From Stackebrandtia albiflava (GTDB taxonomy: Bacteria > Actinomycetota > Actinomycetes > Mycobacteriales > Micromonosporaceae): a stretch of 64,000 bases of DNA. Location: positions 1 to 64,000 of the forward strand of contig NZ_VLLL01000008.1 in the NCBI RefSeq assembly GCF_007994225.1. Direction: 5' to 3'. The notes under the pieces were generated by a model. The model made no database searches, was not told the DNA's origin, and worked only from the letters and a program-made list of their open reading frames with translations. The position numbers were made by a program, and so were the translations under genes. Below are positions 1 through 64,000 of the stretch, piece by piece. The first letter of the stretch is position 1; every line of letters begins with the position of its first letter.

Positions 1-363
1 AGCCTTCACCTGACGACCACGGCGTTGCGATCAGCGATTGCCACCCTCCCGCGAGGTGCTCACCCCCTGGTTCACACCGACCAGGGCTTCCAGTACCGAC
101 ACCCCTACTGGCGTCGGCTCCTGAACGAGGCCGGCTTGGTCCAGTCGATGTCACGCCGCGGCAACTGCCTCGACAACGCCGTAGTCGAGAACTTCTTCGG
201 CCACCTGAAATCCGAGATCTTCCAGCATGAACGCCCACACACCCCTGACCAGCTCATCACCGCCGTCAAGGAATACATCACCTGGTACAACACCGAAAGA
301 ATCCACACACGACTAGAGGGTCTGAGCCCGGTCGAGTACCGGGCCCAGACCCTCGCGGCCTAA
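1..363 (+). CDS. IS3-family transposase, C-terminal part (5' end outside window)
   Basis: The frame is open from base 1, so the gene starts outside the window and only its last ~120 residues are seen. This is the end of a DDE (rve) integrase core: the second Asp is in HTDQG and the Glu in AVVENFF, with exactly 35 residues between them, the D(35)E spacing of IS3-family enzymes. The following stretch with HLKSEIF and YNTERIHTRL is typical of the family C-terminus. The enzyme cuts and joins DNA at the element ends. Whether the upstream half is intact cannot be judged. A candidate right terminal repeat follows the stop codon. Confidence 0.93.
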   Translation, partial: SLHLTTTALRSAIATLPRGAHPLVHTDQGFQYRHPYWRRLLNEAGLVQSMSRRGNCLDNAVVENFFGHLKSEIFQHERPHTPDQLITAVKEYITWYNTERIHTRLEGLSPVEYRAQTLAA

Positions 364-375
364 CCTTCAATAACC

Positions 376-400
376 GGTCCAACTATCAGGGACCAGTTCA
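376..400 (+). repeat. Candidate right terminal inverted repeat of the IS3 element
   Basis: About 13 bases after the transposase stop comes a segment beginning GGTCCAACTATC and ending GACCAGTTCA. IS3-family right ends commonly read like this and finish in CA, so base 400 is the likely element boundary. The matching left end lies outside the window, so this rests on position and resemblance only. Confidence 0.55.
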
Positions 401-463
401 ATCGCGACCGGCCCCACACCTTTCCTGTCGCCGGCTGGCTCACTGCCCACAGTGAACGGTTAC

Positions 464-492
464 TTGCGCCGGTTGCGCACGGGTGCTATGAC
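464..492 (+). promoter_or_regulatory. Candidate promoter for the YbaB-like operon
   Basis: TTGCGC at 464-469 and TATGAC at 487-492 are separated by 17 bp in the gap between the IS end and the first gene at 610. The -35 is good, but the -10 lacks the final T of the actinobacterial TANNNT pattern. It would drive the chain of overlapping genes from 610 to 3346. Confidence 0.35.
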
Positions 493-609
493 TGTAAGCG
501 ACGAGCACGGGAACCCCTCGACGCAGCACACGGCCCCTTCCACGCGCACGTCCACGTGGTGGTCTTACGGAATCGGCATCACCGGTACACACGGAGGACC
601 AAGACGGAG

Positions 610-930
610 ATGACGCACCCCTCGGCGGACCTCGCCGCCCAGATCAACACCGCCCGGATCAGCCTGACCGCCGATACGCCCGAGTCGTTCGACGGCTTGG
701 CGGCACGGCTGGGGGAGATCGAGTTCGAGACCCTCTCGCCCTGCCGGTCGGTATCGGTGTGGATGCGCGCCAACGGGTCTCTCGCCGACGTCGTCATCGC
801 CGACGGCGCCATGGACCGGCGAGACAGTGACGAGATGGCCGCGTTGATCGGCCGAACCATCACCACCGCGGAGGCCACCATGCGAGACGCACTCCGGCTC
901 GCCACGAAGAAGCACGGGGACGGCGCGTGA
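610..930 (+). CDS. YbaB/EbfC-like family protein
   Basis: A 106-residue protein. The ATG at 610 is preferred over an upstream GTG because a purine-rich GGAGG lies about 13 bases before it. The pattern GSLADVVIADGAM followed by a helix with Ala and Leu (LIGRTITTAEATMRDALRLA) resembles the YbaB/EbfC fold. Actinobacteria carry diverged copies of this fold beside ESX (type VII secretion) substrates. The stop overlaps the GTG of the next gene by four bases, so the two are translationally coupled. DNA binding is known for true EbfC but is not shown for these copies. Confidence 0.6.
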   Translation: MTHPSADLAAQINTARISLTADTPESFDGLAARLGEIEFETLSPCRSVSVWMRANGSLADVVIADGAMDRRDSDEMAALIGRTITTAEATMRDALRLATKKHGDGA

Positions 931-1232
931 CCGACGAGGACTTCTGGGAACGGGATCGTGCCGCGTGGCGGGACGCGGCCTCCGGTCTCGCGGCAGCGGA
1001 GAAGAAGTCGATCCAGGCCGTATACGGAGCGGAGTCGGCCAACCGTCTGGTGCGGGTCGTCATGAAGGGCGACTTCCGGCTCGCCGTGCTCGGCATCCAT
1101 CCCGGGGCCTACGAAGCCATGACGGAGGACGAACTCGGCGATGCCGTGATATCCGCATACAACAACGCCCGCCGGGCGGTACACCGAGGACAACTCGAAC
1201 ACCTTCTTCACGCCTCACGACAGGAGGGATGA
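927..1232 (+). CDS. Second YbaB/EbfC-like protein
   Basis: A 101-residue protein starting at GTG within a 4-base overlap with the previous gene. It has the same order of elements as its neighbour: a charged N-terminal helix, a short beta section (VRVVMKGDFRLAVLGIHP) and a C-terminal helix (ELGDAVISAYNNARRAV). This suggests a diverged tandem pair or a heterodimer. It is followed after one base by a gene with a strong AGGAGGG ribosome site. Function unknown; the operon suggests a link to secreted ESX-like proteins. Confidence 0.55.
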   Translation: MTDEDFWERDRAAWRDAASGLAAAEKKSIQAVYGAESANRLVRVVMKGDFRLAVLGIHPGAYEAMTEDELGDAVISAYNNARRAVHRGQLEHLLHASRQEG

Positions 1233-1233
1233 C

Positions 1234-1893
1234 ATGTCCGACGAGTTCGAGGTCCAACAGGAGGCCCTTCTCGACTTCGCGAGGTTCGCCGACGCCAAAT
1301 GGATCGACCTGGAGCCGTGGTCGAGCCTGCACGCCACCGACTTCCATCCGACGCCGGCCGCCTTCGGCGCGGTGTCCGCGGACACGGTGGACGTGGAGTA
1401 CCAGTACTGGCCCTTGACCCCGGAGGAGTTCGAGCAGGAGAAGAACATCACGTTGAACCCCAATCGCGATCCCGGACCGGAGGTGTTGCAGACGTTCGGC
1501 ACCACCGGTGCGAATGTGGCGTCGTACATCGCTCGATACGGCCAGTACGTCAACATCGGGACGCTCCTCGTGGGGCAGGTCGACTGGGGAATGGACACCG
1601 AGGTGGCGGACTGGTTCGAGTACTACGCGGCACGCGGTCCGGGCGGCGGCACGATGGTGTTCGACGCGGAACCCACCGACGCGCCGTGGGCGGCCAAGCT
1701 GCACGGCGACTGGTGCGCGGCGGTCGACAACCGGTTGAAGGAGGTCGATGAGGTGCGAAACGAGATCGACTTCCTCGTTCCCCTGCTCGCCGACGCGGCA
1801 CAACGGTACGCGGACGTCGACGTGACCAACGCGGTGTCGCTCGACAAGTACGCCGACCCCGGCTCCTACTACTTCCCGGAGGACCTGCCGTGA
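1234..1893 (+). CDS. Hypothetical protein of the ESX-like operon
   Basis: A 219-residue acidic protein with no signal peptide or membrane segment that I can see. AGGAGGG a few bases before the ATG fixes the start. It is rich in Tyr, Trp and Asp, including DVEYQYWPLTPEEFEQEK and DWGMDTEVADWFEYYA. The last 60 residues are predicted helical. I do not recognise a family. Its place between YbaB-like genes and a WXG-type gene, with a 4-base overlap to the latter, suggests that it is secreted with them or helps them fold. Confidence 0.6.
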   Translation: MSDEFEVQQEALLDFARFADAKWIDLEPWSSLHATDFHPTPAAFGAVSADTVDVEYQYWPLTPEEFEQEKNITLNPNRDPGPEVLQTFGTTGANVASYIARYGQYVNIGTLLVGQVDWGMDTEVADWFEYYAARGPGGGTMVFDAEPTDAPWAAKLHGDWCAAVDNRLKEVDEVRNEIDFLVPLLADAAQRYADVDVTNAVSLDKYADPGSYYFPEDLP

Positions 1894-2690
1894 CCTCACT
1901 GCACGCCGTCGCCCACGGCAACGCGTTGAACATCGGCACCGCCGACCATCTCGCCAGGCTCGTCGCCCCCGGCGCCGCGACGCCGGGGCAACTCATCAAC
2001 TGGATCAAACGTTTCGACACCGCTCAGCTCGACGACATCATCGAGCGTTTGGAGGACTTGGTCGGTCCGTACGGGAATACCGTCTCCGGTGAGCGAATCG
2101 CGGATGTGTCCGCACGCTGGACGGGCGACGGAGCCGATGCCTTCGTGTCGCGATGGAACCAACTTCGTATGTATATCGGTGAAGAGGAGGATCAAGGCCG
2201 CCGCAACGCCTTGGCCGAGCAACTCGGGGCTATGAAGGATCTACGTGCGAAGATCCAGGAACTCTACGACGGATGTGCCGCCGACATCGAGACGTACCTG
2301 GGCAACCTGCGAGCCGAGTACGTGAAGGCGCTGTGCCGGGACGCCGACGGAGCCGCACTGAAACAGGCGTTGACCGACGGTGGTACGGGGTCCGGTTGGG
2401 GGTCGCCCTTCGGCCTGGTGGGTACCGCCGCCGGAACCGCCGTCGGTGCGGTCGTCGGCCTGATCAACGGTTTCAGCACCGCCTGCCAGCAGCGGGCCAC
2501 CGCACTGTTCGGAACGGGCACCAACATTCACGACCTCGCCACCACACTCAGCAAGGAGGCCAGCGCGCTGGAGCTCGCCGCCGACGGTACGGACGGTTTG
2601 TCGTTGGAGTTCCAGGCTTACAGTCCCGATACGAGAGCGGCCGGTGTGGAGGACTGGGACGAATTGGAGAACGAATGGGTGGTCGTGTGA
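1890..2690 (+). CDS. WXG100-like protein with glycine-rich hydrophobic segment
   Basis: A 266-residue protein starting at GTG in a 4-base overlap. Residues ~45-130 look like a WXG100 helical hairpin: two long helices joined by a turn with WTGDGADAF, a common variant of the W-x-G motif. A Gly/Ala-rich hydrophobic stretch (GLVGTAAGTAVGAVVGLING) follows near residue 180, then another helical and acidic tail. Similar large WXG-like proteins are ESX/type VII substrates. The ATG of the next gene overlaps the stop by one base. Confidence 0.6.
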   Translation: MTSLHAVAHGNALNIGTADHLARLVAPGAATPGQLINWIKRFDTAQLDDIIERLEDLVGPYGNTVSGERIADVSARWTGDGADAFVSRWNQLRMYIGEEEDQGRRNALAEQLGAMKDLRAKIQELYDGCAADIETYLGNLRAEYVKALCRDADGAALKQALTDGGTGSGWGSPFGLVGTAAGTAVGAVVGLINGFSTACQQRATALFGTGTNIHDLATTLSKEASALELAADGTDGLSLEFQAYSPDTRAAGVEDWDELENEWVVV

Positions 2691-3346
2691 TGCGACGACA
2701 CCTCTTGTCGTGGGGTTTGACGGCGGCACTTCTGGTTCTGGGAACCGTCGCCTGTGGGGGTGAGCCCGTCTCCGAATCGGAGTCCACCACGTCGGCCGGT
2801 GCGCAGGAGCCCTCCCCATCGGTCGATCAACGCCTGCTGGGCGACGGGTTCGGTGCTGAGGAGTGGGAAACGCAGTGCGATGCCTTGAAGGGTGCGTTGG
2901 CGAACTCGTTCGATTCGGTCGAAGTCGAGCTGGACGAGACCGAGGACGGCGATCCACTCTGTACCGTCAGTGGCCGGGACGATTCGGCGCAGTTGAGGGC
3001 GAGCATCGACTTGACGCACTACGTGCTTGAGCCCGAGGAGATCGAGGACATCCAGGACGTCATGAATGCGGAGGGTGATCCGGCGAGTGAGTGTGAGGTG
3101 ATCCCATTCTGGGTGGACGAGGCGACCGAGATGCAACTCGACGGGCGACCGTACTGCGGCAGGACGGCGGTGGCGGAAGAGGCGTGGTCGTTCTCTTCGG
3201 CCTACTTCACGACTAGGGCGACGACCGTTCAGGTGACCGCGGTCATCGAGCCCGACGACAACAGCCGGGCGGGGGAATACGAAGCGGACGCCGAACGACT
3301 GCGGGATGTGGCCTTGCGGGAGCTATGGTCGCATCTCGGTGAGTGA
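2690..3346 (+). CDS. Putative lipoprotein
   Basis: A 218-residue protein. The start at 2690 overlaps the previous stop codon (TGATG) and gives a clean lipoprotein signal: MRRH, a hydrophobic core, then GTVAC as a tolerable lipobox with the lipidated Cys near residue 21, followed by a Ser/Glu-rich linker. The mature part has several Cys residues and charged beta-type segments (CDALKGAL, DPLCTVSGRD, PYCGRTAV). It resembles the DUF3558 type of actinobacterial lipoproteins only loosely. It probably sits on the outer face of the membrane and closes the operon. Confidence 0.6.
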   Translation: MRRHLLSWGLTAALLVLGTVACGGEPVSESESTTSAGAQEPSPSVDQRLLGDGFGAEEWETQCDALKGALANSFDSVEVELDETEDGDPLCTVSGRDDSAQLRASIDLTHYVLEPEEIEDIQDVMNAEGDPASECEVIPFWVDEATEMQLDGRPYCGRTAVAEEAWSFSSAYFTTRATTVQVTAVIEPDDNSRAGEYEADAERLRDVALRELWSHLGE

Positions 3347-3576
3347 TCGATCGGTGACAGTCATCGTCCCGTGGTCTCGAACGCCTTGACGCAGACCGTG
3401 TGCGGAATGTGTCTTCCGGCGAGGCGAGCCGTTCATGAAGGGACGGGGCCGGGGATGGCATGTCGTGAGGGAGGATGTGGGGCAGTCGTCTGCGGCTGTG
3501 GTGCAACCCGGTGGGGTGCCGAGACGTGTGCTCTTAAATGTTTCGCAAATGGGGGACATATCGGGCCGTGGCGTCA

Positions 3577-3592
3577 CGCAAATCGTCTTGCG
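3577..3592. promoter_or_regulatory. Candidate LacI-type operator
   Basis: CGCAA and TTGCG flank ATCGTC, giving an inverted repeat 65-80 bases upstream of the lacI-like gene. CGCAAAT also occurs at 3544-3550. LacI-family operators often contain such CGCAA/TTGCG halves, so self-regulation is plausible. The rest of the 309-base gap (3347-3655) shows nothing I can name. Confidence 0.35.
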
Positions 3593-3655
3593 AGCCGGTA
3601 ATCTTGACGGTGGACAGCGGTTCCGGACGACCAGGTTTGAGGGAGTGGTTGCGCA

Positions 3656-4636
3656 GTGGCACGTCGTGACCGGGTCGGCATCACCGACGTGGCGGCCAAG
3701 GCGGGCGTCAGCGTCACCACGGTGTCGCATGTGCTCAGTTCTCGCCGCCCGGTGTCCGAGGCGACCCGGGCGAAGGTCCTGGCCGTCATCGAGGAACTCG
3801 ACTACCGGCCGAACGAGCTGGCCCGCAGTATGCGCGCCCGCCGCACCCACACGGTCGGCGTGATCGTCCCCGACATCACCAACCCGTTCTACACGGCGGC
3901 ATTCCGCGGCCTCCAGGAGGCGGTCGCGCCCGCCGGTTACCACTGCATCGTGACCAGCACCGACGCCGAGCGGAGTGTCGAACGCGACGTGGTCCGCCAG
4001 ATGCTCACCCGCGTCGACGGCATCGTCATGTCCGGCGCGGACAAGCGCCTGGAGGACGTGCAACCGGTCGTCGACGCCGGTGTGCCACTGGTGCTGCTGG
4101 GCGCCGACCTGACCGGCGGCTTCGACGTGGTGACCAACGCCGACGAGGAGTCCGGAGCGGTGGCCGCCGAATACCTGGTCGGGCGCGGATACCGGCGCAT
4201 CGCGTTCCTGTCCACCGAGTCCGAACCGGCGGCGCGACGGCTGGCGGGATACCGGGAGGTGGTGTCCCCGCCGGAGGAACTGATCGTGCCGGTCGCGGAG
4301 AGCCTCGAAGGCGGCGCGCGTGGTATGGCGACCCTCGCCGGCCTGGCCGAGCCGCCCGACGCGGTGATCTGCGGCAACGACGTGATGGCGATCGGCGCCA
4401 TGTACGAGGCCGCCGACCGCGGCCTGCGGGTTCCCGACGACATCGCGGTCATGGGTTTCGACGACATCGACGCCGCCGCGCTGGTCTCGCCCCGGCTCAC
4501 CACGATGGCCACCGCGTCCCGTGAACACGGCCAGGTGGCGGGGGAGATGCTGTTGCGCCGGATGAACGACGACGGCGCGGGCGAGCCGCGGCGGGTCGTG
4601 TTCCCGGCCAAGCTGATCGCCCGGGACTCCGCCTGA
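3656..4636 (+). CDS. LacI-family transcriptional regulator
   Basis: A 326-residue regulator. The GTG start follows GAGGGAG by about ten bases. Residues ~7-30 form the LacI helix-turn-helix (ITDVAAKAGVSVTTVSHVL) with the hinge after it. Residues ~60-320 are the periplasmic-binding-like sugar sensor (VGVIVPDITNPFY, GYRRIAFL, VMGFDDID). Such proteins repress sugar uptake and catabolism genes and release DNA on binding a sugar. No sugar gene is adjacent. The nearest carbohydrate transporter in the window is at 20.4-23.6 kb and a link to it is only a guess. Confidence 0.95.
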   Translation: MARRDRVGITDVAAKAGVSVTTVSHVLSSRRPVSEATRAKVLAVIEELDYRPNELARSMRARRTHTVGVIVPDITNPFYTAAFRGLQEAVAPAGYHCIVTSTDAERSVERDVVRQMLTRVDGIVMSGADKRLEDVQPVVDAGVPLVLLGADLTGGFDVVTNADEESGAVAAEYLVGRGYRRIAFLSTESEPAARRLAGYREVVSPPEELIVPVAESLEGGARGMATLAGLAEPPDAVICGNDVMAIGAMYEAADRGLRVPDDIAVMGFDDIDAAALVSPRLTTMATASREHGQVAGEMLLRRMNDDGAGEPRRVVFPAKLIARDSA

Positions 4637-4743
4637 GACTGCCTCTCACATGCGGAACGCGTTGACGTGCCGTGGTTTCCGGCCTTAGGGTCGGCGTGCC
4701 CCGGTCGTTCGGTCCGGTGGTGTCCTCGTCGGGAGGTGCGGTG

Positions 4744-5091
4744 ATGGACGTGACGTCGATGGTCCTGCGGGTGGTCGCGGCGGGCGTCGTCTCCGTGACG
4801 GCGGCACTCGCCCACGTCGGTGTCGCCGGCGCGGCACCCGCCGGTGTGGTCGAGGAGTCGGGCACCCCGGCGGTCTCGGACCGTCCTTCGGGCAGCCTCA
4901 CCTCCGAACCCGGTCAGGGCGTCGAATGGTGGTGGCCCGCCGCCGCCCTGCTGGTGATCGCGGTCGCCGCAGTCTGGCTGTTCCTGCGGCGGCGGGCGGC
5001 GACCCGGCCGGTGACCTCCCCGCCGCGGCCTCCCGAGCCCCGGAGGCCCTACCGGTCGACGCCTCCGATCTACCGGCCACCCGAGCGCTGA
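4744..5091 (+). CDS. Small secreted/membrane-anchored protein
   Basis: A 115-residue protein. The ATG at 4744 is chosen because GGGAGG lies eight bases before it. An N-terminal hydrophobic signal (MVLRVVAAGVVSVTAALAHV) ending in an AGAAPA-type cleavage site is followed by a short linker and one transmembrane helix (WWWPAAALLVIAVAAVWLFL). The tail is Arg/Pro-rich and presumably cytoplasmic. The layout is that of a type I membrane protein with a tiny outside domain. No family is recognised. The ~107 bases before it, down to the lacI-like stop, hold no other gene. Confidence 0.6.
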   Translation: MDVTSMVLRVVAAGVVSVTAALAHVGVAGAAPAGVVEESGTPAVSDRPSGSLTSEPGQGVEWWWPAAALLVIAVAAVWLFLRRRAATRPVTSPPRPPEPRRPYRSTPPIYRPPER

Positions 5092-5305
5092 GCCGGGTCC
5101 GGTGGAACGGGGGGCGGCCCGTATTCCGGTCGTTGGCGCGCTCCCTTTCGGAATCCGGCGCCCGTCCGCCGAACGGGTCCGGCGATGGACGAAGATGAGA
5201 GTCGTCGTGCCCATGCTTCACATGGAGACGCGAGACACTTATTGTCGTGTGGTGAGGTGATCGCACCTTCGGTCTGTGTGGACCGGTGGGACGCCCTCGT
5301 GAGAC

Positions 5306-5337
5306 GTGCCGGGGCACGGTGTGACGCGCCCCGGCAC
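5306..5337. other. Hairpin in a long intergenic region
   Basis: GTGCCGGGGC (5306-5315) pairs perfectly with GCCCCGGCAC (5328-5337) across a 12-base loop. It lies in the 427-base gap 5092-5518, which otherwise has no convincing gene. No T-run follows, so it could be an intrinsic-like terminator or a structured leader. The purpose is not clear. Confidence 0.4.
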
Positions 5338-5518
5338 CGGGACCATCCACGAGCATTGGAGTGACCATGGATGGCAGTGAAAGGATACGGAGGGATTCGG
5401 CCGTGATCCAGGTCGTCGAACCCGCCCGGTTTTCATATGGCGGACCAGAACGCCGGAGGGATCCCCTCACCGGCCGGGTGAGTGGTGAGAGTGGGCCGTG
5501 CGGTCCGGTGGTGTCGTC

Positions 5519-5836
5519 ATGACCGCGCAGGACGCCGACCGGGCGGCGGCGACGGTGTGGGCGGACATGACGGTGTACGGCACCTACCGGGTGCCGACCG
5601 CGCACCAGACCCTCACGGTGACCTCGGCGCCGACGGCGGAGCACACCATCCGGGTGTGGGGGTGCTGGCGGGGTGAGCAGTCCTTGATCCTGACGATCTC
5701 GTGTCCGGACACCTGCCCGGAACCGCGTTGGGGCGCGGGCTGGGTGGACAACCCGCCGGACTGGCGGCGTGACATCGAGGCGGGGGCGTTGCGGGTGTAC
5801 CGGCGCTGGCGGTCGGAGGGGCGGGCCGATGGCTGA
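5519..5836 (+). CDS. Hypothetical protein
   Basis: A 105-residue protein if the ATG at 5519 is used; GTG-type starts exist upstream. It reads as a mostly beta protein (VYGTYRVPTAHQTLTVTS, HTIRVWGCWRGEQSLILTIS) with several Trp and Cys residues and an Arg-rich end. It overlaps the next small zinc-ribbon gene by eight bases, so the two are probably co-translated. I do not recognise the family. Confidence 0.5.
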   Translation: MTAQDADRAAATVWADMTVYGTYRVPTAHQTLTVTSAPTAEHTIRVWGCWRGEQSLILTISCPDTCPEPRWGAGWVDNPPDWRRDIEAGALRVYRRWRSEGRADG

Positions 5837-6002
5837 TCCGGCGGGTGTCCCGACCACGGTCCCCACGGTCCGGTGTCCACGTTGCCGGGTGCCCGGTGGC
5901 GCGGTGGTGTCGCCGGGTGCGGGCCGGGAGGGGCCGGGTTGCGGCACCTGCGGTGGTAGGGGTTGGCTGCCGTTCGGTCGGCGCGAGGCGCAGTCGGTCT
6001 AG
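5829..6002 (+). CDS. Small zinc-ribbon protein
   Basis: A 57-residue protein whose ATG lies inside the 3' end of the preceding gene. It contains CPRC followed ~18 residues later by CGTCGGRGW, four Cys that could bind one zinc; CxxCxGxG is also the unit of DnaJ-type zinc fingers. The short length and overlap suggest a partner or regulator of the upstream protein. The real start could differ, but the Cys pattern makes coding use likely. Confidence 0.55.
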   Translation: MADPAGVPTTVPTVRCPRCRVPGGAVVSPGAGREGPGCGTCGGRGWLPFGRREAQSV

Positions 6003-6171
6003 TGGGTGTCGTCTCGGCGAGGTGGCCCGAGACCGGCCACGCCATCGGCGTATCGACGTTCCTAAAAATTATCAAATCGTTTTGCACCAGCCCTTCCCTC
6101 GGCGTGCGAATCCATTTAGAGTGACCGAAACGTCGGCGGTGCCCACCGGCCACGGCTGAAAGGGTTTCGGT

Positions 6172-6483
6172 ATGCAGATCGATGAGGGACAGGTGCGTTC
6201 ACTCGGCGCGCGCATCCGCACCCTGGGCGAGGACGCCGACGCATACCTGCGTGGCATGTCGGGCTCCTTCGAGGCCGGTTGCCAGGGCAACGACGGCTTC
6301 GTCGCGGTCGCGACCCTGCGACAGACCTTCGCCCGGTTGGAGGCGCTCACCGGCGCACTGGCCGGCGAGTCCCGCAACACCGGTGAGAAGGTCGTGACCG
6401 CCGCCGTCTGCCACGGACTCAACGACGACCGCCAGTCGAGCGGCTTCCGCGCGTTCACCGGCCTCGTGAACGGAGGCCGCTGA
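6172..6483 (+). CDS. Small helical ESX/WXG100-like protein
   Basis: A 103-residue protein predicted to be nearly all helix, with AAAGGG ahead of the ATG. The length and helix-turn-helix layout (VRSLGARIRTLGEDADAYL ... LRQTFARLEALTGALAGES) match WXG100/ESX-type small secreted proteins, though the turn has no clear W-x-G. The gene directly after it starts two bases past the stop and encodes a hydrolase with its own WXG-like domain. The two probably form a pair, secreted or membrane-associated. Confidence 0.6.
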   Translation: MQIDEGQVRSLGARIRTLGEDADAYLRGMSGSFEAGCQGNDGFVAVATLRQTFARLEALTGALAGESRNTGEKVVTAAVCHGLNDDRQSSGFRAFTGLVNGGR

Positions 6484-6484
6484 C

Positions 6485-8113
6485 ATGGTGTCGTTCCAAC
6501 AGCTCCGCATGGCCGACCCCGGCACCCTGCGCGGCGCGGCCGACGCCGCCCGCAAGGTCGCACGGGAACTGGAACAGTTCGGCACCGACACCGACCGGCA
6601 CCGGGTCGGCCTGGCCGCCGCCTGGTCGGGGACGGACTCCGACGCCGCCGGGGGAGTCCTGGCGAACCAGTTCGCCGACTACCGCAACACCGCCGCCTCC
6701 TACCGCCGGGTGGACTCCATCGTGTCCATGCTGGCCGGTGAGATGGACGGCGCCAGGCAGATCCTGGAGTCGGCGATCTCCATGGCACCCTCCATCCCCG
6801 GCCGGGTGGGCGAGGACGGCTCCGTCCACATCAACTGGGCGGCCCTGGGTTCCAGCCCGTCACCCGCCGCCGTCAGCGCGGCCCAGCAGCGTGCCCAACA
6901 GGTCGCCGGATACATCCGGCAGGCCGTCATGCGCGCCACCGAGGCCGATCAACGGGCGCAGGGCGAACTCGTCGGGCTCGTCGGTGCCACCAACGTGCGG
7001 CTCTCCGGGACCACCGCGCCCCGCATCCCCGCCGAGGGCACCGATCCCCGCCAGGTGAACGAGTGGTGGGACGGCCTCACAGACGCACAGCGCGAACAGC
7101 TCATCCAGAGCAACCCGCACGCCATCGGCGGCCTCGACGGCGTCCCGGTCGCCGCCCGCGACCAGGCGAACCGGCTCGACCTGGCGCAGGAACGCGGTCC
7201 GCTGCTGGAACGGCGTGCGGCGCTTCAGGAACGGCTCGACAGCCTCGGCTACCCCTCGCGCGGCGACTACGGTTACGCCCACGAGCACGCCCAGGTGAGC
7301 CGGGAACTGCGCCAGGTCAACGACCGCATCGCCAACATCGACTCGTTGCGGGAACAGATGGCCCGCACCGACCTGCAGGGTTCCACCGAACGGCTCTACC
7401 TGATCGACTACGACTCCGCGGCGGACGGCCGGGCGGTCATCTCGGTGGGGAACCCCGACCTGGCCGACAACGTGGTGACCTACGTGCCCGGCACCACCGC
7501 CGACGTGCCCGGCATCGGCGGCGACGTGAACCGTTCACTGTGGATGCAGGCGGACGCCGCCGCCGCGGACCCGAGCCGTACCACGGCCGCCGTGACCTGG
7601 CTCGGCTACGACGCCCCCGACCACGTGGTCCCCAACGCGATCTTCGACCACTACTACGAGGACGCCGCCGCCGACCTGACGTCGTTCCAGCAGGGACTCC
7701 GTGCCACCCACGAGGGCGCCCCGTCGCTGAACACGCTCATGGGACACAGCTACGGCGCCTCCACGATCGGCCACGCGGCGCACAACGCCGACCTGGGCGT
7801 CGACAACCTGGTCCAGGTCGCCAGCCCCGGCGGCGGCTTCGGGCGGGGCGACAACGCGTCCGACTACATCGGACTCACTCCCGAGCACGTCTGGGCGACC
7901 CGGGCGGGCGACGACCCGATCCGGTTCGTGTCCCAGATACACGGCAACGACCCCATGGATGAGGATTTCGGCGGCCGGACGTTCCCGGCCGGTGACGGTG
8001 GGCATTCGGGGTACTGGAATGCCGACAACGAGGCCCGCCGTCACATGGCCAACATCATCACCGGCCAGTACGACCGGGTGCCGAGCACGCAGCACCCGGT
8101 TCCGCAGCCGTAG
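6485..8113 (+). CDS. Alpha/beta-hydrolase (DUF1023-type) with N-terminal WXG-like helical region
   Basis: A 542-residue protein. Residues ~1-130 are helical with a WSGTDSDAA turn, like WXG100 proteins. Residues ~150-330 are charged coiled-coil-like helices. Residues ~340-520 form an alpha/beta-hydrolase of the DUF1023 kind: TWLGYDAP, then the nucleophile elbow GHSYGAS with Ser422, and a late Asp/His region (DEDFGGRTFPAGDGGHSGYW). DUF1023 proteins are common near ESX genes in actinomycetes. The substrate is unknown; an esterase or lipase role is likely. It sits between a small WXG-like gene and a mycosin gene, which supports export by type VII secretion. Confidence 0.8.
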   Translation: MVSFQQLRMADPGTLRGAADAARKVARELEQFGTDTDRHRVGLAAAWSGTDSDAAGGVLANQFADYRNTAASYRRVDSIVSMLAGEMDGARQILESAISMAPSIPGRVGEDGSVHINWAALGSSPSPAAVSAAQQRAQQVAGYIRQAVMRATEADQRAQGELVGLVGATNVRLSGTTAPRIPAEGTDPRQVNEWWDGLTDAQREQLIQSNPHAIGGLDGVPVAARDQANRLDLAQERGPLLERRAALQERLDSLGYPSRGDYGYAHEHAQVSRELRQVNDRIANIDSLREQMARTDLQGSTERLYLIDYDSAADGRAVISVGNPDLADNVVTYVPGTTADVPGIGGDVNRSLWMQADAAAADPSRTTAAVTWLGYDAPDHVVPNAIFDHYYEDAAADLTSFQQGLRATHEGAPSLNTLMGHSYGASTIGHAAHNADLGVDNLVQVASPGGGFGRGDNASDYIGLTPEHVWATRAGDDPIRFVSQIHGNDPMDEDFGGRTFPAGDGGHSGYWNADNEARRHMANIITGQYDRVPSTQHPVPQP

Positions 8114-8219
8114 TCCTCACGTCGCCGGTGGGGTCGACCGCCCACCGACTCCACCGGCGACCATTCGTTCAGGTAAACATGATGGCCCCGGTGTCGGCTC
8201 TCGATTCGGTGAGGTGGAC

Positions 8220-9374
8220 GTGAAGCGCGTGGTGGCTCGGCTGGCGTCGGCGGTGGCGGTGCTGTGTGTCGCGGCCACCGGCGTGGTGGTGACGCCCTCC
8301 ACGGCGTTCGCCGCCTGTGACGCGGAGTCCCGGGACGAACCGATGCCGCAGAAGCCGTGGCCGCTCGTCCGACTGCAGCCCGAACGGGTGTGGCCGTTGA
8401 CCACCGGTGAGGGCGTCACCGTCGCCGTGATCGACTCCGGTGTGGGCGAACACCCCATTCTGGACGGTCAGGTCATCGACGCCTACGACTTCACCGAGGA
8501 CGGCGCCGGCCCCCGCTGTGACCTGGCGTCGCACGGCACCCTGGTGGCGGGCATCATCGCGGGCAAGGCCACCGGGGAGTCCCCCTTCCACGGAATCGCG
8601 CCCGGCGCCAAGATCCTGTCGTACCGGGTCATCGAGAGCCTGGAGAGTTCCGGCCGCGACTCGACGGTGCCGGTCGTCAACGCCATAAACCAGGCCGTGG
8701 AGGAGGGCGCCGACGTCATCAACCTGTCGTTGACGGCGATTCACACCACCGCGCTGAAGAACGCCATCGCCAACGCCCACGACGAGGGCGTGGTCGTGGT
8801 GGCGGCGGCGGGCAACAGCGGCGCCACCGGCGGCAAGGAGTACCCGGCGGCGTACGAGACGGTCATCGCGGTGGCCGGGATCGGGCCCGACGGGGGACAC
8901 GTCGACACCTCCAGTATCCGGGACTATGTGGACATCGCCGCGCCGGGCACCGAGATCGACGGCCCCGCCCCCGAGGGCGGCGGCTACGGTCGCCGTGAGG
9001 AGGGCGGGACGAGTTTCGCCGCGCCCTACGTGTCCGCGACGGCGGCGTTGCTGCTGGAGAGGTTCCCGGACCTGACCCCCGACGAGGTCGCCCACCGGCT
9101 CACCGTGACGGCCAACCACCCCCCGGAGGGGTGGAACGAGATCGTCGGGCACGGCGAGGTGGACCCGTACCGGGCCGTCACGACTGTGTTGGCCGAGGTG
9201 GAGGACCGGTTCGCCGCGCCGCCGATGGCACCGGTGGCCGCCGACGACCCCGGTCGGGCGATGCGGATGCGGGCGATGGTGCTGACCATCTGCGCGATCG
9301 GCCTGGTGGTGCTGTTCATGTGCGCGAAGGTGATCGTGCCGCGCGGCCGGAGCCGCAGATGGCGCGCCGGTTGA
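8220..9374 (+). CDS. mycP: Mycosin, type VII secretion-associated subtilisin-like protease
   Basis: A 384-residue S8-family protease. GTG at 8220 follows GAGGTG. A signal peptide (residues ~1-34, ending AFAAC) leads to the catalytic domain with Asp72 (VIDSG), His105 (SHGT) and Ser265 (GTSFAAP). A C-terminal transmembrane helix (VLTICAIGLVVLFMCAKVI) plus an Arg-rich tail anchors it. This is the mycosin layout: the protease sits outside the membrane and is needed for ESX secretion or cleaves substrates. No ecc core genes (EccB/C/D/E) are in the window, so this copy may serve a secretion apparatus elsewhere. Confidence 0.9.
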   Translation: MKRVVARLASAVAVLCVAATGVVVTPSTAFAACDAESRDEPMPQKPWPLVRLQPERVWPLTTGEGVTVAVIDSGVGEHPILDGQVIDAYDFTEDGAGPRCDLASHGTLVAGIIAGKATGESPFHGIAPGAKILSYRVIESLESSGRDSTVPVVNAINQAVEEGADVINLSLTAIHTTALKNAIANAHDEGVVVVAAAGNSGATGGKEYPAAYETVIAVAGIGPDGGHVDTSSIRDYVDIAAPGTEIDGPAPEGGGYGRREEGGTSFAAPYVSATAALLLERFPDLTPDEVAHRLTVTANHPPEGWNEIVGHGEVDPYRAVTTVLAEVEDRFAAPPMAPVAADDPGRAMRMRAMVLTICAIGLVVLFMCAKVIVPRGRSRRWRAG

Positions 9375-9718
9375 CGCGGTACCCGCCGGCGGCGCGGAGT
9401 GGGTAACGGGGGCTCATCGGTCGCCGGGTGGATCGCGGCGGCCGGGACGAGCTGTGAGATGGGCAGCTCGGTACGCCCGTTCGGTGATCGCAGTGTCATC
9501 GCGCACTGCCCGTACCAGCCGCCGTCGCTCGACCTGATCCAGCGCAACAGCAGCCCCGGCACGGTGCTCGACACGTCGAGGCCGTAGGCCCGTACCCCGA
9601 GCGTGACGTTCTTGCGGGTGGCCGCCAGTGACGTGCCGATGCTCAGGTAGATGTCGACGCGCACGGGACGGGGCGGGAACACCTCCCGCACCGACACGTA
9701 CCCATCAGACTCGGCCAC
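9026..9718 (-). CDS. Hypothetical protein; C-terminal half doubtful
   Basis: A reading frame of 230 codons starting at GTG 9718. The first ~95 residues look like a real small beta-rich protein (VDIYLSIGTSLAATRKNVTLGVRAYGLDVSS, LRWIRSSDGGWYGQCAMTL). After that the frame runs antisense through the end of the mycosin gene and becomes Arg/Pro-rich, as shadow frames do. The true stop may have been lost. A TAGTGT -10 six bases before the GTG would fit a leaderless message. Family unknown. Confidence 0.4.
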   Translation of the reverse strand: MAESDGYVSVREVFPPRPVRVDIYLSIGTSLAATRKNVTLGVRAYGLDVSSTVPGLLLRWIRSSDGGWYGQCAMTLRSPNGRTELPISQLVPAAAIHPATDEPPLPTPRRRRVPRQPARHLRLRPRGTITFAHMNSTTRPIAQMVSTIARIRIARPGSSAATGAIGGAANRSSTSANTVVTARYGSTSPCPTISFHPSGGWLAVTVSRWATSSGVRSGNLSSSNAAVADT

Positions 9719-9721
9719 GGT

Positions 9722-9735
9722 CGTACACTAGTACG
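9722..9735. promoter_or_regulatory. Palindrome overlapping a likely leaderless promoter
   Basis: CGTACACTAGTACG is an inverted repeat (CGTAC/GTACG) just upstream of the minus-strand GTG at 9718. On the minus strand it contains TAGTGT, ending six bases before the GTG, the normal spacing of a leaderless actinobacterial start. It could be both the -10 and a repressor site. No good -35 is visible. Confidence 0.35.
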
Positions 9736-9810
9736 AAAAGATCGCGGGGGAGCACCGGACCGGTCAGGTGGGCGGGCGACGTCTCGCTCGATTCGGCCCG
9801 GCAGGCGGCG

Positions 9811-10230
9811 TCATGTCGTCGTGCGGCGACGCGCGGACTTCTCACCGACGGCGGGGAGCCTGGTACGGCTCAACTGGGAAACCCGCTGGTAAGACACTCC
9901 CAAGACCTTTCCCGCGTCTCGTACCGACATCACGGATGTCAACCGTTGAGCCGCCTTGACCAGATTCACGGCTTCACGTTCGGACGCTTCCGCGCGACGC
10001 CTGCGGGCGAGCCGGAGGTCGTCCAGCTCGTGAGCGGCGGCGGGTACCTCGGTTTCGAGCTTCACCTCAACCATGTGGGCGGGGACGTCGACCATCAGCG
10101 CGATGGCCTCTCGGGCCATGGCCTCGCCTCGTTCGAGAGTCTTGGCTTGAGTGAACACGCCCGGGAGTTCCGGGACACTGATGGCCCACCAGTCACCGCT
10201 TCGCTCCGCGATGGCGACATAGGTCCTCAC
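9811..10230 (-). CDS. hicB: HicB-family antitoxin
   Basis: A 139-residue protein. Residues ~1-55 are the HicB partial RNase-H fold (YVAIAERSGDWWAISVPELPGVFTQAKTLERGEAMAREAIALML type pattern, here ending ALMVDVPA). Residues ~95-125 carry a helix-turn-helix (VRDAGKVLGVSYQRVSQLSRT) for operator binding. Its GTG overlaps the stop of the upstream hicA remnant by four bases, the standard hicAB arrangement. HicB neutralises HicA and represses the operon. With hicA truncated it may now be an orphan regulator. Confidence 0.88.
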   Translation of the reverse strand: MRTYVAIAERSGDWWAISVPELPGVFTQAKTLERGEAMAREAIALMVDVPAHMVEVKLETEVPAAAHELDDLRLARRRRAEASEREAVNLVKAAQRLTSVMSVRDAGKVLGVSYQRVSQLSRTRLPAVGEKSARRRTTT

Positions 10231-10358
10231 ATCAGGCGCCTTCCGCGGGTCTTGATGATGCTCTTGGCGGTCAAATCGTTGATCTCGTCATGGCGGGGCA
10301 CGATCAGGTTGGTCGACCTTATTCGGTACTTGTCGTGGCCGCCGCGGCTCTTGACCAC
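10227..10358 (-). pseudogene. hicA: hicA toxin remnant, N-terminal part missing
   Basis: Too short for an ordinary gene call: 43 codons from a possible GTG at 10358 to a stop overlapping hicB. The sequence GGHDKYRIRS, then LIVPRHDEINDLTAKSIIK, is the second half of a HicA (YcfA-like) dsRNA-binding-type mRNA interferase, including the G-x-H region that holds the active His. The first ~20 residues (the usual start and first helix) are absent. The frame is cut off by the TGA that ends the upstream DUF6236-like gene. Toxin activity is therefore doubtful. Confidence 0.7.
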
Positions 10359-10364
10359 ACCGGT

Positions 10365-11630
10365 TCAGTGCCGCAGTGGGCGGCCGCCTCGGCGGCGCAA
10401 CAGGTCCAGTGTCGACCGCAGTCCCAGGGTCCGCTCGGTCTGCAACAGGTAACCCGCCGGGGACGCCCGCACCGCCTCACGCCGCGCCCTCACCGCCGAT
10501 CTGCGCACCGCCACCAGGCCCAACACCGCTCCGGCGGCAGCCAGCACCGGCTCACCCGCGGCCCAGCCACCCGCGGCCGTCGCCGCGGCGGCGGGCACCT
10601 CGAACCTGACCGCCGTGGTGTTCAGTGCGGCGTCGACGCCCAGACCCCGCAACGCCCGGCGCAGGTCCTCCAACGGCTGCCCGAACCGTCGTTCCACCTC
10701 GGTGGACAGATACGCGCGCAAGACCTCCGGGTCCGAGACGCCCGTCAGCCGGTCCGCCAGTTCGGTGGTGGTCTGTTCCACCAGGGTCGTGAACGCGTCG
10801 AACTCGGCGGCGTGTCGCCGCCGGACCTTCACGATCCGTGACGCCGGCACCGCCGAAAGCCGCTCGGGAACCACCAGCCGCAGCGCCAACTGCGCGACCA
10901 CCGCCGATCGGTCCGGCGACGGGTCCGGTTCCGGCAACGGGTCGTCCAGCAACAACGCCGCCAACCGTTCCGCGTTCCAGTTGTGCGCCGACACGTGAGC
11001 CAGCGGTTCGTCGGTCACCGGTGACAGCCGGTTCGACAGCGCGAGCTGCTCGGTCAGTACGCACATGTACGCCCACGCGATGTTCGGATGCATCACCAGC
11101 CACCGGCCGGAGGGGACGGCGATCCCGGAGTCCAGGAGGACGGTGCGCAGTCGACGCGTCACCTTCGCGTCGTGGAGCCCCACCAGTCGGTCGAACCAGG
11201 TCTGCGGCACCGCATCGACCGATGGCCCCGGCCACCGGATGTGCATGGAGGACGCCCCACCGCCGACCGTGACGAACTCCCGGTACACGCCGTGGTATGT
11301 GCCCCCGCTGGTGGCGATGGAGCCGCTGCGGTCCAGGGGTATCGCGTAACGCTCGTGAAGGTAGTCCCGGAACGCCTCGACCGTCTCCGCCGTGATCGTC
11401 GTCGCGGCCTCCATGGCGGAGGTCGGCGTCACGTTCAGGACGAAGTCGAGATCGTCGGAGAGCGTCCGGGTGGTGTCGTCGTCGACGAGGGGCATGTCCG
11501 GGATGACGACCCGGGCCATCCTCGGCCAGTACAGCGCGGCGAGCTTCAGCCAGTCCGGGTCGCGGAAATGGGTGTACGGGTAGTACAGGCCGATCCGGAT
11601 GTCGCACCTCCCGTTCGGGCCGTTCTCCAT
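10365..11630 (-). CDS. DUF6236-like protein
   Basis: A 421-residue protein. The start (IGLYYPYTHFRDPDWLKLAALYW) matches what I remember of the DUF6236 family, whose function is unknown. The middle is helical. Near residues 350-385 an Ala/Gly-rich hydrophobic stretch (AAAATAAGGWAAGEPVLAAAGAVLGLVAV) may enter the membrane, and the tail is Arg-rich. It ends in TGA two bases before hicA-like codons in the same frame. Several such genes lie in variable islands beside toxin-antitoxin modules, which fits here. Confidence 0.65.
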   Translation of the reverse strand: MENGPNGRCDIRIGLYYPYTHFRDPDWLKLAALYWPRMARVVIPDMPLVDDDTTRTLSDDLDFVLNVTPTSAMEAATTITAETVEAFRDYLHERYAIPLDRSGSIATSGGTYHGVYREFVTVGGGASSMHIRWPGPSVDAVPQTWFDRLVGLHDAKVTRRLRTVLLDSGIAVPSGRWLVMHPNIAWAYMCVLTEQLALSNRLSPVTDEPLAHVSAHNWNAERLAALLLDDPLPEPDPSPDRSAVVAQLALRLVVPERLSAVPASRIVKVRRRHAAEFDAFTTLVEQTTTELADRLTGVSDPEVLRAYLSTEVERRFGQPLEDLRRALRGLGVDAALNTTAVRFEVPAAAATAAGGWAAGEPVLAAAGAVLGLVAVRRSAVRARREAVRASPAGYLLQTERTLGLRSTLDLLRRRGGRPLRH

Positions 11631-11813
11631 GATGGATGACCGGAGAGTGGTTCGTGCGAGGCGATCGGTTCGCCGTGCCGGCGTCCACCGTCGGTCAGTG
11701 CGAGCGTATCCCGAGGGGGCGAGACCCGGCGGCGGCGCGAACGGTGACTACTCTGTCACCGTGTGAGATGTGGCTCCGGCGGACGGCCACCACGGGGAAC
11801 GGGAGCGACGCGG

Positions 11814-13013
11814 ATGTACCGGCCACCCACGCAGCCCGAACCGGTTCCGCCCGATCTGCCGCTGTCGGAGTACCTCGCGCGGATCCGTGACATCGACATG
11901 CCCGACTGGCACGCCCGCCGGGACCGGTTCGCCCGGGTGCGGGATCTCGCGGCGGAACCAGTCGATCTGTTGCGCGGCGGTGCCGAGGACCTGCGGTCCG
12001 CCGGATCCGGCACCGCCGTCGCACTGCTCGCGGACGAGCTGGCCCGGCTCGCGGTGGAACTGGCCGGCCTGCGCGACCTCGCGGCGGCGGACGGTGATCG
12101 TGTCACCGAGGTGATCTGCGTACTGGACGGCCTGCGCGGCGACGCCGACCGGTTGGGCGCGGAGGACTCCGACTGGGAGGCCGACCTCGACGGCGACCCC
12201 GAGTGGCTGCGCACCGCGATGCGCGAGTCGGTGCGGGAGGAGTTGCGCGACCGCCTCGTCGAGGCCGAGACCGCGATACACGACCTCGCCGCGCCTTCCG
12301 AGGGGTCGGCCGCCGTGGACGAGGACCGCCGGGTGGAAGGCCGTGCCGGGCCGGTGGCACCGGGCGGGGAGGCACCGTCGCACCGGGCCACGGTCGGCCT
12401 CGCCTCGGTGGCCCCACCGCCGGAGCGGTCGGCGCCTCCGGTCGCGACCCCCGATGTGGAGGAGCGCACCGTGCCGTCGCACGACGAGGACGCCGCGCCG
12501 GTGGCGACGGTCGGGGTCGCGGCGCCCACGGCACCGGCGGCCGCCTCCCCGGCGGCCCCGCCGGGCAGTGGACGGCCCCGCCGGGAACCGGTTCCGGTGC
12601 GGTTGCCACCGGTCGTTCCCGGGTCGGGCCGGGCGACGCGCGGCGGCCGCGACACCCGCGCCTCGGGTCCGGGTCCGGTACGGCGGGACGCGCCCGACCA
12701 CGTGGACGTCGCCGCGCACGTGACGGTCCGGGTGGAGTCGCCACCGGCCGTTCCAGCCGCCTGTTCACCGCGTGACCGGGCCGTCGATCCCCGCCCCGAG
12801 CCGGTCACGCCGGTGCCGGACGCCGCGCGGCGGGCCGGTCGGCGCCGGACCCGTCTGGCGGTGCTGGCGGCCGAGCCGCCCGCCGGGGTCAGTCCTCCCG
12901 GGCCTGCCGCAGGATCTCCGCTACCGACATCCGCGGCGTCGCCGGAGGCGCGAACCCGGGAGCGTGACTCCAACCCAGCCGAAGCACCAGGAGCGGATAA
13001 CCGATCCCCATGA
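11814..13013 (+). CDS. Hypothetical helical/proline-rich protein
   Basis: A 399-residue protein using the ATG at 11814, with GGGAG before it. Residues ~1-160 are an acidic helical domain (LAEPVDLLRGGAEDL, LADELARLAVELAGL) with coiled-coil character. The rest is low-complexity Ala/Pro/Arg and probably disordered. Its last ~40 codons overlap the 3' end of the convergent nitroreductase gene (12889-13013), so the true stop may have been lost. No family recognised; it may be a cytoplasmic scaffold. Confidence 0.5.
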   Translation: MYRPPTQPEPVPPDLPLSEYLARIRDIDMPDWHARRDRFARVRDLAAEPVDLLRGGAEDLRSAGSGTAVALLADELARLAVELAGLRDLAAADGDRVTEVICVLDGLRGDADRLGAEDSDWEADLDGDPEWLRTAMRESVREELRDRLVEAETAIHDLAAPSEGSAAVDEDRRVEGRAGPVAPGGEAPSHRATVGLASVAPPPERSAPPVATPDVEERTVPSHDEDAAPVATVGVAAPTAPAAASPAAPPGSGRPRREPVPVRLPPVVPGSGRATRGGRDTRASGPGPVRRDAPDHVDVAAHVTVRVESPPAVPAACSPRDRAVDPRPEPVTPVPDAARRAGRRRTRLAVLAAEPPAGVSPPGPAAGSPLPTSAASPEARTRERDSNPAEAPGADNRSP

Positions 13014-13902
13014 GCAACCCGGTGAGCCGGGCACGGGCGGTGTCCACCTCGATGGCCTCGCTGAACGGTTCCACCGACAGTCCCTCGTCGGTGGCGGCCA
13101 GCCACAGCGCGGACAGCGCCTCACCGGCCCGCAGCCACGCGTGGGCGGTGTCGGTGGTGCCGAACACCAGGCCGTACCGGGCGGAGGCGTCGGTCTCGGA
13201 GTCCTCGGGTGTGGACTCCGGCGGGCCACCGTGACCGAACCTGCGGGGCATCACCCGCACGTGTCCCGGCCTGGGGTTCACGGCGGCGGCGGGAACCCCG
13301 GTGCCGTCGTCGCGGAGCACCCCGGTCAGCCGGTCGAGTTCGGCGGTGCGGTGCGGGTCCGCCTCGATGACGCGGTGCGCGGCGTCGGTCGCGGCGGCCA
13401 GTTCGATGACCTCGGGGTCCCTGAGCAGATGGAAGTGGCCGCCCTCGGCCTCGGCGGCGGACTGGAGACGTTGCAGGACCGGTTCCGGGATCGGTGTGTC
13501 CGAGACCGGCCACCGGTCGGTGTGCCGGGACATCATCAGCCGCAGGGAGTCGGCGGCGGCCTCGGTGGTCTCGCCGGGTTCGCCCGCCGCGACGACGGCC
13601 AACAGCCCGGTGTCGGGCACGGTGTCCTCGGCGAGCCGGGTGACCGCCGGGTGCGGGTGCCCCTGGGCGGCCAGGGCGAGCCGGGCGTAGTGCAGGGCGG
13701 CTCCGCAACTGAACACCATGAGCCGCCCGTCGGGGTCGCTGGCCTTCAGTCGTCGGCGCGGGTCGACCGACAGCCGGAGCGTGTCGTTGTCGATCTCCCA
13801 CCGCCACGGCTGCGAGTTGTGTACGGAGGGCGCGAACCGCGCGACGCTGACCGCGCTGAGGAGTGCCTGGTTGCGGTCGGTGGAGTTCTGGGACATCGTC
13901 AC
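12889..13902 (-). CDS. Acg-family FMN-binding nitroreductase-like protein
   Basis: A 337-residue protein with two nitroreductase-like halves. It opens with AVSVARFAPSVHNSQPWRWEID, the hallmark of the Acg family (Mycobacterium tuberculosis Rv2032). The second half has HAWLRAGEALSALWLAATDEGLSVEPFSEAIEV, typical of the FMN pocket. In Acg a loop closes over the flavin, so it may store FMN rather than reduce nitro compounds. In mycobacteria acg belongs to the hypoxia (DosR) regulon. No dosR-type gene is nearby here. It converges on and overlaps the upstream plus-strand gene by 125 bases. Confidence 0.88.
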   Translation of the reverse strand: MTMSQNSTDRNQALLSAVSVARFAPSVHNSQPWRWEIDNDTLRLSVDPRRRLKASDPDGRLMVFSCGAALHYARLALAAQGHPHPAVTRLAEDTVPDTGLLAVVAAGEPGETTEAAADSLRLMMSRHTDRWPVSDTPIPEPVLQRLQSAAEAEGGHFHLLRDPEVIELAAATDAAHRVIEADPHRTAELDRLTGVLRDDGTGVPAAAVNPRPGHVRVMPRRFGHGGPPESTPEDSETDASARYGLVFGTTDTAHAWLRAGEALSALWLAATDEGLSVEPFSEAIEVDTARARLTGLLMGIGYPLLVLRLGWSHAPGFAPPATPRMSVAEILRQARED

Positions 13903-14010
13903 CCTTCCTGGCGTCCGCGGGCGGTCTGACGCCTGGAGTCTACGCAGGGTGACTCGTTCCGTGCGTGGAGTTGCGGAGTGTGGGGCGGGTGTCCGGCCGC
14001 CCCGTCGGGA

Positions 14011-15225
14011 TCAGCGGGGTTGCCTCGCGTAGATGTAGAGGTCGTGGCCGGCGACGGTGGCGTTGGTCCACTCCTCCATCCGGGCGGCGTCCATGCTCAG
14101 CCAGTCCGGGGTGGCCTCGACCTGGTCGCGTCCCAGCCGCCGTCCGAGGTCGACCAGGGCGTTGCCGGCGGCGTTGCGTTCCTCGTCGTAGCCGGCGAGG
14201 GCGGTGGGCAGGTCGGGGCCGGCGGTGAGTCGTCGTTCGAGGCAGAGGCCGTCCTGGAGCGCCTTGGTCGCGCCGCTGGCGGTGTGCGGGCGGGTGATGG
14301 TGGCGGCGTCCCCGGCGAGAACGAACGGGTGACGTGCGCTGCGTTCGAGTTTCATGTCGAAGATCGGCTGGAACGCCCGGTCGGCGGCGGGTGTCTGGTG
14401 GACGATGCGCGCGAACTCGGTGGGGAGCACCCGGTCGACGATGGTCTCGAAGGCGGTGCTGAGCCGGTCGAGCAGTGTCTGAGAGGTGTAGGACATGCTC
14501 ATGCCGACGTCGATGTCGGCGGGTGGGCGCGTGTAGACCAGCCAGTTGACCCGGTGCCCGCCGCGGCCGTCCGGAATGCGGTACATGATGGAGTGTCCAC
14601 CGTCGAATCCGACGGTGACGGCGGCGTCGTCCAGCAGTGCGACGGCCGTGTCGCAGCCGGTGAGCCGGGGTAGGTCCACGACACCGCGCCAGGTCACGTA
14701 TCCGGCGTAGTCGGGGGCGGCTTCGGGGGCGATCGCGGTCCGCACGATCGACTTGTAGCCGTCGGCGCCCACGACGAGGTCGAACCGGTGCGACGTGCCG
14801 TCGGACAGTCGCAGGTCGGCGCCGGTGTCGTCACCGGTGACCTCGACGACGGTGTGTCCGGGACGGTACGCGTCGGCGGGTACGTTGTCGCGCAGGGTCT
14901 TCCACAGCAGACCCCAGTTGAGTGAGATCATCCTGGCGTGCTGGCGCCACAGTAGACGGTGATCGCCGCCGGCCTCCCTGGCGAGCCAGACCCGGTAGGT
15001 GATGGGGTAGTGCGCCAGGTCGGGGGAGAGGTAGCCGGCGTCGAGGCTCTGCCGCATGAGCGGTTCCGGTATGCAGACGCCGAAGCCGCGTTCGGCGAGG
15101 TCGCCGGCGGAGCGCTCGAAGACGGTCACCCGGTGGCCCGCCTTGTGTGCGGCCACGGCGGCGGCGCAGCCGGATATGCTGCCTCCGATCACCGCGACGC
15201 TTCCGGCCGGTGCGGGAACGTTCAT
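14011..15225 (-). CDS. FAD-dependent monooxygenase
   Basis: A 404-residue class A flavin monooxygenase-like protein. GGAGG lies five bases before the ATG. Residues ~8-35 are the Rossmann FAD motif (VAVIGGSISGCAAAVAAHKAGH). The middle has the DG motif (DLVVGADGYKSIVR) and residues ~300-320 the GD motif (VLAGDAATITRPHTASG). These enzymes hydroxylate small aromatic or polyketide-type substrates using NAD(P)H and oxygen. No biosynthetic cluster surrounds it, so the substrate is unknown. Confidence 0.88.
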   Translation of the reverse strand: MNVPAPAGSVAVIGGSISGCAAAVAAHKAGHRVTVFERSAGDLAERGFGVCIPEPLMRQSLDAGYLSPDLAHYPITYRVWLAREAGGDHRLLWRQHARMISLNWGLLWKTLRDNVPADAYRPGHTVVEVTGDDTGADLRLSDGTSHRFDLVVGADGYKSIVRTAIAPEAAPDYAGYVTWRGVVDLPRLTGCDTAVALLDDAAVTVGFDGGHSIMYRIPDGRGGHRVNWLVYTRPPADIDVGMSMSYTSQTLLDRLSTAFETIVDRVLPTEFARIVHQTPAADRAFQPIFDMKLERSARHPFVLAGDAATITRPHTASGATKALQDGLCLERRLTAGPDLPTALAGYDEERNAAGNALVDLGRRLGRDQVEATPDWLSMDAARMEEWTNATVAGHDLYIYARQPR

Positions 15226-15283
15226 CAGTCCTCCAAGGGGGGGTGGGGTCTCCGGCGCGGAGCCACGCCGGTCTGCATTCGGC

Positions 15284-15313
15284 CAGTAACATATATAAAG
15301 TCCGCATTGTCAA
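15284..15313 (-). promoter_or_regulatory. Candidate promoter of the flavin monooxygenase
   Basis: On the minus strand a perfect TTGACA (complement of 15308-15313) is followed by an AT-rich TTTATATATGTTAC, unusual in this GC-rich DNA. No hexamer at exactly 17 bp is ideal. The region separates the monooxygenase gene from the divergent ADP-ribosylglycohydrolase gene and probably holds control sites for both. Confidence 0.4.
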
Positions 15314-15404
15314 GGCCGTCCGGCGCGCGTCACACGCGACCACGGCTCCACGATCGCCTGAGCGAAGGCGAATCGGCTGGCACCGAGTGGAATCCGCCGG
15401 TATC

Positions 15405-16748
15405 GTGTGCGCGACATCGGAGGTAGTCATCAACAGGGAATGGACGACGTCCACGCGATTCGACGACTGGTTCAACGGGCGGACCACCGCCCTCGTCTCG
15501 GAACCACCCGGCCGGGCGGCACGGCCCGACCACTGGCACGACATGATCGCGCCCCGCCCGATCGATCCGCCGGACCGGCGGTTCACCGAGGATGAGTGGC
15601 GGATCATCGGCCACGGATACCGGGCGCAGCAGATGGAGGAGAAGTGGAACGCCTGGTGCGACGGCGACACCCTCCACCTGGGACGCTCCTGGACCGGCTT
15701 CGAGATCTACCGTGTGGAGTTCGGCCGCGACGACGGCGGCCGGTTCATCAGGTCGGCGGTCGCGGAGACCGACCCGTCCCGCTACAACGGCACCCTCGAA
15801 AGTGCCGCCTCCATGCTTCCGTCGCTTCTGGACGTGGTGCTGCGGTCGCACCGCTGGAGCGAGGGGTTCTGCCAGGAGGACAACGCGCAGCGCGCCGAGG
15901 CCGCGTTGACGGGACTCCGCGTCGGGGACGCGCTCGGTTCGCAGTTCTTCCTTCCCTCCAACCGGGACCGGCTGCGGGACCGGGTGACGCCCGACGGGCC
16001 GTGGCGCTGGACCGACGACACCCAGATGGCCGTCGTCCTCACCGACCATCTGAGGCGCCGGTACGGCGGTGTGAGACAGGACGAACTCGCCGCCGAGTTC
16101 GCGGCGGCCTTCGACCTTTACCGGGGCTATGGCTTCGGGGCCGTGGAACTGCTGCAGGGCATCGCCCGAGGCGGCGACTGGCGTGAACTGTCCTCGGCCA
16201 TGTTCGACGGAACCGGGTCGATGGGCAACGGCGCCGCGATGCGGATCGCACCGCTCGGCGCCTGGTACGCCGAGGGGACGCTGGAGACCGTCGCGGCGGT
16301 CGCGACCCGTTCGGCGGAGGTGACCCACCGGCACCCGGAGGGGATCGCCGGCGGGGTGGCCGTGGCGGTCGCCGCCGCCTTGGCGGCCTCCGACGACCCG
16401 CCGGGGCCGGCGGACCTGATCACCGAGGTCATCGCGCACACTCCGGAGAGCCTGGTCAAGGACGGCCTGGTCCGGGCACGCGACTTCGGTTTCGACACCG
16501 AACCCGCCGAGGTCGCCGAGACGGTCGGCAACGGCAGCCTGGTCATCGGCCCCGACACCGTTCCGTTGTGCGTGTGGCTGGCGGCCCGCCACCTGGGCGA
16601 CTACCGGTCCGGTTTCTGGGCCACCGCGAGCGTCCGCGGTGACATCGACACCAACTGCGCCATCGTCGGAGGCATCCTTGGTGCCTACGGGGGGCCGGAG
16701 GCGGTGCCCCGTGAGTGGCGGGACGCCACCGAACCCGCCCGTCCTTGA
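15405..16748 (+). CDS. ADP-ribosylglycohydrolase with N-terminal RSWTG module
   Basis: About 447 residues if the GTG at 15405 is used; GTG 15387 is an alternative. The start is uncertain because no ATG lies in frame near the domain. Residues ~35-150 form a separate module containing EEKWNAWCDGDTLHLGRSWTGFEIY. The rest is an ADP-ribosylglycohydrolase (DraG/ARH) domain with the two-metal motifs GDALGSQF, WTDDTQMAVVL, GSMGNGAAMRIAPLG and DIDTNCAIVGGILGAYGG. DraG enzymes remove ADP-ribose from proteins, or from DNA and RNA in some cases. The hRSWtG-type module is one I associate with ADP-ribose-handling proteins, but I cannot name it securely. Confidence 0.88.
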   Translation: MCATSEVVINREWTTSTRFDDWFNGRTTALVSEPPGRAARPDHWHDMIAPRPIDPPDRRFTEDEWRIIGHGYRAQQMEEKWNAWCDGDTLHLGRSWTGFEIYRVEFGRDDGGRFIRSAVAETDPSRYNGTLESAASMLPSLLDVVLRSHRWSEGFCQEDNAQRAEAALTGLRVGDALGSQFFLPSNRDRLRDRVTPDGPWRWTDDTQMAVVLTDHLRRRYGGVRQDELAAEFAAAFDLYRGYGFGAVELLQGIARGGDWRELSSAMFDGTGSMGNGAAMRIAPLGAWYAEGTLETVAAVATRSAEVTHRHPEGIAGGVAVAVAAALAASDDPPGPADLITEVIAHTPESLVKDGLVRARDFGFDTEPAEVAETVGNGSLVIGPDTVPLCVWLAARHLGDYRSGFWATASVRGDIDTNCAIVGGILGAYGGPEAVPREWRDATEPARP

Positions 16749-16759
16749 TCCCCGTACGT

Positions 16760-16794
16760 CGGCCCGGCCGGGAGTACGGCTCCCGGCCGGGCCG
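16760..16794. terminator. Bidirectional terminator between convergent genes
   Basis: CGGCCCGGCCGGGAG (16760-16774) and its perfect complement (16780-16794) form a 15-bp stem with a 5-base loop. It lies between the plus-strand glycohydrolase stop and the minus-strand small membrane protein stop, so it can end both transcripts. It lacks a T-run, as is usual in high-GC actinobacteria. Confidence 0.8.
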
Positions 16795-16800
16795 GCACGG

Positions 16801-16986
16801 TCAGGAGGATGCCTCGTCGCTGCGGGCGAACATCGCGACGACCACCCACAGCAGACCGAATATCACGCCCGCGATGAGCATCGGGGTGTGCAGTCCTTCC
16901 GCGTCGACCATTCCGATGATCGCCCAGCCGACGCCGTAGAGCGCCGACAGGACGACCATGATCTTGACCGGCATCGAGGGATTCAT
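16801..16986 (-). CDS. Small two-helix membrane protein
   Basis: A 61-residue protein with GAGGA before its ATG. It has two transmembrane helices (MVVLSALYGVGWAIIGMV and MLIAGVIFGLLWVVVAMF) joined by a short polar turn (DAEGLHTP) and an acidic C-terminus. No family is recognised. It stands alone between the terminator and the divergent AfsR-like gene. Confidence 0.75.
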   Translation of the reverse strand: MNPSMPVKIMVVLSALYGVGWAIIGMVDAEGLHTPMLIAGVIFGLLWVVVAMFARSDEASS

Positions 16987-17158
16987 TGTATGTCCTCACT
17001 GGAGTAACGGGTCGTGACGCCTGCGCTCGGATCCCTTCGCAGGTGGCATGATTCTCGGCCGGTGCGATGACAATCGGATGAAAGGTCGATGTCGACGGTC
17101 GGCACCGCACCGATACCGTGTGCGGTGACCACTGTGTTCGGACATTGAGGAGTCCGCG

Positions 17159-19948
17159 ATGACGGCCGAGACCGCGGAACCGGTGTTCCGGGTGCTCGGC
17201 GCGGTCGCCGTCCGGCCGGTTCCGGGCCGCGACCGGCTGGCCGCCGGACTCCCCCGCCTGCTGTTGGCGATCCTGTTGTCCCGGCCCGGCGCGGAGATCG
17301 GCGCGGGCACCCTGATCGACGCGCTGTGGCGGCGGCCCGGACCCGCCGCGCGCAACAACCTCGCCGCCCAGGTACGGCGGTTGCGGCGCTGCCTCGACGA
17401 CCCCGACCGGCTCGCCTGGCACGGTGAGGGCTACCGCCTGGAACTACGCGCCGGTGAACTCGACGCCACCGAGTTCGACCGGCTGCTGGTCCGTGCCGGC
17501 GGAACCCCGGCGGATCGGGCGGCACGGCTGCGGGGGGCCCTGCGGCTGTGGCGGGGGACCACCGCCTACGGGGACCTCGGCGACCACCCCGCCCTGTCCC
17601 ACGAGGCCGCCCGGTTGGCGGGCCGCAGGCTCCTGGCGATGGAACGGTGTTTCGACGCCGAACTCGCCGCCGGGCGGCACGCCGAGATCGCGGCCGAGCT
17701 GACGGCCGTGGCCACGGCCGAGCCGCTGCACGAACGGTTCTGCGCCCAGGCGATGCTGGCGGCCTACCGGTCCGGTCGCCGGGCCGACGCGCTGGAGCGG
17801 TACGCGGTGACCAGCCGGGCGCTGCGCGACGAACTGGGGCTCGACCCCGGGGCGGAGCTTCGGTCACTGCACCGGGCGGTGCTGCGGGCCGAACCGGCCG
17901 AGGACGTGCCCTCGGCGGGCCCCACGGTGCCCGCCGAGCTGCCGCCGGACCCGGTCACGTTGACCGGCCGGATGGCGGAGACCCGGCGGCTGGTGGAACT
18001 GCTCGACGGCGGCGGCATCGCCGTCGTGACCGGCGGCGGTGGCGTGGGCAAGTCCGCGCTGGCGGTGCACGTCGCCCACCGGCTGCGGGACCGTTTCCCC
18101 GACGGGCAGTTGTACGTCAACCTCAACGGGGCGACACCGGGTGCCGTGCCGTGCACGCCGATCGAGGTCCTGGCCCGCTTCCACCGGTCGCTCGGCGACG
18201 CCGACGCCGCCCGGTTGACCGACGTGGGGGAGTCGGCCGCGCGGTTCCGTACCGCCGTGGCCGACCGGCGGGTACTGGTGGTGCTGGACGACGCGGCGGG
18301 TGTCGCCCAGATCCGCGCCCTACTGCCCGGAGGCGGCGATTGCGGTGTCGTGGTGACCTCCCGGCGCGGGTTGGCCTCCCTCGACGGCGTCACCCGCCTG
18401 GAACTGACCGGACTGGCCCGGGCCGACTCGGTCGCGCTGCTGGCCCGGTTGACCGGGGCGGAACGGTGCGCGGCCGACCCGGCGGCGGCCGACGCGGTCG
18501 CCGAGTCCTGCGGCGACCTCCCGCTGGCGCTGTGCGTGGCCGCCGCGCGCCTCAACACCCGTCCCCAGTGGACACTGCGGTGGCTGGCGGACCTGCTGGC
18601 CGACACCGGGCGGCGGCTGTCGCTGCTGGAGGTGGACGACCGGGGAGTCCGCGCGTCCTTCGACGTCGGATACCGGGGTGTCGCGGACGATCCGGCCACC
18701 GCCGCCGCCGCGGACAGCCTGCTCCACGCGGGGCTCCTGGACGCCGACCGTGTCGACCCCGGCATGATCGCCGCGGTGTCGGCCCGCGACACCCACTCCG
18801 TCGGCGACCACCTCGACGTGCTGGCCGACGCGCGGCTGCTCGAACGTGTCGGGCCGGAACGGTACCGGTTCCACGACCTGGTGCGGTTGTGCGTGCGGGA
18901 ACACGCCGCCGGGCGTTTCGACGCCGAGGCCCGCCGCGCGTCGCTGCGCCGGGCCTGCCACCACCTGCTGGCCACCGCCCGCAACGCCCTCATGACCGTC
19001 GACAGGCACCAGCGTCACCGGGCCGCCGAGGGACCGTCCGGGTTGGAGGCGACCGGCGCCGGGTTCCCGCACCGGCAAGCGGTACTGGACTGGTTGACCA
19101 CCGAGATCGGCGACATCGCCGTCCTGCTCAGGCAGTTCCAGGCGGAGCTTCCCGGGGAGGCCGCCGCCGTCGCCGCCGTCGCGGCCTGCCTGCTGCCGGT
19201 GTGCAACGAATCCGGCAACTACGCCGACCTGCGCACGCTGTGCGGTGCGGCGGTCACCGCCGCCCGCCGCGACGGCGACCCGGACGTGCTCGCGGCCGCA
19301 CTGCACGACCTGGGGTACGCCTGCCTGCGGGTCGGCGACGCGGGCGCGGCCCGGCGGCACCTCACCGAGGCCGCCGAGTCGTACACCGGGCCGCGCCGGT
19401 CCGGGATCCTGTGGTCGCTGGGGGAGGCCCACAACTCCCTCGGCGACCCGCACGGGGCGCTGCGGCACCTCGGTGAGGCGTTGACACTGGCGCGACGCGA
19501 CGGTGACGCCAGGGCGGCGACGTGCGTGTTGATCCACCACGGATTCGTCCACCGGGCGCTGTCGGACCCGGTAGCGGCGGCCGGGTACCTGCGCCGGGCC
19601 GTGACCTCGGCGGCCGACGCCGGACACGAGTTCCTGCACCTACTGGCGACGATCAACCTCGCGGAGGTCGAGATGGAGTGCGGGCACCCCTCCGACGCGC
19701 TCCCGTTGTTCGAGGCGGCGGCCCGCCGCAACGTGGAGTTGTCGGGGGAGGCGAACCTGATCTCGGCGTCGCTGCACTGGAACACCGCGATCGCCCACGA
19801 CCGGTTGGGTGACGCCGTGTCGGCGCGGCGGGAGTGGCGCAGGGCGACCGCGATCCTGCACCGGCTGCGGCTCGTGGACGGGCCGACCCGGCACGCGCTC
19901 GACTCGGCGCCGCGGCTCCCCGCCAAGCCGGCGGTGTTGCTGCCCTGA
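17159..19948 (+). CDS. AfsR/SARP-family transcriptional regulator with NB-ARC and TPR domains
   Basis: A 929-residue regulator; GAGGAG precedes the ATG. Residues ~5-95 are the OmpR-type winged helix (LLAILLSRPGAEIGAGTLIDALWR). Residues ~100-245 are the bacterial transcriptional activation domain (ELDATEFDRLL ... EPLHERFCAQAMLAAYRSGRRADALERY). Residues ~265-560 are the NB-ARC ATPase with Walker A GGGGVGKSALA (Lys298) and VLVVLDDA. Residues ~640-915 are TPR-like repeats. Such AfsR-type proteins switch on specialised metabolism or stress genes. No obvious target cluster is adjacent, so it looks pathway-independent. Confidence 0.95.
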   Translation: MTAETAEPVFRVLGAVAVRPVPGRDRLAAGLPRLLLAILLSRPGAEIGAGTLIDALWRRPGPAARNNLAAQVRRLRRCLDDPDRLAWHGEGYRLELRAGELDATEFDRLLVRAGGTPADRAARLRGALRLWRGTTAYGDLGDHPALSHEAARLAGRRLLAMERCFDAELAAGRHAEIAAELTAVATAEPLHERFCAQAMLAAYRSGRRADALERYAVTSRALRDELGLDPGAELRSLHRAVLRAEPAEDVPSAGPTVPAELPPDPVTLTGRMAETRRLVELLDGGGIAVVTGGGGVGKSALAVHVAHRLRDRFPDGQLYVNLNGATPGAVPCTPIEVLARFHRSLGDADAARLTDVGESAARFRTAVADRRVLVVLDDAAGVAQIRALLPGGGDCGVVVTSRRGLASLDGVTRLELTGLARADSVALLARLTGAERCAADPAAADAVAESCGDLPLALCVAAARLNTRPQWTLRWLADLLADTGRRLSLLEVDDRGVRASFDVGYRGVADDPATAAAADSLLHAGLLDADRVDPGMIAAVSARDTHSVGDHLDVLADARLLERVGPERYRFHDLVRLCVREHAAGRFDAEARRASLRRACHHLLATARNALMTVDRHQRHRAAEGPSGLEATGAGFPHRQAVLDWLTTEIGDIAVLLRQFQAELPGEAAAVAAVAACLLPVCNESGNYADLRTLCGAAVTAARRDGDPDVLAAALHDLGYACLRVGDAGAARRHLTEAAESYTGPRRSGILWSLGEAHNSLGDPHGALRHLGEALTLARRDGDARAATCVLIHHGFVHRALSDPVAAAGYLRRAVTSAADAGHEFLHLLATINLAEVEMECGHPSDALPLFEAAARRNVELSGEANLISASLHWNTAIAHDRLGDAVSARREWRRATAILHRLRLVDGPTRHALDSAPRLPAKPAVLLP

Positions 19949-20009
19949 CGTCCGGGACACGCTGGGCGTACGCGGGTCCGTGGGCACGCCGGCGGCTTAG
20001 CATGTCGGA

Positions 20010-20387
20010 ATGACCATCATGGGCGTGAAGAAGATCGTGGTGCCGGTGGCGGACCAGCGACGGGCGGTCGACTTCTGGACGGGCAAGCTCGGTTTCACCC
20101 TGACGGTGGACGCGCCGTACGCCGACACCGGGCGGCGCTGGATCGAGGTCACCTCACCGGACGGCCACACCGCGATCGTGCTGGACCCGGAGGTCGTGGG
20201 CGCGGAGCGGCCGGAGGGGCTGCCGACCCAGCCGTTCTTCTTCTACGCCGACGACATCGAGGCCACCTACCGTGACCTGTCGGCCGTGGGCGTGGTGTTC
20301 CCGCAGCCTCCCCGGCGCATGGAGTGGGGCTGGTGGTGCCTGTTCTCCGACAGCGAGGGCAACCGGTTCGCGTTGCAGGAGCGCTGA
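20010..20387 (+). CDS. VOC (glyoxalase/bleomycin-resistance fold) family protein
   Basis: A 125-residue single-domain vicinal-oxygen-chelate protein: KKIVVPVADQRRAVDFWTGKLGFTL begins the first beta-alpha-beta module, and PFFFYADDIEATYRDLSAVGVVF plus LFSDSEGNRFALQER forms the second. Candidate metal ligands are the late Glu and early residues, but no complete set can be assigned with certainty. The family covers lyases, dioxygenases and drug-binding proteins, so the substrate is open. It ends nine bases from the convergent permease stop. Confidence 0.88.
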   Translation: MTIMGVKKIVVPVADQRRAVDFWTGKLGFTLTVDAPYADTGRRWIEVTSPDGHTAIVLDPEVVGAERPEGLPTQPFFFYADDIEATYRDLSAVGVVFPQPPRRMEWGWWCLFSDSEGNRFALQER

Positions 20388-20396
20388 TCCGGCGGG

Positions 20397-21335
20397 TCAG
20401 CCCTTCAACGCGCCCGCCATCAGGCCCTTCATGAAGAACCGGCCGAGCAGGATGTAGACCAGCAGCGTCGGCAGGCTCGCCAGCAGTGCCGACGCCATGA
20501 CCTGCTCGAACGGGATGGTCTGGACGGCGGCGATGTTGTTGAGCCCGATCGTGATCGGCCACGCCGTGGTCGAGGTCATGACGACCCCGAACAGGAAGTC
20601 GTTCCAGACCGCCGTGAACTGCCAGATCACCGTGACCGCGAACGCGGGCGGCGCCAGCGGCAACGCGATGTGCCAGAAGGTGCGCAGCATCCCGGCACCG
20701 TCGACCTGGGCGGAGTCGAACACCGAGTCGGGTATCCCGGAGTAGTAACTGCGGAAGATCAGCGTCGTGATGGGTATCCCGTACACCACGTGCACCAGGA
20801 TCAGGCCGAGCAGGCCGCCGGTGACGTCGGCGCCACCGCGCAGGTTGATGTCGGTCATGAACTGGGTCATCGGGATGATGACCGCCTGGTAGGGGATGAA
20901 CATCCCGAACAGCAGGACCGGGAACACCGCGTCGGCGCCCGGGAACCGCCACTTCGACAGGACGAACCCGTTCGCGGCGCCCAACAGGGCGGCGATGATG
21001 CTGGCGGGGACGGCCAGCAGGAAGCTGTTGAGCAGACCGCGCGGGATCTCCGGTTTGTTCCACACCGCGACGAAGCTGTCGAACGACACCGGCCACGGCA
21101 GCTCCCACATGCCGGGCACGCTCACCTGGTCCGGTGTCTTCAACGCGGTCACCACGACCGCGTACACCGGCATGAGGAACACCAGCACGAACAGCAGCAG
21201 CACCACGTATTTCACGACCCGCACGTACGGCGCCCACGGCGACCGGATGGCGGGGTCGGCGCGGCGGCGCGACATGACGAGCCCGGTGCCGCCGCCCTTG
21301 ACGAACCGGGACGATCGGGTGGCGGTGATCTTCAT
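20397..21335 (-). CDS. Carbohydrate ABC transporter permease (MalG type)
   Basis: A 312-residue membrane protein with six helices. The first is YVVLLLFVLVFLMPVYAVVV. The conserved loop that docks the ATPase (SAQVDGAGMLRTFWHIALPL) is at ~residue 215. Its ATG overlaps the stop of the MalF-type gene by four bases. It is the second half of a CUT1-class sugar importer with the upstream permease and binding protein. There is no ATPase gene beside it, so it probably uses a shared MsiK-type ATPase encoded elsewhere, a common arrangement in actinobacteria. Confidence 0.93.
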   Translation of the reverse strand: MKITATRSSRFVKGGGTGLVMSRRRADPAIRSPWAPYVRVVKYVVLLLFVLVFLMPVYAVVVTALKTPDQVSVPGMWELPWPVSFDSFVAVWNKPEIPRGLLNSFLLAVPASIIAALLGAANGFVLSKWRFPGADAVFPVLLFGMFIPYQAVIIPMTQFMTDINLRGGADVTGGLLGLILVHVVYGIPITTLIFRSYYSGIPDSVFDSAQVDGAGMLRTFWHIALPLAPPAFAVTVIWQFTAVWNDFLFGVVMTSTTAWPITIGLNNIAAVQTIPFEQVMASALLASLPTLLVYILLGRFFMKGLMAGALKG

Positions 21336-22222
21336 CGGCGGCGCTCCGCTCGCATCGTGTACCAGATGTAGGGGACGATGATGACCGCGATGCCCAGGAC
21401 CAGCACGGTGGCGATGGTGGCGCCGCGCGCGTAGAAGTTGCCGGGGAACACGCTGTGGTACATGTACAGCGCGGGTGTCTCGATCCGGGGCGAGCGTTGG
21501 TCTATCGCGAACATCAGGTCGAAGGTCTTCAACGAGATGTGCGCCAGGATCACGACCGCGCTCATCACGGTCGGCCACAGCATGGGCCGCACGACGTGCC
21601 AGAACACCCGCACCTCGCCGGCGCCGTCGACGCGGGCGGCCTCGCGCAGTTCGTCGGGGACACCGCGCATCCCGGCGAGGAACAGCGCCATGATGTAACC
21701 CGACAGGGCCCATCCGGCGGGTAGCGCTATGGCGGCTATCGCCCAACCGGAGTCGGACTTGTGCCAGTCGCTGTGCAGGAAGCCGAGGCCGGCGTACGCG
21801 AACAGCTTGTTGATTCCGGCGGTGCTGTCGCCGGAGCCGTTGTTGAGCAGTCCACGCCAGATGATGGCGGTCGCGATGAACGAGATCGCCATCGGGAACA
21901 GGTAGACGCTGCGGAAGAGGTTCTCGCCCCGGACGCCCTTCTCCATCAGCAGCGCCAGCAGGAAACCCACCGCGAGGGCGCCCGCCACGAACACGAGCGT
22001 GAACACCAGGACGTGCCGGACGTCGCGCCACCAGATCGGGTCGTCCATCAACGCCGCGTAGTTCTCGAAGCCGACGAAGTCGTAGGTGGGCGCGAAACCC
22101 TGCCAGCTCGTGAACGACACCCGCAGGTTCCAGCCGAGGAACCCGTACACGAAGATCCCGACCAGGATCAGCGACGGCGAGATGAGCAGCAGCGCGGGGA
22201 ACGCCTTGCGGAAGCGGCGCAC
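21332..22222 (-). CDS. Carbohydrate ABC transporter permease (MalF type)
   Basis: A 296-residue permease. It begins with an Arg-rich N-terminus and a first membrane helix (LLLISPSLILVGIFVYGFLG), and has the EAA loop (EAARVDGAGEVRVFWHVVRPM) at ~residue 205. VSFTSWQGFAPTYDFVGFENY after helix 1 is typical of CUT1 MalF proteins. It follows the binding-protein gene after a hairpin and overlaps the MalG-type gene. The pair forms the channel for an oligosaccharide or a glycoside. Confidence 0.93.
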   Translation of the reverse strand: MRRFRKAFPALLLISPSLILVGIFVYGFLGWNLRVSFTSWQGFAPTYDFVGFENYAALMDDPIWWRDVRHVLVFTLVFVAGALAVGFLLALLMEKGVRGENLFRSVYLFPMAISFIATAIIWRGLLNNGSGDSTAGINKLFAYAGLGFLHSDWHKSDSGWAIAAIALPAGWALSGYIMALFLAGMRGVPDELREAARVDGAGEVRVFWHVVRPMLWPTVMSAVVILAHISLKTFDLMFAIDQRSPRIETPALYMYHSVFPGNFYARGATIATVLVLGIAVIIVPYIWYTMRAERRR

Positions 22223-22245
22223 TCGGTCTCCTTCGGTTCGGCTCG

Positions 22246-22269
22246 ACGGGGCCGGGCGGCCGGCCCCGT
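22246..22269. terminator. Intercistronic hairpin between binding-protein and permease genes
   Basis: ACGGGGCCGG (22246-22255) and CCGGCCCCGT (22260-22269) form a perfect 10-bp stem with a 4-base loop. Such hairpins between the solute-binding gene and the permease genes usually stabilise the upstream message or partly stop transcription, giving more binding protein than permease. Confidence 0.6.
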
Positions 22270-22358
22270 GTCACGGCCTCACACGGGTCCGGTCGCGGTG
22301 GATGCCCCGCCCACACCGGGCCGGGGCACCCACCGTGGGTGCGTACACCGGGTCCGGG

Positions 22359-23609
22359 TCAGCCCGTCGTGCGCTGGTAGGCGTCGGCGACGGCGGCGGC
22401 GAACGCGGCGGCGTCGCCCTCCTGCACGAAGACACCGAGGGCGGTCTCGATCTCGGTCTTCCAGCCGGGGCGGGCCACCGCGCCGTGGGCGAGCGAACCG
22501 ACCACGACGGTGGCGGGGTCGAGCCACTGACCGAGGTTCCACTCCAGATAGTCGGTGTAGAGGCTCTGGTCGGTGTCGGTGCGGGCGGGCAGTGAGCCCT
22601 TCTTGGTGTTGAAGGCGTCCTGGCCCTCCACGGAGGCGCACACCTTCAGCCACGCCTCGGCGTTCTCGCGTTGCTTGGCGCCCACCGGAAGTGTGAACGC
22701 GTCCGACAGGTAGTCGAACACGCCGACGGAACCGGGCGTCTCCGCGGCGCTGTACTCCTGGTCGTAGACGAGGCCGAGGTTGGTGGTCAGGTACGAGTAC
22801 ACCCAGTCGCCCATGACGGCGTACGCGGCGGTGCCGTCGACGATCTTGTCGAGCTGCGGCTGCCAGTCGGCGGCGGCCTCGCTCACATTGGACACCTTCA
22901 GGACCTCGGTGAAGGTCTCCAGGGCCGCCACCACCTCGGCGGACCGCCAGTCGACCTGGCCGGTCCACAGGCCGGAGTAGGTCTCGGCGCCGAGTTCGCC
23001 CAACAGCACGGTCTCCATGAGGTGGAGCTGTGTCCACGCCGAGCCGATCGACAGGGTCGTGACGCCCATCTCCGAGAGCGTCGCGTTCTGTTCGATCAGT
23101 TCGCTCCACGACTGGGGTGGACTGAGCCGCGCCTCCTCCAGAATGGACACGTTGTACCACAGCAGGTTGGCGCGGTGGATGTTGACGGGGACGGCGTACA
23201 CCTTGCCGTCACGGGTGATGTTCTCCAACAGGCCGGGGTGCATGACGTCGTTCCAGCCCTCGGACTCGAAGAGCGCGCTGAGGTCCTCGATGACGCCGTT
23301 GTCCACATAGTCCGCGAGCTCCTCACCGGCGTGGCCCTGGAAGGAGTCCGGCGGGTCGGAGGCCTGTAGACGGGTCGCCAGCGCGGCCCGGGCCTGGTCT
23401 CCACCGCCGCCGGCGATGGCGGCGTTGACGAACTCGACGTCCGGATTGGCCTCTTTGAACAGACGCTCCAGTTCGGCCAGCCCCTCGCCCTCCCCGGGGC
23501 CGGTCCACCAGGTGAACACCTCGACCTGTGGCGAGTCACCGGAACACGAGACGAGCAGGGGCGCGACGGCCGGGGCGGCGGCAAGGGCAATAAAGCTGCG
23601 GCGCTTCAC
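22359..23609 (-). CDS. Extracellular sugar-binding lipoprotein of ABC transporter
   Basis: A 416-residue protein. The GTG at 23609 is chosen because GGAGGG lies four bases before it; an upstream frame start has no such site. The N-terminus (KRRSFIALAAAPAVAPLLVSC) is a lipoprotein signal with the lipid Cys near residue 21, possibly Tat-like. The mature part is a cluster-B solute-binding protein (VEVFTWWTGPGEGEGLAELERLFKE-type opening, later VYAVPVNIHRANLLWYN and TAAYAVMGDW). It captures the sugar outside the cell and hands it to the two permeases downstream. The sugar cannot be told. Confidence 0.93.
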   Translation of the reverse strand: MKRRSFIALAAAPAVAPLLVSCSGDSPQVEVFTWWTGPGEGEGLAELERLFKEANPDVEFVNAAIAGGGGDQARAALATRLQASDPPDSFQGHAGEELADYVDNGVIEDLSALFESEGWNDVMHPGLLENITRDGKVYAVPVNIHRANLLWYNVSILEEARLSPPQSWSELIEQNATLSEMGVTTLSIGSAWTQLHLMETVLLGELGAETYSGLWTGQVDWRSAEVVAALETFTEVLKVSNVSEAAADWQPQLDKIVDGTAAYAVMGDWVYSYLTTNLGLVYDQEYSAAETPGSVGVFDYLSDAFTLPVGAKQRENAEAWLKVCASVEGQDAFNTKKGSLPARTDTDQSLYTDYLEWNLGQWLDPATVVVGSLAHGAVARPGWKTEIETALGVFVQEGDAAAFAAAVADAYQRTTG

Positions 23610-23683
23610 GTCACCCTCCAATTCAGTTAACGCAGGGGTGGGTGTGACGCTCTCGCCTTTGTGCGGGAATGTCAAGTCTTGTC

Positions 23684-23697
23684 CGGTACTGTTACCG
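23684..23697. promoter_or_regulatory. Candidate operator upstream of the sugar-transport operon
   Basis: CGGTACTGTTACCG has complementary ends (CGGTA/TACCG) about 80 bases before the binding-protein GTG. On the minus strand a TTGACA (-35-like, complement of 23669-23674) lies just after it. A repressor here, perhaps LacI-type, would block entry of RNA polymerase. The -10 is not evident. Confidence 0.4.
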
Positions 23698-23769
23698 TTT
23701 CGCGACCGGAATCACCTGATGTGGACACATTCGCTCGCGCCCAACGGTTCCAGCGCCACCCCTCAGGTT

Positions 23770-23877
23770 CGCCTTGGGTGGCCTGGGGCCCATCGACATG
23801 CCTCGAATAAGCCCTAATGTCCGATTTTATCCCGCCCTACGACCACCCAAGGCGGGCCTACGACCACCCAAGGCGGA
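23770..23877 (+). repeat. Intergenic 21-bp-arm repeat element, copy 1
   Basis: Left arm CGCCTTGGGTGG (23770-23781) is answered by its exact complement at 23843-23854 and again at 23864-23875. Start-to-start distances are 73 and 21 bp. The 61-base middle contains ATGCCTCGAATA and ATGTCCGATTT, shared with copies 2 and 5. It lies between the ABC-transporter promoter region and the 3' end of the hydrolase gene. It does not encode a protein. Confidence 0.85.
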
Positions 23878-23886
23878 GGAAAGGGG

Positions 23887-24816
23887 TCACTCCTTGCACC
23901 AGCGCAGGATCTCGGACGTGACCGTGTCGGGCGCCTCCAGTTGCGGGAAGTGCCCGACGCCGCGCAGCAGTCGCCACTCGTAGTTCGCCGTCACGTACCG
24001 GCCGGAGCCCTGTGCGGTCCGGGGCAGGATGCAGGTGTCCCGGGAGCCGTGCAGTTGCAGCGTCGGCACCTTCAACGGTTCCTGAAGCAGCCGGACGAAC
24101 CTGCGGCCCGCCACCCGCAACGCCGTGCGCAGCGCCCAGCGGTACGCCTCCAGCGCGCAGAACGCCGCCTGTGGCAGCTGGATGGCGTCCCGGCACGCCC
24201 TGACGTAGGCGTCGAACTCCGGAGTTCCGCGCCACTGTGGACCCGCCCAGTGGCTCATGAGCGACGCCACCATCGCCGCGTCGTCCCGGGTCACGACGTG
24301 CTCGAACCGGGGAAGCTGGAACTTCAGGATGTGACGGCTGGCCGCCAACTGGCCGCGCGGGTCCACCGCCAGGGCGGCCCGCTGCCGCAGCGGGTGGGCC
24401 GAGGACAGCACCACGAGCCGCCGCACACTGCGCGGATGGAAGCCGGCGGCGGCGAAACCGAGCAGACCGCCCAGGTCGTGGCCCACCACCACCGCGTCCC
24501 GTTCACCGAGCGCCCGGATCAGCCCGATCACGTCCGAGGCCATCGTGTAGGCGTCGTAGCCGCGGGGCGGTTTGTCACTGGCGCCGTAGCCGCGCAGGTC
24601 CACCGCCGCGACCCGGTAACCGGCTCCGGCGAGCGCCGGCATCTGGCGGTGCCACGTCCACCAGAACTCGGGGAAGCCGTGCAGCAGCAGGATGAGGGGA
24701 CCGGTGCCCTGCTCGGCGACGTGGAACCTGATGCCGTTGGCGTCGACGAAGCGGTGCCGCCACGGCCCGTCGATGAGCACCACGCTGTCGTCCAGGACAG
24801 GGCGGGTATCTCGCAT
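23887..24816 (-). CDS. Epoxide-hydrolase-like alpha/beta hydrolase
   Basis: A 309-residue protein. It has the oxyanion motif HGFPEFWWTW (residues ~46-55), the nucleophile elbow GHDLGG with Asp114, and a C-terminal His in GHFPQLEAP. An Asp nucleophile marks epoxide hydrolases and haloalkane dehalogenases. HGFPE and DLRGYGASDKP favour the epoxide-hydrolase branch. The usual two lid Tyr residues cannot be placed with certainty. It ends close to repeat copy 1 and is followed upstream by a strong terminator. Confidence 0.88.
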   Translation of the reverse strand: MRDTRPVLDDSVVLIDGPWRHRFVDANGIRFHVAEQGTGPLILLLHGFPEFWWTWHRQMPALAGAGYRVAAVDLRGYGASDKPPRGYDAYTMASDVIGLIRALGERDAVVVGHDLGGLLGFAAAGFHPRSVRRLVVLSSAHPLRQRAALAVDPRGQLAASRHILKFQLPRFEHVVTRDDAAMVASLMSHWAGPQWRGTPEFDAYVRACRDAIQLPQAAFCALEAYRWALRTALRVAGRRFVRLLQEPLKVPTLQLHGSRDTCILPRTAQGSGRYVTANYEWRLLRGVGHFPQLEAPDTVTSEILRWCKE

Positions 24817-24851
24817 GTGTCCAGGCTAGATGATCCCGGGCACCGGAAAGG

Positions 24852-24895
24852 CGGCTCGGTGGCCGGGCGTGACGTCACACGCGGCCACCGAGCCG
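24852..24895. terminator. Terminator of acs
   Basis: CGGCTCGGTGGCCG (24852-24865) and its exact complement (24882-24895) give a 14-bp stem just downstream of the acs stop. The 16-base loop contains the palindrome TGACGTCA. No T-run is present, which is usual in this GC range. Confidence 0.75.
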
Positions 24896-24900
24896 GGTGG

Positions 24901-26877
<1,977 letters not shown>

Positions 26878-27051
26878 CTCCTCGTTTCCGCCTGTCGGGC
26901 ACCTGCGGGCCGTCGTGGCCGGTCAAGTGGGTTGAGAAGACCGGATCCGCCGACCGTGAGACGGCGTGTCGCGCACCCCTGGCCCGGCTTACTCACGCGT
27001 GTCGCGGGTCTCTCATCGCATGACCATAGTCGCCCCCCGACCAGGTGTCCA

Positions 27052-27107
27052 ATGCGCCCCGATGCGCGAAGAACCGGATTGTCGCGCATTCGCATGCAGC
27101 TATGCGC
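27052..27107. promoter_or_regulatory. Cluster of ATGCGC motifs in the acs divergent region
   Basis: ATGCGC occurs at 27052-27057, 27062-27067 and 27102-27107, and its complement GCGCAT at 27084-27089, four copies in 56 bases. This density suggests binding sites for a regulator of acs, of the divergent gene, or both. The 310-base gap 26878-27187 holds no gene I can support. Confidence 0.45.
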
Positions 27108-27160
27108 ACGACCGCTCAGCACGCCTTCGTGGGAAGTGCCATGCCATACGTGCAACCCTT

Positions 27161-27179
27161 CATACCTAACCGGTATGGT
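27161..27179 (+). promoter_or_regulatory. Inverted repeat overlapping a probable leaderless promoter
   Basis: CATACCTAACCGGTATG (27161-27177) is an inverted repeat with 6-bp arms. It overlaps TATGGT (27174-27179), a good actinobacterial -10 that ends eight bases before the GTG at 27188. A protein bound here would block transcription of the Fic-like gene. Confidence 0.5.
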
Positions 27180-27187
27180 CTGCAATC

Positions 27188-27916
27188 GTGGACCCGCTCG
27201 ACCCCCTCATGGAACTGGCCGAAGTCGCCGACGCGCTGGAACAGTCGCGTGCCGACGTCGACCGCACCCTCTGGCACCGTGCTCTGCGCAACGGCGGCCC
27301 GGCCGTCGCCACGGAGGTGTCGCTACGTTCGGCGGTGGCATCGGCCGCGCTCGACGGAGCGGAATACGACGTCGAGAAGGTCAGATCCGGGGTCGTCACC
27401 GACCCCGTCGTGCAGGGCGCCCTGCGGGTCGCCTCGGAACTGCCCGGCCTGGTCGACACGTGGCAGAAGGCGCCCCGCCAGGTGCTCGCGAGGCTGCACC
27501 TGCTGGCCGCCCGCGACCTGGCCGAGCCGGAGGAACTGGGCCGTCCCGTCGTCGACGCCGACGGTTCGATCCGGCTCGCGACGCTGTGCGTCCTGGTGAC
27601 CAGCGAGACGAACCTCCCGGCCGCGCTGGTGGCGGCCGTCGTGCACGGCGAACTGCTCGCGTTGCGGCCGTTCCCCACCGCCGCGGGGGTGGTGGCGCGG
27701 GCCGCCGCACGGTTGACGTTGGCCGCACGGGGACTCGATCCCCGGCTGTTGATCGCCATGGACGTCGGCCACTTCGCGAGGTCCCCGGAATACGTCGGTT
27801 CGGCGGGTGCGTTCGCCACCGGCACGCCCGACGGTCTACGTTCGTGGTTGAAGCACTACGGCCAGGCGATGTCGGCGGGTGCCGAGGCCACCACCGCGGT
27901 CTGCAACCGGGTCTGA
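27188..27916 (+). CDS. Fic-like protein with degenerate active-site motif
   Basis: A 242-residue, mostly helical protein. Residues ~155-185 (HGELLALRPFPTAAGVVARAAARLTLAARGLDPR) have the shape of the Fic core HPFxxGNGRxxR, but the catalytic His is replaced (LRPF) and the Gly-Asn-Gly is not kept. It may therefore be an inactive Fic relative, an adenylyl-binding protein or something else. It is divergent from acs and may be linked to acetate metabolism. No ribosome site is needed if the message is leaderless. Confidence 0.6.
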   Translation: MDPLDPLMELAEVADALEQSRADVDRTLWHRALRNGGPAVATEVSLRSAVASAALDGAEYDVEKVRSGVVTDPVVQGALRVASELPGLVDTWQKAPRQVLARLHLLAARDLAEPEELGRPVVDADGSIRLATLCVLVTSETNLPAALVAAVVHGELLALRPFPTAAGVVARAAARLTLAARGLDPRLLIAMDVGHFARSPEYVGSAGAFATGTPDGLRSWLKHYGQAMSAGAEATTAVCNRV

Positions 27917-28079
27917 CCGTCCGCCGCACCGCGTCGGCGGCGACGGGCGGACGCCGGCGGATCGCACGGAACGTTTCCGGTTGCACGACATTGCTATGTT
28001 CCGGGGTTGACTCTCCGGTCCGTTATCCCACGGGCCGTAGGGAGTTCACGCCCCCAGCAATCATGAAGGTTTTTCGATC

Positions 28080-28619
28080 ATGGCAGATGTGACCGGTGGC
28101 GATCTTTACAGTCTGTGGAAGATCGCGAATGTCTCGCTACCTCGGGTGGCGAGTGTGTATACGAGTACCAGCGGCACGATGAACGGTGGTCAGGACGGTA
28201 TGTCCGATCTGTTTCTCCAGGGTGAGGGGCAGTACGGGCAGCCGATGTATGGGGCGGCGTATGCGTCGTTCCAGAAGACCTACAGCGAGTTTCAGCACAT
28301 TCTGGCGCAGACGGGTCAGAACATTCTGGATACGGCCGCGGCGGTGAATCTGGCGATTCAGAACTTCGGGACGGCCGATGGTGAGACCGGTACGACGTTG
28401 GACGATCTGAACGCGATCTTGGAGGGCGAGCAGATCGGCGGGACGCAGTATCACGATCCGAACGATCCGACGATGAATCCGCCGGAGGATCCGCCCGGTG
28501 AGGTGACCGAGCCGGAGGGTTACACCTCTCCCGGTGATGAGCCGGCGGAGGACCCCGGCGCCGAGGAGCAGGAGATCCAGGACACCATCGACGACCTCAA
28601 CGAGATGGCGGAGGACTAG
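28080..28619 (+). CDS. Putative ESX-like secreted protein with acidic tail
   Basis: A 179-residue protein. Residues ~1-110 are Gly/Gln/Asn-rich and helical (YGAAYASFQKTYSEFQHILAQTGQNILDTAAAVNLAIQNF), like a WXG100-family hairpin without a clear W-x-G. Residues ~120-179 are a strongly acidic, proline-rich disordered tail. The next gene starts three bases after the stop. The pair resembles substrate-partner pairs of type VII secretion. Its codon use is slightly less GC-biased than its neighbours. Confidence 0.6.
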   Translation: MADVTGGDLYSLWKIANVSLPRVASVYTSTSGTMNGGQDGMSDLFLQGEGQYGQPMYGAAYASFQKTYSEFQHILAQTGQNILDTAAAVNLAIQNFGTADGETGTTLDDLNAILEGEQIGGTQYHDPNDPTMNPPEDPPGEVTEPEGYTSPGDEPAEDPGAEEQEIQDTIDDLNEMAED

Positions 28620-28622
28620 GCC

Positions 28623-29603
28623 GTGTCGTACTACAGCAAGAGCGAACTACGCGCCAAAGGCGAAGAAATCGTCGACGAAGCCGTCGCCGCGACGATCCGG
28701 GAGGCCGACTCCTGCGCGGACGCCCAGGACGGACTCCACCGGGACGAACACGGCACCGACGCCCACGGTTCCCACGAGTACTCCCACGAGGAGGTCGAGG
28801 GCTGGGTCAGGGAACAGCTCGCCTGGATTCCCGATCACTTCGAGCGCGAGGCCGACCCCGAGCCCGACAACTTCGAGGGCATCAGCGACGCGGTCAACAC
28901 GACGATGAGCAAACTGGGCGGTGGCGACAGCGCCAGTGCCGACCCGAACATCGCGTTCAGCGCGAAGGCGCAGGCGGAGATCGAGGAGTGGGACGGTGTG
29001 TTCTCGGAGAACTTCCAGAACGGTTTCACCATCCCGTTCCCCACGATCGTCCAGAACCAGGCGGCGGTCGCGAAGATGCTCAACGACTCCCTGGGCGCGA
29101 TCGTCAACGTGTACCGGGGTAAGCGTCGTGACTACAGTGAGCTGGCCGATCAGACGATCGCGGCGTTGAAGAACTGCGGTGCCCGCGACGGCGGCGACGA
29201 GAAGATGGGCCTCACCATCCTCGGTGCCGTGGCCGGTATCGCCGCCGCCGCACTGGCGATCCCCTCCGGCGGCACGTCCCTGTACGTGGGCGGCATCGTC
29301 TTGGCGACCATCGCGGGCAGTGCCGCGATCGGCGGTGAGACGGTGCCCAAGGAGAAGAACCTGGCGTTGGGCGCGCCGACGGTCATGGAGGTCATCTCCA
29401 ACATGATCAGCCGGCAGAGCGACATCTACACGGCCGTCTACGACCAGGAGGAGAAGATCGCCGGAGTCCTCGACGGCAACTACGAACTCCTCACCTCGGT
29501 ACGCCAACTCGGCGCCGCCAAGCGAATCGCGACACCGCTGACGCCGTTGCGGCCCAGCATCGCCGACGCGGAGGACCCCTCCTCCGGCCTCACACCGGAA
29601 TAG
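28623..29603 (+). CDS. Putative ESX-like protein with hydrophobic hairpin
   Basis: A 326-residue protein starting at GTG, coupled to the preceding gene. Residues ~1-90 are acidic and His-rich (GLHRDEHGTDAHGSHEYSHE). Residues ~110-180 are helical. A hydrophobic hairpin (LTILGAVAGIAAAALAIPSGG, then LYVGGIVLATIAGSAAIGG) lies near residues 200-240, followed by more helix (VMEVISNMISRQSDIYTAVYDQEEKI). The plan of helices around a Gly-rich hairpin is like the large WXG protein at 1890-2690. Probably exported or membrane-inserting; function unknown. Confidence 0.6.
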   Translation: MSYYSKSELRAKGEEIVDEAVAATIREADSCADAQDGLHRDEHGTDAHGSHEYSHEEVEGWVREQLAWIPDHFEREADPEPDNFEGISDAVNTTMSKLGGGDSASADPNIAFSAKAQAEIEEWDGVFSENFQNGFTIPFPTIVQNQAAVAKMLNDSLGAIVNVYRGKRRDYSELADQTIAALKNCGARDGGDEKMGLTILGAVAGIAAAALAIPSGGTSLYVGGIVLATIAGSAAIGGETVPKEKNLALGAPTVMEVISNMISRQSDIYTAVYDQEEKIAGVLDGNYELLTSVRQLGAAKRIATPLTPLRPSIADAEDPSSGLTPE

Positions 29604-29821
29604 GACGTCCGGGTGGAGGGCGCGAGCCCTCCACCGTGTCCTCGCAGGGGACGCCGGCGTGAGACGCCCGCCGGCTCGGGGCCCATGTCCTCGCAGGCCC
29701 TTTCGACGTGCCGGTGTGGCACTCCGGTCTCGGATGCGGGTGAGTGGATGGCGACGACGCGGCGAGGCACCGCCTGGGCAGCCCGAGCGCCACCACCCAC
29801 TCCACCGCGTCAATGGACGGT

Positions 29822-30382
29822 CTAGTACTCCATCTCCAGGACGGGGAACTGCGCGCGGACCTCCGGCGGCAGGTTGAGGCCGAAGTGCCGGTCCTTCAAC
29901 ACCGTCGTCTTCATCTTCGAGTCACGCTGCAATGCCGCGAAGGCGCCCACGGTCTCCCGGACGAAGGCCGGTTCGTCGAGCTGACGGAGCGTGCCCGGGG
30001 CGATCCGGACCTTCCAGTACGCGAGGCCCTTCGAGCGGAGCTGTATCAGCCCGGACCGGGACGAGCCCTGCGCGACCAGGTTCGCGATGTCCTCGTCGTA
30101 GCGGCGGTACCTGGCGTCCCAGTGCTGCTCCTCCACCTCCGACACCGGGACGCCGCGTGTGTCGGCCTTGGCCTGTTTCCAGCCGCGCCGGTAACCGACC
30201 CAGGCCAGTGTCGCCAGTTTCGCGAGCTGGTCCGACAGCCGGTCCTCGTCGTAGCGCTCGTAGGTGTTGGGCCGGAACGCCAGGGTGAGCTGTTCGCCCG
30301 CGACCAGATGCGCCTTGATCTGGTTGTCGGGGGAGGTGACGGTCACCTTCAGGGAGTTGAGGCGTTCTTGAAAGTCAGGCAC
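29822..30382 (-). CDS. Hypothetical protein, YbaB-like N-terminal region
   Basis: A 186-residue protein, highly charged. Residues ~5-65 (VTVTSPDNQIKAHLVAGEQLTLAF ... LSDQLAKLATLAWVGYRRG) have the beta-then-helix pattern of the YbaB-like proteins at the window start. The rest (HWDARYRRYDEDIANLVAQG, FGLNLPPEVRAQFPVLEMEY) is unfamiliar. It is convergent with the ESX-like pair and followed by a lipoprotein gene on the same strand, 25 bases upstream. The role may be as a cytoplasmic partner. Confidence 0.5.
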   Translation of the reverse strand: MPDFQERLNSLKVTVTSPDNQIKAHLVAGEQLTLAFRPNTYERYDEDRLSDQLAKLATLAWVGYRRGWKQAKADTRGVPVSEVEEQHWDARYRRYDEDIANLVAQGSSRSGLIQLRSKGLAYWKVRIAPGTLRQLDEPAFVRETVGAFAALQRDSKMKTTVLKDRHFGLNLPPEVRAQFPVLEMEY

Positions 30383-30407
30383 GGATGTAGCACTTCCTAG
30401 CAGTCGG

Positions 30408-31190
30408 TCACAGGGTCACCGACGGGTCGATGTAAACCTCGGTGTTGCCCGGTTCCCAGTCGGGGCTCGCCGAGGACACCTCGATCTGGCCTTCGCCGGT
30501 ACCGGACGGGTATGCGAACAGTCGCGAGTCGTTCGGGGCGGAACCGCCCACGACGGCGCCACCGGCGTCCCGGTACACCGCGTACGTCGCGACCGACGTC
30601 AACTCCTCGGCGTAGGGCGAGTCGACTCGGAAATCGATCTCCCACGTGTCCCCGTCCCCGGCGACGGTCACCTCGGACACCTCGACCGCCTGGGCGCGGG
30701 CGTCGCCGGCGGGAAGCCACCGGGAGCCGTCGACGGTGACCTCCAGCGACGCGACGTCGTCGCCGTCGATGTACGTCGTGTTGGTGACGGCCTGCCGTTC
30801 GCCGGGCATCACCAGGTTGACGGTGGAGGCGATCCGGTCGTTGCCGGTGACCTCGTCGGTCACCGGTTCACCGGCCGAGTCGAGCAGCCGGATGTCGAGG
30901 TTCGTACCGATCGCGACGTCGGCACTGGTGTTCTCCACGATCACCGCGTACGTCACCATGACGTCGCCCGCGGAGTCCTCGGTGAGGCTGTGCCCGGTCT
31001 CGGCGACCTCGACGACACCGCCGTCGCCGGACTCGTCGGCGGGAGCGGGCGGCGCCGACTCCACCGGCTGCCCGGTGTCGGGGTCGTCCTCGGGGTTCGA
31101 CGTGCATCCGGCGACCGCCACCGCCGTCACCACGCCCGCCAGCAGCAGGCGGTGACTGCGGCGGAGGGTTCGCCTGGTCAACCGGGTCAC
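30408..31190 (-). CDS. Putative lipoprotein with FxLYD-like domain
   Basis: A 260-residue protein. GTG at 31190 is chosen because GAGGGAG lies six bases before it. The signal is Arg-rich with lipobox VAVAGC near residue 23, followed by a long acidic Pro linker. Residues ~65-260 look like two Ig-like beta domains. The second (VEVSEVTVAGDGDTWEIDFRV ... ATYAVYRDAGGAVV) resembles FxLYD domains. It should sit outside the membrane. The previous gene on this strand may be in the same unit. Confidence 0.65.
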   Translation of the reverse strand: MTRLTRRTLRRSHRLLLAGVVTAVAVAGCTSNPEDDPDTGQPVESAPPAPADESGDGGVVEVAETGHSLTEDSAGDVMVTYAVIVENTSADVAIGTNLDIRLLDSAGEPVTDEVTGNDRIASTVNLVMPGERQAVTNTTYIDGDDVASLEVTVDGSRWLPAGDARAQAVEVSEVTVAGDGDTWEIDFRVDSPYAEELTSVATYAVYRDAGGAVVGGSAPNDSRLFAYPSGTGEGQIEVSSASPDWEPGNTEVYIDPSVTL

Positions 31191-31270
31191 GGTGCTCCCT
31201 CGATCGGGGGACGGGGTCCGGACCATACTAGGGCAACCCGGCCACCCCGGACCACGTCCGGAGCCGGCGG

Positions 31271-31519
31271 TCAGTCGTCGTCGCCGGCCAGCTCGGCCCG
31301 CAGCCGCGCCTTCTGTTCCCGGCGGCGGCGCACCACCGAGTCCACGTCGGTGGCCATCTCGGTGCGCCACCGGCGCATCAGCACCAGCGACAGCAGGAAC
31401 GACGCCAACAACGCGATCATGGCGATGACGAGCAGGTGGAGCCCGGTCGGCAGCAACGCCACCGCGATCACCACGAACAGTCCGAGCCTGCCGAGCAGGT
31501 ACTTCATGAAGGGACTCAC
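31271..31519 (-). CDS. DUF4229-like small membrane protein
   Basis: An 82-residue protein with two membrane helices (LGLFVVIAVALLPTGLHLL, IAMIALLASFLLSLVLM) and a charged Arg/Glu tail. The start MSPFMKYLLGRLGLF and length resemble DUF4229 proteins of actinobacteria, often found near menaquinone genes. It overlaps the next upstream gene by four bases. Function unknown. Confidence 0.65.
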   Translation of the reverse strand: MSPFMKYLLGRLGLFVVIAVALLPTGLHLLVIAMIALLASFLLSLVLMRRWRTEMATDVDSVVRRRREQKARLRAELAGDDD

Positions 31520-31953
31520 GACACCTCCTCACCGGTGATCAGGCGCATCCCGGTGAACCACAGCACCCCGTAGAGCAGGGCGGCGACACTGACCGCGAGA
31601 GCGCCGTTGTACAGCGGCAGCCAGAAGTCCGGCAGCAGGCTCAGGACTCCGAAACCGGCGAGCAGTCCGAGGACCACGCCGCCCGCGGCCACCGCCCAAC
31701 GCGCCCGGTGGTCACGCCAGGCGCGGAAGTCGTCGAGGTAGACCAGTACCGCGAGCAGTCCGGCGATCCAGCCGGAGATCCGGCCGAACGAGGAACCGAG
31801 CAGCCAGAACACGCCGTCGATGAGCGACAGCATCAGAATCCCGAGCGCCAACGCCAGGATGACGAACATCAACATCTCGACCAGCGACACCAGCCGGCCC
31901 TCTTCGTCCTTGCGGGGGAACCGGTCGCTCGCCTGGGAGTCCTTCGCGGTCAC
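31516..31953 (-). CDS. Four-helix membrane protein of the mqnE operon
   Basis: A 145-residue protein with a charged N-terminus and four likely membrane helices, the first MLMFVILALALGILMLSLI and the last SVAALLYGVLWFTGM. It starts five bases after the mqnE stop, overlaps the small DUF4229-like gene, and should share its transcript. I do not recognise the family. Confidence 0.7.
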   Translation of the reverse strand: MTAKDSQASDRFPRKDEEGRLVSLVEMLMFVILALALGILMLSLIDGVFWLLGSSFGRISGWIAGLLAVLVYLDDFRAWRDHRARWAVAAGGVVLGLLAGFGVLSLLPDFWLPLYNGALAVSVAALLYGVLWFTGMRLITGEEVS

Positions 31954-31957
31954 GACA

Positions 31958-33130
31958 TCACGCCCAGACCCGTTGCGGTTCGGACCTGCGGCGCGCCAAC
32001 GGAACCGGCGGGTCGTACTCCCGGATGACGCGGTACCGGGTGTCGCGTTCCACGGGTGTGAACCCGGCGTCGCGGATCAGTTCCAGCAGGTCCTCCCGGT
32101 GCATGGTCGCGGGCGTCCCGTAGGAGTCGGCGTCGTGGGTGATCTTGTACTCCACGACCGAACCGTCGAGGTCGTCGGCGCCGAAGTTCAGCGACAACTG
32201 CGCCACGTCGAGGCCGTGCATCACCCAGAAGCACTTGACGTGGTCGAAGTTGTCGAGCAGCAGCCGCGACACCGCGAAGGTGCGCAGCGACTCCGTGGGC
32301 GACGCCATCGTGGTCCGCTCCTGGATCCGGTTGCGGACCTTGCCGTCCCGCGAGTCGTGGAAGTCGTGCTGGTACCGCAGCGGGATGAACACCGCGAAAC
32401 CGCCGGTCTGGTCCTGCAGTTCCCGCAGCCGCAGCACGTGGTCCACCCGGTGCCGCGGTTCCTCGATGTGGCCGTACAGCATGGTGGCGGGAGTCTTCAG
32501 TCCCTTGTGGTGCGCCAGCCGGTGGATCCGCGACCAGTCCTCCCAATGGCAGTCGTGGTCGACGATGTGCTGCCGGACCTCCCAGTCGAAGATCTCGGCA
32601 CCGCCCCCGGTGAGCGACGCCAGGCCCGCGTCGATCAGCTCGTCGAGGATCTCGTCGGCCGACAGACCGGAGATCTTCTCGAACCACTGCACCTCGGTGG
32701 CCGTGAACGCCTTCAGGCTCACCTCCGGCAGCGCCGCCTTCAGTTCCCGCAGCACGCGCGGGTAGTAACGCCACGGCAGGGTCGGGTGCAGGCCGTTCAC
32801 GATGTGGAGCTCGGTGAGCCCCTCGCCCTCCATGCCCCGCGCCAGCTCGACCGCCTGCTCCACGCGCATCGTGTACGCGTCCTTCTCGCCCGGCTTGCGT
32901 TGGAACGAGCAGTACGCGCACGAGGCGGAGCACACGTTCGTCAGGTTCAGGTGCCGGTTCACGTTGAACACCACGCGATCCCCGTTCTTGGCGGTGCGCA
33001 CCGAGTGCGCCATCCGGCCAAGCCAGGCGAGGTCGTCGCACTCGTACAGCGCGACCCCGTCCTCGCGGGTCAGCCGGACACCGGCGGCGACCTTCGCCTC
33101 GATGTCCCGCTTGAACCCCTCACTCGTCAT
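31958..33130 (-). CDS. mqnE: Aminofutalosine synthase MqnE (radical SAM)
   Basis: A 390-residue radical SAM enzyme. ATG at 33130 is preferred to GTG 33139 because GAGG lies about eight bases before the ATG. The cluster Cys are C67, C71 and C74 in NVCSASCAYCSFQ. VNRHLNLTNVC and the GEKDAYTM segment are typical of MqnE, which joins the chorismate-derived enol ether to a SAM-derived adenosyl radical in the futalosine pathway to menaquinone. The related MqnC is less like it. The rest of the pathway is outside the window. Confidence 0.93.
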   Translation of the reverse strand: MTSEGFKRDIEAKVAAGVRLTREDGVALYECDDLAWLGRMAHSVRTAKNGDRVVFNVNRHLNLTNVCSASCAYCSFQRKPGEKDAYTMRVEQAVELARGMEGEGLTELHIVNGLHPTLPWRYYPRVLRELKAALPEVSLKAFTATEVQWFEKISGLSADEILDELIDAGLASLTGGGAEIFDWEVRQHIVDHDCHWEDWSRIHRLAHHKGLKTPATMLYGHIEEPRHRVDHVLRLRELQDQTGGFAVFIPLRYQHDFHDSRDGKVRNRIQERTTMASPTESLRTFAVSRLLLDNFDHVKCFWVMHGLDVAQLSLNFGADDLDGSVVEYKITHDADSYGTPATMHREDLLELIRDAGFTPVERDTRYRVIREYDPPVPLARRRSEPQRVWA

Positions 33131-33377
33131 CACACGCACCTCGCGTCGGTGTTCGGGCAGTCGAGGCCGAGCCTACCGGCGTGACCGGAACCGCATCCCG
33201 ATGCCACCTGCCACCGGCCCGTCCGGCTGCCCGGTGAGGCAGACTTCCCCGGCACGCATCCGATATGTGTGCATTGCGCTGTCAGTATCGTGTCGCCTCT
33301 GGTGCACGAAGGCACTCACGCCCTATTGTGTCTATCGGTAGTCGTCGATCACCCCACCCGGTCACCCAAGGCAGGAC

Positions 33378-34745
33378 ATGAGAATCACCCCGTGGAGCCG
33401 CCGCAGCGGCAGAGTCATGCTCGCGTTCGGTACCGCGGTCGTACTGTTGTCGGCCGCCCCCGCGACCGCGATGGCCGACCCGCCCGAGGTCTCCGTCCCC
33501 GACGACGGCTCCCGGCCGGAAGGCGACCCGGGCACCGTCGGAGGCGATCCACTGCCGTCCTCCGGTGACTCCCCGGTGGCCGGACCCGGCGTCAGCCGCG
33601 GCCCCTACGCCAACCGGATCGCGCAGCTCGCCAAGGAGGTCGCGGTCCTGGGCGAGTCCACCACCGCGGCGGGCGAGGAGGTCACCCTGCGGGGCGAGAC
33701 CGTCGTCGCTGCCCGCGCGTACTGGCTCGACCTCCAGACGCAGGCCGACCAACTGGCCGAACTCGCCGCAGAGATGGCCGCCCAGGCGTACCAGGAGTCG
33801 GCGTCCCAGGTACAGGGCGTCACCGACGAGTTCGACGACCTGTTCGCCGTCGATCCCGGACTGCTCGGTGACGACCGCACCACCGTGCAACGGCAGGCCG
33901 ACGCGGCGGCCGACGACGCCGCCGTCGCGCTGGCGGCCCTCGACGCGGCGGTCGCCGCCGAGGCGATCGCCGCCAACGACTACGCCGACCTCGTCGAGGA
34001 ACTCGACGCGCAGACGAAGAAACTCGAAGACCTCGTCGAGGAGAACGCCGAGGCGATCGCCGTCCAGGAGGAACAGGCGGGCCGCGAGTCGAAGTACGAA
34101 CTGGGCGACATCGGCACCGACGTGGACGGCTGGCAGGCGGCGAAGGCCGCCCAGGACGCCGTCCGGTACGCCGTCGCGCAGGTCGGGAAACCCTACGAGT
34201 GGGGAGCCGAGGGGCCGTACACGTTCGACTGTTCGGGCCTGGTGCAGACCGCCTACGCCAAGCAGGGCGTCAACCTCCCCCGGGTCGCCAACGACCAGTT
34301 CCGCGCCACCCGTTCCATGGCCGTAGACGTCGAGAAGATGCTCCCCGGCGACCTGATCTTCTACGGGGACCGGGCCGGGGACTGGACCTCGGTCTACCAC
34401 GTCGGCATGTACATCGGCGACGGCATGATGGTGCACGCGCCGCGCCCCGGGGACGTGGTGAAGGTCGTACCGGTGTGGTTCAGCGACTTCTTCGGCGCGC
34501 ACCGGGTCGTCGCGGCGGTCGAGGTCGACGACGGTGACGACGGCTCCAACGAACCGGGCGACGGCGGCGACCCCGGTGACGGCGACGGCGGTGACGGCGG
34601 AGAGCCCGGTGACGGCGGCACACCGTCCACCAGGCCGGACCCGACACCGAGCGAGGAGACCCCGTCGGATCCCGCGACCAGCGGTTCCGGTGACGGCGGC
34701 GACGGCACGGAGTCCGGCGAACCCGAACCCACTCCGTCCGGCTGA
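33378..34745 (+). CDS. NlpC/P60-family cell-wall hydrolase
   Basis: A 455-residue secreted protein with AAGG before its ATG. Residues ~1-35 are a signal peptide. Residues ~75-250 form a long coiled coil (LAKEVAVLGESTTAAGEEV ... LVEELDAQTKKLEDLVEEN) like RipA-type proteins. Residues ~265-380 are the NlpC/P60 endopeptidase with Cys285 (DCSG), His341 (HVGMYIG) and His353 (VHAP). The final ~75 residues are a disordered Gly/Asp/Pro tail. It probably cuts stem-peptide bonds of peptidoglycan during division. Repeat copy 2 follows it. Confidence 0.93.
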   Translation: MRITPWSRRSGRVMLAFGTAVVLLSAAPATAMADPPEVSVPDDGSRPEGDPGTVGGDPLPSSGDSPVAGPGVSRGPYANRIAQLAKEVAVLGESTTAAGEEVTLRGETVVAARAYWLDLQTQADQLAELAAEMAAQAYQESASQVQGVTDEFDDLFAVDPGLLGDDRTTVQRQADAAADDAAVALAALDAAVAAEAIAANDYADLVEELDAQTKKLEDLVEENAEAIAVQEEQAGRESKYELGDIGTDVDGWQAAKAAQDAVRYAVAQVGKPYEWGAEGPYTFDCSGLVQTAYAKQGVNLPRVANDQFRATRSMAVDVEKMLPGDLIFYGDRAGDWTSVYHVGMYIGDGMMVHAPRPGDVVKVVPVWFSDFFGAHRVVAAVEVDDGDDGSNEPGDGGDPGDGDGGDGGEPGDGGTPSTRPDPTPSEETPSDPATSGSGDGGDGTESGEPEPTPSG

Positions 34746-34780
34746 GCCGACCCGGCGGGCACCACACCGGCGGTCCACTC

Positions 34781-34886
34781 CGGCTTGGTGGGTTGAAATG
34801 CCGGCTTGGTTGGTCATACGACGGCTGAAAATCGGACATCAGGTCTTATTCGAGGCATATCGATCGTCGTGCGGCCAACCAAGCCG
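34781..34886 (-). repeat. Intergenic 21-bp-arm repeat element, copy 2 (reversed)
   Basis: Read on the minus strand, the left arm CGGCTTGGTTGG starts at 34886. Its complement begins 73 bases on (34802-34813), and a further copy with one mismatch is at 34781-34792, again 21 bases away. The middle shares ATGCCTCGAATA and ATGTCCGATTT with copies 1 and 5 but the arms differ from theirs. It lies after the NlpC/P60 stop. Confidence 0.85.
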
Positions 34887-34898
34887 ATTCTGTCGAGT

Positions 34899-34949
34899 CG
34901 GCTACCGGCTGCGCCGGGCCATTCCGCCGGCTACCGGCTGCGCCGGTAG
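34899..34949. repeat. 19-bp direct repeat and hairpin
   Basis: CGGCTACCGGCTGCGCCGG occurs at 34899-34917 and 34928-34946 (period 29). The second copy lies in a hairpin CTACCGGC/GCCGGTAG at 34931-34949. It stands in the 464-base gap 34746-35209, after repeat copy 2, and may end transcription of the NlpC gene. From 34950 to 35209 I see no gene or clear signal. Confidence 0.6.
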
Positions 34950-35209
34950 CATTGCCCACCAGGCCGAGGAACGCGTCCGGCAGGCCGGTGCGGAGTGCTC
35001 GGGACACCCACACCGTCTCCGTCGGAAGGCGGCCCCGGCCGACGGCCGTGACCACCCCCGCGCGGCACGGCTACGGCGGGTGAATCGGGTGCTGGCAGCG
35101 GGCAGGACGTTGCGGCGGTATGGCACCGTTGACGACGGCGGCTCTACGGTCCACCCGTCCGCGCCATGACCGCCATGCCGACACACGAACTTCCGGTTGG
35201 AGCCAGCAG

Positions 35210-37906
35210 ATGGACAACAACAGTTGCGTGGCGTGCGGTACCCGGTTGCCGGCAGGTGCCCAGCGCTGCCCGCAATGCGGTGTACCTCTGGCGCCACCGC
35301 CCGGCGGTTTCGCGCCGCCCGGGGCCGCCCAGTACCCGCCGCAGAGTCCACCGACGCCCGCGCCCTGGCAGCCGGAACAGGGTAGGCCGTCCGGACCGCC
35401 GCCCGGCCCGGAGTTCTCGCAACACTTCGAACAGTCGACCGGCTGGGAGGAGGGAGCACCGCCGCCGCCTCCGCCTTCGCAGGGGCAACCGTGGGGTGCG
35501 CCCCCGCCTCCGCAGCAGCAGGGTGGCTGGCAGCCCCCGCCTTCGGGGCCGCAGTGGGGTCCGCCGGGTGCGCCGACGTCGGGTGTGCCGGCGAGTGGTC
35601 CTCCGGTGTCGGGTCCGCCTCAGCAGTGGGCGCCTCCGCCGCCCCCGCCTTCGCAGGGACAACCGTGGGGTGCGCCCCCGCCTCCGCAGCAGCAGGGTGG
35701 CTGGCAGCCCCCGCCTTCGGGGCCGCAGTGGGGTCCGCCGGGTGCGCCGACGTCGGGTGTGCCGGCGAGTGGTCCTCCGGTGTCGGGTCCGCCTCAGCAG
35801 TGGGCGCCTCCGCCGCCCCCGCCTTCACAGGGCCAACCGTGGGGTGCGCCCCCGCCGCCCCCGCCACAGCAGGGCGGCTGGCAGTCCCCGCCACCGGCGC
35901 CACCGGAACCGCAGTGGGGCCCTCCGCAGCCCCCGGCCGAACGTCCCGCCGCGCCACCCGTCCCCGCGCAGCCGGAACCGCCCGCCGCACCGGAGCCCGC
36001 GCCGGCCGCCGCCTCACCGGCGGTGCCGTTCGCGGTGCCGTCCGAGGACCCGGGCACCGGCATCCTCGGACGGCCACGCCGCCGCGTCGAGGCGGTTCCG
36101 CCGCCGGTGCCTCCCGCACCGGCCCCGCTCCAGGACAGCCCTAAGTCCACTGAGGATCCCGCTCCGGTGGCGGAGTTCGCGTCCGCCGCACCCCCGGCGA
36201 TGCCGGACGCACCACCCGCCATGCCGGACGCGCCCCCGGCCATGCCGGCGACAGCCGCGCCGCCTCCGCTGCCACAGCAGCCGGCCGCCGCGCCCGTCGC
36301 CGATCAGGCGCCCGCCGCCGCGGACTCCGGGGACGGTGACGAGGCCGATGTCGCCCTGTGGGCGGGCATGTCCGGTCCCGGCCCCGCGACCGAAGCAGAA
36401 CTGTCCGATGAGGACAAGGCTGCGATGGCCGAACTCGCCGATGACGACTTCGGGGACTTCGACGACGACGATGACGATGACGACGTGACCCCCGCGTCCG
36501 CCGACGCCCCCGCCGCCGAGCAGCAGGCGACCGCCGCCGCGCCGGACGAGGTCCCGCCGACATCCGCCGACCGCGACACCCCGCCGGCCGCCGTCGCCGA
36601 GGAGCCTGCGCCGTTCTCCACGCCACCGTCGTCCGCGCCTGCGCCGTTGACGGGTGAGGCCCCGCCCGTGGATGAGCCCGCGGCGTTCGCCACGCCGCCG
36701 TCGTCGGCGCCTGCGCCGTCGACGGGTGAGGCGCCGCCGGTGGAGGAGCCTGCGGCGTTCTCGACGCCGCCGTCTTCCGCTCCTGCGCCGTTGACGGGTG
36801 AGGCGCCGCCGGTGGAGGAGCCCGCGCAGTTCTCGACTCCGCCGTCCTCCGCTCCTGCGCCGTTGACCGGTGAGGCACCCGAACCGGCCTTCACGCCCGA
36901 GGAACCGCCCGCCGACCAGCCGCTCACGCCCCCGACCTGGGAGGCGGACGCATTGCGGGCTCAGGCCGAGGCGGAGGCCGCCGACGCGCCGGTCGAAAGC
37001 CGCCCGCAGTCCGAAACCGAGGCGCCGGAGGAGCCCGCGCAGTTCTCGACACCGCCGTCTTCCGCGCCTGCGCCGTTGACGGGTGAGGCCCCGCGGGTGG
37101 AGGAACCTGCGGCGTTCTCGACGCCGCCGTCTTCCGCGCCTGCGCCGTTGACCGGTGAGGCCCCACCCGCTGAGGAACCTGCGCCGTTCTCCACGCCGCC
37201 GTCGTCGGCGCCCGCACCGTTGACGGCGGAGGAACCGGCGGAGACGCCGGTTCCGGAGTCGGCTCCGGTTTCGCCGCCGGCCGCCGCCCCGGTGAGCGGC
37301 GCGGCCTTCGGGCGGGTGAGTGTCCCCAATCTCGTCGCTCCGGCCGAGGAGGTGCCGGTCAGGGCCTTCGAGGGGCAGACGTACCGTGCCGGGCAGGTCA
37401 CGCCGTCTTCCCCCGACGTGACCGACGCCCCCGACGTCGCGGACTGGCAGGTGCCGGTGGAGGGCGGCGACCGCTCCGACGTTCCACAGTCGATGGACCC
37501 GTGGGACGCGTTCGGCAGGCGGGAGCCGGAACCGCCGGCGGCCCCCGAACCGCCGCCCGCGCCGCCCGCGCCGCCGGCGTCGGCTCCGGCGGAGTCCCCG
37601 TGGGAGGCGTTCGCGCAGCCGTGGCTGGAGTCGGAGCGTCCCTCCGAGCCCGAGGTCCGGGAGGCGGCACCGGCGGTGTCGGCGTCACCGGCCTCGGCGG
37701 GAGCCGCGGACGGGCAGTCGCCGCTCGCGGAATCCGCTCCGGCGGTGCCGGACGGTCCCGCGCGAGGAGTCGCACGGGTGCCGAACGCGCAACCGGTGAC
37801 GGCGGCGGACCTTCCCCCCGACCTGCCTCGCCCGGTGGGTCGTGTCTACGGCGGGCCTCCGCCGGGTGACCAGCCGCAGAGCTGGCCGCCTCCGCCGCCC
37901 CGCTGA
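35210..37906 (+). CDS. Zinc-ribbon protein with very long proline/alanine repeat region
   Basis: An 898-residue protein starting at ATG 35210. Residues ~5-25 hold a zinc ribbon (CVACG ... CPQCG). Residues ~30-270 are Pro/Gln/Gly/Trp-rich with three copies of a 58-residue unit. Residues ~340-460 include an Asp-rich acidic stretch. Residues ~465-700 contain about seven copies of a 22-residue unit with FSTPPSSAPAPLTGEAP. The tail repeats PWDAFGRREP and PWEAFAQPW. It is almost all low complexity and cytoplasmic by lack of a signal. Function unknown; a multivalent scaffold is possible. Confidence 0.75.
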   Translation: MDNNSCVACGTRLPAGAQRCPQCGVPLAPPPGGFAPPGAAQYPPQSPPTPAPWQPEQGRPSGPPPGPEFSQHFEQSTGWEEGAPPPPPPSQGQPWGAPPPPQQQGGWQPPPSGPQWGPPGAPTSGVPASGPPVSGPPQQWAPPPPPPSQGQPWGAPPPPQQQGGWQPPPSGPQWGPPGAPTSGVPASGPPVSGPPQQWAPPPPPPSQGQPWGAPPPPPPQQGGWQSPPPAPPEPQWGPPQPPAERPAAPPVPAQPEPPAAPEPAPAAASPAVPFAVPSEDPGTGILGRPRRRVEAVPPPVPPAPAPLQDSPKSTEDPAPVAEFASAAPPAMPDAPPAMPDAPPAMPATAAPPPLPQQPAAAPVADQAPAAADSGDGDEADVALWAGMSGPGPATEAELSDEDKAAMAELADDDFGDFDDDDDDDDVTPASADAPAAEQQATAAAPDEVPPTSADRDTPPAAVAEEPAPFSTPPSSAPAPLTGEAPPVDEPAAFATPPSSAPAPSTGEAPPVEEPAAFSTPPSSAPAPLTGEAPPVEEPAQFSTPPSSAPAPLTGEAPEPAFTPEEPPADQPLTPPTWEADALRAQAEAEAADAPVESRPQSETEAPEEPAQFSTPPSSAPAPLTGEAPRVEEPAAFSTPPSSAPAPLTGEAPPAEEPAPFSTPPSSAPAPLTAEEPAETPVPESAPVSPPAAAPVSGAAFGRVSVPNLVAPAEEVPVRAFEGQTYRAGQVTPSSPDVTDAPDVADWQVPVEGGDRSDVPQSMDPWDAFGRREPEPPAAPEPPPAPPAPPASAPAESPWEAFAQPWLESERPSEPEVREAAPAVSASPASAGAADGQSPLAESAPAVPDGPARGVARVPNAQPVTAADLPPDLPRPVGRVYGGPPPGDQPQSWPPPPPR
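35463..35850 (+). repeat. 174-bp tandem repeat inside the proline-rich gene
   Basis: A 174-base unit (58 codons) is repeated head-to-tail with near identity; for example CTGGCAGCCC starts at 35527 and 35701. A third, partial and diverged copy follows from ~35810. The near identity means recent duplication or gene conversion, so copy number may vary between strains. Confidence 0.85.
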
Positions 37907-37973
37907 TCGAATCGACACCGGACCGGGTGCCGCCGACCTCACCGTCGGACGGCACCCGGTTCGCGTAGGCGGC

Positions 37974-38504
37974 TCACAGGCCGAACCATTGGGCAAGCCG
38001 GTCGCCCGCGAGTGTCGCCGCCACCAGGCCGATGGCGACCATGACGACGGTCGTGACGACGAGGATCGCGATCACCCTGCCGATCCGGCCGGGCTGCGGG
38101 GTGTCGGGTCGCCGCAGGATCCACCCGGTCAGGGAGGTGGTCAACTCGCCCGCGATCCGCCAGGAACTCGACGGCGGTGAGACGTCCCGTGAGGTCGCGG
38201 CGGGACGAGTCGGTACCGGTGGCGTGACGGGATGCGGCGCCGCGGGGACGGATGGCGCGGGGGCCGGTGGGAGCGGCGGCGCGACGGGGACCGGCGGAGC
38301 CGGTGGGTGTACCGGGGGCGGTGGCACCGCCGCGCGGCCGACGGCGGACGGCGGTCCGGGTATCGCGGGCGGCGGAGGCCCTCCGGGACTCGGTATCGCC
38401 CCCGCCGACGGGTCCGGACGTCTCGCGGCGTCCCGCCGGTACCGTCGCAGGTCGACCCGCTGCCCGGAGTCGGGCTCACCGGTGCCCGGTCGTCGTCGGA
38501 TCAT
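37974..38504 (-). CDS. Proline-rich single-pass membrane protein
   Basis: A 176-residue protein. GGGAGGA lies six bases before the ATG. Residues ~1-35 are Arg-rich, ~36-105 a Pro/Ala linker, ~106-140 a hydrophilic segment (SWRIAGELTTSLTGWIL), and ~145-168 a membrane helix (VIAILVVTTVVMVAIGLVAATL). The C-terminus ends just after it. It is convergent with the proline-rich zinc-ribbon gene, so the two may act together, but this is only suggested by likeness of composition. Confidence 0.55.
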   Translation of the reverse strand: MIRRRPGTGEPDSGQRVDLRRYRRDAARRPDPSAGAIPSPGGPPPPAIPGPPSAVGRAAVPPPPVHPPAPPVPVAPPLPPAPAPSVPAAPHPVTPPVPTRPAATSRDVSPPSSSWRIAGELTTSLTGWILRRPDTPQPGRIGRVIAILVVTTVVMVAIGLVAATLAGDRLAQWFGL

Positions 38505-38635
38505 GTCGCGTCCTCCCGTCCCGGCCGGGGCCGTCCGGTTCCCCATCAGGGTAGGTGCCCGGTACAACCCGGGCACCACGCGAAGACGGCCGCCGCACCC
38601 GAACGGGGTACGGCGGCCGTCGTGAGCCCCTCGGC

Positions 38636-39802
38636 TCAGGAGCTCTTGCGCAACACCTCGGTGAGTTTGACCTTGCTTCCGGTGCGCATCACGCTGCGGC
38701 GGTAGATGGTCGCGCCCAGCGCGAACATCCCCACGGCGGCGAGCGCCATCAGCAGCGCAGACAGTCCCTGTTGCCACAGTGGAGCATCGTTCACCGCGTC
38801 CCGGACCGGCATCATGAACATCGAGAACGGCGGGACGTACGACAGCACCCGCGCGACGAGTGTCGTCGGCTGCCAGGCGTAGACGGCGGCCACGACGTAG
38901 CTCAGGATCATGAGCATCGTCAGCGGACCGATCGCCGAGTTCATGTCCTCCTGGCGGGAGATCATCGACGCCAGCGCTCCCGCCATGGCGGCGTAGAAGC
39001 AGAAGCCCAACACCCACCACACGAGACTGCTCAGGATGGTCCCGGTCAGGCCGGACGGGAGTTCCGCGACGGCGCCCGTGACGTCGCCCATCGCCAGACC
39101 GACCGCGAGCGGAACGGCCAGGTTCACGAAACCGAGTACGCCCAGGCCCGCCACCTTGCCGACCAGCAGTTGCCACGGCTTCAACGACGACAGCAGGATC
39201 TCCACGATCCGGCTGCTCTTCTCCTCCACGACGCCCATCGCCACGTACATCGTCGGCATCATGACCATGAAGAACAGCACGATGACCAGGAAGTACGCGA
39301 TGCCCTGCCGGGCGCCGGCGTCGTCGCCGCCGAGCTGGTCGTCCTGCAGCGGCGCGACCGTCAGGGCCGCGTTCACGTCGGCGGGGTCGAAACCGGCCTC
39401 GGCGAGCTGCCGCTGCGTGGTGACCGCCTGGTGGGCGCCGTCGATGACGACCGCCAGTTGCTGGTCGGCGCCGCTCTCGGTGACCAGGGTGGTGTTGTCG
39501 ATGATGGCGGCGTCGGCGTCACCGGCCTCCACCTCGGCGCGGGCCGCCTCGGGGTCGGCCACCTCCGCCGTCTCGACCGAGAACTCCTCGAAGCCCTCCG
39601 CGGCGGCCTCGATGGCCGTGGCGAGTTCGGCGGACTCGGTACCGGTCAGGACGACCCGGTACTCGCTCGGGCCGCCCAGCAGCCCCGGAAGCAGGGTGAG
39701 CCCCGCGACCAGGACGGCGCTGACGACGACGCCGACGATGTAACTGCGTGACAGGCCGCGGGTGAGGATCTCCCGCTTAGCCACCAACCACACGCCCTTC
39801 AT
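38636..39802 (-). CDS. ABC-2 type transporter permease (NatB/YhaP-like)
   Basis: A 388-residue permease; GGAGG precedes the ATG, which overlaps the ATPase stop. It has one helix at ~20-40, a large outside domain at ~45-180, and a group of five or six helices at ~185-370, with the sequence MGVVEEKSSRIVEILLSSLKPWQLLVGK typical of ABC-2 exporters of the NatB type. With the ATPase it should export a small ion, lipid or drug. It stops with an Arg/Lys-rich end. Confidence 0.92.
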   Translation of the reverse strand: MKGVWLVAKREILTRGLSRSYIVGVVVSAVLVAGLTLLPGLLGGPSEYRVVLTGTESAELATAIEAAAEGFEEFSVETAEVADPEAARAEVEAGDADAAIIDNTTLVTESGADQQLAVVIDGAHQAVTTQRQLAEAGFDPADVNAALTVAPLQDDQLGGDDAGARQGIAYFLVIVLFFMVMMPTMYVAMGVVEEKSSRIVEILLSSLKPWQLLVGKVAGLGVLGFVNLAVPLAVGLAMGDVTGAVAELPSGLTGTILSSLVWWVLGFCFYAAMAGALASMISRQEDMNSAIGPLTMLMILSYVVAAVYAWQPTTLVARVLSYVPPFSMFMMPVRDAVNDAPLWQQGLSALLMALAAVGMFALGATIYRRSVMRTGSKVKLTEVLRKSS

Positions 39803-40671
39803 GCGGAGGCCTCCCGGAAGATGTCGGCGAGCGAGGGCTCGTCGTAACCGAATCTGACGACGCGACCGGCGGCCATCGCCGCCGCGAGGACACCCTGGTC
39901 GTCGGCGGAGTCGACGAGCCATTCCCCGTCACCGCAGGACGTCGCCGGACCGGGCAGGGTCTGTTCCCAGCCCGGGGTCGCGTCGGCCACGTTGACGCGG
40001 AGCCGTCGGCCGGCGCTGCGGCGCAGCTCGGTGACCGTGCCCGCCGCGACCATCTTCCCCTTGGAGATGATCCCGACCGTGTCGCACAGCCGCTCGACCA
40101 GGTCGAGCTGGTGGCTGGAGAAGATCACCGGGACGCCCGCCGCGCTGCGGTCGGCGAGCACGCCCGCCATGGTGTCGACCGCGAGCGGGTCGAGTCCCGA
40201 GAACGGTTCGTCCAGGATCAGCATCTTGGGGTCGTGCACCAGCGACACCGCCAGTTGCACCCGCTGCTGGTTGCCCAGTGACAGGTCCTGCACGAAGTCG
40301 TCGCCGCGGTCGCCCAGGCCGAGCCGGTCGAGCCATTCCCCGGCGGCGCGCTTGGCGGCGGCCGGGGTGAGACCGTGCAGCTCCCCGAAGTACGCCACCT
40401 GCGGGGCGATCTTCATCTTCGGGTAGAGCCCGCGTTCCTCCGGCATGTATCCGAAATCGGCGCGCCGCGACTTGGTGAGGCTGGCGCCGTCCCACCGGAC
40501 GTCACCGGCGTCGGATTCCAGCACACCCATGGCGATGCGCATCGTCGTGGTCTTGCCGGCGCCGTTGGCACCCACGAACCCGAACATCCTGCCGGGTTCG
40601 ACCGTGAGCGACACGTCGTCGAGCGCGACGTTGTCACCGAAGGTCTTGCGGAGATTCCTGACTTCAAGCAC
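39799..40671 (-). CDS. ABC transporter ATP-binding protein
   Basis: A 290-residue ATPase. Walker A GANGAGKTTT (Lys40), signature LSLGNQQRVQLA, Walker B MLILDEPFSGLDP and the H-loop SSHQLDLVERL are complete. The C-terminal ~70 residues (VNVADATPGWEQ ...) are the DUF4162-type extension seen in NatA-like exporters. It powers the permease encoded directly downstream. Confidence 0.95.
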   Translation of the reverse strand: MLEVRNLRKTFGDNVALDDVSLTVEPGRMFGFVGANGAGKTTTMRIAMGVLESDAGDVRWDGASLTKSRRADFGYMPEERGLYPKMKIAPQVAYFGELHGLTPAAAKRAAGEWLDRLGLGDRGDDFVQDLSLGNQQRVQLAVSLVHDPKMLILDEPFSGLDPLAVDTMAGVLADRSAAGVPVIFSSHQLDLVERLCDTVGIISKGKMVAAGTVTELRRSAGRRLRVNVADATPGWEQTLPGPATSCGDGEWLVDSADDQGVLAAAMAAGRVVRFGYDEPSLADIFREASA

Positions 40672-40877
40672 TGGGGGCTCCTGAATCGTTCACAGGAACG
40701 AGGTTAGAGGGGGGTTCGGGGCGGGCCGTCCTTCCCACGGACGATTCCGTGTCGGCCCTATCGCCCGAAAGTCCTAGACCACCTGCGGTGGAATCGCGGG
40801 CCGGGAGCCCGCCCGTGGTGCGGATGCCTTGCGGGGCCGGGGAAACAGCGATCCGTCCGCGTCACGGGACGGCGGGT

Positions 40878-40902
40878 GGGCGGCCGGTGGTGACGGCCGC
40901 CC
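40878..40902. terminator. Terminator of the senX3-regX3 operon
   Basis: GGGCGGCCG (40878-40886) and CGGCCGCCC (40894-40902) form a perfect 9-bp stem eight bases beyond the regX3 stop, in the right place to end transcription on the minus strand. No T-run. The rest of the 239-base gap up to the ABC gene holds nothing clear. Confidence 0.6.
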
Positions 40903-40910
40903 CGGCGGTG

Positions 40911-41591
40911 TCAGGACTCGAACTTGTAACCCAGGCCACGTACCGTCACGATGTAACGGGGCCGGCCGGGTTCCGTCTCGATCTTGGAGCGGAGCCGCTT
41001 GACGTGGACGTCGAGGGTCTTGGTGTCGCCGACGTAGTCGGCGCCCCACACCCGGTCGATGAGCTGGCCACGGGTCAGGACGCGCCCGGAGTTCCGCAGG
41101 AACATCTCCAGCAGCTCGAACTCCTTCAACGGCAACGCGATCTCGCTGCCTCCGACCGACACGACGTGCCGGTCGATGTCCATGCGGACCGGACCCGACT
41201 CCAGGACGGTCACCATCGGGTCGGTCGGTTCGGCGTTGCGCCGCAGGACCGCCCGGATCCGGGCGACCAGTTCGCGGGGCGAGTACGGCTTGGTGACGTA
41301 GTCGTCGGCGCCGATCTCCAGGCCCACGACCTTGTCGACCTCGCTGTCGCGGGCGGTGACCATGATGATCGGGACGTTCGAGGTCGCGCGCAGCTCACGG
41401 CACACCTCGGTGCCCGACTTCTCCGGAAGCATCAGGTCGAGCAGCACGATGTCGGCGCCGGCGCGCTCGTACTCGGTGATCGCGGCGCCACCGGTCGCCG
41501 CCACCGCCACCTCGAAGCCCTCCTTGCGCAGCATGTAGGACAGCGCGTCGGAGAAGGACTCCTCATCCTCGACAACCAGTACACGGGTCAC
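40911..41591 (-). CDS. regX3: Two-component response regulator RegX3
   Basis: A 226-residue OmpR/PhoB-type regulator. Receiver: acidic pocket VVEDEES, phospho-acceptor Asp52 (LLDLMLP) and Lys101 (VTKPYS). Winged helix in residues ~130-225, with ELLEMFLRNSGRVLTRGQLIDRVWG and the closing YIVTVRGLGYKFE. The match with mycobacterial RegX3 is close through the whole receiver (ADIVLLDLMLP, PIIMVTARDSEVDKVVGLE). It controls phosphate-starvation genes by binding PHO-box repeats. Its start overlaps the senX3 stop by four bases. Confidence 0.95.
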   Translation of the reverse strand: MTRVLVVEDEESFSDALSYMLRKEGFEVAVAATGGAAITEYERAGADIVLLDLMLPEKSGTEVCRELRATSNVPIIMVTARDSEVDKVVGLEIGADDYVTKPYSPRELVARIRAVLRRNAEPTDPMVTVLESGPVRMDIDRHVVSVGGSEIALPLKEFELLEMFLRNSGRVLTRGQLIDRVWGADYVGDTKTLDVHVKRLRSKIETEPGRPRYIVTVRGLGYKFES

Positions 41592-42784
41592 GGCGTGCCT
41601 TTCTGATTCCGGTTAACCTGCTCGTCGATTTCATCGGGCGGGGGTGCCGATTCGCGGGCCGAAAGCGCTACTGAAGGCAACAGCAAGGTGAACACTGAGC
41701 CGTTTCCGGGCATACTGGACACCTCGACCCGGCCGGCGTGGTTGCCCGCGATGTGCTTGACGATCGCCAGTCCCAGGCCGGTGCCGCCGGTCGCCCGGGA
41801 TCGCGCCGGGTCCGCGCGGTAGAACCGTTCGAACACGCGCGCCTGATCGGCGGGCGCGATGCCGATGCCCTGGTCGATCACGGCGACCTTCACCCAGCCG
41901 CGCGTCTCGGTGACGTCGATGGTGACGGTGGTGTCCTCGGGGGAGTAGACGATCGCGTTGCGGACCAGGTTGCCGACGGCGGTCGCGAGCTGGCTCTCCG
42001 AACCGGAGACGGTGGCGCCGGACTCGCCGGTGCGGTGCAACGCGATCCGTTTCGCGTTGGCCGCCGTGCGGCTGCGGTCGGCGGCCTCGTTGACGACCCG
42101 GTCGACCGACACAGGGCTGAACGCCGGCAGCGGCTCGGCGCCCTGGAGCCGGGACAGTTCGAGCAGTTCCGACACCAGCCGGCCCATCCGGGCCGACTCG
42201 TGCTGGATCCGCGAGGTGAACCGGGCGGCGGCCTGCGGGTCGTCGACGGCGTCGGCCAGTGCCTCGGTCAGCAGTTGGAGCGCGCCGACGGGTGTCTTCA
42301 GTTCGTGGCTGACGTTGGCGACGAAGTCGCGGCGGACCTTCTCCACCCGGTGCAGTTCGGTGACGTCGGTCAGTTCCAGCAGCACGCGGTCCTCCGGGAG
42401 CGGCGAGGCGTGCACCCGGACCGCGACGGTCCCGGTCGACTCCAGCTCCAGTTCACCGGAACGGGGCTCACCGGTCGCGCGGACCTGCGTCACGATCGTT
42501 CGCAGGTCGGGCTGCCGGAGCTCACCCCGGTCGACGGCGCCGAGCTGTTCGGCGGCGGGGTTGGCGTGTTCGATGCCGTCGGGGCCGATCACGACGACGG
42601 CGGTGTGCAGCGCCGCCAGCACCCGCGGCCATTCGAGGGCGGGGCACGACGGAGGCGGCTCGGCGGCGCGCCGGCGGCGGAGGGCGGTGTATCCGACGGC
42701 GCCCGCGACCGCGCCCAGGCCGAGGGTGGCGAGCGCGGCGACGCCGCCGGTGAACCGGCGGTGCCGGTCGGGAGCGGTGGTCAC
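41588..42784 (-). CDS. senX3: Two-component sensor histidine kinase SenX3
   Basis: A 398-residue kinase. The GTG at 42784 has no ribosome site but follows TACGAT by six bases, so the message is probably leaderless. There is one membrane helix near residue 20, a PAS-type domain at ~50-140, the phospho-acceptor His160 (FVANVSHELKTPVG), and the ATPase domain with N-box NLVRNAIVYSP, G1 DQGIGIAP and G2 GGTGLGLAIVKH. It phosphorylates RegX3 when phosphate is low. Most SenX3 proteins have two N-terminal helices; only one is clear here. Confidence 0.93.
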   Translation of the reverse strand: MTTAPDRHRRFTGGVAALATLGLGAVAGAVGYTALRRRRAAEPPPSCPALEWPRVLAALHTAVVVIGPDGIEHANPAAEQLGAVDRGELRQPDLRTIVTQVRATGEPRSGELELESTGTVAVRVHASPLPEDRVLLELTDVTELHRVEKVRRDFVANVSHELKTPVGALQLLTEALADAVDDPQAAARFTSRIQHESARMGRLVSELLELSRLQGAEPLPAFSPVSVDRVVNEAADRSRTAANAKRIALHRTGESGATVSGSESQLATAVGNLVRNAIVYSPEDTTVTIDVTETRGWVKVAVIDQGIGIAPADQARVFERFYRADPARSRATGGTGLGLAIVKHIAGNHAGRVEVSSMPGNGSVFTLLLPSVALSARESAPPPDEIDEQVNRNQKGTP

Positions 42785-42790
42785 GGATCG

Positions 42791-42844
42791 ATCGTAACGG
42801 GGACATGTCTCGTTACCTGGCCGTCGAGTGAACACGGAGTGAAC
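42791..42844 (-). promoter_or_regulatory. senX3 promoter with PHO box
   Basis: On the minus strand GTTCACTccgtGTTCACT (complement of 42827-42844) is a textbook PHO box: two 7-bp direct repeats, 11-bp period. It lies just upstream of the -35 position. TACGAT (complement of 42791-42796) is the -10, six bases before the GTG start. This is the site expected for RegX3 (or PhoP) self-activation. Confidence 0.8.
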
Positions 42845-43061
42845 GATCCGCGTCCGCCGTGCCCGTGGAACGTGCCCCTTCTCACGGCCGGGGCGCCGCC
42901 CCGCCCGCCGGGATCGCGGCCCGGCACGTGACCGGTGCCGCCGCGAGACGGGTTGTCGACGATTCATGGACCGGTTGTCGGCCTGTCATGGACCCGTCTG
43001 GAATCTTCGGCGCGACCGGAGCCGACCGGCCCGGTCGTGGTTCCCCAACGAAGGAGACCCC

Positions 43062-43262
43062 ATGAGGATCTTCGTCACGCTCGGCGACCTCCTGCTCGCC
43101 AAGGCGGTCCGTCAGGCTCCGGCCGAGGCGGCGTGCTCGATACGCACCTACTACGAGTACAAGTGCGGCCAGGGCATGTCCCGGTACCGCCGCAGCTGCA
43201 CCCGGCACCCGAACTGCACCACCACCTGCACGAGTTGGGTGTGGGCCGGCTCGTGCCTGTGA
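43062..43262 (+). CDS. Six-cysteine small peptide, possible secreted or modified peptide
   Basis: A 66-residue peptide with AAGGAGA before its ATG. The first ~23 residues (MRIFVTLGDLLLAKAVRQAP) look like a leader: amphipathic, no classical signal. The rest has six Cys in 42 residues, with many Arg, Tyr and Thr (YYEYKCGQGMSRYRRSC ... TTTCTSWVWAGSC). I have seen similar leader-plus-Cys-rich peptides in actinobacteria but cannot name a family. It stands alone between senX3 and gpmA, on the opposite strand. It could need oxidative folding like the Cys-rich protein at 46.4-47.4 kb. Confidence 0.65.
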   Translation: MRIFVTLGDLLLAKAVRQAPAEAACSIRTYYEYKCGQGMSRYRRSCTRHPNCTTTCTSWVWAGSCL

Positions 43263-43276
43263 CCGGGTGACGTACC

Positions 43277-43360
43277 CGGCTTGGTTGGTCATACGACGGG
43301 AATCCGGCCCGGAATCGTGCCGGTAAGCGCTTGCGCGTCGTCGTATGACCAACCAGGCCA
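43277..43360. repeat. Intergenic 21-bp-arm repeat element, copy 3 (minimal)
   Basis: CGGCTTGGTTGGTCATACGA begins at 43277, and its near-complement ends at 43360 (two mismatches at the outer end); arm starts are 72 bases apart. Only one arm is found on each side. The middle is diverged from copies 1, 2 and 5. It sits between the convergent six-Cys peptide and gpmA genes, where it would also serve as a terminator hairpin. Confidence 0.75.
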
Positions 43361-43373
43361 ACGGAAACGGGGG

Positions 43374-44123
43374 CTACTTGCGGCCCTGGGCCGCCACCGC
43401 GGCCGCCGCCTCCGCGGCCGCCTCCGGGTCGAGGTAGGCGCCGCCCCGGGTAACGGGCCGCATCGCGTCGTCGAGTTCGTACCGCAGCGGCATCCCGGTG
43501 GGGATGTTCAGGCCCGAGATGTCCTCGTCGGAGATGTCGTCGAGGTGCTTGACCAGCGCCCGCAGCGAGTTGCCGTGCGCGGCGACCAGCACGGTCCGCC
43601 CGGCGCGCAGGTCGGGGACGATCTGGTCGTACCAGTACGGCAGCATCCGCTCCTTGACGTCCTTCAGGCACTCCGTCAACGGCGCGAGCTCCGGCGGCAG
43701 TGACGCGTAACGCGGGTCGTGGACCTGCGAGTGCTCCGCGTCGGGCGCGATCGGCGGCGGTGGCGTGTCGTAGGAGCGGCGCCAGATCATGAACTGTTCC
43801 TCGCCGTACTGCTCCAGCGTCTCGGCCTTGTTCTTGCCCTGGAGCGCCCCGTAGTGCCGCTCGTTCAGCCGCCACGACCGCTTCACCGGGATCCAGTTGC
43901 GGCCGCAGGTGTCCAGGGACAGTTCCGCGGTGCGGATCGCGCGGCGTTGCAGCGACGTGTGCACGACGTCGGGCAGCAGGTCGTGCTCGGCCAGCAGCTT
44001 GCCGCCGTGCCGGGCCTCGGCCTCCCCCTTGCCGGTCAGGTTCACGTCCACCCAGCCGGTGAACAGGTTCTTGGCGTTCCATTCGCTTTCGCCGTGCCGC
44101 AGCAGCACAAGTGTCGACGTCAT
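43374..44123 (-). CDS. gpmA: 2,3-bisphosphoglycerate-dependent phosphoglycerate mutase
   Basis: A 249-residue enzyme of glycolysis and gluconeogenesis that interconverts 3- and 2-phosphoglycerate. The catalytic His10 is in [20 protein letters not shown], the [15 protein letters not shown] segment and [15 protein letters not shown] complete the active site. ATG 44123 is chosen over an upstream in-frame start since it gives the family N-terminus. Lying next to senX3-regX3 is the ancestral actinobacterial order. Confidence 0.97.
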
Positions 44124-44379
44124 GCCCCGATCCTGCCTGATCCCGCCGCGCCCGTCCTCCGGTGGCCCCTCCGCCGCCACCCGGATCGGTGGTGACGGCG
44201 GGATCCTCGCGGTCTTTCGCGTGCCGCCCGGCCACGTCGGCGCGGGGGATCACGGTCGGGCGGTGGCGCGTCACGGTCCGCACAGAGGTGCGAATCACCG
44301 TCTCACCAGGCGGCGAACCGGTCTCGCGGCCACGGCCGGGTCGTAGAGTCGCTGGCGACAATTCAAAGGAGTCCTTCCC

Positions 44380-46569
44380 GTGGCCGCCCCCGCTCGCACA
44401 CCCACACGCGCCCCGCTGCCCCGCGCGTTCTGGTACATCTGGGCGGCGCTGCTTGTCAACAAGGCCGCCGGTTTCGTCGTCATCGTGTTGATGCTGTACC
44501 TCACCGGCTCACGGCACCTGTCGGAGTCGCAGGCGGGAATCGTGGTCGGCCTGTTCGGCGCGGGCGGAGCCGCCGGTGTCCTCATCGGCGGCGTGATCGC
44601 CGACCGGTTCGGCCGGAAGGTCACCATGGTGGTGTCCTCACTGCTGGCCGCCGCCGCGTTGTTCGCCCTCGGAGACGTCACCTGGCTGCCCGGCATCTGC
44701 GCGCTCGTCGCCGTGTTCGGTTTCGCGAACTCGGCGATGGGGCCGGCCGCCATCGCCTCCATGGCGGACGTGGTGGCACCGGAGGAACGCGACCGGGCGT
44801 TCAACCTGATGTTCTGGGCGGTCAACGTCGGCACCGGCCTGGCGACCCTGCTGGCCGGGTTCCTGGCGCAGTACTCCTACCTGTTGCTGTTCCGCCTCGA
44901 CGCGGCCGGTGCGCTGATCACGGCGTTGATAGTGCTGGTGGCGGTACCGGAGACGATGCGCGACCGTTCCGCCCCGGTGTCCGACCGGGGCAGGTTCACC
45001 GACGTACTGCGGGACCGCCCCTACCTGGTCTTCGTCGGTCTGGTGTTCCTGCAGGCCGTCGTGTACGCGCAGACGTCCACGACCCTGCCGTTGGCGATGA
45101 CGGGCGACGGGCTCACCGAGACCGACTACGGCATCACCCTCACGGTCGGGTCGGTGCTGATCACGGCAGGCCAACTGTTGATCCCGCGCCTGCTGCGGCG
45201 GTTCTCCAAGGCGGTGTCGCTCGCCGCCGCACTGGTCCTGATGGGTGCGGGCTTCGGCCTCGTCGGACTGTCGAACCCGTTCGGGATGTACCTGGTGTGC
45301 TCGGTGGTGTGGACGATCGGCGCGATGCTGGCCGCCCCGCCGAACGCCACGATCATCGCCGACCTGTCGCCGCCACGGATGCGCGCCCGGTACCAGGGCG
45401 TGTTCAGCCTGACGTACAGCGCCGCCGCGTTCGCGGCCCCGCTGGTCGGCGGTTTCACGTTGCAGTACCTCGGCGACTGGCACTGGGCGCTGATCGCCGG
45501 AGTCGCGGTCGCCGGGGCCGTGGGACACCTGTGGGCCGGGCCTGCCCGGGAACGCGCCACCGCGCGCCGCGCCGCCGCCCAGGTGAGGACGGTGCCCGCC
45601 GGCGAGGAGGTCGTGAGCCGGGCGTTACGGCCGGGCGGTTCACCCGTTCGCCGCGAGTGCGGCGCCGGGTCACCGGTTCGCCGCGAGCGCGGCGCTGGGT
45701 CAGCCGTTCGCCGCAAGCACTGCGAACACCACCACCAGGACGGTGCCGCCTCCGGTGGCGATCAGCGACAGTCGGCGGCTCATCGCCCGGTCCCAGGCGT
45801 CGCCGTCACCGGACGCGAGTCGCAGCAGCGGGGTCGCCGCCCTGCCGAGACCGAAACCGGCGCCCGCCAGCAGCGCCGCCGGGTAGCCCACCCCGGTGAG
45901 CAACAACGCGACCGCGACCACGTACGGCAGGCTCGCCGACACGTAGGTGCGGACACCGGTCCCCAGCTCGAAACCGAACTGCAGCGATCCGCGCAACAGG
46001 TGGCGTTGTATGACGTCCTGCGGGATCTGCCGGGCGTTCTGCGGCAACGGGAACCGCAGCACACCCGCGTCACGCAGCACCGCCACGGCCGCCACCGCGA
46101 CCACCACCCACCGGCGCCACTCCACCGGAATCGGTTCGGTGAGCCCGGAGACCAGCCACAGTGCCGTGGCCGTGACGATTCCACCGGCGATCAGCCCGGC
46201 CGTGAACACGCCGAGTGCCGTCGTTCTCCTGTCTGTTGCCCGCCAACCTGGCGTGGCCAGCGCGAAAGCGCTGTTGCGGGTTCAAACGGAGCCCGACAGC
46301 GAGTAACCCGCCAGCCCGCCGACGATCGCCCAGGTCAGGATCGGCGCGTACCAGGCCGCGGCGACGGCGCCCGCCGCCAGCAGCAGGGCCGGACCGAGTG
46401 GGGCGGCGGCGGGCCGGATCGCCCCCGCCGTCACACCGCGCCCCCGGTGAGGGTGCGCCAGGTGTTCTGGCCGACGATGCCGTCGACGACGAGGCCGCTC
46501 TGCCGCTGGAAGTCGGACACGGCGGCGTCGGTGAGCGGACCGAAGACCCCGTCGACCTCCAGCCGGTGA
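44380..46569 (+). CDS. MFS transporter with run-on reading frame
   Basis: The first ~415 residues are a complete 12-helix major-facilitator transporter: GVIADRFGRK is the loop 2-3 motif, ERDRAFNLMFWAVNVG lies in helix 5, and PPRMRARYQGVFSL precedes helix 11. It is a paralogue of the MFS gene at 53965. No stop occurs where the paralogue ends (~45690); the frame stays open to 46569, antisense to three minus-strand genes. That extension is Arg/Gln-rich and looks like shadow sequence, so the stop was probably lost. Substrate unknown; drug or sugar efflux is likely. Confidence 0.8.
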   Translation: MAAPARTPTRAPLPRAFWYIWAALLVNKAAGFVVIVLMLYLTGSRHLSESQAGIVVGLFGAGGAAGVLIGGVIADRFGRKVTMVVSSLLAAAALFALGDVTWLPGICALVAVFGFANSAMGPAAIASMADVVAPEERDRAFNLMFWAVNVGTGLATLLAGFLAQYSYLLLFRLDAAGALITALIVLVAVPETMRDRSAPVSDRGRFTDVLRDRPYLVFVGLVFLQAVVYAQTSTTLPLAMTGDGLTETDYGITLTVGSVLITAGQLLIPRLLRRFSKAVSLAAALVLMGAGFGLVGLSNPFGMYLVCSVVWTIGAMLAAPPNATIIADLSPPRMRARYQGVFSLTYSAAAFAAPLVGGFTLQYLGDWHWALIAGVAVAGAVGHLWAGPARERATARRAAAQVRTVPAGEEVVSRALRPGGSPVRRECGAGSPVRRERGAGSAVRRKHCEHHHQDGAASGGDQRQSAAHRPVPGVAVTGRESQQRGRRPAETETGARQQRRRVAHPGEQQRDRDHVRQARRHVGADTGPQLETELQRSAQQVALYDVLRDLPGVLRQREPQHTRVTQHRHGRHRDHHPPAPLHRNRFGEPGDQPQCRGRDDSTGDQPGREHAECRRSPVCCPPTWRGQRESAVAGSNGARQRVTRQPADDRPGQDRRVPGRGDGARRQQQGRTEWGGGGPDRPRRHTAPPVRVRQVFWPTMPSTTRPLCRWKSDTAASVSGPKTPSTSSR
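45646..45719 (+). repeat. 30-bp tandem repeat at the MFS/minus-strand junction
   Basis: GTTCGCCGCGAG-type units start at 45646, 45676 and 45706 (period 30), encoding three 10-residue copies like PVRRECGAGS. On the other strand they contain the last codons and stop of the 169-residue membrane protein. Duplication here probably removed the MFS stop codon. Confidence 0.7.
45700..46209 (-). CDS. Membrane protein of the MauE/MauD-like operon
   Basis: A 169-residue protein starting at GTG 46209 with four or five membrane helices. The middle motif (RQIPQDVIQRHLLRGSLQFGFELGTGVRTYV), then a Gly-rich helix (YPAALLAGAGFGLGRAATPL), is of a kind I have seen in small actinobacterial membrane proteins beside MauE genes, whose function is not known. 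It ends the operon on this strand. Likely part of the export or folding path for the Cys-rich protein encoded upstream. Confidence 0.7.
   Translation of the reverse strand: MFTAGLIAGGIVTATALWLVSGLTEPIPVEWRRWVVVAVAAVAVLRDAGVLRFPLPQNARQIPQDVIQRHLLRGSLQFGFELGTGVRTYVSASLPYVVAVALLLTGVGYPAALLAGAGFGLGRAATPLLRLASGDGDAWDRAMSRRLSLIATGGGTVLVVVFAVLAANG
46282..46434 (-). CDS. 50-residue membrane peptide
   Basis: A 50-residue protein starting at GTG in a 4-base overlap with the stop of the Cys-rich gene. Two short hydrophobic helices (PALLLAAGAVAAAWYAPIL and TWAIVGGLAGYSL) make a hairpin. The overlap and position between two real operon genes argue for translation. A small subunit of a membrane complex is plausible. 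Confidence 0.55.
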   Translation of the reverse strand: MTAGAIRPAAAPLGPALLLAAGAVAAAWYAPILTWAIVGGLAGYSLSGSV

Positions 46570-47363
46570 CCGTGCGCGTTCAACGCGCGCTGCACGGCGT
46601 GCACGTGGTGGCCCTCGTCGGCCCGGCGGGCCACGGCGACCAGCCGCGCCCACGTGGTGGCCTTCACGATCCCGTTGGGGCGCAGCGCGTTGGCGGTCTG
46701 GAACGCCTGAACCGCCGCCTCCGTGCCGGGACCGAACTCTCCGTCGAGGGCGAGGACGTGGTCGTGGTGGGTCAGCAGGTGTTGCACGACGTACACGTTC
46801 GCGCCGGAGTCGCCGAACCGCACGGTCGGCCACGTGACGGTGCTCTGGCAGCCGCAGTCGGTGTTCCACCGGCAGATCGACCGCACCCAGCCCGAGGAGG
46901 TGGCGCGGTAACCGTCGTGGCAGCGCCGTTCGACGCTGCACGCGCACGCGCCGCACGCCCCGGCGTACTTCCACAGCCAGCCGTCGTAGCTGCCGGAGTA
47001 GCACTGGTTCGGGCGGAGTGTCCAGGTGACACCGTCGTTGCGGTGGAATCCGGTGTACTCGCCGGAGGTCTCGCAGGAGCCCGCGTAGATCGTGCTGGGG
47101 CCGCAACCGGGCGAGCAGTCGTGGTCGGCGGCGTATGACGGGCAGGGTCCCTCATAGATGTCGTACCCGTCCGCGTAGGCGGCGCGGGCGGCGGGGAAGA
47201 CGCCGATCGCGGCGAAGCCCACGGCGGTCGCGGCCTGGAACAGGCGGCGGCGCGGAACGGCGTAGACCACCGGGCGTGGTGCGGTCGCCGTCGCGTGATC
47301 GCCGGAAGGGGATGCGGAGGTGGAGGCGTCCCGCAGTGACGGGACCCGGTCGAACGTGGTCAT
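46431..47363 (-). CDS. Tat-type secreted, Cys-rich protein with two peptidoglycan-binding domains
   Basis: A 310-residue protein. PRRRLFQ and the hydrophobic stretch after it (residues ~35-62) look like a twin-arginine signal. Residues ~68-170 hold 15 or more Cys, including CGACACSVERRC and CRWNTDCGC. The pattern recalls methylamine dehydrogenase light chain (MauA), which has six disulfides. Residues ~175-305 are two peptidoglycan-binding-1 domains (VYVVQHLLTHHDHVLALDGEFGPGTEAAV and a second copy). Its start overlaps the stop of the thioredoxin-like gene. It should be a disulfide-dense cell-wall protein folded outside the membrane. Confidence 0.8.
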   Translation of the reverse strand: MTTFDRVPSLRDASTSASPSGDHATATAPRPVVYAVPRRRLFQAATAVGFAAIGVFPAARAAYADGYDIYEGPCPSYAADHDCSPGCGPSTIYAGSCETSGEYTGFHRNDGVTWTLRPNQCYSGSYDGWLWKYAGACGACACSVERRCHDGYRATSSGWVRSICRWNTDCGCQSTVTWPTVRFGDSGANVYVVQHLLTHHDHVLALDGEFGPGTEAAVQAFQTANALRPNGIVKATTWARLVAVARRADEGHHVHAVQRALNAHGHRLEVDGVFGPLTDAAVSDFQRQSGLVVDGIVGQNTWRTLTGGAV

Positions 47364-47860
47364 CGGGAACTCCTCGACTGGGCGGTACGGGTGGTTTCGA
47401 GCAGGGCGCGTACGGCTTTGCGTGAACCGACCGGTTCGGCGCGCGCGACACGGCCGGTGGCGTCCACGACCACGGCGAACGGGGTCGCGACGGCGTCGTA
47501 GTCCTCGAACAGGTCACGACGTTCGCCGCTGGCGGGAAGGGGACCGTCGTCGGGGGCGGTGCCGCCGTACACGGCGTGGACCGGCGGGGCGTCCTCGGTC
47601 TCGCGCACCCACCGGGCCGCCTCGTCCAGTGCCTCGGTGCAGGAACGGCACTCGCGGCTCAGGAACAGCAGGACTCCGGCACCACCGAGCAGCGCGGCGG
47701 CGTCGGGGGCGTCGGCTCCGGCGGGCAGGCCGATTCCGCGTGGCGAACCCGTCATGCCGCGCGACAGCCGGTGGACCTGGCGGACCAGGCCCGACATGAC
47801 CAGCGCCAGCAGCAGGATCGCCAGCCAGGACAGGATCAACGCGCTGGTCACGAAGTCCAT
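47360..47860 (-). CDS. MauD/TlpA-like membrane-anchored thioredoxin
   Basis: A 166-residue protein. One N-terminal membrane helix (LILSWLAILLLALVMSGLV) is followed by a thioredoxin fold with CRSC (FLSRECRSCTEALDEA). VATPFAVVVDATGRV is the cis-Pro region. MauD, its likely relative, forms disulfides in MauA in methylotrophs. It overlaps both neighbours (13 bases with mauE-like, four with the Cys-rich gene), so the genes are tightly coupled. Expected role: oxidise or isomerise disulfides of the Cys-rich protein. Confidence 0.8.
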   Translation of the reverse strand: MDFVTSALILSWLAILLLALVMSGLVRQVHRLSRGMTGSPRGIGLPAGADAPDAAALLGGAGVLLFLSRECRSCTEALDEAARWVRETEDAPPVHAVYGGTAPDDGPLPASGERRDLFEDYDAVATPFAVVVDATGRVARAEPVGSRKAVRALLETTRTAQSRSSR

Positions 47861-48402
47861 CGGAGGTTCCTCTCGTCGGCCGGGTCCCACATGGCGGCGG
47901 GCAGTCGCCACAACAGCAGTGAGACGGCGGCGGCGGCGATGACCGCCAGGGCGAGTTCGGCGGGGCCGAGTGATACGGGAAGCGCGGTGGGGGCCGCCAC
48001 GGCCGCCGCGAGACCGGCGGCGGCGAAGCCGAGCGCCCGGATCCACACCCAGTCGGTCATGGGCAGTCGATCACGGGAGCAGCCGCACGGTACCGATCTG
48101 CCGGTCCGGGCGACGTACCACGTGTAGCCGGCGTAACCGGTGAGCAGGGCGGCCGCGGCGGCGAGGGAGACGGTGGCCGCGAGCGGGCGTCCCCCGGCCA
48201 GGGATTCGAGGATCGCCAGGCCCAGCACGGTTTCGACGACCGACACGACGATCGCGACGGTGAGGACGAGGCGGGCGGGCAGGACTCCCTGTTCACGGAG
48301 GGCGTCGGCGAGCGGCCGGGGCCGGAACAGGTGGTGGAGGCCGCCGGTGAGGAGGCCGCACGCGGTGATGAGGCCGCCGGTGACGATGACGAAGGCGGCC
48401 AT
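47848..48402 (-). CDS. MauE/DoxX-like membrane redox protein
   Basis: A 184-residue protein with four or five membrane helices and a CGC motif (SVPCGCSRDR) in the loop after helix 3, as in MauE proteins, which act like DsbB to pass electrons to the respiratory chain. The N-terminus (ITACGLLTGGLHHLFRPRPLADALREQGVL) is typical. It starts one base after the preceding gene and overlaps the MauD-like gene. Together they should make a disulfide-forming pair. Confidence 0.85.
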   Translation of the reverse strand: MAAFVIVTGGLITACGLLTGGLHHLFRPRPLADALREQGVLPARLVLTVAIVVSVVETVLGLAILESLAGGRPLAATVSLAAAAALLTGYAGYTWYVARTGRSVPCGCSRDRLPMTDWVWIRALGFAAAGLAAAVAAPTALPVSLGPAELALAVIAAAAVSLLLWRLPAAMWDPADERNLRWTS

Positions 48403-48403
48403 G

Positions 48404-49102
48404 TCAGCCGTCGACGTGGAGTGTCAGCGCGTCGGCCAGTCGGGGCACGTCGTCGAGCACCGTGTCGGCCAGCGGGACGAGGGTCGCCCACACCTGCGGC
48501 GTAGACAGCACGAAGAAGGGCTTCCCGTCGGCGAGGGTGTCCCGGTACAGTTCCCCGGCCTTGACGTCGACGCCCTTCCACGGCGGGAGTTGGGCGGTCT
48601 GTTCGGCGGTGGGGGCGGCCATCTCCAGGAGCCCGAGTCCGGGGATCTCCTTGATGACGGTCGCGGGACCCGCGAAGCCGACGCCGGCGGCGTTGTCGGG
48701 ATGCAGCGACAGGCCCTCGGCGGACTCCCGGATGCCCAGGCGCCGCAGCATTCCCATGATCTCCGACTCGGTCTGCCGGTAGAGACGGGTGACCAGGCTG
48801 TGGCGGCGTCCCTGCCACACCACGAGGAGGGGTTCCTCGACGAGTTCGGTCTGCGGGTCGTACTCGGTCTTGGCCGCGAAGCGGAGGACGCCGTCGCCGA
48901 AGGCGTACTCGGAGTCGAAGTCGGCGATGTCGAGGGATTCGGCGACGTCGTCGCCGAGGCGTGAGCCGCCGGAGGTGAGTTCGTGGATCCGGTTGCCGAC
49001 CGCCAGTTGGGCGACGGAGGTCGCGGGCCTGCTCAGGTCGAGGTCACCGGCGATCCGGTAACCGACGCCGTCGAGGGCGCGGTGGGTGGTGGACGCCGTC
49101 AT
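48404..49102 (-). CDS. First gene of the MauE/MauD-like operon, unknown
   Basis: A 232-residue soluble protein; GGAGA lies before ATG 49102. No signal or membrane helix. It reads as an alpha/beta protein with SVAQLAVGNRIHELTS, VVWQGRRHSLVTRLYRQTESE and a C-terminal AELYRDTLADGKPFFVLST. I do not recognise a family. It starts the operon, so it may be the enzyme or chaperone that acts with the Cys-rich protein before export. Confidence 0.6.
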   Translation of the reverse strand: MTASTTHRALDGVGYRIAGDLDLSRPATSVAQLAVGNRIHELTSGGSRLGDDVAESLDIADFDSEYAFGDGVLRFAAKTEYDPQTELVEEPLLVVWQGRRHSLVTRLYRQTESEIMGMLRRLGIRESAEGLSLHPDNAAGVGFAGPATVIKEIPGLGLLEMAAPTAEQTAQLPPWKGVDVKAGELYRDTLADGKPFFVLSTPQVWATLVPLADTVLDDVPRLADALTLHVDG

Positions 49103-49265
49103 GCGGATTCTCCAGGTGGGCCGGTGGAGTTCGACTACGCGCATGAGCGCGCGGCTGAAGACTAGTTGCATTCAATGTCGAATGTCAATCCATCGATGCA
49201 AAACGTTTGTGAATCCGGCACGGCCCACCCTCCGCCTCACCTCACTCTGCCTCCGCCCTCATCTC

Positions 49266-49422
49266 CGCTTGGTCCCCGCCCGGTGGCCCCCTCTTCCCGC
49301 TTGGTCCCCGTCCGGTTGGCGAATCGCGCCCGAAATGCGTGGTTCATACCCATGTGGGTGCCAATGGCGGGGACCAAGCGCACCACGGCGGGGACCAAGT
49401 GGAACGGGGCGGGGACCAAGTG
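49266..49422 (+). repeat. Intergenic 21-bp-arm repeat element, copy 4 (five arms)
   Basis: CGCTTGGTCCCC occurs at 49266-49277 and 49298-49309; its complement or a one-base variant at 49369-49380, 49390-49401 and 49411-49422. The right arms are spaced exactly 21 bases, and the inner arms are 71 bases apart, as in the other copies. The arm sequence is a third type. The 59-base middle is not clearly alignable with theirs. It lies in the 394-base gap between the MauE operon and selD, which holds no gene. Confidence 0.8.
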
Positions 49423-49496
49423 GAACAGGGAGTCGAGGTGGCCGGGGAGCCAGGGAACGGGGAGTCGAGGGCCGGGGAGGCGGGGATCAGCAGGCG

Positions 49497-50522
49497 TCAG
49501 CGGACGACGACGGCGTGCTCGCCACGGGGGACGAGTTCCCCGATCACGGGATGGCCGGGGAGTTCACCGGCCAGCAACAGGCCACCCGAGGTCTGGGCGT
49601 CCGCGAGCAGCAGCCGGTCCAGCTCGCCCACCGTTCCGAACTCGACGTGCGGTGACACCCAGTCGAGGTTGCGCCGGGTTCCGCCGCTGACGTATCCGGC
49701 CTCGGCCGCCGGACGCGCGTCGGCCAGGTACGGCACCGCCGCCGAGTCGACGACCGCGGTCAACCCGGAGGCGCGGACCAGCTTGTACAGGTGCCCGAGC
49801 AGCCCGAACCCCGTCACGTCGGTCGCCGCCCGGATCCCCGCCTCGACCGCCGCCGCCGACGCCGCCGCGTTGAGCGCGGTCATGGTCGCGACCGCCTCGG
49901 GGAACACCGTCCCGGTGGCCTTGTGCCGGGAGTTCAGCACGCCGATCCCGAGCGGTTTCGTCAACGTCAACGGCAGGCCCGCCTCGGCGGCGTCGACCCG
50001 CAGCATCCGGTCGGGGTGGACGACGCCGACCACCGACATGCCGTAACGGGGTTCCGGGTCGTCCACGCTGTGCCCGCCTGCGACGTGGCAGCCGGCGGAG
50101 TGGGCGGTGTCGACGCCGCCGCGCAGCACCTCCCCGGCCAGGTCCAGCGGCAACAGTTCCCGTGGCCACCCGAGCAGGTTGACCGCGCTCAACGGCACCC
50201 CGCCCATCGCGTACACGTCGGAGAGCGCGTTGGCGGCGGCTATCCGGCCCCAGTCGTAGGGGTCGTCCACCACGGGGGTGAAGAAGTCGGCGGTGGTGAC
50301 GACGGCCCGTTCGGCGTCGAGCCGGACGACCGCCGCGTCGTCGCCGCCGCCCTCCAGGCCGACCAGGAGTTCGGCGGCGGGCCGCCGGACGGGCGTGACC
50401 CGCCCGGACACGGTCGCCAGCAGGGTGTCCAGTTCGCCGGGCGGGATCTTGCAGGCGCAGCCGCCGCCGCGCGCGAACCCGGTCAGTCTCGGCCGCTCCG
50501 GGGCGGTATCGACGTCGGTCAT
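49497..50522 (-). CDS. selD: Selenide, water dikinase SelD
   Basis: A 341-residue enzyme that makes selenophosphate from selenide and ATP. ATG 50522 follows GGAGGAGTGT. The active-site loop GGGCACKIPP carries Cys in place of selenocysteine, with the catalytic Lys after it. GGDDAAVV, TADFFTPVVDDP, the YAMGGVPLSAVN segment and DVTGFGLLGHL complete the family motifs. The gene is divergent from tRNA-Sec, selA and selB. Its promoter must lie in or beyond the tRNA gene. Confidence 0.96.
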   Translation of the reverse strand: MTDVDTAPERPRLTGFARGGGCACKIPPGELDTLLATVSGRVTPVRRPAAELLVGLEGGGDDAAVVRLDAERAVVTTADFFTPVVDDPYDWGRIAAANALSDVYAMGGVPLSAVNLLGWPRELLPLDLAGEVLRGGVDTAHSAGCHVAGGHSVDDPEPRYGMSVVGVVHPDRMLRVDAAEAGLPLTLTKPLGIGVLNSRHKATGTVFPEAVATMTALNAAASAAAVEAGIRAATDVTGFGLLGHLYKLVRASGLTAVVDSAAVPYLADARPAAEAGYVSGGTRRNLDWVSPHVEFGTVGELDRLLLADAQTSGGLLLAGELPGHPVIGELVPRGEHAVVVR

Positions 50523-50534
50523 ACACTCCTCCAC

Positions 50535-50630
50535 GGAGGCGGGCAGGTGTCTGGTGGCCCTCACGATCTTCAAAATCGATGCGGCCGGGTCGCCCGGCCG
50601 GGCGGGTTCGATTCCCGTACGCCTCCGCCA
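50535..50630 (+). tRNA. selC: tRNA-Sec (anticodon TCA)
   Basis: The 5' end GGAGGCG pairs with CGCCTCC at 50620-50626, followed by a discriminator G and an encoded CCA (50628-50630). The anticodon loop CTTCAAA gives TCA, which reads UGA. A long GC-rich variable arm (GCCGGGTCGCCCGGC-type hairpin) and the T loop GGTTCGATTCC are as expected for selenocysteine tRNA. It starts 12 bases from the divergent selD ATG and lies 65 bases before selA. Confidence 0.95.
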
Positions 50631-50695
50631 CAGCCGTTCGGACGTCGGCATTCTACGCACACCGGTCGTCCACCGCCGGACCGCCGGGAGACACA

Positions 50696-51985
50696 GTGGA
50701 CGACATCCGGAGGCGGGTGCCCCGCACCGACGCCGTACTGGCCGACGACCGGTTGCGGGCCGCCGCCGCCACGCTGGGAAGACGCCTGGTCCGCGAGGTC
50801 GTCGCCGACACCCTGGCGCGGGTGCGGGCCGGTGAGATCCCGCCGGAGTCCGCCGCCGACGCCGCGACGGCGGCCCTGCCCGACACCGCCGCCGGGCTTC
50901 GCGAGGTCCTCAACGCCACCGGCGTCGTCGTCCACACCAACCTGGGCCGGGCCCCGTTGTCCCGCGCCGCCCGTGACGCGGTGGTGGCCGCCGCCGGGTA
51001 CACCGACGTGGAGTTCGACCTGCGGGACGGCCGGCGCGCACCTCGCGGCCGGACCGCGGTGGCGGCGTTGGCGGCGGCGGTGCCGGAGGCGGAGGCGTGC
51101 CACGTCGTCAACAACAACGCGGCGGCCCTGGCACTCGTGGCGACCGTGCTCGCCGCCGGCCGCGAGATCGTCATCAGCCGGGGTGAACTCGTCGAGATCG
51201 GTGACGGATTCCGCATTCCCGACCTGTTGACCGCCACGGGTGCCCGGCTGCGGGAGGTCGGCACCACGAACCGGACGTCCCTCGACGACTACGCCGACGC
51301 GATCGGATCCGGCACCGGATTCGTGCTGAAGGTCCATCCCGCCAACTTCACGCAGACCGGTTTCGTGTCGGCCGTGCCGGTGGGGCGGCTGACCGGCCTG
51401 GGGGTCCCGGTCGTGTCGGACGTCGGTTCGGGGCTGCTGCGCCCCGACCCGGCACTGCCCGGCGAACCGGACGTCGCCACGGAACTGCGCGCCGGGGCGC
51501 ACCTGGTGACCGCCAGCGGTGACAAGCTGCTGGGCGGCCCGCAGGCGGGCCTGATGCTGGGTACCCGGGACCTCGTGGACCGGCTGCGCCGCCACCCGCT
51601 GGCCAGGGCGTTGCGGGTCGACAAGCTCACCCTGGCCGCCTTGGAGGCCACCCTGTCCGGCCCGCCGACGCCCGTCGCGGCGGCGTTGGCGGCCGACCCG
51701 GAACGGTTGCGTGACCGTGCCGAGGCGGTCGCCGCCGCGCTCACCGGGCACGGTGTCGAGGCGGTCGCGGTCGCCTCCACCGCACGGGTCGGCGGGGGTG
51801 GCGCGCCGGAGGTGTCGCTGCCGAGCGCCGCGGTGTCGTTGCCCGCCGGACTCGCCGGTCCACTTCGGAACGGCCGGCCCGCCGTCGTGGGGCGGCTCCA
51901 CCGCGACCGGCTGTTGCTGGACCTGCGGGCCGTCCCCGCCGACGCGGACGACCGGCTCGTCGCGGCCGTCCTGGCGGCGGGCTGA
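50696..51985 (+). CDS. selA: L-seryl-tRNA(Sec) selenium transferase SelA
   Basis: A 429-residue PLP enzyme that turns Ser-tRNA(Sec) into Sec-tRNA(Sec). GTG at 50696 follows GGGAG by five bases. The family features are VLNATGVVVHTNLGRAPLS, EVGTTNRTSL and the PLP Lys277 in SGDKLLGGPQ. The N-terminal ~60 residues bind the tRNA. It may be co-transcribed with tRNA-Sec, since the gap has no clear promoter, and is followed by selB after three bases. Confidence 0.96.
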   Translation: MDDIRRRVPRTDAVLADDRLRAAAATLGRRLVREVVADTLARVRAGEIPPESAADAATAALPDTAAGLREVLNATGVVVHTNLGRAPLSRAARDAVVAAAGYTDVEFDLRDGRRAPRGRTAVAALAAAVPEAEACHVVNNNAAALALVATVLAAGREIVISRGELVEIGDGFRIPDLLTATGARLREVGTTNRTSLDDYADAIGSGTGFVLKVHPANFTQTGFVSAVPVGRLTGLGVPVVSDVGSGLLRPDPALPGEPDVATELRAGAHLVTASGDKLLGGPQAGLMLGTRDLVDRLRRHPLARALRVDKLTLAALEATLSGPPTPVAAALAADPERLRDRAEAVAAALTGHGVEAVAVASTARVGGGGAPEVSLPSAAVSLPAGLAGPLRNGRPAVVGRLHRDRLLLDLRAVPADADDRLVAAVLAAG

Positions 51986-51988
51986 ACC

Positions 51989-53755
51989 GTGTACGTCATG
52001 GCCACCGCCGGGCATGTCGACCACGGCAAGTCCACCCTGGTGAAGGCCCTCACCGGAAGCGACCCCGACACGCTCGCCGAGGAACGGCGACGCGGACTCA
52101 CCATCGACCTCGGCTTCGCCTGGACCGTCCTGCCCGGCGGCGCGGAGCTGGCCTTCGTGGACGTCCCCGGGCACGAGCGGTACATCGGCAACACGGTCAC
52201 CGGTATCGCGACGGCCCCGGCCGTGCTGTTCACCGTCGCCGCCGACGACGGTTGGATGCCGCAGTCGCAGGAGCACCTGACGGCCGTCGACGCCTTCGGG
52301 ATCCGGCACGGGCTGTTGGTCGTCACCCGCGCCGACCTGGCCGACCCGGCGCCCGCGACGGCGGAGGCGACGGCCCGTATCGCGCGTACCGGGCTGGGCC
52401 GGGTGGCGGCGGTCGCGGTGAGCGCCCGGACCGGCGCCGGGATGCCGGAACTGCGGCGGGCGCTGGCGGCCTTCACGGCCGGGCTGCCGTCCGCCGACCC
52501 GGCGGCACCGGTCCGGTTGTGGATCGACCGGGCCTTCTCGGCACCCGGGTCGGGGACGGTCGTCACGGGCACCCTCGCCGCCGGGTCCATCCACATCGGT
52601 CAGTCGCTTGAGGTGTCGCCCTCGGGCGAACGGGTCCGGGTGCGGGGCCTGCACCGGTTGGGCCGGGCCGTGGACGGGGTGACCGGCCCCGCGCGGGTGG
52701 CGGTGAACCTCGCTCGCGTCGCGGTCGCCGCGGTGCCGCGCGGTCGTGCCCTGGTCGCGCCGGGGCGATGGTGGCGCACCACCACAGTGGACGTGACCTG
52801 GCCCGCGACCGGACGGCCGCCCACCGAGGTATTGGTCCACTGTGGCACGGCGGCGGTTCCGGCGCGGGTCCGGCCGTTGGGTCCCGACGCCGCGCGGTTG
52901 ACGTTGCGGCGGCCACTGGACCTGCACCACGGCGACCGGATCCTGTTGCGCGACACCGGGCGGCGGGTGTTCGTCCCGGTCACCGTCGCCGACCCCGACC
53001 CACCCGTGTTGACCGGCCGGGGCGCCGCCGCCGCGCGCGGCAGGCTGCTCGCGACCGGTTCCGGTGCGGCGGTGCTGCTCCGCGGCCACGACGCGATGCG
53101 CGGCGCCGACCTCGTCGCGATGGGCGTGACGCCGGAGTCCTCCGGCCACGACGGCTGGCTGCTCGACCCCGACCACCGCAGGCGCCTGGCCACCCGGCTG
53201 GCCGAGGTGGTCGCCGCCCATGACGCGGCCCGGCCGCTGGACCCCGGCGTGCCGGTCGCCGACGCCGCCCGGTCACTCGGGCTTCCCGAGGGCCTGCCGG
53301 TGGCGGCGATCCTGGAGCCGCCGCTGGTGGTCGCGGAGGGCCGGGTCACCCGGGCGGGGGCCGAGGCGCTGCCCGCCGAGGTCGCTGCGGGACTGGCGGC
53401 GCTTACCGACGAACTGCGCGCACACCCGTTCCGGGCGCCGACGGTGCGACGACTCACCGAACTGGGCCTGACACGTGCCGCCCTGGCGCGCGCGGTGAAC
53501 CTGGGCGTGCTGTGGTCGTCGGGGGCGGTGTACCTGTCGCCCGACGCGCCGGAGCGGGCCGCGGCGGTGGCGCGGCGCCTGCCGGAACCGTTCACCGTCG
53601 GCGACCTGTCCCGGGCGTTGGGTGGTGGCCGACGGGTCGCCATCGCGTTGCTGGAACACCTGGACGCGGCCGGCGTCACCCGGCGGGCCGCCGACGGCAC
53701 CCGCACCCTCACCCCGCGAGCCCGGGACACCGCCGACCACGCCGATCTGCGTTGA
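51989..53755 (+). CDS. selB: Selenocysteine-specific elongation factor SelB
   Basis: A 588-residue factor. The GTP-binding motifs are TAGHVDHGKST (G1), RGLTIDLGF (switch I), VDVPGHERY (G3) and VVTRADL (G4, slightly changed from NKxD). Domains II-III follow (SGTVVTGTLAAGSI). Winged-helix repeats at the C-terminus (~residues 375-585) bind the SECIS hairpin. It carries Sec-tRNA(Sec) to UGA codons. GTG 51989 is used; ATG 51998 is possible. Confidence 0.96.
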   Translation: MYVMATAGHVDHGKSTLVKALTGSDPDTLAEERRRGLTIDLGFAWTVLPGGAELAFVDVPGHERYIGNTVTGIATAPAVLFTVAADDGWMPQSQEHLTAVDAFGIRHGLLVVTRADLADPAPATAEATARIARTGLGRVAAVAVSARTGAGMPELRRALAAFTAGLPSADPAAPVRLWIDRAFSAPGSGTVVTGTLAAGSIHIGQSLEVSPSGERVRVRGLHRLGRAVDGVTGPARVAVNLARVAVAAVPRGRALVAPGRWWRTTTVDVTWPATGRPPTEVLVHCGTAAVPARVRPLGPDAARLTLRRPLDLHHGDRILLRDTGRRVFVPVTVADPDPPVLTGRGAAAARGRLLATGSGAAVLLRGHDAMRGADLVAMGVTPESSGHDGWLLDPDHRRRLATRLAEVVAAHDAARPLDPGVPVADAARSLGLPEGLPVAAILEPPLVVAEGRVTRAGAEALPAEVAAGLAALTDELRAHPFRAPTVRRLTELGLTRAALARAVNLGVLWSSGAVYLSPDAPERAAAVARRLPEPFTVGDLSRALGGGRRVAIALLEHLDAAGVTRRAADGTRTLTPRARDTADHADLR

Positions 53756-53964
53756 CCCGGCCGGGCCGCCTCCGGACAGCCCACCGGCATCTCGCGGTGG
53801 TCGGTGGCGGTGGCGGGCGACGTCCGGAGGCGAGGTGCCGACCCGGGCAGTGACGGGCGACACCGCAGGTGAGCAAGCACACCGGTTAACGACGCGACAG
53901 GGGACGCCGGGCGGGCGTGTAATGGGTGCCGCCCCTTTCACCCCCTACCGAAACCGAGGCTCCC

Positions 53965-55299
53965 GTGACCGCCGTGCGCAACTGGTTCCGCCTGACCGTC
54001 GGCGGCCTGCCGCGCGCCTTCTGGCACCTGTGGGTCGTGACGTTGATCAACCGGCTCGGGTCCTTCGTGTTGATCTACCTGACGATCTACCTGTCGGTGG
54101 TCCGCGACCTGGAACCGGGAACCATCGGCCTGCTGCTGAGCGCGCAGGGGGCCGGCGCCATCGCCGGAACCCAGTTCGCGGGGGTGCTCACCGACCGGTG
54201 GAGTCGCCGCAAGACCCTGATGCTGTCGAACTTCGCGGCCTCGGTGGTGTTGCTGGCGTTGGCCTTCGCCGAACAGGTGTGGGCGATGGGCGTGATGCTG
54301 GTCCTGCTGGGCGCCGCCCTCAACATGGCCCGCCCGGCGTTCTCCGCCATGATCACCGACATCATCCGGCCCGCCGACCGGGTCCGCGCGTTCACCCTGA
54401 ACTACTGGGCGATCAACCTCGGGTTCGCGGGCGCGGCACTGCTGGCGGGACTGGTCGCCGGTCTCGACTTCCACCTGATCTTCTTCGTGAACGCGGCGGC
54501 GCTGGCCGCGACGGGACTGCTCGTGCTGCTGAAGGTCCCCGAGACGCGGCCGGTCGTGGTCGCGGCGGACCCGGCGGCGGCCCCGGTCCGTGTGGGGCGT
54601 GTGCTGGTGCGCGACCGGGTGTTCCTGTCGTTCATCGGCCTGACGTTCCTGCCCGCGTTCCTGATGATCTCACTGGAGACCCTGCTTCCGTTGCAGGTCA
54701 CCGGAAGCGGCCTCACCGAGCAGCAGTACAGCTACATCATCGCCACCAACGGCGTGATCATCGTCGCGGGGCAGTTGTTCATCCCGCGCCTGGTGGAGGG
54801 CCGCCGGCGTTCCCGGGTGCTCGCCCTGTCGTGTCTGTTCTGGGCCGCCGGTGTCGGCTTCGTCGGTGTGGCCGACACGGTCGCGGTGTTCATGCTGACG
54901 GTCCTGATCTGGACGATCGGCGAGATGTTGCAGACCCCGGCGAACTCCGCGACGATCGCGGACCTCGCCCCGCCGACCATGCGCGGCCGGTACCAGGCCG
55001 CCTACTCGCTGGCGTTCCAGGTGTCCGGCCTGGTGGCGCCGGTGCTGGGCGGGCTCGGGATGCAGTACCTGGGGCGCTGGTGGTGGGCGGTGGCGGCCGG
55101 CGTGGGCGTGGTCGCCGCGATAGGCAACCTGGTGGCCGAACCGGCCCGGGAGCGCCGGCTCGCGGCCGTGTACGCCGCCGAGGCCCGGGCGGCGAAGGAG
55201 ACCCAGGCGGCCCAAGACGATTCCGCGACCGCCCCGGAGCCGGTGGCCCCCGCCGACCGCCGGCGCGACGACACCGGTGAACTGGCCGCCGTCCGCTGA
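53965..55299 (+). CDS. MFS transporter
   Basis: A 444-residue 12-helix transporter. GTG 53965 is chosen since CGAGG lies five bases before it; an upstream GTG at 53926 gives a longer, Pro-rich start. GVLTDRWSRRK is the family loop, RVRAFTLNYWAINLGFAG follows in helix 5, and APPTMRGRYQAAYSLAFQ precedes helix 11. It is the paralogue of the run-on MFS gene at 44380 and shares PRAFW at the start. The C-terminal tail (~40 residues) is disordered. Substrate unknown. Confidence 0.9.
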   Translation: MTAVRNWFRLTVGGLPRAFWHLWVVTLINRLGSFVLIYLTIYLSVVRDLEPGTIGLLLSAQGAGAIAGTQFAGVLTDRWSRRKTLMLSNFAASVVLLALAFAEQVWAMGVMLVLLGAALNMARPAFSAMITDIIRPADRVRAFTLNYWAINLGFAGAALLAGLVAGLDFHLIFFVNAAALAATGLLVLLKVPETRPVVVAADPAAAPVRVGRVLVRDRVFLSFIGLTFLPAFLMISLETLLPLQVTGSGLTEQQYSYIIATNGVIIVAGQLFIPRLVEGRRRSRVLALSCLFWAAGVGFVGVADTVAVFMLTVLIWTIGEMLQTPANSATIADLAPPTMRGRYQAAYSLAFQVSGLVAPVLGGLGMQYLGRWWWAVAAGVGVVAAIGNLVAEPARERRLAAVYAAEARAAKETQAAQDDSATAPEPVAPADRRRDDTGELAAVR

Positions 55300-55318
55300 C
55301 GCGGGGCCGGCGGAAGGT

Positions 55319-56608
55319 TCAGGCGCCGAGTACGCGGTCGAGGTAGGGGTTGCCGAACACCCGCCCGGGGTCGAGGCGGTCGCGCAGCGCCAGGAAGTCG
55401 CCGAAGCGGGGATAGTCGGCGGCCAGGTCGGCGGCGGTGCGTTCGTGCAGCTTCCCCCAGTGCGGTCGCCCGCCCAGTTCCCGCATCACGGCCTCGACCT
55501 CGTCGAAGTAGCCCCGGTACGGCATGCCCCGGTACTGGTGCACCGCGAAGTACACCGAGTCGCGTCCGGTCGCCGTGGACAGCCACAGGTCGTCGGCGGC
55601 GGCCACCCGGACTTCGACGGGGAACACCACGCGGTGCCGGGCGGCCGCGGCGCGCAGCCCCTCGAACGCGGCGGCGAAGGACCCGCGCGGCACCGCGTAC
55701 TCCATCTCGACGAACCGGACCCGCCGCGGGGTGCAGAACACGGCCGCCGAGTCGTCCATGTAGGTGCGCGCCGACAGCGCGCGGGCCGATATCGCGGTGA
55801 TCGCGGGGACGGTCGCGGGGACGGCCCGCCCGAGGCGGCACACCGCGCCGAACACCCGGTTCGACAGGAACTCGTCGTCGAGCCAGCCTCGGAACCGGGA
55901 CAGTGGGGGCGCCTCCCCAGCCCGGTTGTTGCGTTTGACCAGTGCCCGGTCGGCGCCGGGGAACCAGTAGAACTCCATGTGGTCGTTGTCGTCGGCGAAG
56001 GCGTCGAAACCGGCCAGGACGGTGTCGAGCGGCATGGGGCGTTCGTCGGCGTGCAGCCGGAACGCGGGGACGCAGCGCAGCGTGATGTCGGTGACCACGC
56101 CCAGGGCTCCCAGGTTGACCGCGACGGCGGCCAGTTCCGGGGAGTCGGCGTCGTAGCGGCGGACGGTGCCGGTGCCGTCGACGAGGGTGACGCCCGCGAT
56201 GAAGGTCGCGAGTCCGCCGAGCCGGGCCCCGGTGCCGTGGGTTCCGGTGGCGGTGGCGCCCGCGACTGTCTGGGCGTCGATGTCGCCGAGGTTGGGCATG
56301 GCGAGACCGTGCGCGGCGAGCAGCCGGTTGAGGTCGTGCAGCGTCGTGCCCGCCGGTACCGTCACCAGCCCGGTGGCCGGGTCCACCACCGGCGCGGGCC
56401 GGTACGCGTCGAGCCGGATGAGGTTGTCCGGGGCGGCGGCTATCGCGGTGAAGGAGTGACCGGATCCGACGGCTTTGAGCTTTCCACCGCGTTCCCCGAC
56501 CGCCTCGACTAGCGTGGTGACCTCGGCGAGATCCCGGGGGGCGTGGATCCGTGTCGGGTGGGCGGTCGCGGTGCCGGCCCAGTTGGTCCATCCGGTGGTG
56601 ACAGTCAC
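55319..56608 (-). CDS. FAD-linked sugar-lactone oxidase (ALO family)
   Basis: A 429-residue protein if GTG 56608 is the start; ATG 56629 is the alternative. The FAD-binding PCMH domain (KLKAVGSGHSFTAIA, VTVPAGTTLHDLNRLLAAHGLAMPNLGDIDAQTVAGATATGTHG) and the ALO domain (HMEFYWFPGADRALVK, GRPHWGKLH) are complete. Relatives oxidise L-gulono- or D-arabinono-1,4-lactone or simple alditols. GSGHS contains the His that often holds FAD covalently. It is divergent from a TetR gene, and a palindrome covers its start, so TetR control is likely. Confidence 0.92.
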   Translation of the reverse strand: MTVTTGWTNWAGTATAHPTRIHAPRDLAEVTTLVEAVGERGGKLKAVGSGHSFTAIAAAPDNLIRLDAYRPAPVVDPATGLVTVPAGTTLHDLNRLLAAHGLAMPNLGDIDAQTVAGATATGTHGTGARLGGLATFIAGVTLVDGTGTVRRYDADSPELAAVAVNLGALGVVTDITLRCVPAFRLHADERPMPLDTVLAGFDAFADDNDHMEFYWFPGADRALVKRNNRAGEAPPLSRFRGWLDDEFLSNRVFGAVCRLGRAVPATVPAITAISARALSARTYMDDSAAVFCTPRRVRFVEMEYAVPRGSFAAAFEGLRAAAARHRVVFPVEVRVAAADDLWLSTATGRDSVYFAVHQYRGMPYRGYFDEVEAVMRELGGRPHWGKLHERTAADLAADYPRFGDFLALRDRLDPGRVFGNPYLDRVLGA

Positions 56609-56618
56609 GCTAACGTGA
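56605..56618. promoter_or_regulatory. Candidate TetR operator at the lactone-oxidase start
   Basis: TCACGCTAACGTGA is an inverted repeat (TCACG/CGTGA around CTAA) overlapping the oxidase GTG. The tetR-like gene lies 133 bases away on the other strand. A dimeric TetR protein would fit this symmetric site. No second copy was noticed nearby. Confidence 0.45.
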
Positions 56619-56750
56619 ATACTCCTCATCTTGCGGTTCGTCAAGGGTACGGTCGGCGGATCGACCACGCCGGGAGTACCGGCCCTGACACGGGTCGGGG
56701 GCGATCATCCGGGAGAATTCACACCGGATGCGAACCACGAAGGAGAAGAC

Positions 56751-57440
56751 GTGTCAACGGTAGCTGAGCACCGGGCCACGACCGGCCGGACGAGCGGCGG
56801 CGGGTCGTCGGTCCGGACGCGGTCCACCGAACCCGAGGGCACCCTCCGGCGCAGGCCGGTGCAGCAGCGCAGCACCGAACGGGTGACCCGGATGCTCGAC
56901 GCGTGCGCGGCACTGCTCGACGAGATCGGCTACACGAGACTGACCACGACCCTCATCGCCCAGCGCGCCGAGGTCGCCATCGGCTCGATCTACCAGTTCT
57001 TCGGCGACAAGCGCGCAGTCGTACGGGCACTGGGAATGCGCCACCTCGACACGTTCTTCACCCGCGTGGAGGCCCACATCGCCGCCGAACCGCCCCGGCA
57101 GTGGTGGGACATAGTCGACACGGTCATCGACGAGTACATCGAGATGCACCGCACCGAGCCCGGCTTCAGAACACTCCACTTCGGAGACATAGTGGACGTT
57201 CACCTGCTGGACGACTCCCGCAGCAACAACGACGTCCTCGCCGCCCGGCTCGCCGAACTGCTAGACGAGCACTTCGGACTCCCGATGGCCCCACCGACCG
57301 GCCTCGCCGTCATGGTCGCCGTCGAGACCGGCGACGCGCTCGTCAAACTCGCCTTCCGCAAGGACCCCGACGGAGACGACGAGATCCTGGCCCAGGCGAA
57401 GGTGATAATCCGCGACTACCTGTCGAAGGTCGTCGGCTGA
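56751..57440 (+). CDS. TetR-family transcriptional regulator
   Basis: A 229-residue regulator. GTG 56751 is preferred because AAGGAGAAG lies just before it. The first ~40 residues are a disordered Ser/Thr/Arg tail. Residues ~50-95 are the TetR helix-turn-helix (LLDEIGYTRLTTTLIAQRAEVAIGSIYQFFGDKRAVV). The rest is the helical ligand-binding core. It is divergent from the lactone oxidase and probably represses it. Confidence 0.93.
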   Translation: MSTVAEHRATTGRTSGGGSSVRTRSTEPEGTLRRRPVQQRSTERVTRMLDACAALLDEIGYTRLTTTLIAQRAEVAIGSIYQFFGDKRAVVRALGMRHLDTFFTRVEAHIAAEPPRQWWDIVDTVIDEYIEMHRTEPGFRTLHFGDIVDVHLLDDSRSNNDVLAARLAELLDEHFGLPMAPPTGLAVMVAVETGDALVKLAFRKDPDGDDEILAQAKVIIRDYLSKVVG

Positions 57441-57464
57441 CACCGCCCGACGGTGGAGGGAGAC

Positions 57465-57511
57465 GAGCCGCCCACCCGAGAGGGTGTGCCGCCACAAGCG
57501 GTGGGCGGCTC
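57465..57511. terminator. Terminator-like hairpin after tetR
   Basis: GAGCCGCCCACC (57465-57476) and its exact complement (57500-57511) form a 12-bp stem with a 23-base loop, in the 162-base gap between the convergent TetR and SDR genes. It can serve both transcripts. Confidence 0.6.
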
Positions 57512-57602
57512 CCAACAAGACCGAAAGAGGTCATCGACACCGACGGTACCGCAGCCACCGCCGCCCGGCAGCCGTATTTCCGGTGCCGCCGTTCAGGATC
57601 CG

Positions 57603-58361
57603 TCAGGACCCCGGCACCCGGTGCACCTTGTGATTGGCGGCCTGCGCCAACGGCCGCACCACCAGCCGGTCCACGTTCACGTGATGCGGGCGCGTCGCCA
57701 CCCACGCCACGCAGTCGGCGACGTCCTCGGCGATCAGCGGCTCCGCCACGCCCTCGTACACCCGCGCGGCGGCCGAGGCGTCGCCACGGAACCGCACCAG
57801 CGAGAACTCCTCGGTGCGCACCATCCCCGGATCGATCTCCATCACCCGCACCGGCCGCCCGTTCAGCTCCAGCCGCAGCGTCTCCGCCAGCACCGACTGC
57901 GCGTGCTTGGCCGCCGAGTAGCCACCGCCGCCCTCGTAGGTGCGCAGGCCCGCCGTGGAGGAGACCACCACGACCGAACCCGCGCCGGAGTCGAGCAGCG
58001 CCGGCAGCAACGCCTGGGTGACCCGCAACGTCCCCAGCACGTTCACGTCGTACATGCGCCGCCAGTCCTCGACGTCGGCGTCGGCGACCTCCTCCAGACC
58101 GATGGCGCCCCCGGCGTTGTTGACCAGCAGCGTCAACGTGCCGGGCAGCCCCGCCACCGTCGCCGCCAGCGAGTCCACGTCCGGCTGCGAGGTGATGTCG
58201 CAGGTCACCGCGACACCGTCGATCTCGGCGCACAGCTCGGTCAACCGGTCGGCGCGGCGGGCCGCCGCCACCACCTGGAAACCCTCCGCCGCCAGCCGCC
58301 GCGCCGTCGCGTACCCGATTCCCGATGACGCCCCGGTCACCACTGCGATAGGTCTGGTCAT
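57603..58361 (-). CDS. SDR-family oxidoreductase
   Basis: A 252-residue short-chain dehydrogenase/reductase. TGASSGIG (residues ~9-16) binds the nucleotide. The dinucleotide region has ARRADRL, which favours NADPH. NNAG is at ~81. The catalytic Ser is at ~134, and Tyr148 and Lys152 are in YSAAK. It resembles the YdfG-type clade acting on 3-hydroxy acids or small aldehydes, but its substrate is not told by context. Confidence 0.92.
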   Translation of the reverse strand: MTRPIAVVTGASSGIGYATARRLAAEGFQVVAAARRADRLTELCAEIDGVAVTCDITSQPDVDSLAATVAGLPGTLTLLVNNAGGAIGLEEVADADVEDWRRMYDVNVLGTLRVTQALLPALLDSGAGSVVVVSSTAGLRTYEGGGGYSAAKHAQSVLAETLRLELNGRPVRVMEIDPGMVRTEEFSLVRFRGDASAAARVYEGVAEPLIAEDVADCVAWVATRPHHVNVDRLVVRPLAQAANHKVHRVPGS

Positions 58362-58577
58362 CCCGCCATGGTGCCACCGGCGGGCGCGGGCGCGGCACGC
58401 TCCCCGGCGGAGCGATTCAATGATTCATGTCGATCAGCTCACGTTTCGGGTGCCGGCGCGTCGCGGGATAACGTCATGTCGGGAAGATGCCAGCCGACGA
58501 ATCGGTCATCACCGGCGACCCGGACCGTCGACGTGACCGCCGACTCCGGCTTCCCCGAGCCTTAGGAGACACCGCAG

Positions 58578-59915
58578 ATGCGTAGCCCACGGCGCCGCGA
58601 ACTGAACCGGGCGGCACGACCGTGCACCGGACGCCAGACGCCCCGCAGGGTCGCCATGCTGTCGATGCACACGTCCCCGCTGGAGCAGCCCGGCACCGGG
58701 GACGCCGGCGGCATGAACGTGTACATCATGCAGACCGCCCGGCAGCTCGCCGCCCTGGACGTGGAGGTGGAGATCTTCACCCGGGCCACGTCCTCGTCCC
58801 AGCCGCCGGTCGTACCGGTGTCGCCGGGCGTCCTGGTCCACCACGTCCCGGCCGGACCGTTCGAAGGACTCGCCAAGCACGACCTGCCGTCGCAGCTGTG
58901 CGCGTTCACCGCCGGGGTGCTGCGCGCCGAGGCCGCCCGCCCGGCGGGGCACTTCGACGTCATACACAGCCACTACTGGCTGTCCGGGCAGGCCGGATGG
59001 CTGGCCAAGGAACGCTGGAACGTGCCGCTCGTGCACTCCGCGCACACCCTCGCCAAGGTCAAGAACCTCAACCTCGCCGAATGCGACACCCCGGAACCCT
59101 TCGCGCGCGTCGTCGGCGAGGAACAGGTCGTCGCCGAGGCCGACGCCCTGGTCGCCAACACCGCCGCCGAGGCCGGTGAACTCGTCGGCCACTACGGCGC
59201 CGACACCGAGCGTGTCGCCGTCACCGCCCCCGGCGTCGACACCGAGGTCTTCACGCCCGGTGACACCGCCGAGGCCCGGCGGCGCCTCGGCCTGCCCGCC
59301 GACGCGATCGTGCTCGGCTTCGCCGGCCGCATCCAGGCGTTGAAGGCACCCGACGTGATGCTGCGCGCCGTCGCCCGGCTCCGCGACCTCAATCCGGCTC
59401 TCGCGGCGCGGATCCGGGTCGTGATCGTGGGCGGCCCGTCCGGTGTCGGCACCGACTATCCGGAGAAACTGGCGGCCCTGACCGCCGAACTCGGCCTCGA
59501 CCGGGCCGTCTCGTTCCTGCCGCCCCGCTCCGGAGCCGGGCTCGCCGAGGTGTTCCGGGCCTGCGACGCCGTCTGTGTCCCCAGCCACAACGAGACCTTC
59601 GGACTGGTCGCCCTGGAGGCGCAGGCGTGTGGCGTACCGGTGGTCGCGACCGCCGTCGGCGGCCTCACCACCGCGGTCGCCGACGGCCGCACCGGGATCC
59701 TCGTCGGCGGCCACGACGAGACCGACTGGGCCGCCGCCCTCAACCGCCTGCTGACCGACCCGGACCTGCGGGCGCTGATGGCCGCCGAGGCGGTCCGGCA
59801 CGCCGACGGCTTCACGTGGCGGCGCACCGCCGGCGACCTGATGCGGATCTACTGCGACGCCGTCATACGGCGGCGGGCGGTGTCGCCGCGCCGGGCGGGC
59901 ATCCCGGGGCGGTAA
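58578..59915 (+). CDS. mshA: D-inositol-3-phosphate glycosyltransferase MshA
   Basis: A 445-residue GT4-family enzyme. It joins N-acetylglucosamine (from UDP-GlcNAc) to 1L-myo-inositol 3-phosphate, the first step of mycothiol synthesis. AGGAG is before the ATG. The hallmarks are [45 protein letters not shown] and [19 protein letters not shown]. The N-terminal ~25 residues are an Arg-rich extension. It leads the usual neighbour pair mshA-ybjN. Confidence 0.96.
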
Positions 59916-59924
59916 CGTCGGGGC

Positions 59925-60398
59925 ATGGCGGACTTGGCGGCACTGCTCGACGCGTTGGAGGCCGACTGGGAACCGACCGGGGACCGGTCGTACCTGGTGC
60001 GGCTACCGGGCGTCCACAAGCTCAAGACCAACTGCAACCTGATCGTCGAGGACCACGCGTTGCGCGTCGAGGCGTTCGTGGTGCGCCACCCCGAGCAGGA
60101 CCACGAACGCCTGTGGCGACTCCTGTTGCGCCGCAACGCCGGGATGTACGGGGTGTCGTTCGCGGTGGACGACCACGGCGACGTGTACCTGATGGGACGG
60201 GTGCCGCTGTCCACTATAGATGAGGCGGAACTGGACCGGCTGCTGGGCGCGGTGTTGACCTACGCCGACGAGGTGTTCGACACCGCGCTGGAGATCGGCT
60301 TCGCCGACTCCATCCGCCGGGAGTGGCGGTGGCGCCTGTCGCGGGGCGAGTCCACCCGGAACCTGGCGGCCTTCACCCACCTGCGCCCCACCGACTGA
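59925..60398 (+). CDS. YbjN-domain protein
   Basis: A 157-residue protein with the YbjN fold (LPGVHKLKTNCNLIVEDHALRVEAFVVRHPEQDHERLWRLLLRRN, then VDDHGDVYLMGRVP). Its gene lies nine bases after mshA, the same order as in mycobacteria (Rv0486-Rv0487). YbjN proteins resemble type III secretion chaperones; the role in actinobacteria is not known. Confidence 0.88.
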   Translation: MADLAALLDALEADWEPTGDRSYLVRLPGVHKLKTNCNLIVEDHALRVEAFVVRHPEQDHERLWRLLLRRNAGMYGVSFAVDDHGDVYLMGRVPLSTIDEAELDRLLGAVLTYADEVFDTALEIGFADSIRREWRWRLSRGESTRNLAAFTHLRPTD

Positions 60399-60422
60399 CC
60401 CGCCACCCCTCCCCCTCAGATG

Positions 60423-60528
60423 CGCCTTGGGTGGTCTGAGGCCCATCGACGTGCCTCGAATAGGCTCGAATGTCCGATTTCTGGCGGGCCTACGACCACC
60501 CAAGGCGGGCTCCAGACCACCCAAGGCG
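60423..60528 (+). repeat. Intergenic 21-bp-arm repeat element, copy 5
   Basis: CGCCTTGGGTGG at 60423-60434, its complement at 60496-60507 and 60517-60528; spacings of 73 and 21 bases equal those of copy 1, 36.7 kb away. The middle keeps GTGCCTCGAATA and ATGTCCGATTT. It lies between the convergent ybjN-like and ectD genes. Confidence 0.85.
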
Positions 60529-60613
60529 GCGTTTTCGGGGTGGGGAGAGGCCGGGCAGGGGCGCGCCCCGCCGCCGGGGGGATGACGACGGGGCGCGCGC
60601 TCCGGGGGTCGGG

Positions 60614-61504
60614 TCAGCGGGGCACCGGGGTGAAGTCCCGTGTACCGATGAACTCCGGCCGGGGCTGGGGCGCCGCGAACGGTTCCACGCAGGTGTTCTC
60701 GACGCTGTTGAACACCACGAAGAAGTTCGAACGCGGGAACGGCGTGATGTTGCCGTTCGACCCGTGCATGCAGTTGCAGTCGAACATGGTCGCCGAACCG
60801 GCCGGTCCGGTGAACAGTTCGATGCCGTGCTTCTCGGCGAGCACACTGAGGCTGGTCTCGTCGGGAGTGCCGATCTCCTGCTCCTTCAGCGACTCCCGGT
60901 AGTGGTCCTGCGGGGTCTCGCCCACACAGGACACGAAGGTCTTGTGGGAGCCGGGCATGATCATCAGCCCGCCGTTGTAGGCGTGGTTGTCGGTCAACGC
61001 GAACGACAGGCTCACCGCGCGCATCCGGGGCATGCCGTCCTCGGCGTGCCAGGTCTCGAAGTCGGAGTGCCAGTAGAACGGATTGCCGCCGAAACCGGGC
61101 TTGTAGTTGACCCGGCTCTGGTGCACGTACACGTCGGACCCGAGGATCTGCCGGGCACGGCCCGCCACCCGCTCGTCACGCACCAGCGCGGCGAACAGTT
61201 CCGAGATCTTGTGCACCTCGAAGATCGACCTGACCTCGTCGGAGCCCTTCTCCCGCACCACGCGTTCGTCGCCGTCGAGCGACTCGTCGGTCAGCAGCCG
61301 GTTCAGTTCGTTCTGGTACTGCGCCAGCTCACCCGGCGACACCAGTTCGTCCACCGTGAGGAAACCGTCGTCGGCGTACCCGTCGAGGGTGGGCCCGTCG
61401 ATCGGGCCGTCGGAGGCCGTCCCGTACACCACCGGGTCCTCGTTGCGGTACAACATGACCGGTTCACGGCCGGAACGTGTCGGATAGAGGTCGCGAATCG
61501 TCAC
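60614..61504 (-). CDS. ectD: Ectoine hydroxylase EctD
   Basis: A 296-residue Fe(II)/2-oxoglutarate dioxygenase that turns ectoine into 5-hydroxyectoine. The metal ligands are His146 and Asp148 (YWHSDFE) and His247 (CNCMHGSNG). The signature region around [19 protein letters not shown] is complete. GTG start overlaps the ectC stop by four bases. Last gene of the operon. Confidence 0.97.
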
Positions 61505-61923
61505 TTTTCGTCCTCCGGTTCGGTGAGGAGTGGATATACCCCGTTCTCGTCATGCACCTCGCGACCGGTCACCGGCGGATTGAACACGCACACGGTGCGC
61601 ACGTCGGTGTGGGCGCGCAACGTGTGGCGCTCGTGCCCGTCGAGCAGGTACATGGTTCCGGGAGACAGCCGGTACTTCTCGCCCGTCTCCCGGTCGGTCA
61701 GTTCGCCCTCGCCCTCGATGACGTAGACGGCCTCGACGTGGTTGGCGTACCACATCGACGTCTCGGTCCCGGCGAACAGGACGGTGTCGTGCAGCGAGAA
61801 CCCGACGCCGTCGCGCGCCAGCAGCAGCCGGCGGGACCGCCAGGTGCCCTCCGCGACGTCGCGGTCGTTGCCGAGGACGTCGTCCTCGGTGCCGATCACG
61901 TCTTCGAGCCTGCGGACCTTCAT
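61501..61923 (-). CDS. ectC: L-ectoine synthase EctC
   Basis: A 140-residue cupin enzyme that closes the ring of N-gamma-acetyldiaminobutyrate to give ectoine. AAGGAG stands before the ATG. The core is complete: [17 protein letters not shown] start, [30 protein letters not shown]. It overlaps ectB and ectD by four bases each. Confidence 0.97.
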
Positions 61924-63173
61924 GCCATCTCCTTCATGACCGCGCGCACCGAGTCGGCCAGAACGGAGAGGCCGTCGGCGAGCTGTTCGTCGGGCGTGTT
62001 CAACGGCGGCAACAGTTTCACCACCTCGTCCTCGGGACCGGCCGTCTCCACCAGCAGGCCGCGTTCGAACGCCTCGGCGCACACCGCCGACGCCAGCCGG
62101 GTGTCGTCGAACACCAGGCCCCGCGCCAGCCCGGAACCCCGGGTGGACACGCCGTCGTGTTCGTCGGCGGTCTCGGCCAGCCGCGCCGCCACCAGGTGCG
62201 ACTTCGCGCAGGTGGCCTCGGCGAACGCCGAGTCGGTCCAGAACTCGTCCAACGCGGTGGCCGCGGTGACGAACGCCGGGTTGTAGCCGCGGAACGTGCC
62301 GTTGTGCTCGCCGGGCTCCCACACGTCCAGGTCGGGCCGGAACAGTGTGAGTGCGAACGGGAGGCCGTAACCCGACAGCGACTTCGACAGGCACACGATG
62401 TCGGGCGTGATGCCCGCCGCCTCGAAGCTGAAGAACGGACCGGTGCGACCGCAACCCATCTGGACGTCGTCGACGATGAGCAGGATGTCGTTCTCCCGGC
62501 ACAACTGCGCCAGTGCGCGCAGCCACTCCGGGCGGGCGACGTTGACGCCGCCCTCACCCTGCACCGTCTCGACGATGACGGCGGCCGGTTGGGCGACACC
62601 GGAACCGGAGTCCTCCAGCAGGCGCCGCATCCACAGCAGGTCGGGCATCTGACCGTCGAGGTAACGGTCGTACGGCAGGGTCATGGTGTGCCCCAACGGG
62701 ACACCGGCACCCTCGCGTTTCATCGCGTTGCCGGTCAGGGCGAGCGCGCCGAGCGTCATGCCGTGGAACGCGTTGGTGAACCGGGCGATGAGTTCCCGGC
62801 CGGTGACCTTGCGGGCCAGTTTGATGGCCGCCTCGACGGCATTGGTGCCCGCCGGACCGGGGAACTGCACCTTGTAGTCGAGGCCGCGTGGCTTCAGGAC
62901 GACGTCCCGGAACCGGGACAGGAAACGGGATTTGGCGGCGGTGTGCATGTCCAGGGCGTGGACGATGTTGTCGCCGGTGAGGTACTCCAGCAGCGCGGCC
63001 TTCAGCACCGGGTGGTTGTGTCCGTAGTTGAGTGCGCCGGCTCCGGCGAAGAAGTCGATGTAGGACTTGCCGGACTCGTCGACGACCGTTGACTGCGTTG
63101 CTCTGGTGAACACCGTGGGCCAGCCACGGCAGTAGGAGCGGACCTGGGACTCTACTTCTTCGAATACACTCAT
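61920..63173 (-). CDS. ectB: Diaminobutyrate-2-oxoglutarate transaminase EctB
   Basis: A 417-residue class III aminotransferase. It transfers an amino group from glutamate to aspartate semialdehyde, giving L-2,4-diaminobutyrate. The PLP Lys264 is in [21 protein letters not shown] holds the Asp for the pyridine [14 protein letters not shown] is the usual EctB start. GGAAG precedes the ATG. Confidence 0.97.
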
Positions 63174-63281
63174 GGGTCTTCCGGGTCGGCCTGTGGCCGC
63201 TGCCCCGATGCACCCGCGGACTGGGCCGCCCGGCAGGGCACGCGCCCGGGCCGGCTCGAAGCCCGGACGTGGATACGCGCG

Positions 63282-63815
63282 TCAGCGGCGGCCCAACGGG
63301 CCGATCAGGAACCGGAACTCCGGTTCGTGTCCGCTGCCGAGCATCTCCTCGGAGAACAGCGCGTCCCGCGTGAGAGTCGCCTCGCGCGCGGCGGCGAACG
63401 AGGTGAACAGTCGCGTGGACGGCAGGTTGCCCGGGGTGACGGTCGCCTCGACGTGGTCGACCCCGTGCGGGATCGTCCGGTCGGTGAGGTGATCGAGCAT
63501 TCGCCGGGCCAGCCCCTGGCGGCGATGACTCGGTGAGACCGCGACCTGCCAGACGAACAGCACGTGGTCGTCGGCGGGGCGGCGGTACCCGGTGACGAAT
63601 CCCGCGAGACGGTCGCCGTCATTGGCGACGACGCTGGTCGCGGCGAAGTCCCGGCACCACAGCACGTAGCTGTAGCGGGAGTTCACGTCGAGGGTTCCGG
63701 TCGCCTTCGCCAGTTCCCACATGCGGCCGCCGTCGTCCAGCGTCGGGGTCGCCAGCCGGAATCCGGTCGGCTCCGAGACGTGGACGGCGGGCTCACTCGT
63801 GTCACTGAGGGGCAT
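63282..63815 (-). CDS. ectA: Diaminobutyrate acetyltransferase EctA
   Basis: A 177-residue GNAT-fold enzyme that acetylates diaminobutyrate at the gamma amino group. The acetyl-CoA loop is RRQGLARRML (residues ~98-107). VNSRYSYVLWCRDFAATSVVA is the EctA substrate region. It starts the operon and is separated from ectB by 108 bases. Confidence 0.96.
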   Translation of the reverse strand: MPLSDTSEPAVHVSEPTGFRLATPTLDDGGRMWELAKATGTLDVNSRYSYVLWCRDFAATSVVANDGDRLAGFVTGYRRPADDHVLFVWQVAVSPSHRRQGLARRMLDHLTDRTIPHGVDHVEATVTPGNLPSTRLFTSFAAAREATLTRDALFSEEMLGSGHEPEFRFLIGPLGRR

Positions 63816-63867
63816 GGGTGCAACTTACCCGATCCGCCGGACCTCGAACAACGTGCCGTTTTGCCCG

Positions 63868-63873
63868 GTTATA
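63868..63873 (-). promoter_or_regulatory. Candidate -10 of the ectABCD promoter
   Basis: TATAAC on the minus strand lies 53 bases before the ectA ATG. The hexamer 17 bp upstream (CGTTTC) is a weak -35, so another sigma factor or an activator may be needed, as often for ect genes under osmotic control. Confidence 0.4.
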
Positions 63874-63905
63874 TCCGGACGAATCCGGGCGAAACGAATC
63901 GGTAG

Positions 63906-63917
63906 ATTGTTGACAAT
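63906..63917. promoter_or_regulatory. Candidate GntR-type operator
   Basis: ATTGTTGACAAT is an inverted repeat (ATTGT/ACAAT) and contains TTGACA. Such sites are typical of GntR-family operators in actinobacteria. It lies just before a possible plus-strand start at 63918 and ~95 bases upstream of ectA. Confidence 0.4.
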
Positions 63918-64000
63918 ATGCTGGCCAACAACCAGATCATCGTCAGAATGAGCCCGCAACGAATACTTGGTGACGGATTGGTAACGATTCGGTCGCCGTA
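63918..64000 (+). CDS. Possible 5' end of a gene continuing past the window
   Basis: From ATG 63918 the frame is open to the window edge (MLANNQIIVRMSPQRILGDG...). An internal ATG at 63954 is an alternative. There are too few residues to assign a family. A GntR-type operator just upstream hints at a regulator, but this is a guess. Confidence 0.25.
   Translation, partial: MLANNQIIVRMSPQRILGDGLVTIRSP

What the first reader, a model, noticed from the sequence alone, without database searches (positions are those of the whole stretch)
23770..23877. Dispersed intergenic element with self-complementary arms and 21-bp steps (five copies in the window)
Copy 1 shows the plan: 12-bp arm, 61-base middle, complementary arm, then another arm exactly 21 bp on. 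Four other intergenic places (34781-34886, 43277-43360, 49266-49422, 60423-60528) have the same plan, with inner arm starts 71-73 bp apart. The 21-bp step recurs in copies 1, 2, 4 and 5, i.e. two helical turns, so arms face the same side of the DNA. This fits multi-site protein binding, as at Tn7-like transposon ends, REP/MITE elements or nucleoid sites. I know of no described family with this geometry. All five lie between genes.
Basis: partly seen in the sequence, partly recalled or inferred. Interest (0 to 1): 0.85.

Follow-up and report, generated by a model that had tools for sequence, protein, structure and literature searches.

The report
Helix-phased repeats at gene ends
An actinobacterium carries about 60 small scattered DNA elements, most of them just past the ends of genes, built of repeated arms spaced by whole turns of the double helix; they look like mobile landing pads for an unidentified protein.

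Summary
The core motif occurs 36 times in the 5.55-Mb genome (reversed control 0) and in none of 60 relatives; the arm/inverted-arm architecture gives 50 self-complementary matches (control 0). The five window copies are not one family: 1 and 5 are type B, 2 is type A, 3 has A arms with another middle, 4 is type C. CTTGG-core spacings fall at whole helical turns: direct 21, 31-32, 41 bp; inverted 42, 63, 73-75, 84 bp, with one exception at 66. Of 50 elements with an adjacent gene 3' end, 42 lie within 45 bp of the stop, median 20. Within a subfamily the two arms of one element pair no better than arms of different elements, against selection on an RNA or ssDNA hairpin. Three genomes of two other genera carry diverged versions, 79-80 bp or one turn shorter. 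No Y1/RAYT transposase fits. Best reading: a REPIN-like repeat whose arms are double-stranded binding sites for an unidentified protein at 3' gene boundaries.

The parts
23770..23877 (+). Copy 1, type B: one left arm (23770-23791), conserved middle, right arm 1 (about 23833-23854), right arm 2 (about 23854-23877); the right end lies about 10 bp from the stop of the minus-strand gene at 23887
34781..34886 (-). Copy 2, type A, reverse orientation: outer arm about 34781-34802, inner arm 34802-34823, conserved middle, inverted arm 34865-34886; follows a plus-strand gene ending at 34745
43277..43360 (.). Copy 3, A-type arms 43278-43298 and 43339-43359 with a different middle; before the 3' end of the minus-strand gene at 43374; related to G000:C1:341196-341284
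49266..49422 (.). Copy 4, type C (arms CGCTTGGTCCCCG): two left arms 32 bp apart, three right arms 21 bp apart, inner inverted spacing 74
60423..60528 (+). Copy 5, type B: arms 60423-60444, 60486-60507, 60507-60528; convergent junction between the gene ending at 60398 and the minus-strand gene at 60614

Best explanation
These are copies of a dispersed, REPIN-like (miniature, non-autonomous) repeat. Its arms are double-stranded DNA binding sites, about 20 bp with a CTTGG core, for one or more unidentified sequence-specific proteins. The protein(s) would load side by side at 21-bp (two-turn) steps on one face of the helix and meet, in inverted orientation, across about seven turns. Because most elements are kept just downstream of stop codons, I infer that the bound complex acts as a 3' gene boundary (a transcription roadblock or terminator, or a supercoiling insulator between neighbouring or converging genes). 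Shown: repeat family, phasing, 3'-end position, lack of element-level arm covariation, near-identical copies at unlinked loci. Inferred: the protein, its binding, the boundary function and how copies spread.
For: Spacing at whole helical turns in three arm families with different middles: direct 21 in all 52 A and B steps; C 21 (18), 31 (5), 32 (4), 41 (2); inverted mostly 73-75, with 63 and 84, plus 42; statistics. One genome of another genus has elements about one turn shorter (67-69 bp instead of 79-80). Arms of one element do not pair better than arms of different elements: A (23) 3.04 mismatches against 3.05 permuted, B (26) 3.73 against 3.28, G026 (12 of 13) 3.92 against 3.70; yet arms differ as a set between types (A+B pooled 3.41 against 4.92, 0 of 5000 permutations as low). 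That fits a trans-acting binder better than cis pairing. Position: of 56 elements 27 tandem, 20 convergent, 2 divergent, 6 undetermined, 1 inside a predicted ORF; 42 of 50 with an adjacent 3' end lie within 45 bp of the stop, median 20; in 23 of 27 tandem cases the 3' end is nearer than the next gene's 5' end (my count). Ordinary hairpins with stems of 9 bp or more: 2 of 55 element-bearing 3' ends, 18 of 86 element-free ones (searched lengths differ, 68 against 87 nt). Copies 81/82 identical at unlinked loci C1:1822027 and C2:619977.
Against: No protein is identified and there are no binding or expression data. One element (C1:51401, spacing 66) is off phase by about 3 bp. The spacing events are few and partly related by descent; the 94-bp case is explained by a decayed inner arm and was dropped. 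The hairpin-depletion test is weak: with at least 40 nt searched, stems of 9 or more 2 of 38 against 18 of 86 (p 0.034), stems of 8 or more 4 of 38 against 20 of 86 (p 0.14); with at least 70 nt, 2 of 32 against 12 of 68 (p 0.22). Some elements lie beside an ordinary hairpin by eye (L024, L033). Eight of 50 elements with an adjacent 3' end are more than 45 bp from it. RNA folding of the A and B consensus is very stable (-36 to -46 kcal/mol), so an RNA role is not excluded.
Confidence: 0.5

Rival explanations
1. Non-autonomous mini-transposon (MITE): the arms are terminal and subterminal transposase sites, and the helical phasing reflects the need to pair two ends on a very short DNA.
For: Inverted ends; in G026, G356 and G377 the elements seem to end at CTTGG...CCAAG (by eye); near-identical copies at unlinked loci; 19 congener stretches (42,068 nt) around the matching sites hold no arm pair; arms differ as a set between types.
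Against: No target duplication in the flanks inspected by eye; no autonomous copy with these arms seen; length fixed at 79 bp in all 13 exact G026 copies, which I think unusual for MITEs (recalled); strong 3'-end placement.
Confidence: 0.25
2. RNA-level element: a mobile transcription terminator or mRNA 3'-end stabilising hairpin that works in either orientation.
For: Position just after stop codons in both orientations (tandem 14 against 13); consensus RNA folds at -36 to -46 kcal/mol on both strands; ordinary hairpins somewhat less frequent at element-bearing 3' ends; some matching junctions in congeners show plain hairpins (by eye).
Against: No element-level compensatory change; helical-turn spacings have no evident meaning for RNA; extra same-orientation arms and a conserved middle are not needed for a terminator; TTTT within 15 nt outside an end in only 3 of 50.
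Confidence: 0.2
3. Classical REPIN moved by a RAYT (Y1) transposase as an ssDNA hairpin.
For: Inverted arms about 71-74 bp apart, close to the 71 bp reported for GI REPINs (PMC3116915, passages); intergenic; clusters of extra units.
Against: PF01797 finds no match in G026 (one contig), G356 and G377, and in the own genome only a 53-position match beside a TnpB-like ORF. Six typed arm units fold at best about 1 sd better than shuffles; near the ends GTAG is found in 3 and CTAC in 3 of 49 elements. No compensatory pairing, whereas the REPIN paper calls it common.
Confidence: 0.05

Closest known systems
REPINs / REP elements with RAYT (Pseudomonas fluorescens GI; PMC3116915, passages)
   Same: Short dispersed intergenic inverted doublets with a nearly fixed spacing of about 71-74 bp, near-identical copies and extra units
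   Different: No RAYT found, GTAG rare, arms hardly palindromic, no element-level compensatory change, direct steps at helical turns
CGTC-tagged REPs (PMC3733652, passages)
   Same: Palindromic repeats without a dedicated transposase; CGTC is present near an end in 16 of 23 type A elements (GACG in 14 of 23)
   Different: No CGTC counted in the 26 type B elements (GACG in 1); single arms are hardly palindromic; the paper names Proteobacteria, Chlorobi, Bacteroidetes, Spirochaetes and Thermotogae for them, not actinobacteria
BIMEs of enterobacteria (gyrase/IHF binding recalled; alternating units from the abstract of PMC2817692)
   Same: Multi-unit repeats reported as protein-binding sites
   Different: Units alternate in orientation in BIMEs; here same-orientation steps of 21 bp flank one inverted junction
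MITEs
   Same: Inverted ends, no gene, multiple copies
   Different: No target duplication seen; nearly fixed length
Tn7-like / Mu-like transposon ends (about 22-bp repeated transposase sites; recalled)
   Same: Several about 21-bp sites per end, ends inverted
   Different: No cargo or transposase; only about 50 bp between the ends; no duplication seen
Intrinsic terminators
   Same: Position after stop codons and strong inverted repeat
   Different: Conserved middle, tandem arms, helical phasing, T run rare

Membership tests
REPIN/RAYT | Linked or genomic RAYT (Y1) transposase | tested here: not met
   PF01797: own genome only a 53-position match beside a TnpB-like ORF; none in G026, G356, G377
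REPIN/RAYT | GTAG-type tag beside each REP | tested here: not met
   Within 24 nt of an end, GTAG in 3 and CTAC in 3 of 49 elements
CGTC-tagged REP | CGTC tag beside a palindrome | tested here: inconclusive
   CGTC in 16 of 23 type A, none counted in 26 type B; single arms hardly palindromic
REPIN/RAYT | Each REP is itself a palindrome | tested here: not met
   Of six typed arm units, the A left and B right units fold about 1 sd better than shuffles, the A outer unit 0.4 sd, the others not
REPIN/RAYT | Inverted doublet of fixed spacing in intergenic DNA | tested here: met
REPIN/RAYT | Compensatory changes between the two sides | tested here: not met
   within A, B and G026
MITE | Terminal inverted repeats | tested here: met
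MITE | Target-site duplication | tested here: inconclusive
   None seen by eye in the flanks; no closely related empty site available
MITE | Related autonomous element | tested here: inconclusive
   No long copy noticed among the arm places that one search printed (a part of 159); pair searches reached about 119 bp between arm centres only
Intrinsic terminator | Stem-loop followed by T run at gene 3' end | tested here: inconclusive
   Stem and position met; TTTT within 15 nt outside an end in 3 of 50; no RNA data
Tn7-like end | Transposase genes bounded by the repeated sites | tested here: not met
   No gene-sized stretch between the arms of the elements fetched; no wider pair search was made

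The most novel reading that the evidence does not exclude
A mobile class of 3' gene boundary element: a lineage-specific DNA-binding protein stacks on one face of the helix over phased arms just past stop codons, so that termination or supercoil insulation is set by a selfishly spreading nucleoprotein site instead of an RNA hairpin, and its arms co-evolve with the protein at genome level (A, B, C arms here; other arms in other genera).
Probability: 0.3. Interest if true: 0.8.

Novelty: new variant of a known kind. Interest (0 to 1): 0.58.

Why it matters
Dispersed palindromic repeats in bacteria are usually read as RNA or ssDNA hairpins. Here natural variation in arm spacing by whole helical turns points to double-stranded protein binding, in several arm families and with related elements in two further genera. 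If right, it gives actinobacteria a boundary element at gene ends and a clear route (DNA pulldown with a phased probe) to its protein. It also suggests that REPIN-like repeats can exist where no RAYT is found.

Tried and rejected
RAYT/Y1 mobilisation: rejected. Insertion into pre-existing palindromes: complementarity of the two flanks is compositional only (49 own elements, 6.80 against 6.66 permuted; 14 others, 7.14 against 6.76). Element-level hairpin covariation: absent. Spread on phages or plasmids: no match for copy 1 in plasmids or copy 2 in phages, none in viral contigs for the core pattern. Rfam at gathering score: only a tRNA-Sec in the window. Core pattern in genome contigs: 0 (the own genome and very near ones may be left out there). 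The pattern CTTGGTTGG...CCAACCAAG at 77-81 bp in genome contigs: 23 stretches, 4 of them (5 places) from one Micromonosporaceae MAG; the other 19, one place each, I take as chance and did not examine. Spacing 94 (L023) was first counted as a turn-step and then dropped because its inner arm is decayed. A first hairpin test (stems of 9 or more at 1 of 53 against 15 of 94) was replaced because the lengths searched differed more.

Rows dropped before tests: two of 51 (L023 at C2:456046 and a spurious L028 match) and one of two identical G026 copies, two of 51. The context counts rest on my own simple codon-usage gene finder, not on a curated annotation; it missed genes (the gap 34745-36961 in the window is not plausible). 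Window copies 3 and 4 and the type C elements are not in the 56. Papers: listings only, except passages of PMC3035245, PMC3733652 and PMC3116915.

Full report
Check of the observation. The five places are as described. Recomputed CTTGG/CCAAG centres give inner inverted distances of 74, 74, 73, 74 and 74 bp and direct steps of 21 bp, with one of 32 in copy 4. In the whole genome (G000, 5.55 Mb in 13 contigs) the core motif of copies 1, 2 and 5 occurs at 36 places with up to 3 mismatches, against 0 for the reversed pattern, and in none of 60 relatives, four of them congeners. An arm / inverted-arm pattern finds 50 self-complementary matches, control 0 (one element is counted twice). The short arm motif numbers 159 in G000 and 22-28 in each of four congeners, but its reversed control is also high (135 in G000), so one search is the better evidence.

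Organism. The genome's name is not given. Congener G004 has a contig of 6,841,557 bp, the published length of Stackebrandtia nassauensis (PMC3035245, passages), so the genus is probably Stackebrandtia (inference).

Families. Type A arms read CGGCTTGGTTGGYC..., type B CGCCTTGGGTGGYC..., with one shared conserved middle. The core is 81-82 bp in 46 of the 51 matches (counted; one match is spurious and a few have other or decayed middles). Commonly one arm on one side faces two on the other; L007 has seven. Other elements have A or B arms with other middles (L031, L032, L033, L036, L051), as does window copy 3. Type C (CGCTTGGTCCCCG) has window copy 4 and eight further places, usually with two or more arms on both sides. 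One search listed 60 clusters in 64 fetched loci; window copies 3 and 4 come on top.

Helical phasing. Distances between arm centres: direct, A 21 (26), B 21 (26), C 21 (18), 31 (5), 32 (4), 41 (2); inverted, A 63 (1), 73 (4), 74 (21), 75 (1), B 73 (6), 74 (16), 94 (1), C 73 (1), 74 (5), 84 (2). A wider scan of four genomes with exact A/B arms found one more inverted pair, at 42 bp (C9:89500), and between about 89 and 119 bp only pairs that include an outer arm and the 94-bp case with a decayed inner arm. One element is off phase (C1:51401, 66 bp). Fourteen hand-picked non-modal spacings, the 66 included, cluster at multiples of 10.5 bp: best fitted period 10.6, V-test p 1.7e-6; seven spacing classes give p 0.001 (permutation 0.0007). 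They are not all independent. RNA pairing would not ask for this; arms on one face of double-stranded DNA would.

Hairpin or sites? If pairing in RNA or ssDNA mattered, the arms of one element should match each other better than arms of different elements. They do not: A (23) 3.04 mismatches against 3.05 permuted; B (26) 3.73 against 3.28, i.e. slightly worse; G026 (12) 3.92 against 3.70. Pooled A and B do (3.41 against 4.92), because arms differ by type. Arms therefore changed as a set, as expected for sites of a shared factor. The consensus can still fold strongly as RNA (-36 to -46 kcal/mol), so an RNA role stays a rival.

Position. With a simple gene finder, 56 elements fell into 27 tandem, 20 convergent, 2 divergent and 6 undetermined gaps, and 1 inside a predicted ORF. 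Over the 50 with an adjacent 3' end the nearest stop is a median 20 bp away, 42 within 45 bp, the farthest 445, in both orientations. In 23 of 27 tandem cases the 3' end is nearer than the next gene's 5' end (my count). Plain hairpins with stems of at least 9 bp were found at 2 of 55 element-bearing and 18 of 86 element-free 3' ends; p is 0.034 with at least 40 nt searched and 0.22 with at least 70 nt. This hints that elements stand in for terminators but does not prove it, and some elements lie beside a hairpin (L024, L033, by eye). TTTT lies within 15 nt outside an end in 3 of 50.

Spread and relatives. Two copies at unlinked loci differ at one of 82 positions, so the element copies itself or is copied. 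Nineteen congener stretches (42,068 nt, G001-G004) around the sites matching window copies 1-5 hold no arm pair; the two genes flanking copy 5 are not adjacent in the congeners where both were found, and these genomes are too distant to show exact empty sites. In 354 family genomes, three genomes of two other genera rise above control: G026 (14, control 0), G356 (5, control 1), G377 (4, control 0); other relatives have 0-2 matches, as expected by chance. With exact CTTGGTTGG arms they give 13, 5 and 4, control 0. All 13 of G026 are 79 bp, those of G356 79-80, those of G377 67-69, i.e. one turn shorter; two of the four G377 matches look like one locus on two contigs. They share the CTTGGTTGG ends, and 8 of the 15 fetched carry ATGTC or its complement in the middle as the main family does; the inner arms differ.

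Mechanism and limits. I prefer a dispersed, REPIN-like repeat whose arms bind an unidentified protein on one helix face at 3' gene boundaries. Binding, function and mode of spread are inferred. RAYT-driven REPINs are largely excluded: PF01797 gives only a 53-position match beside a TnpB-like ORF in G000 and nothing in G026, G356 and G377. The REPIN spacing (71 bp for GI) and its compensatory changes were read as passages (PMC3116915). The survey of GTAG and CGTC repeats (PMC3733652, passages) does not name Stackebrandtia, Streptomyces, Micromonospora or actinobacteria in its main text; type A elements do contain CGTC near an end in 16 of 23, type B none, so a link to CGTC repeats is open for type A only. 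I found no description of this family in the searches; absence from that library is not proof.

Noticed in passing
L039 (G000:C1:874232-874498): One A-type element is interrupted by a MITE-like insert of roughly 180-190 bp with its own inverted ends and flanking TTA/TTA (by eye).
   Followed up: no
L051 (G000:C3:56528-58040): Two nearly identical B-arm elements with another middle lie 1432 bp apart, apparently in a segmental duplication.
   Followed up: no
window 50535-50630: A tRNA-Sec gene.
   Followed up: no
window about 42966-43262: A small ORF ending in a cysteine-rich stretch just before copy 3; G002 has a similar small ORF at the matching junction (read by eye).
   Followed up: no
L059 (G000:C1:1757367-1757528): Partial Y1 transposase match beside a 443-aa TnpB-like ORF, perhaps a decayed IS605-type element.
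   Followed up: partly
G000:C9:89500-89546: A 47-bp near-perfect palindrome with B-type ends, arm centres 42 bp (four turns) apart; may be an ordinary terminator or a minimal element.
   Followed up: no
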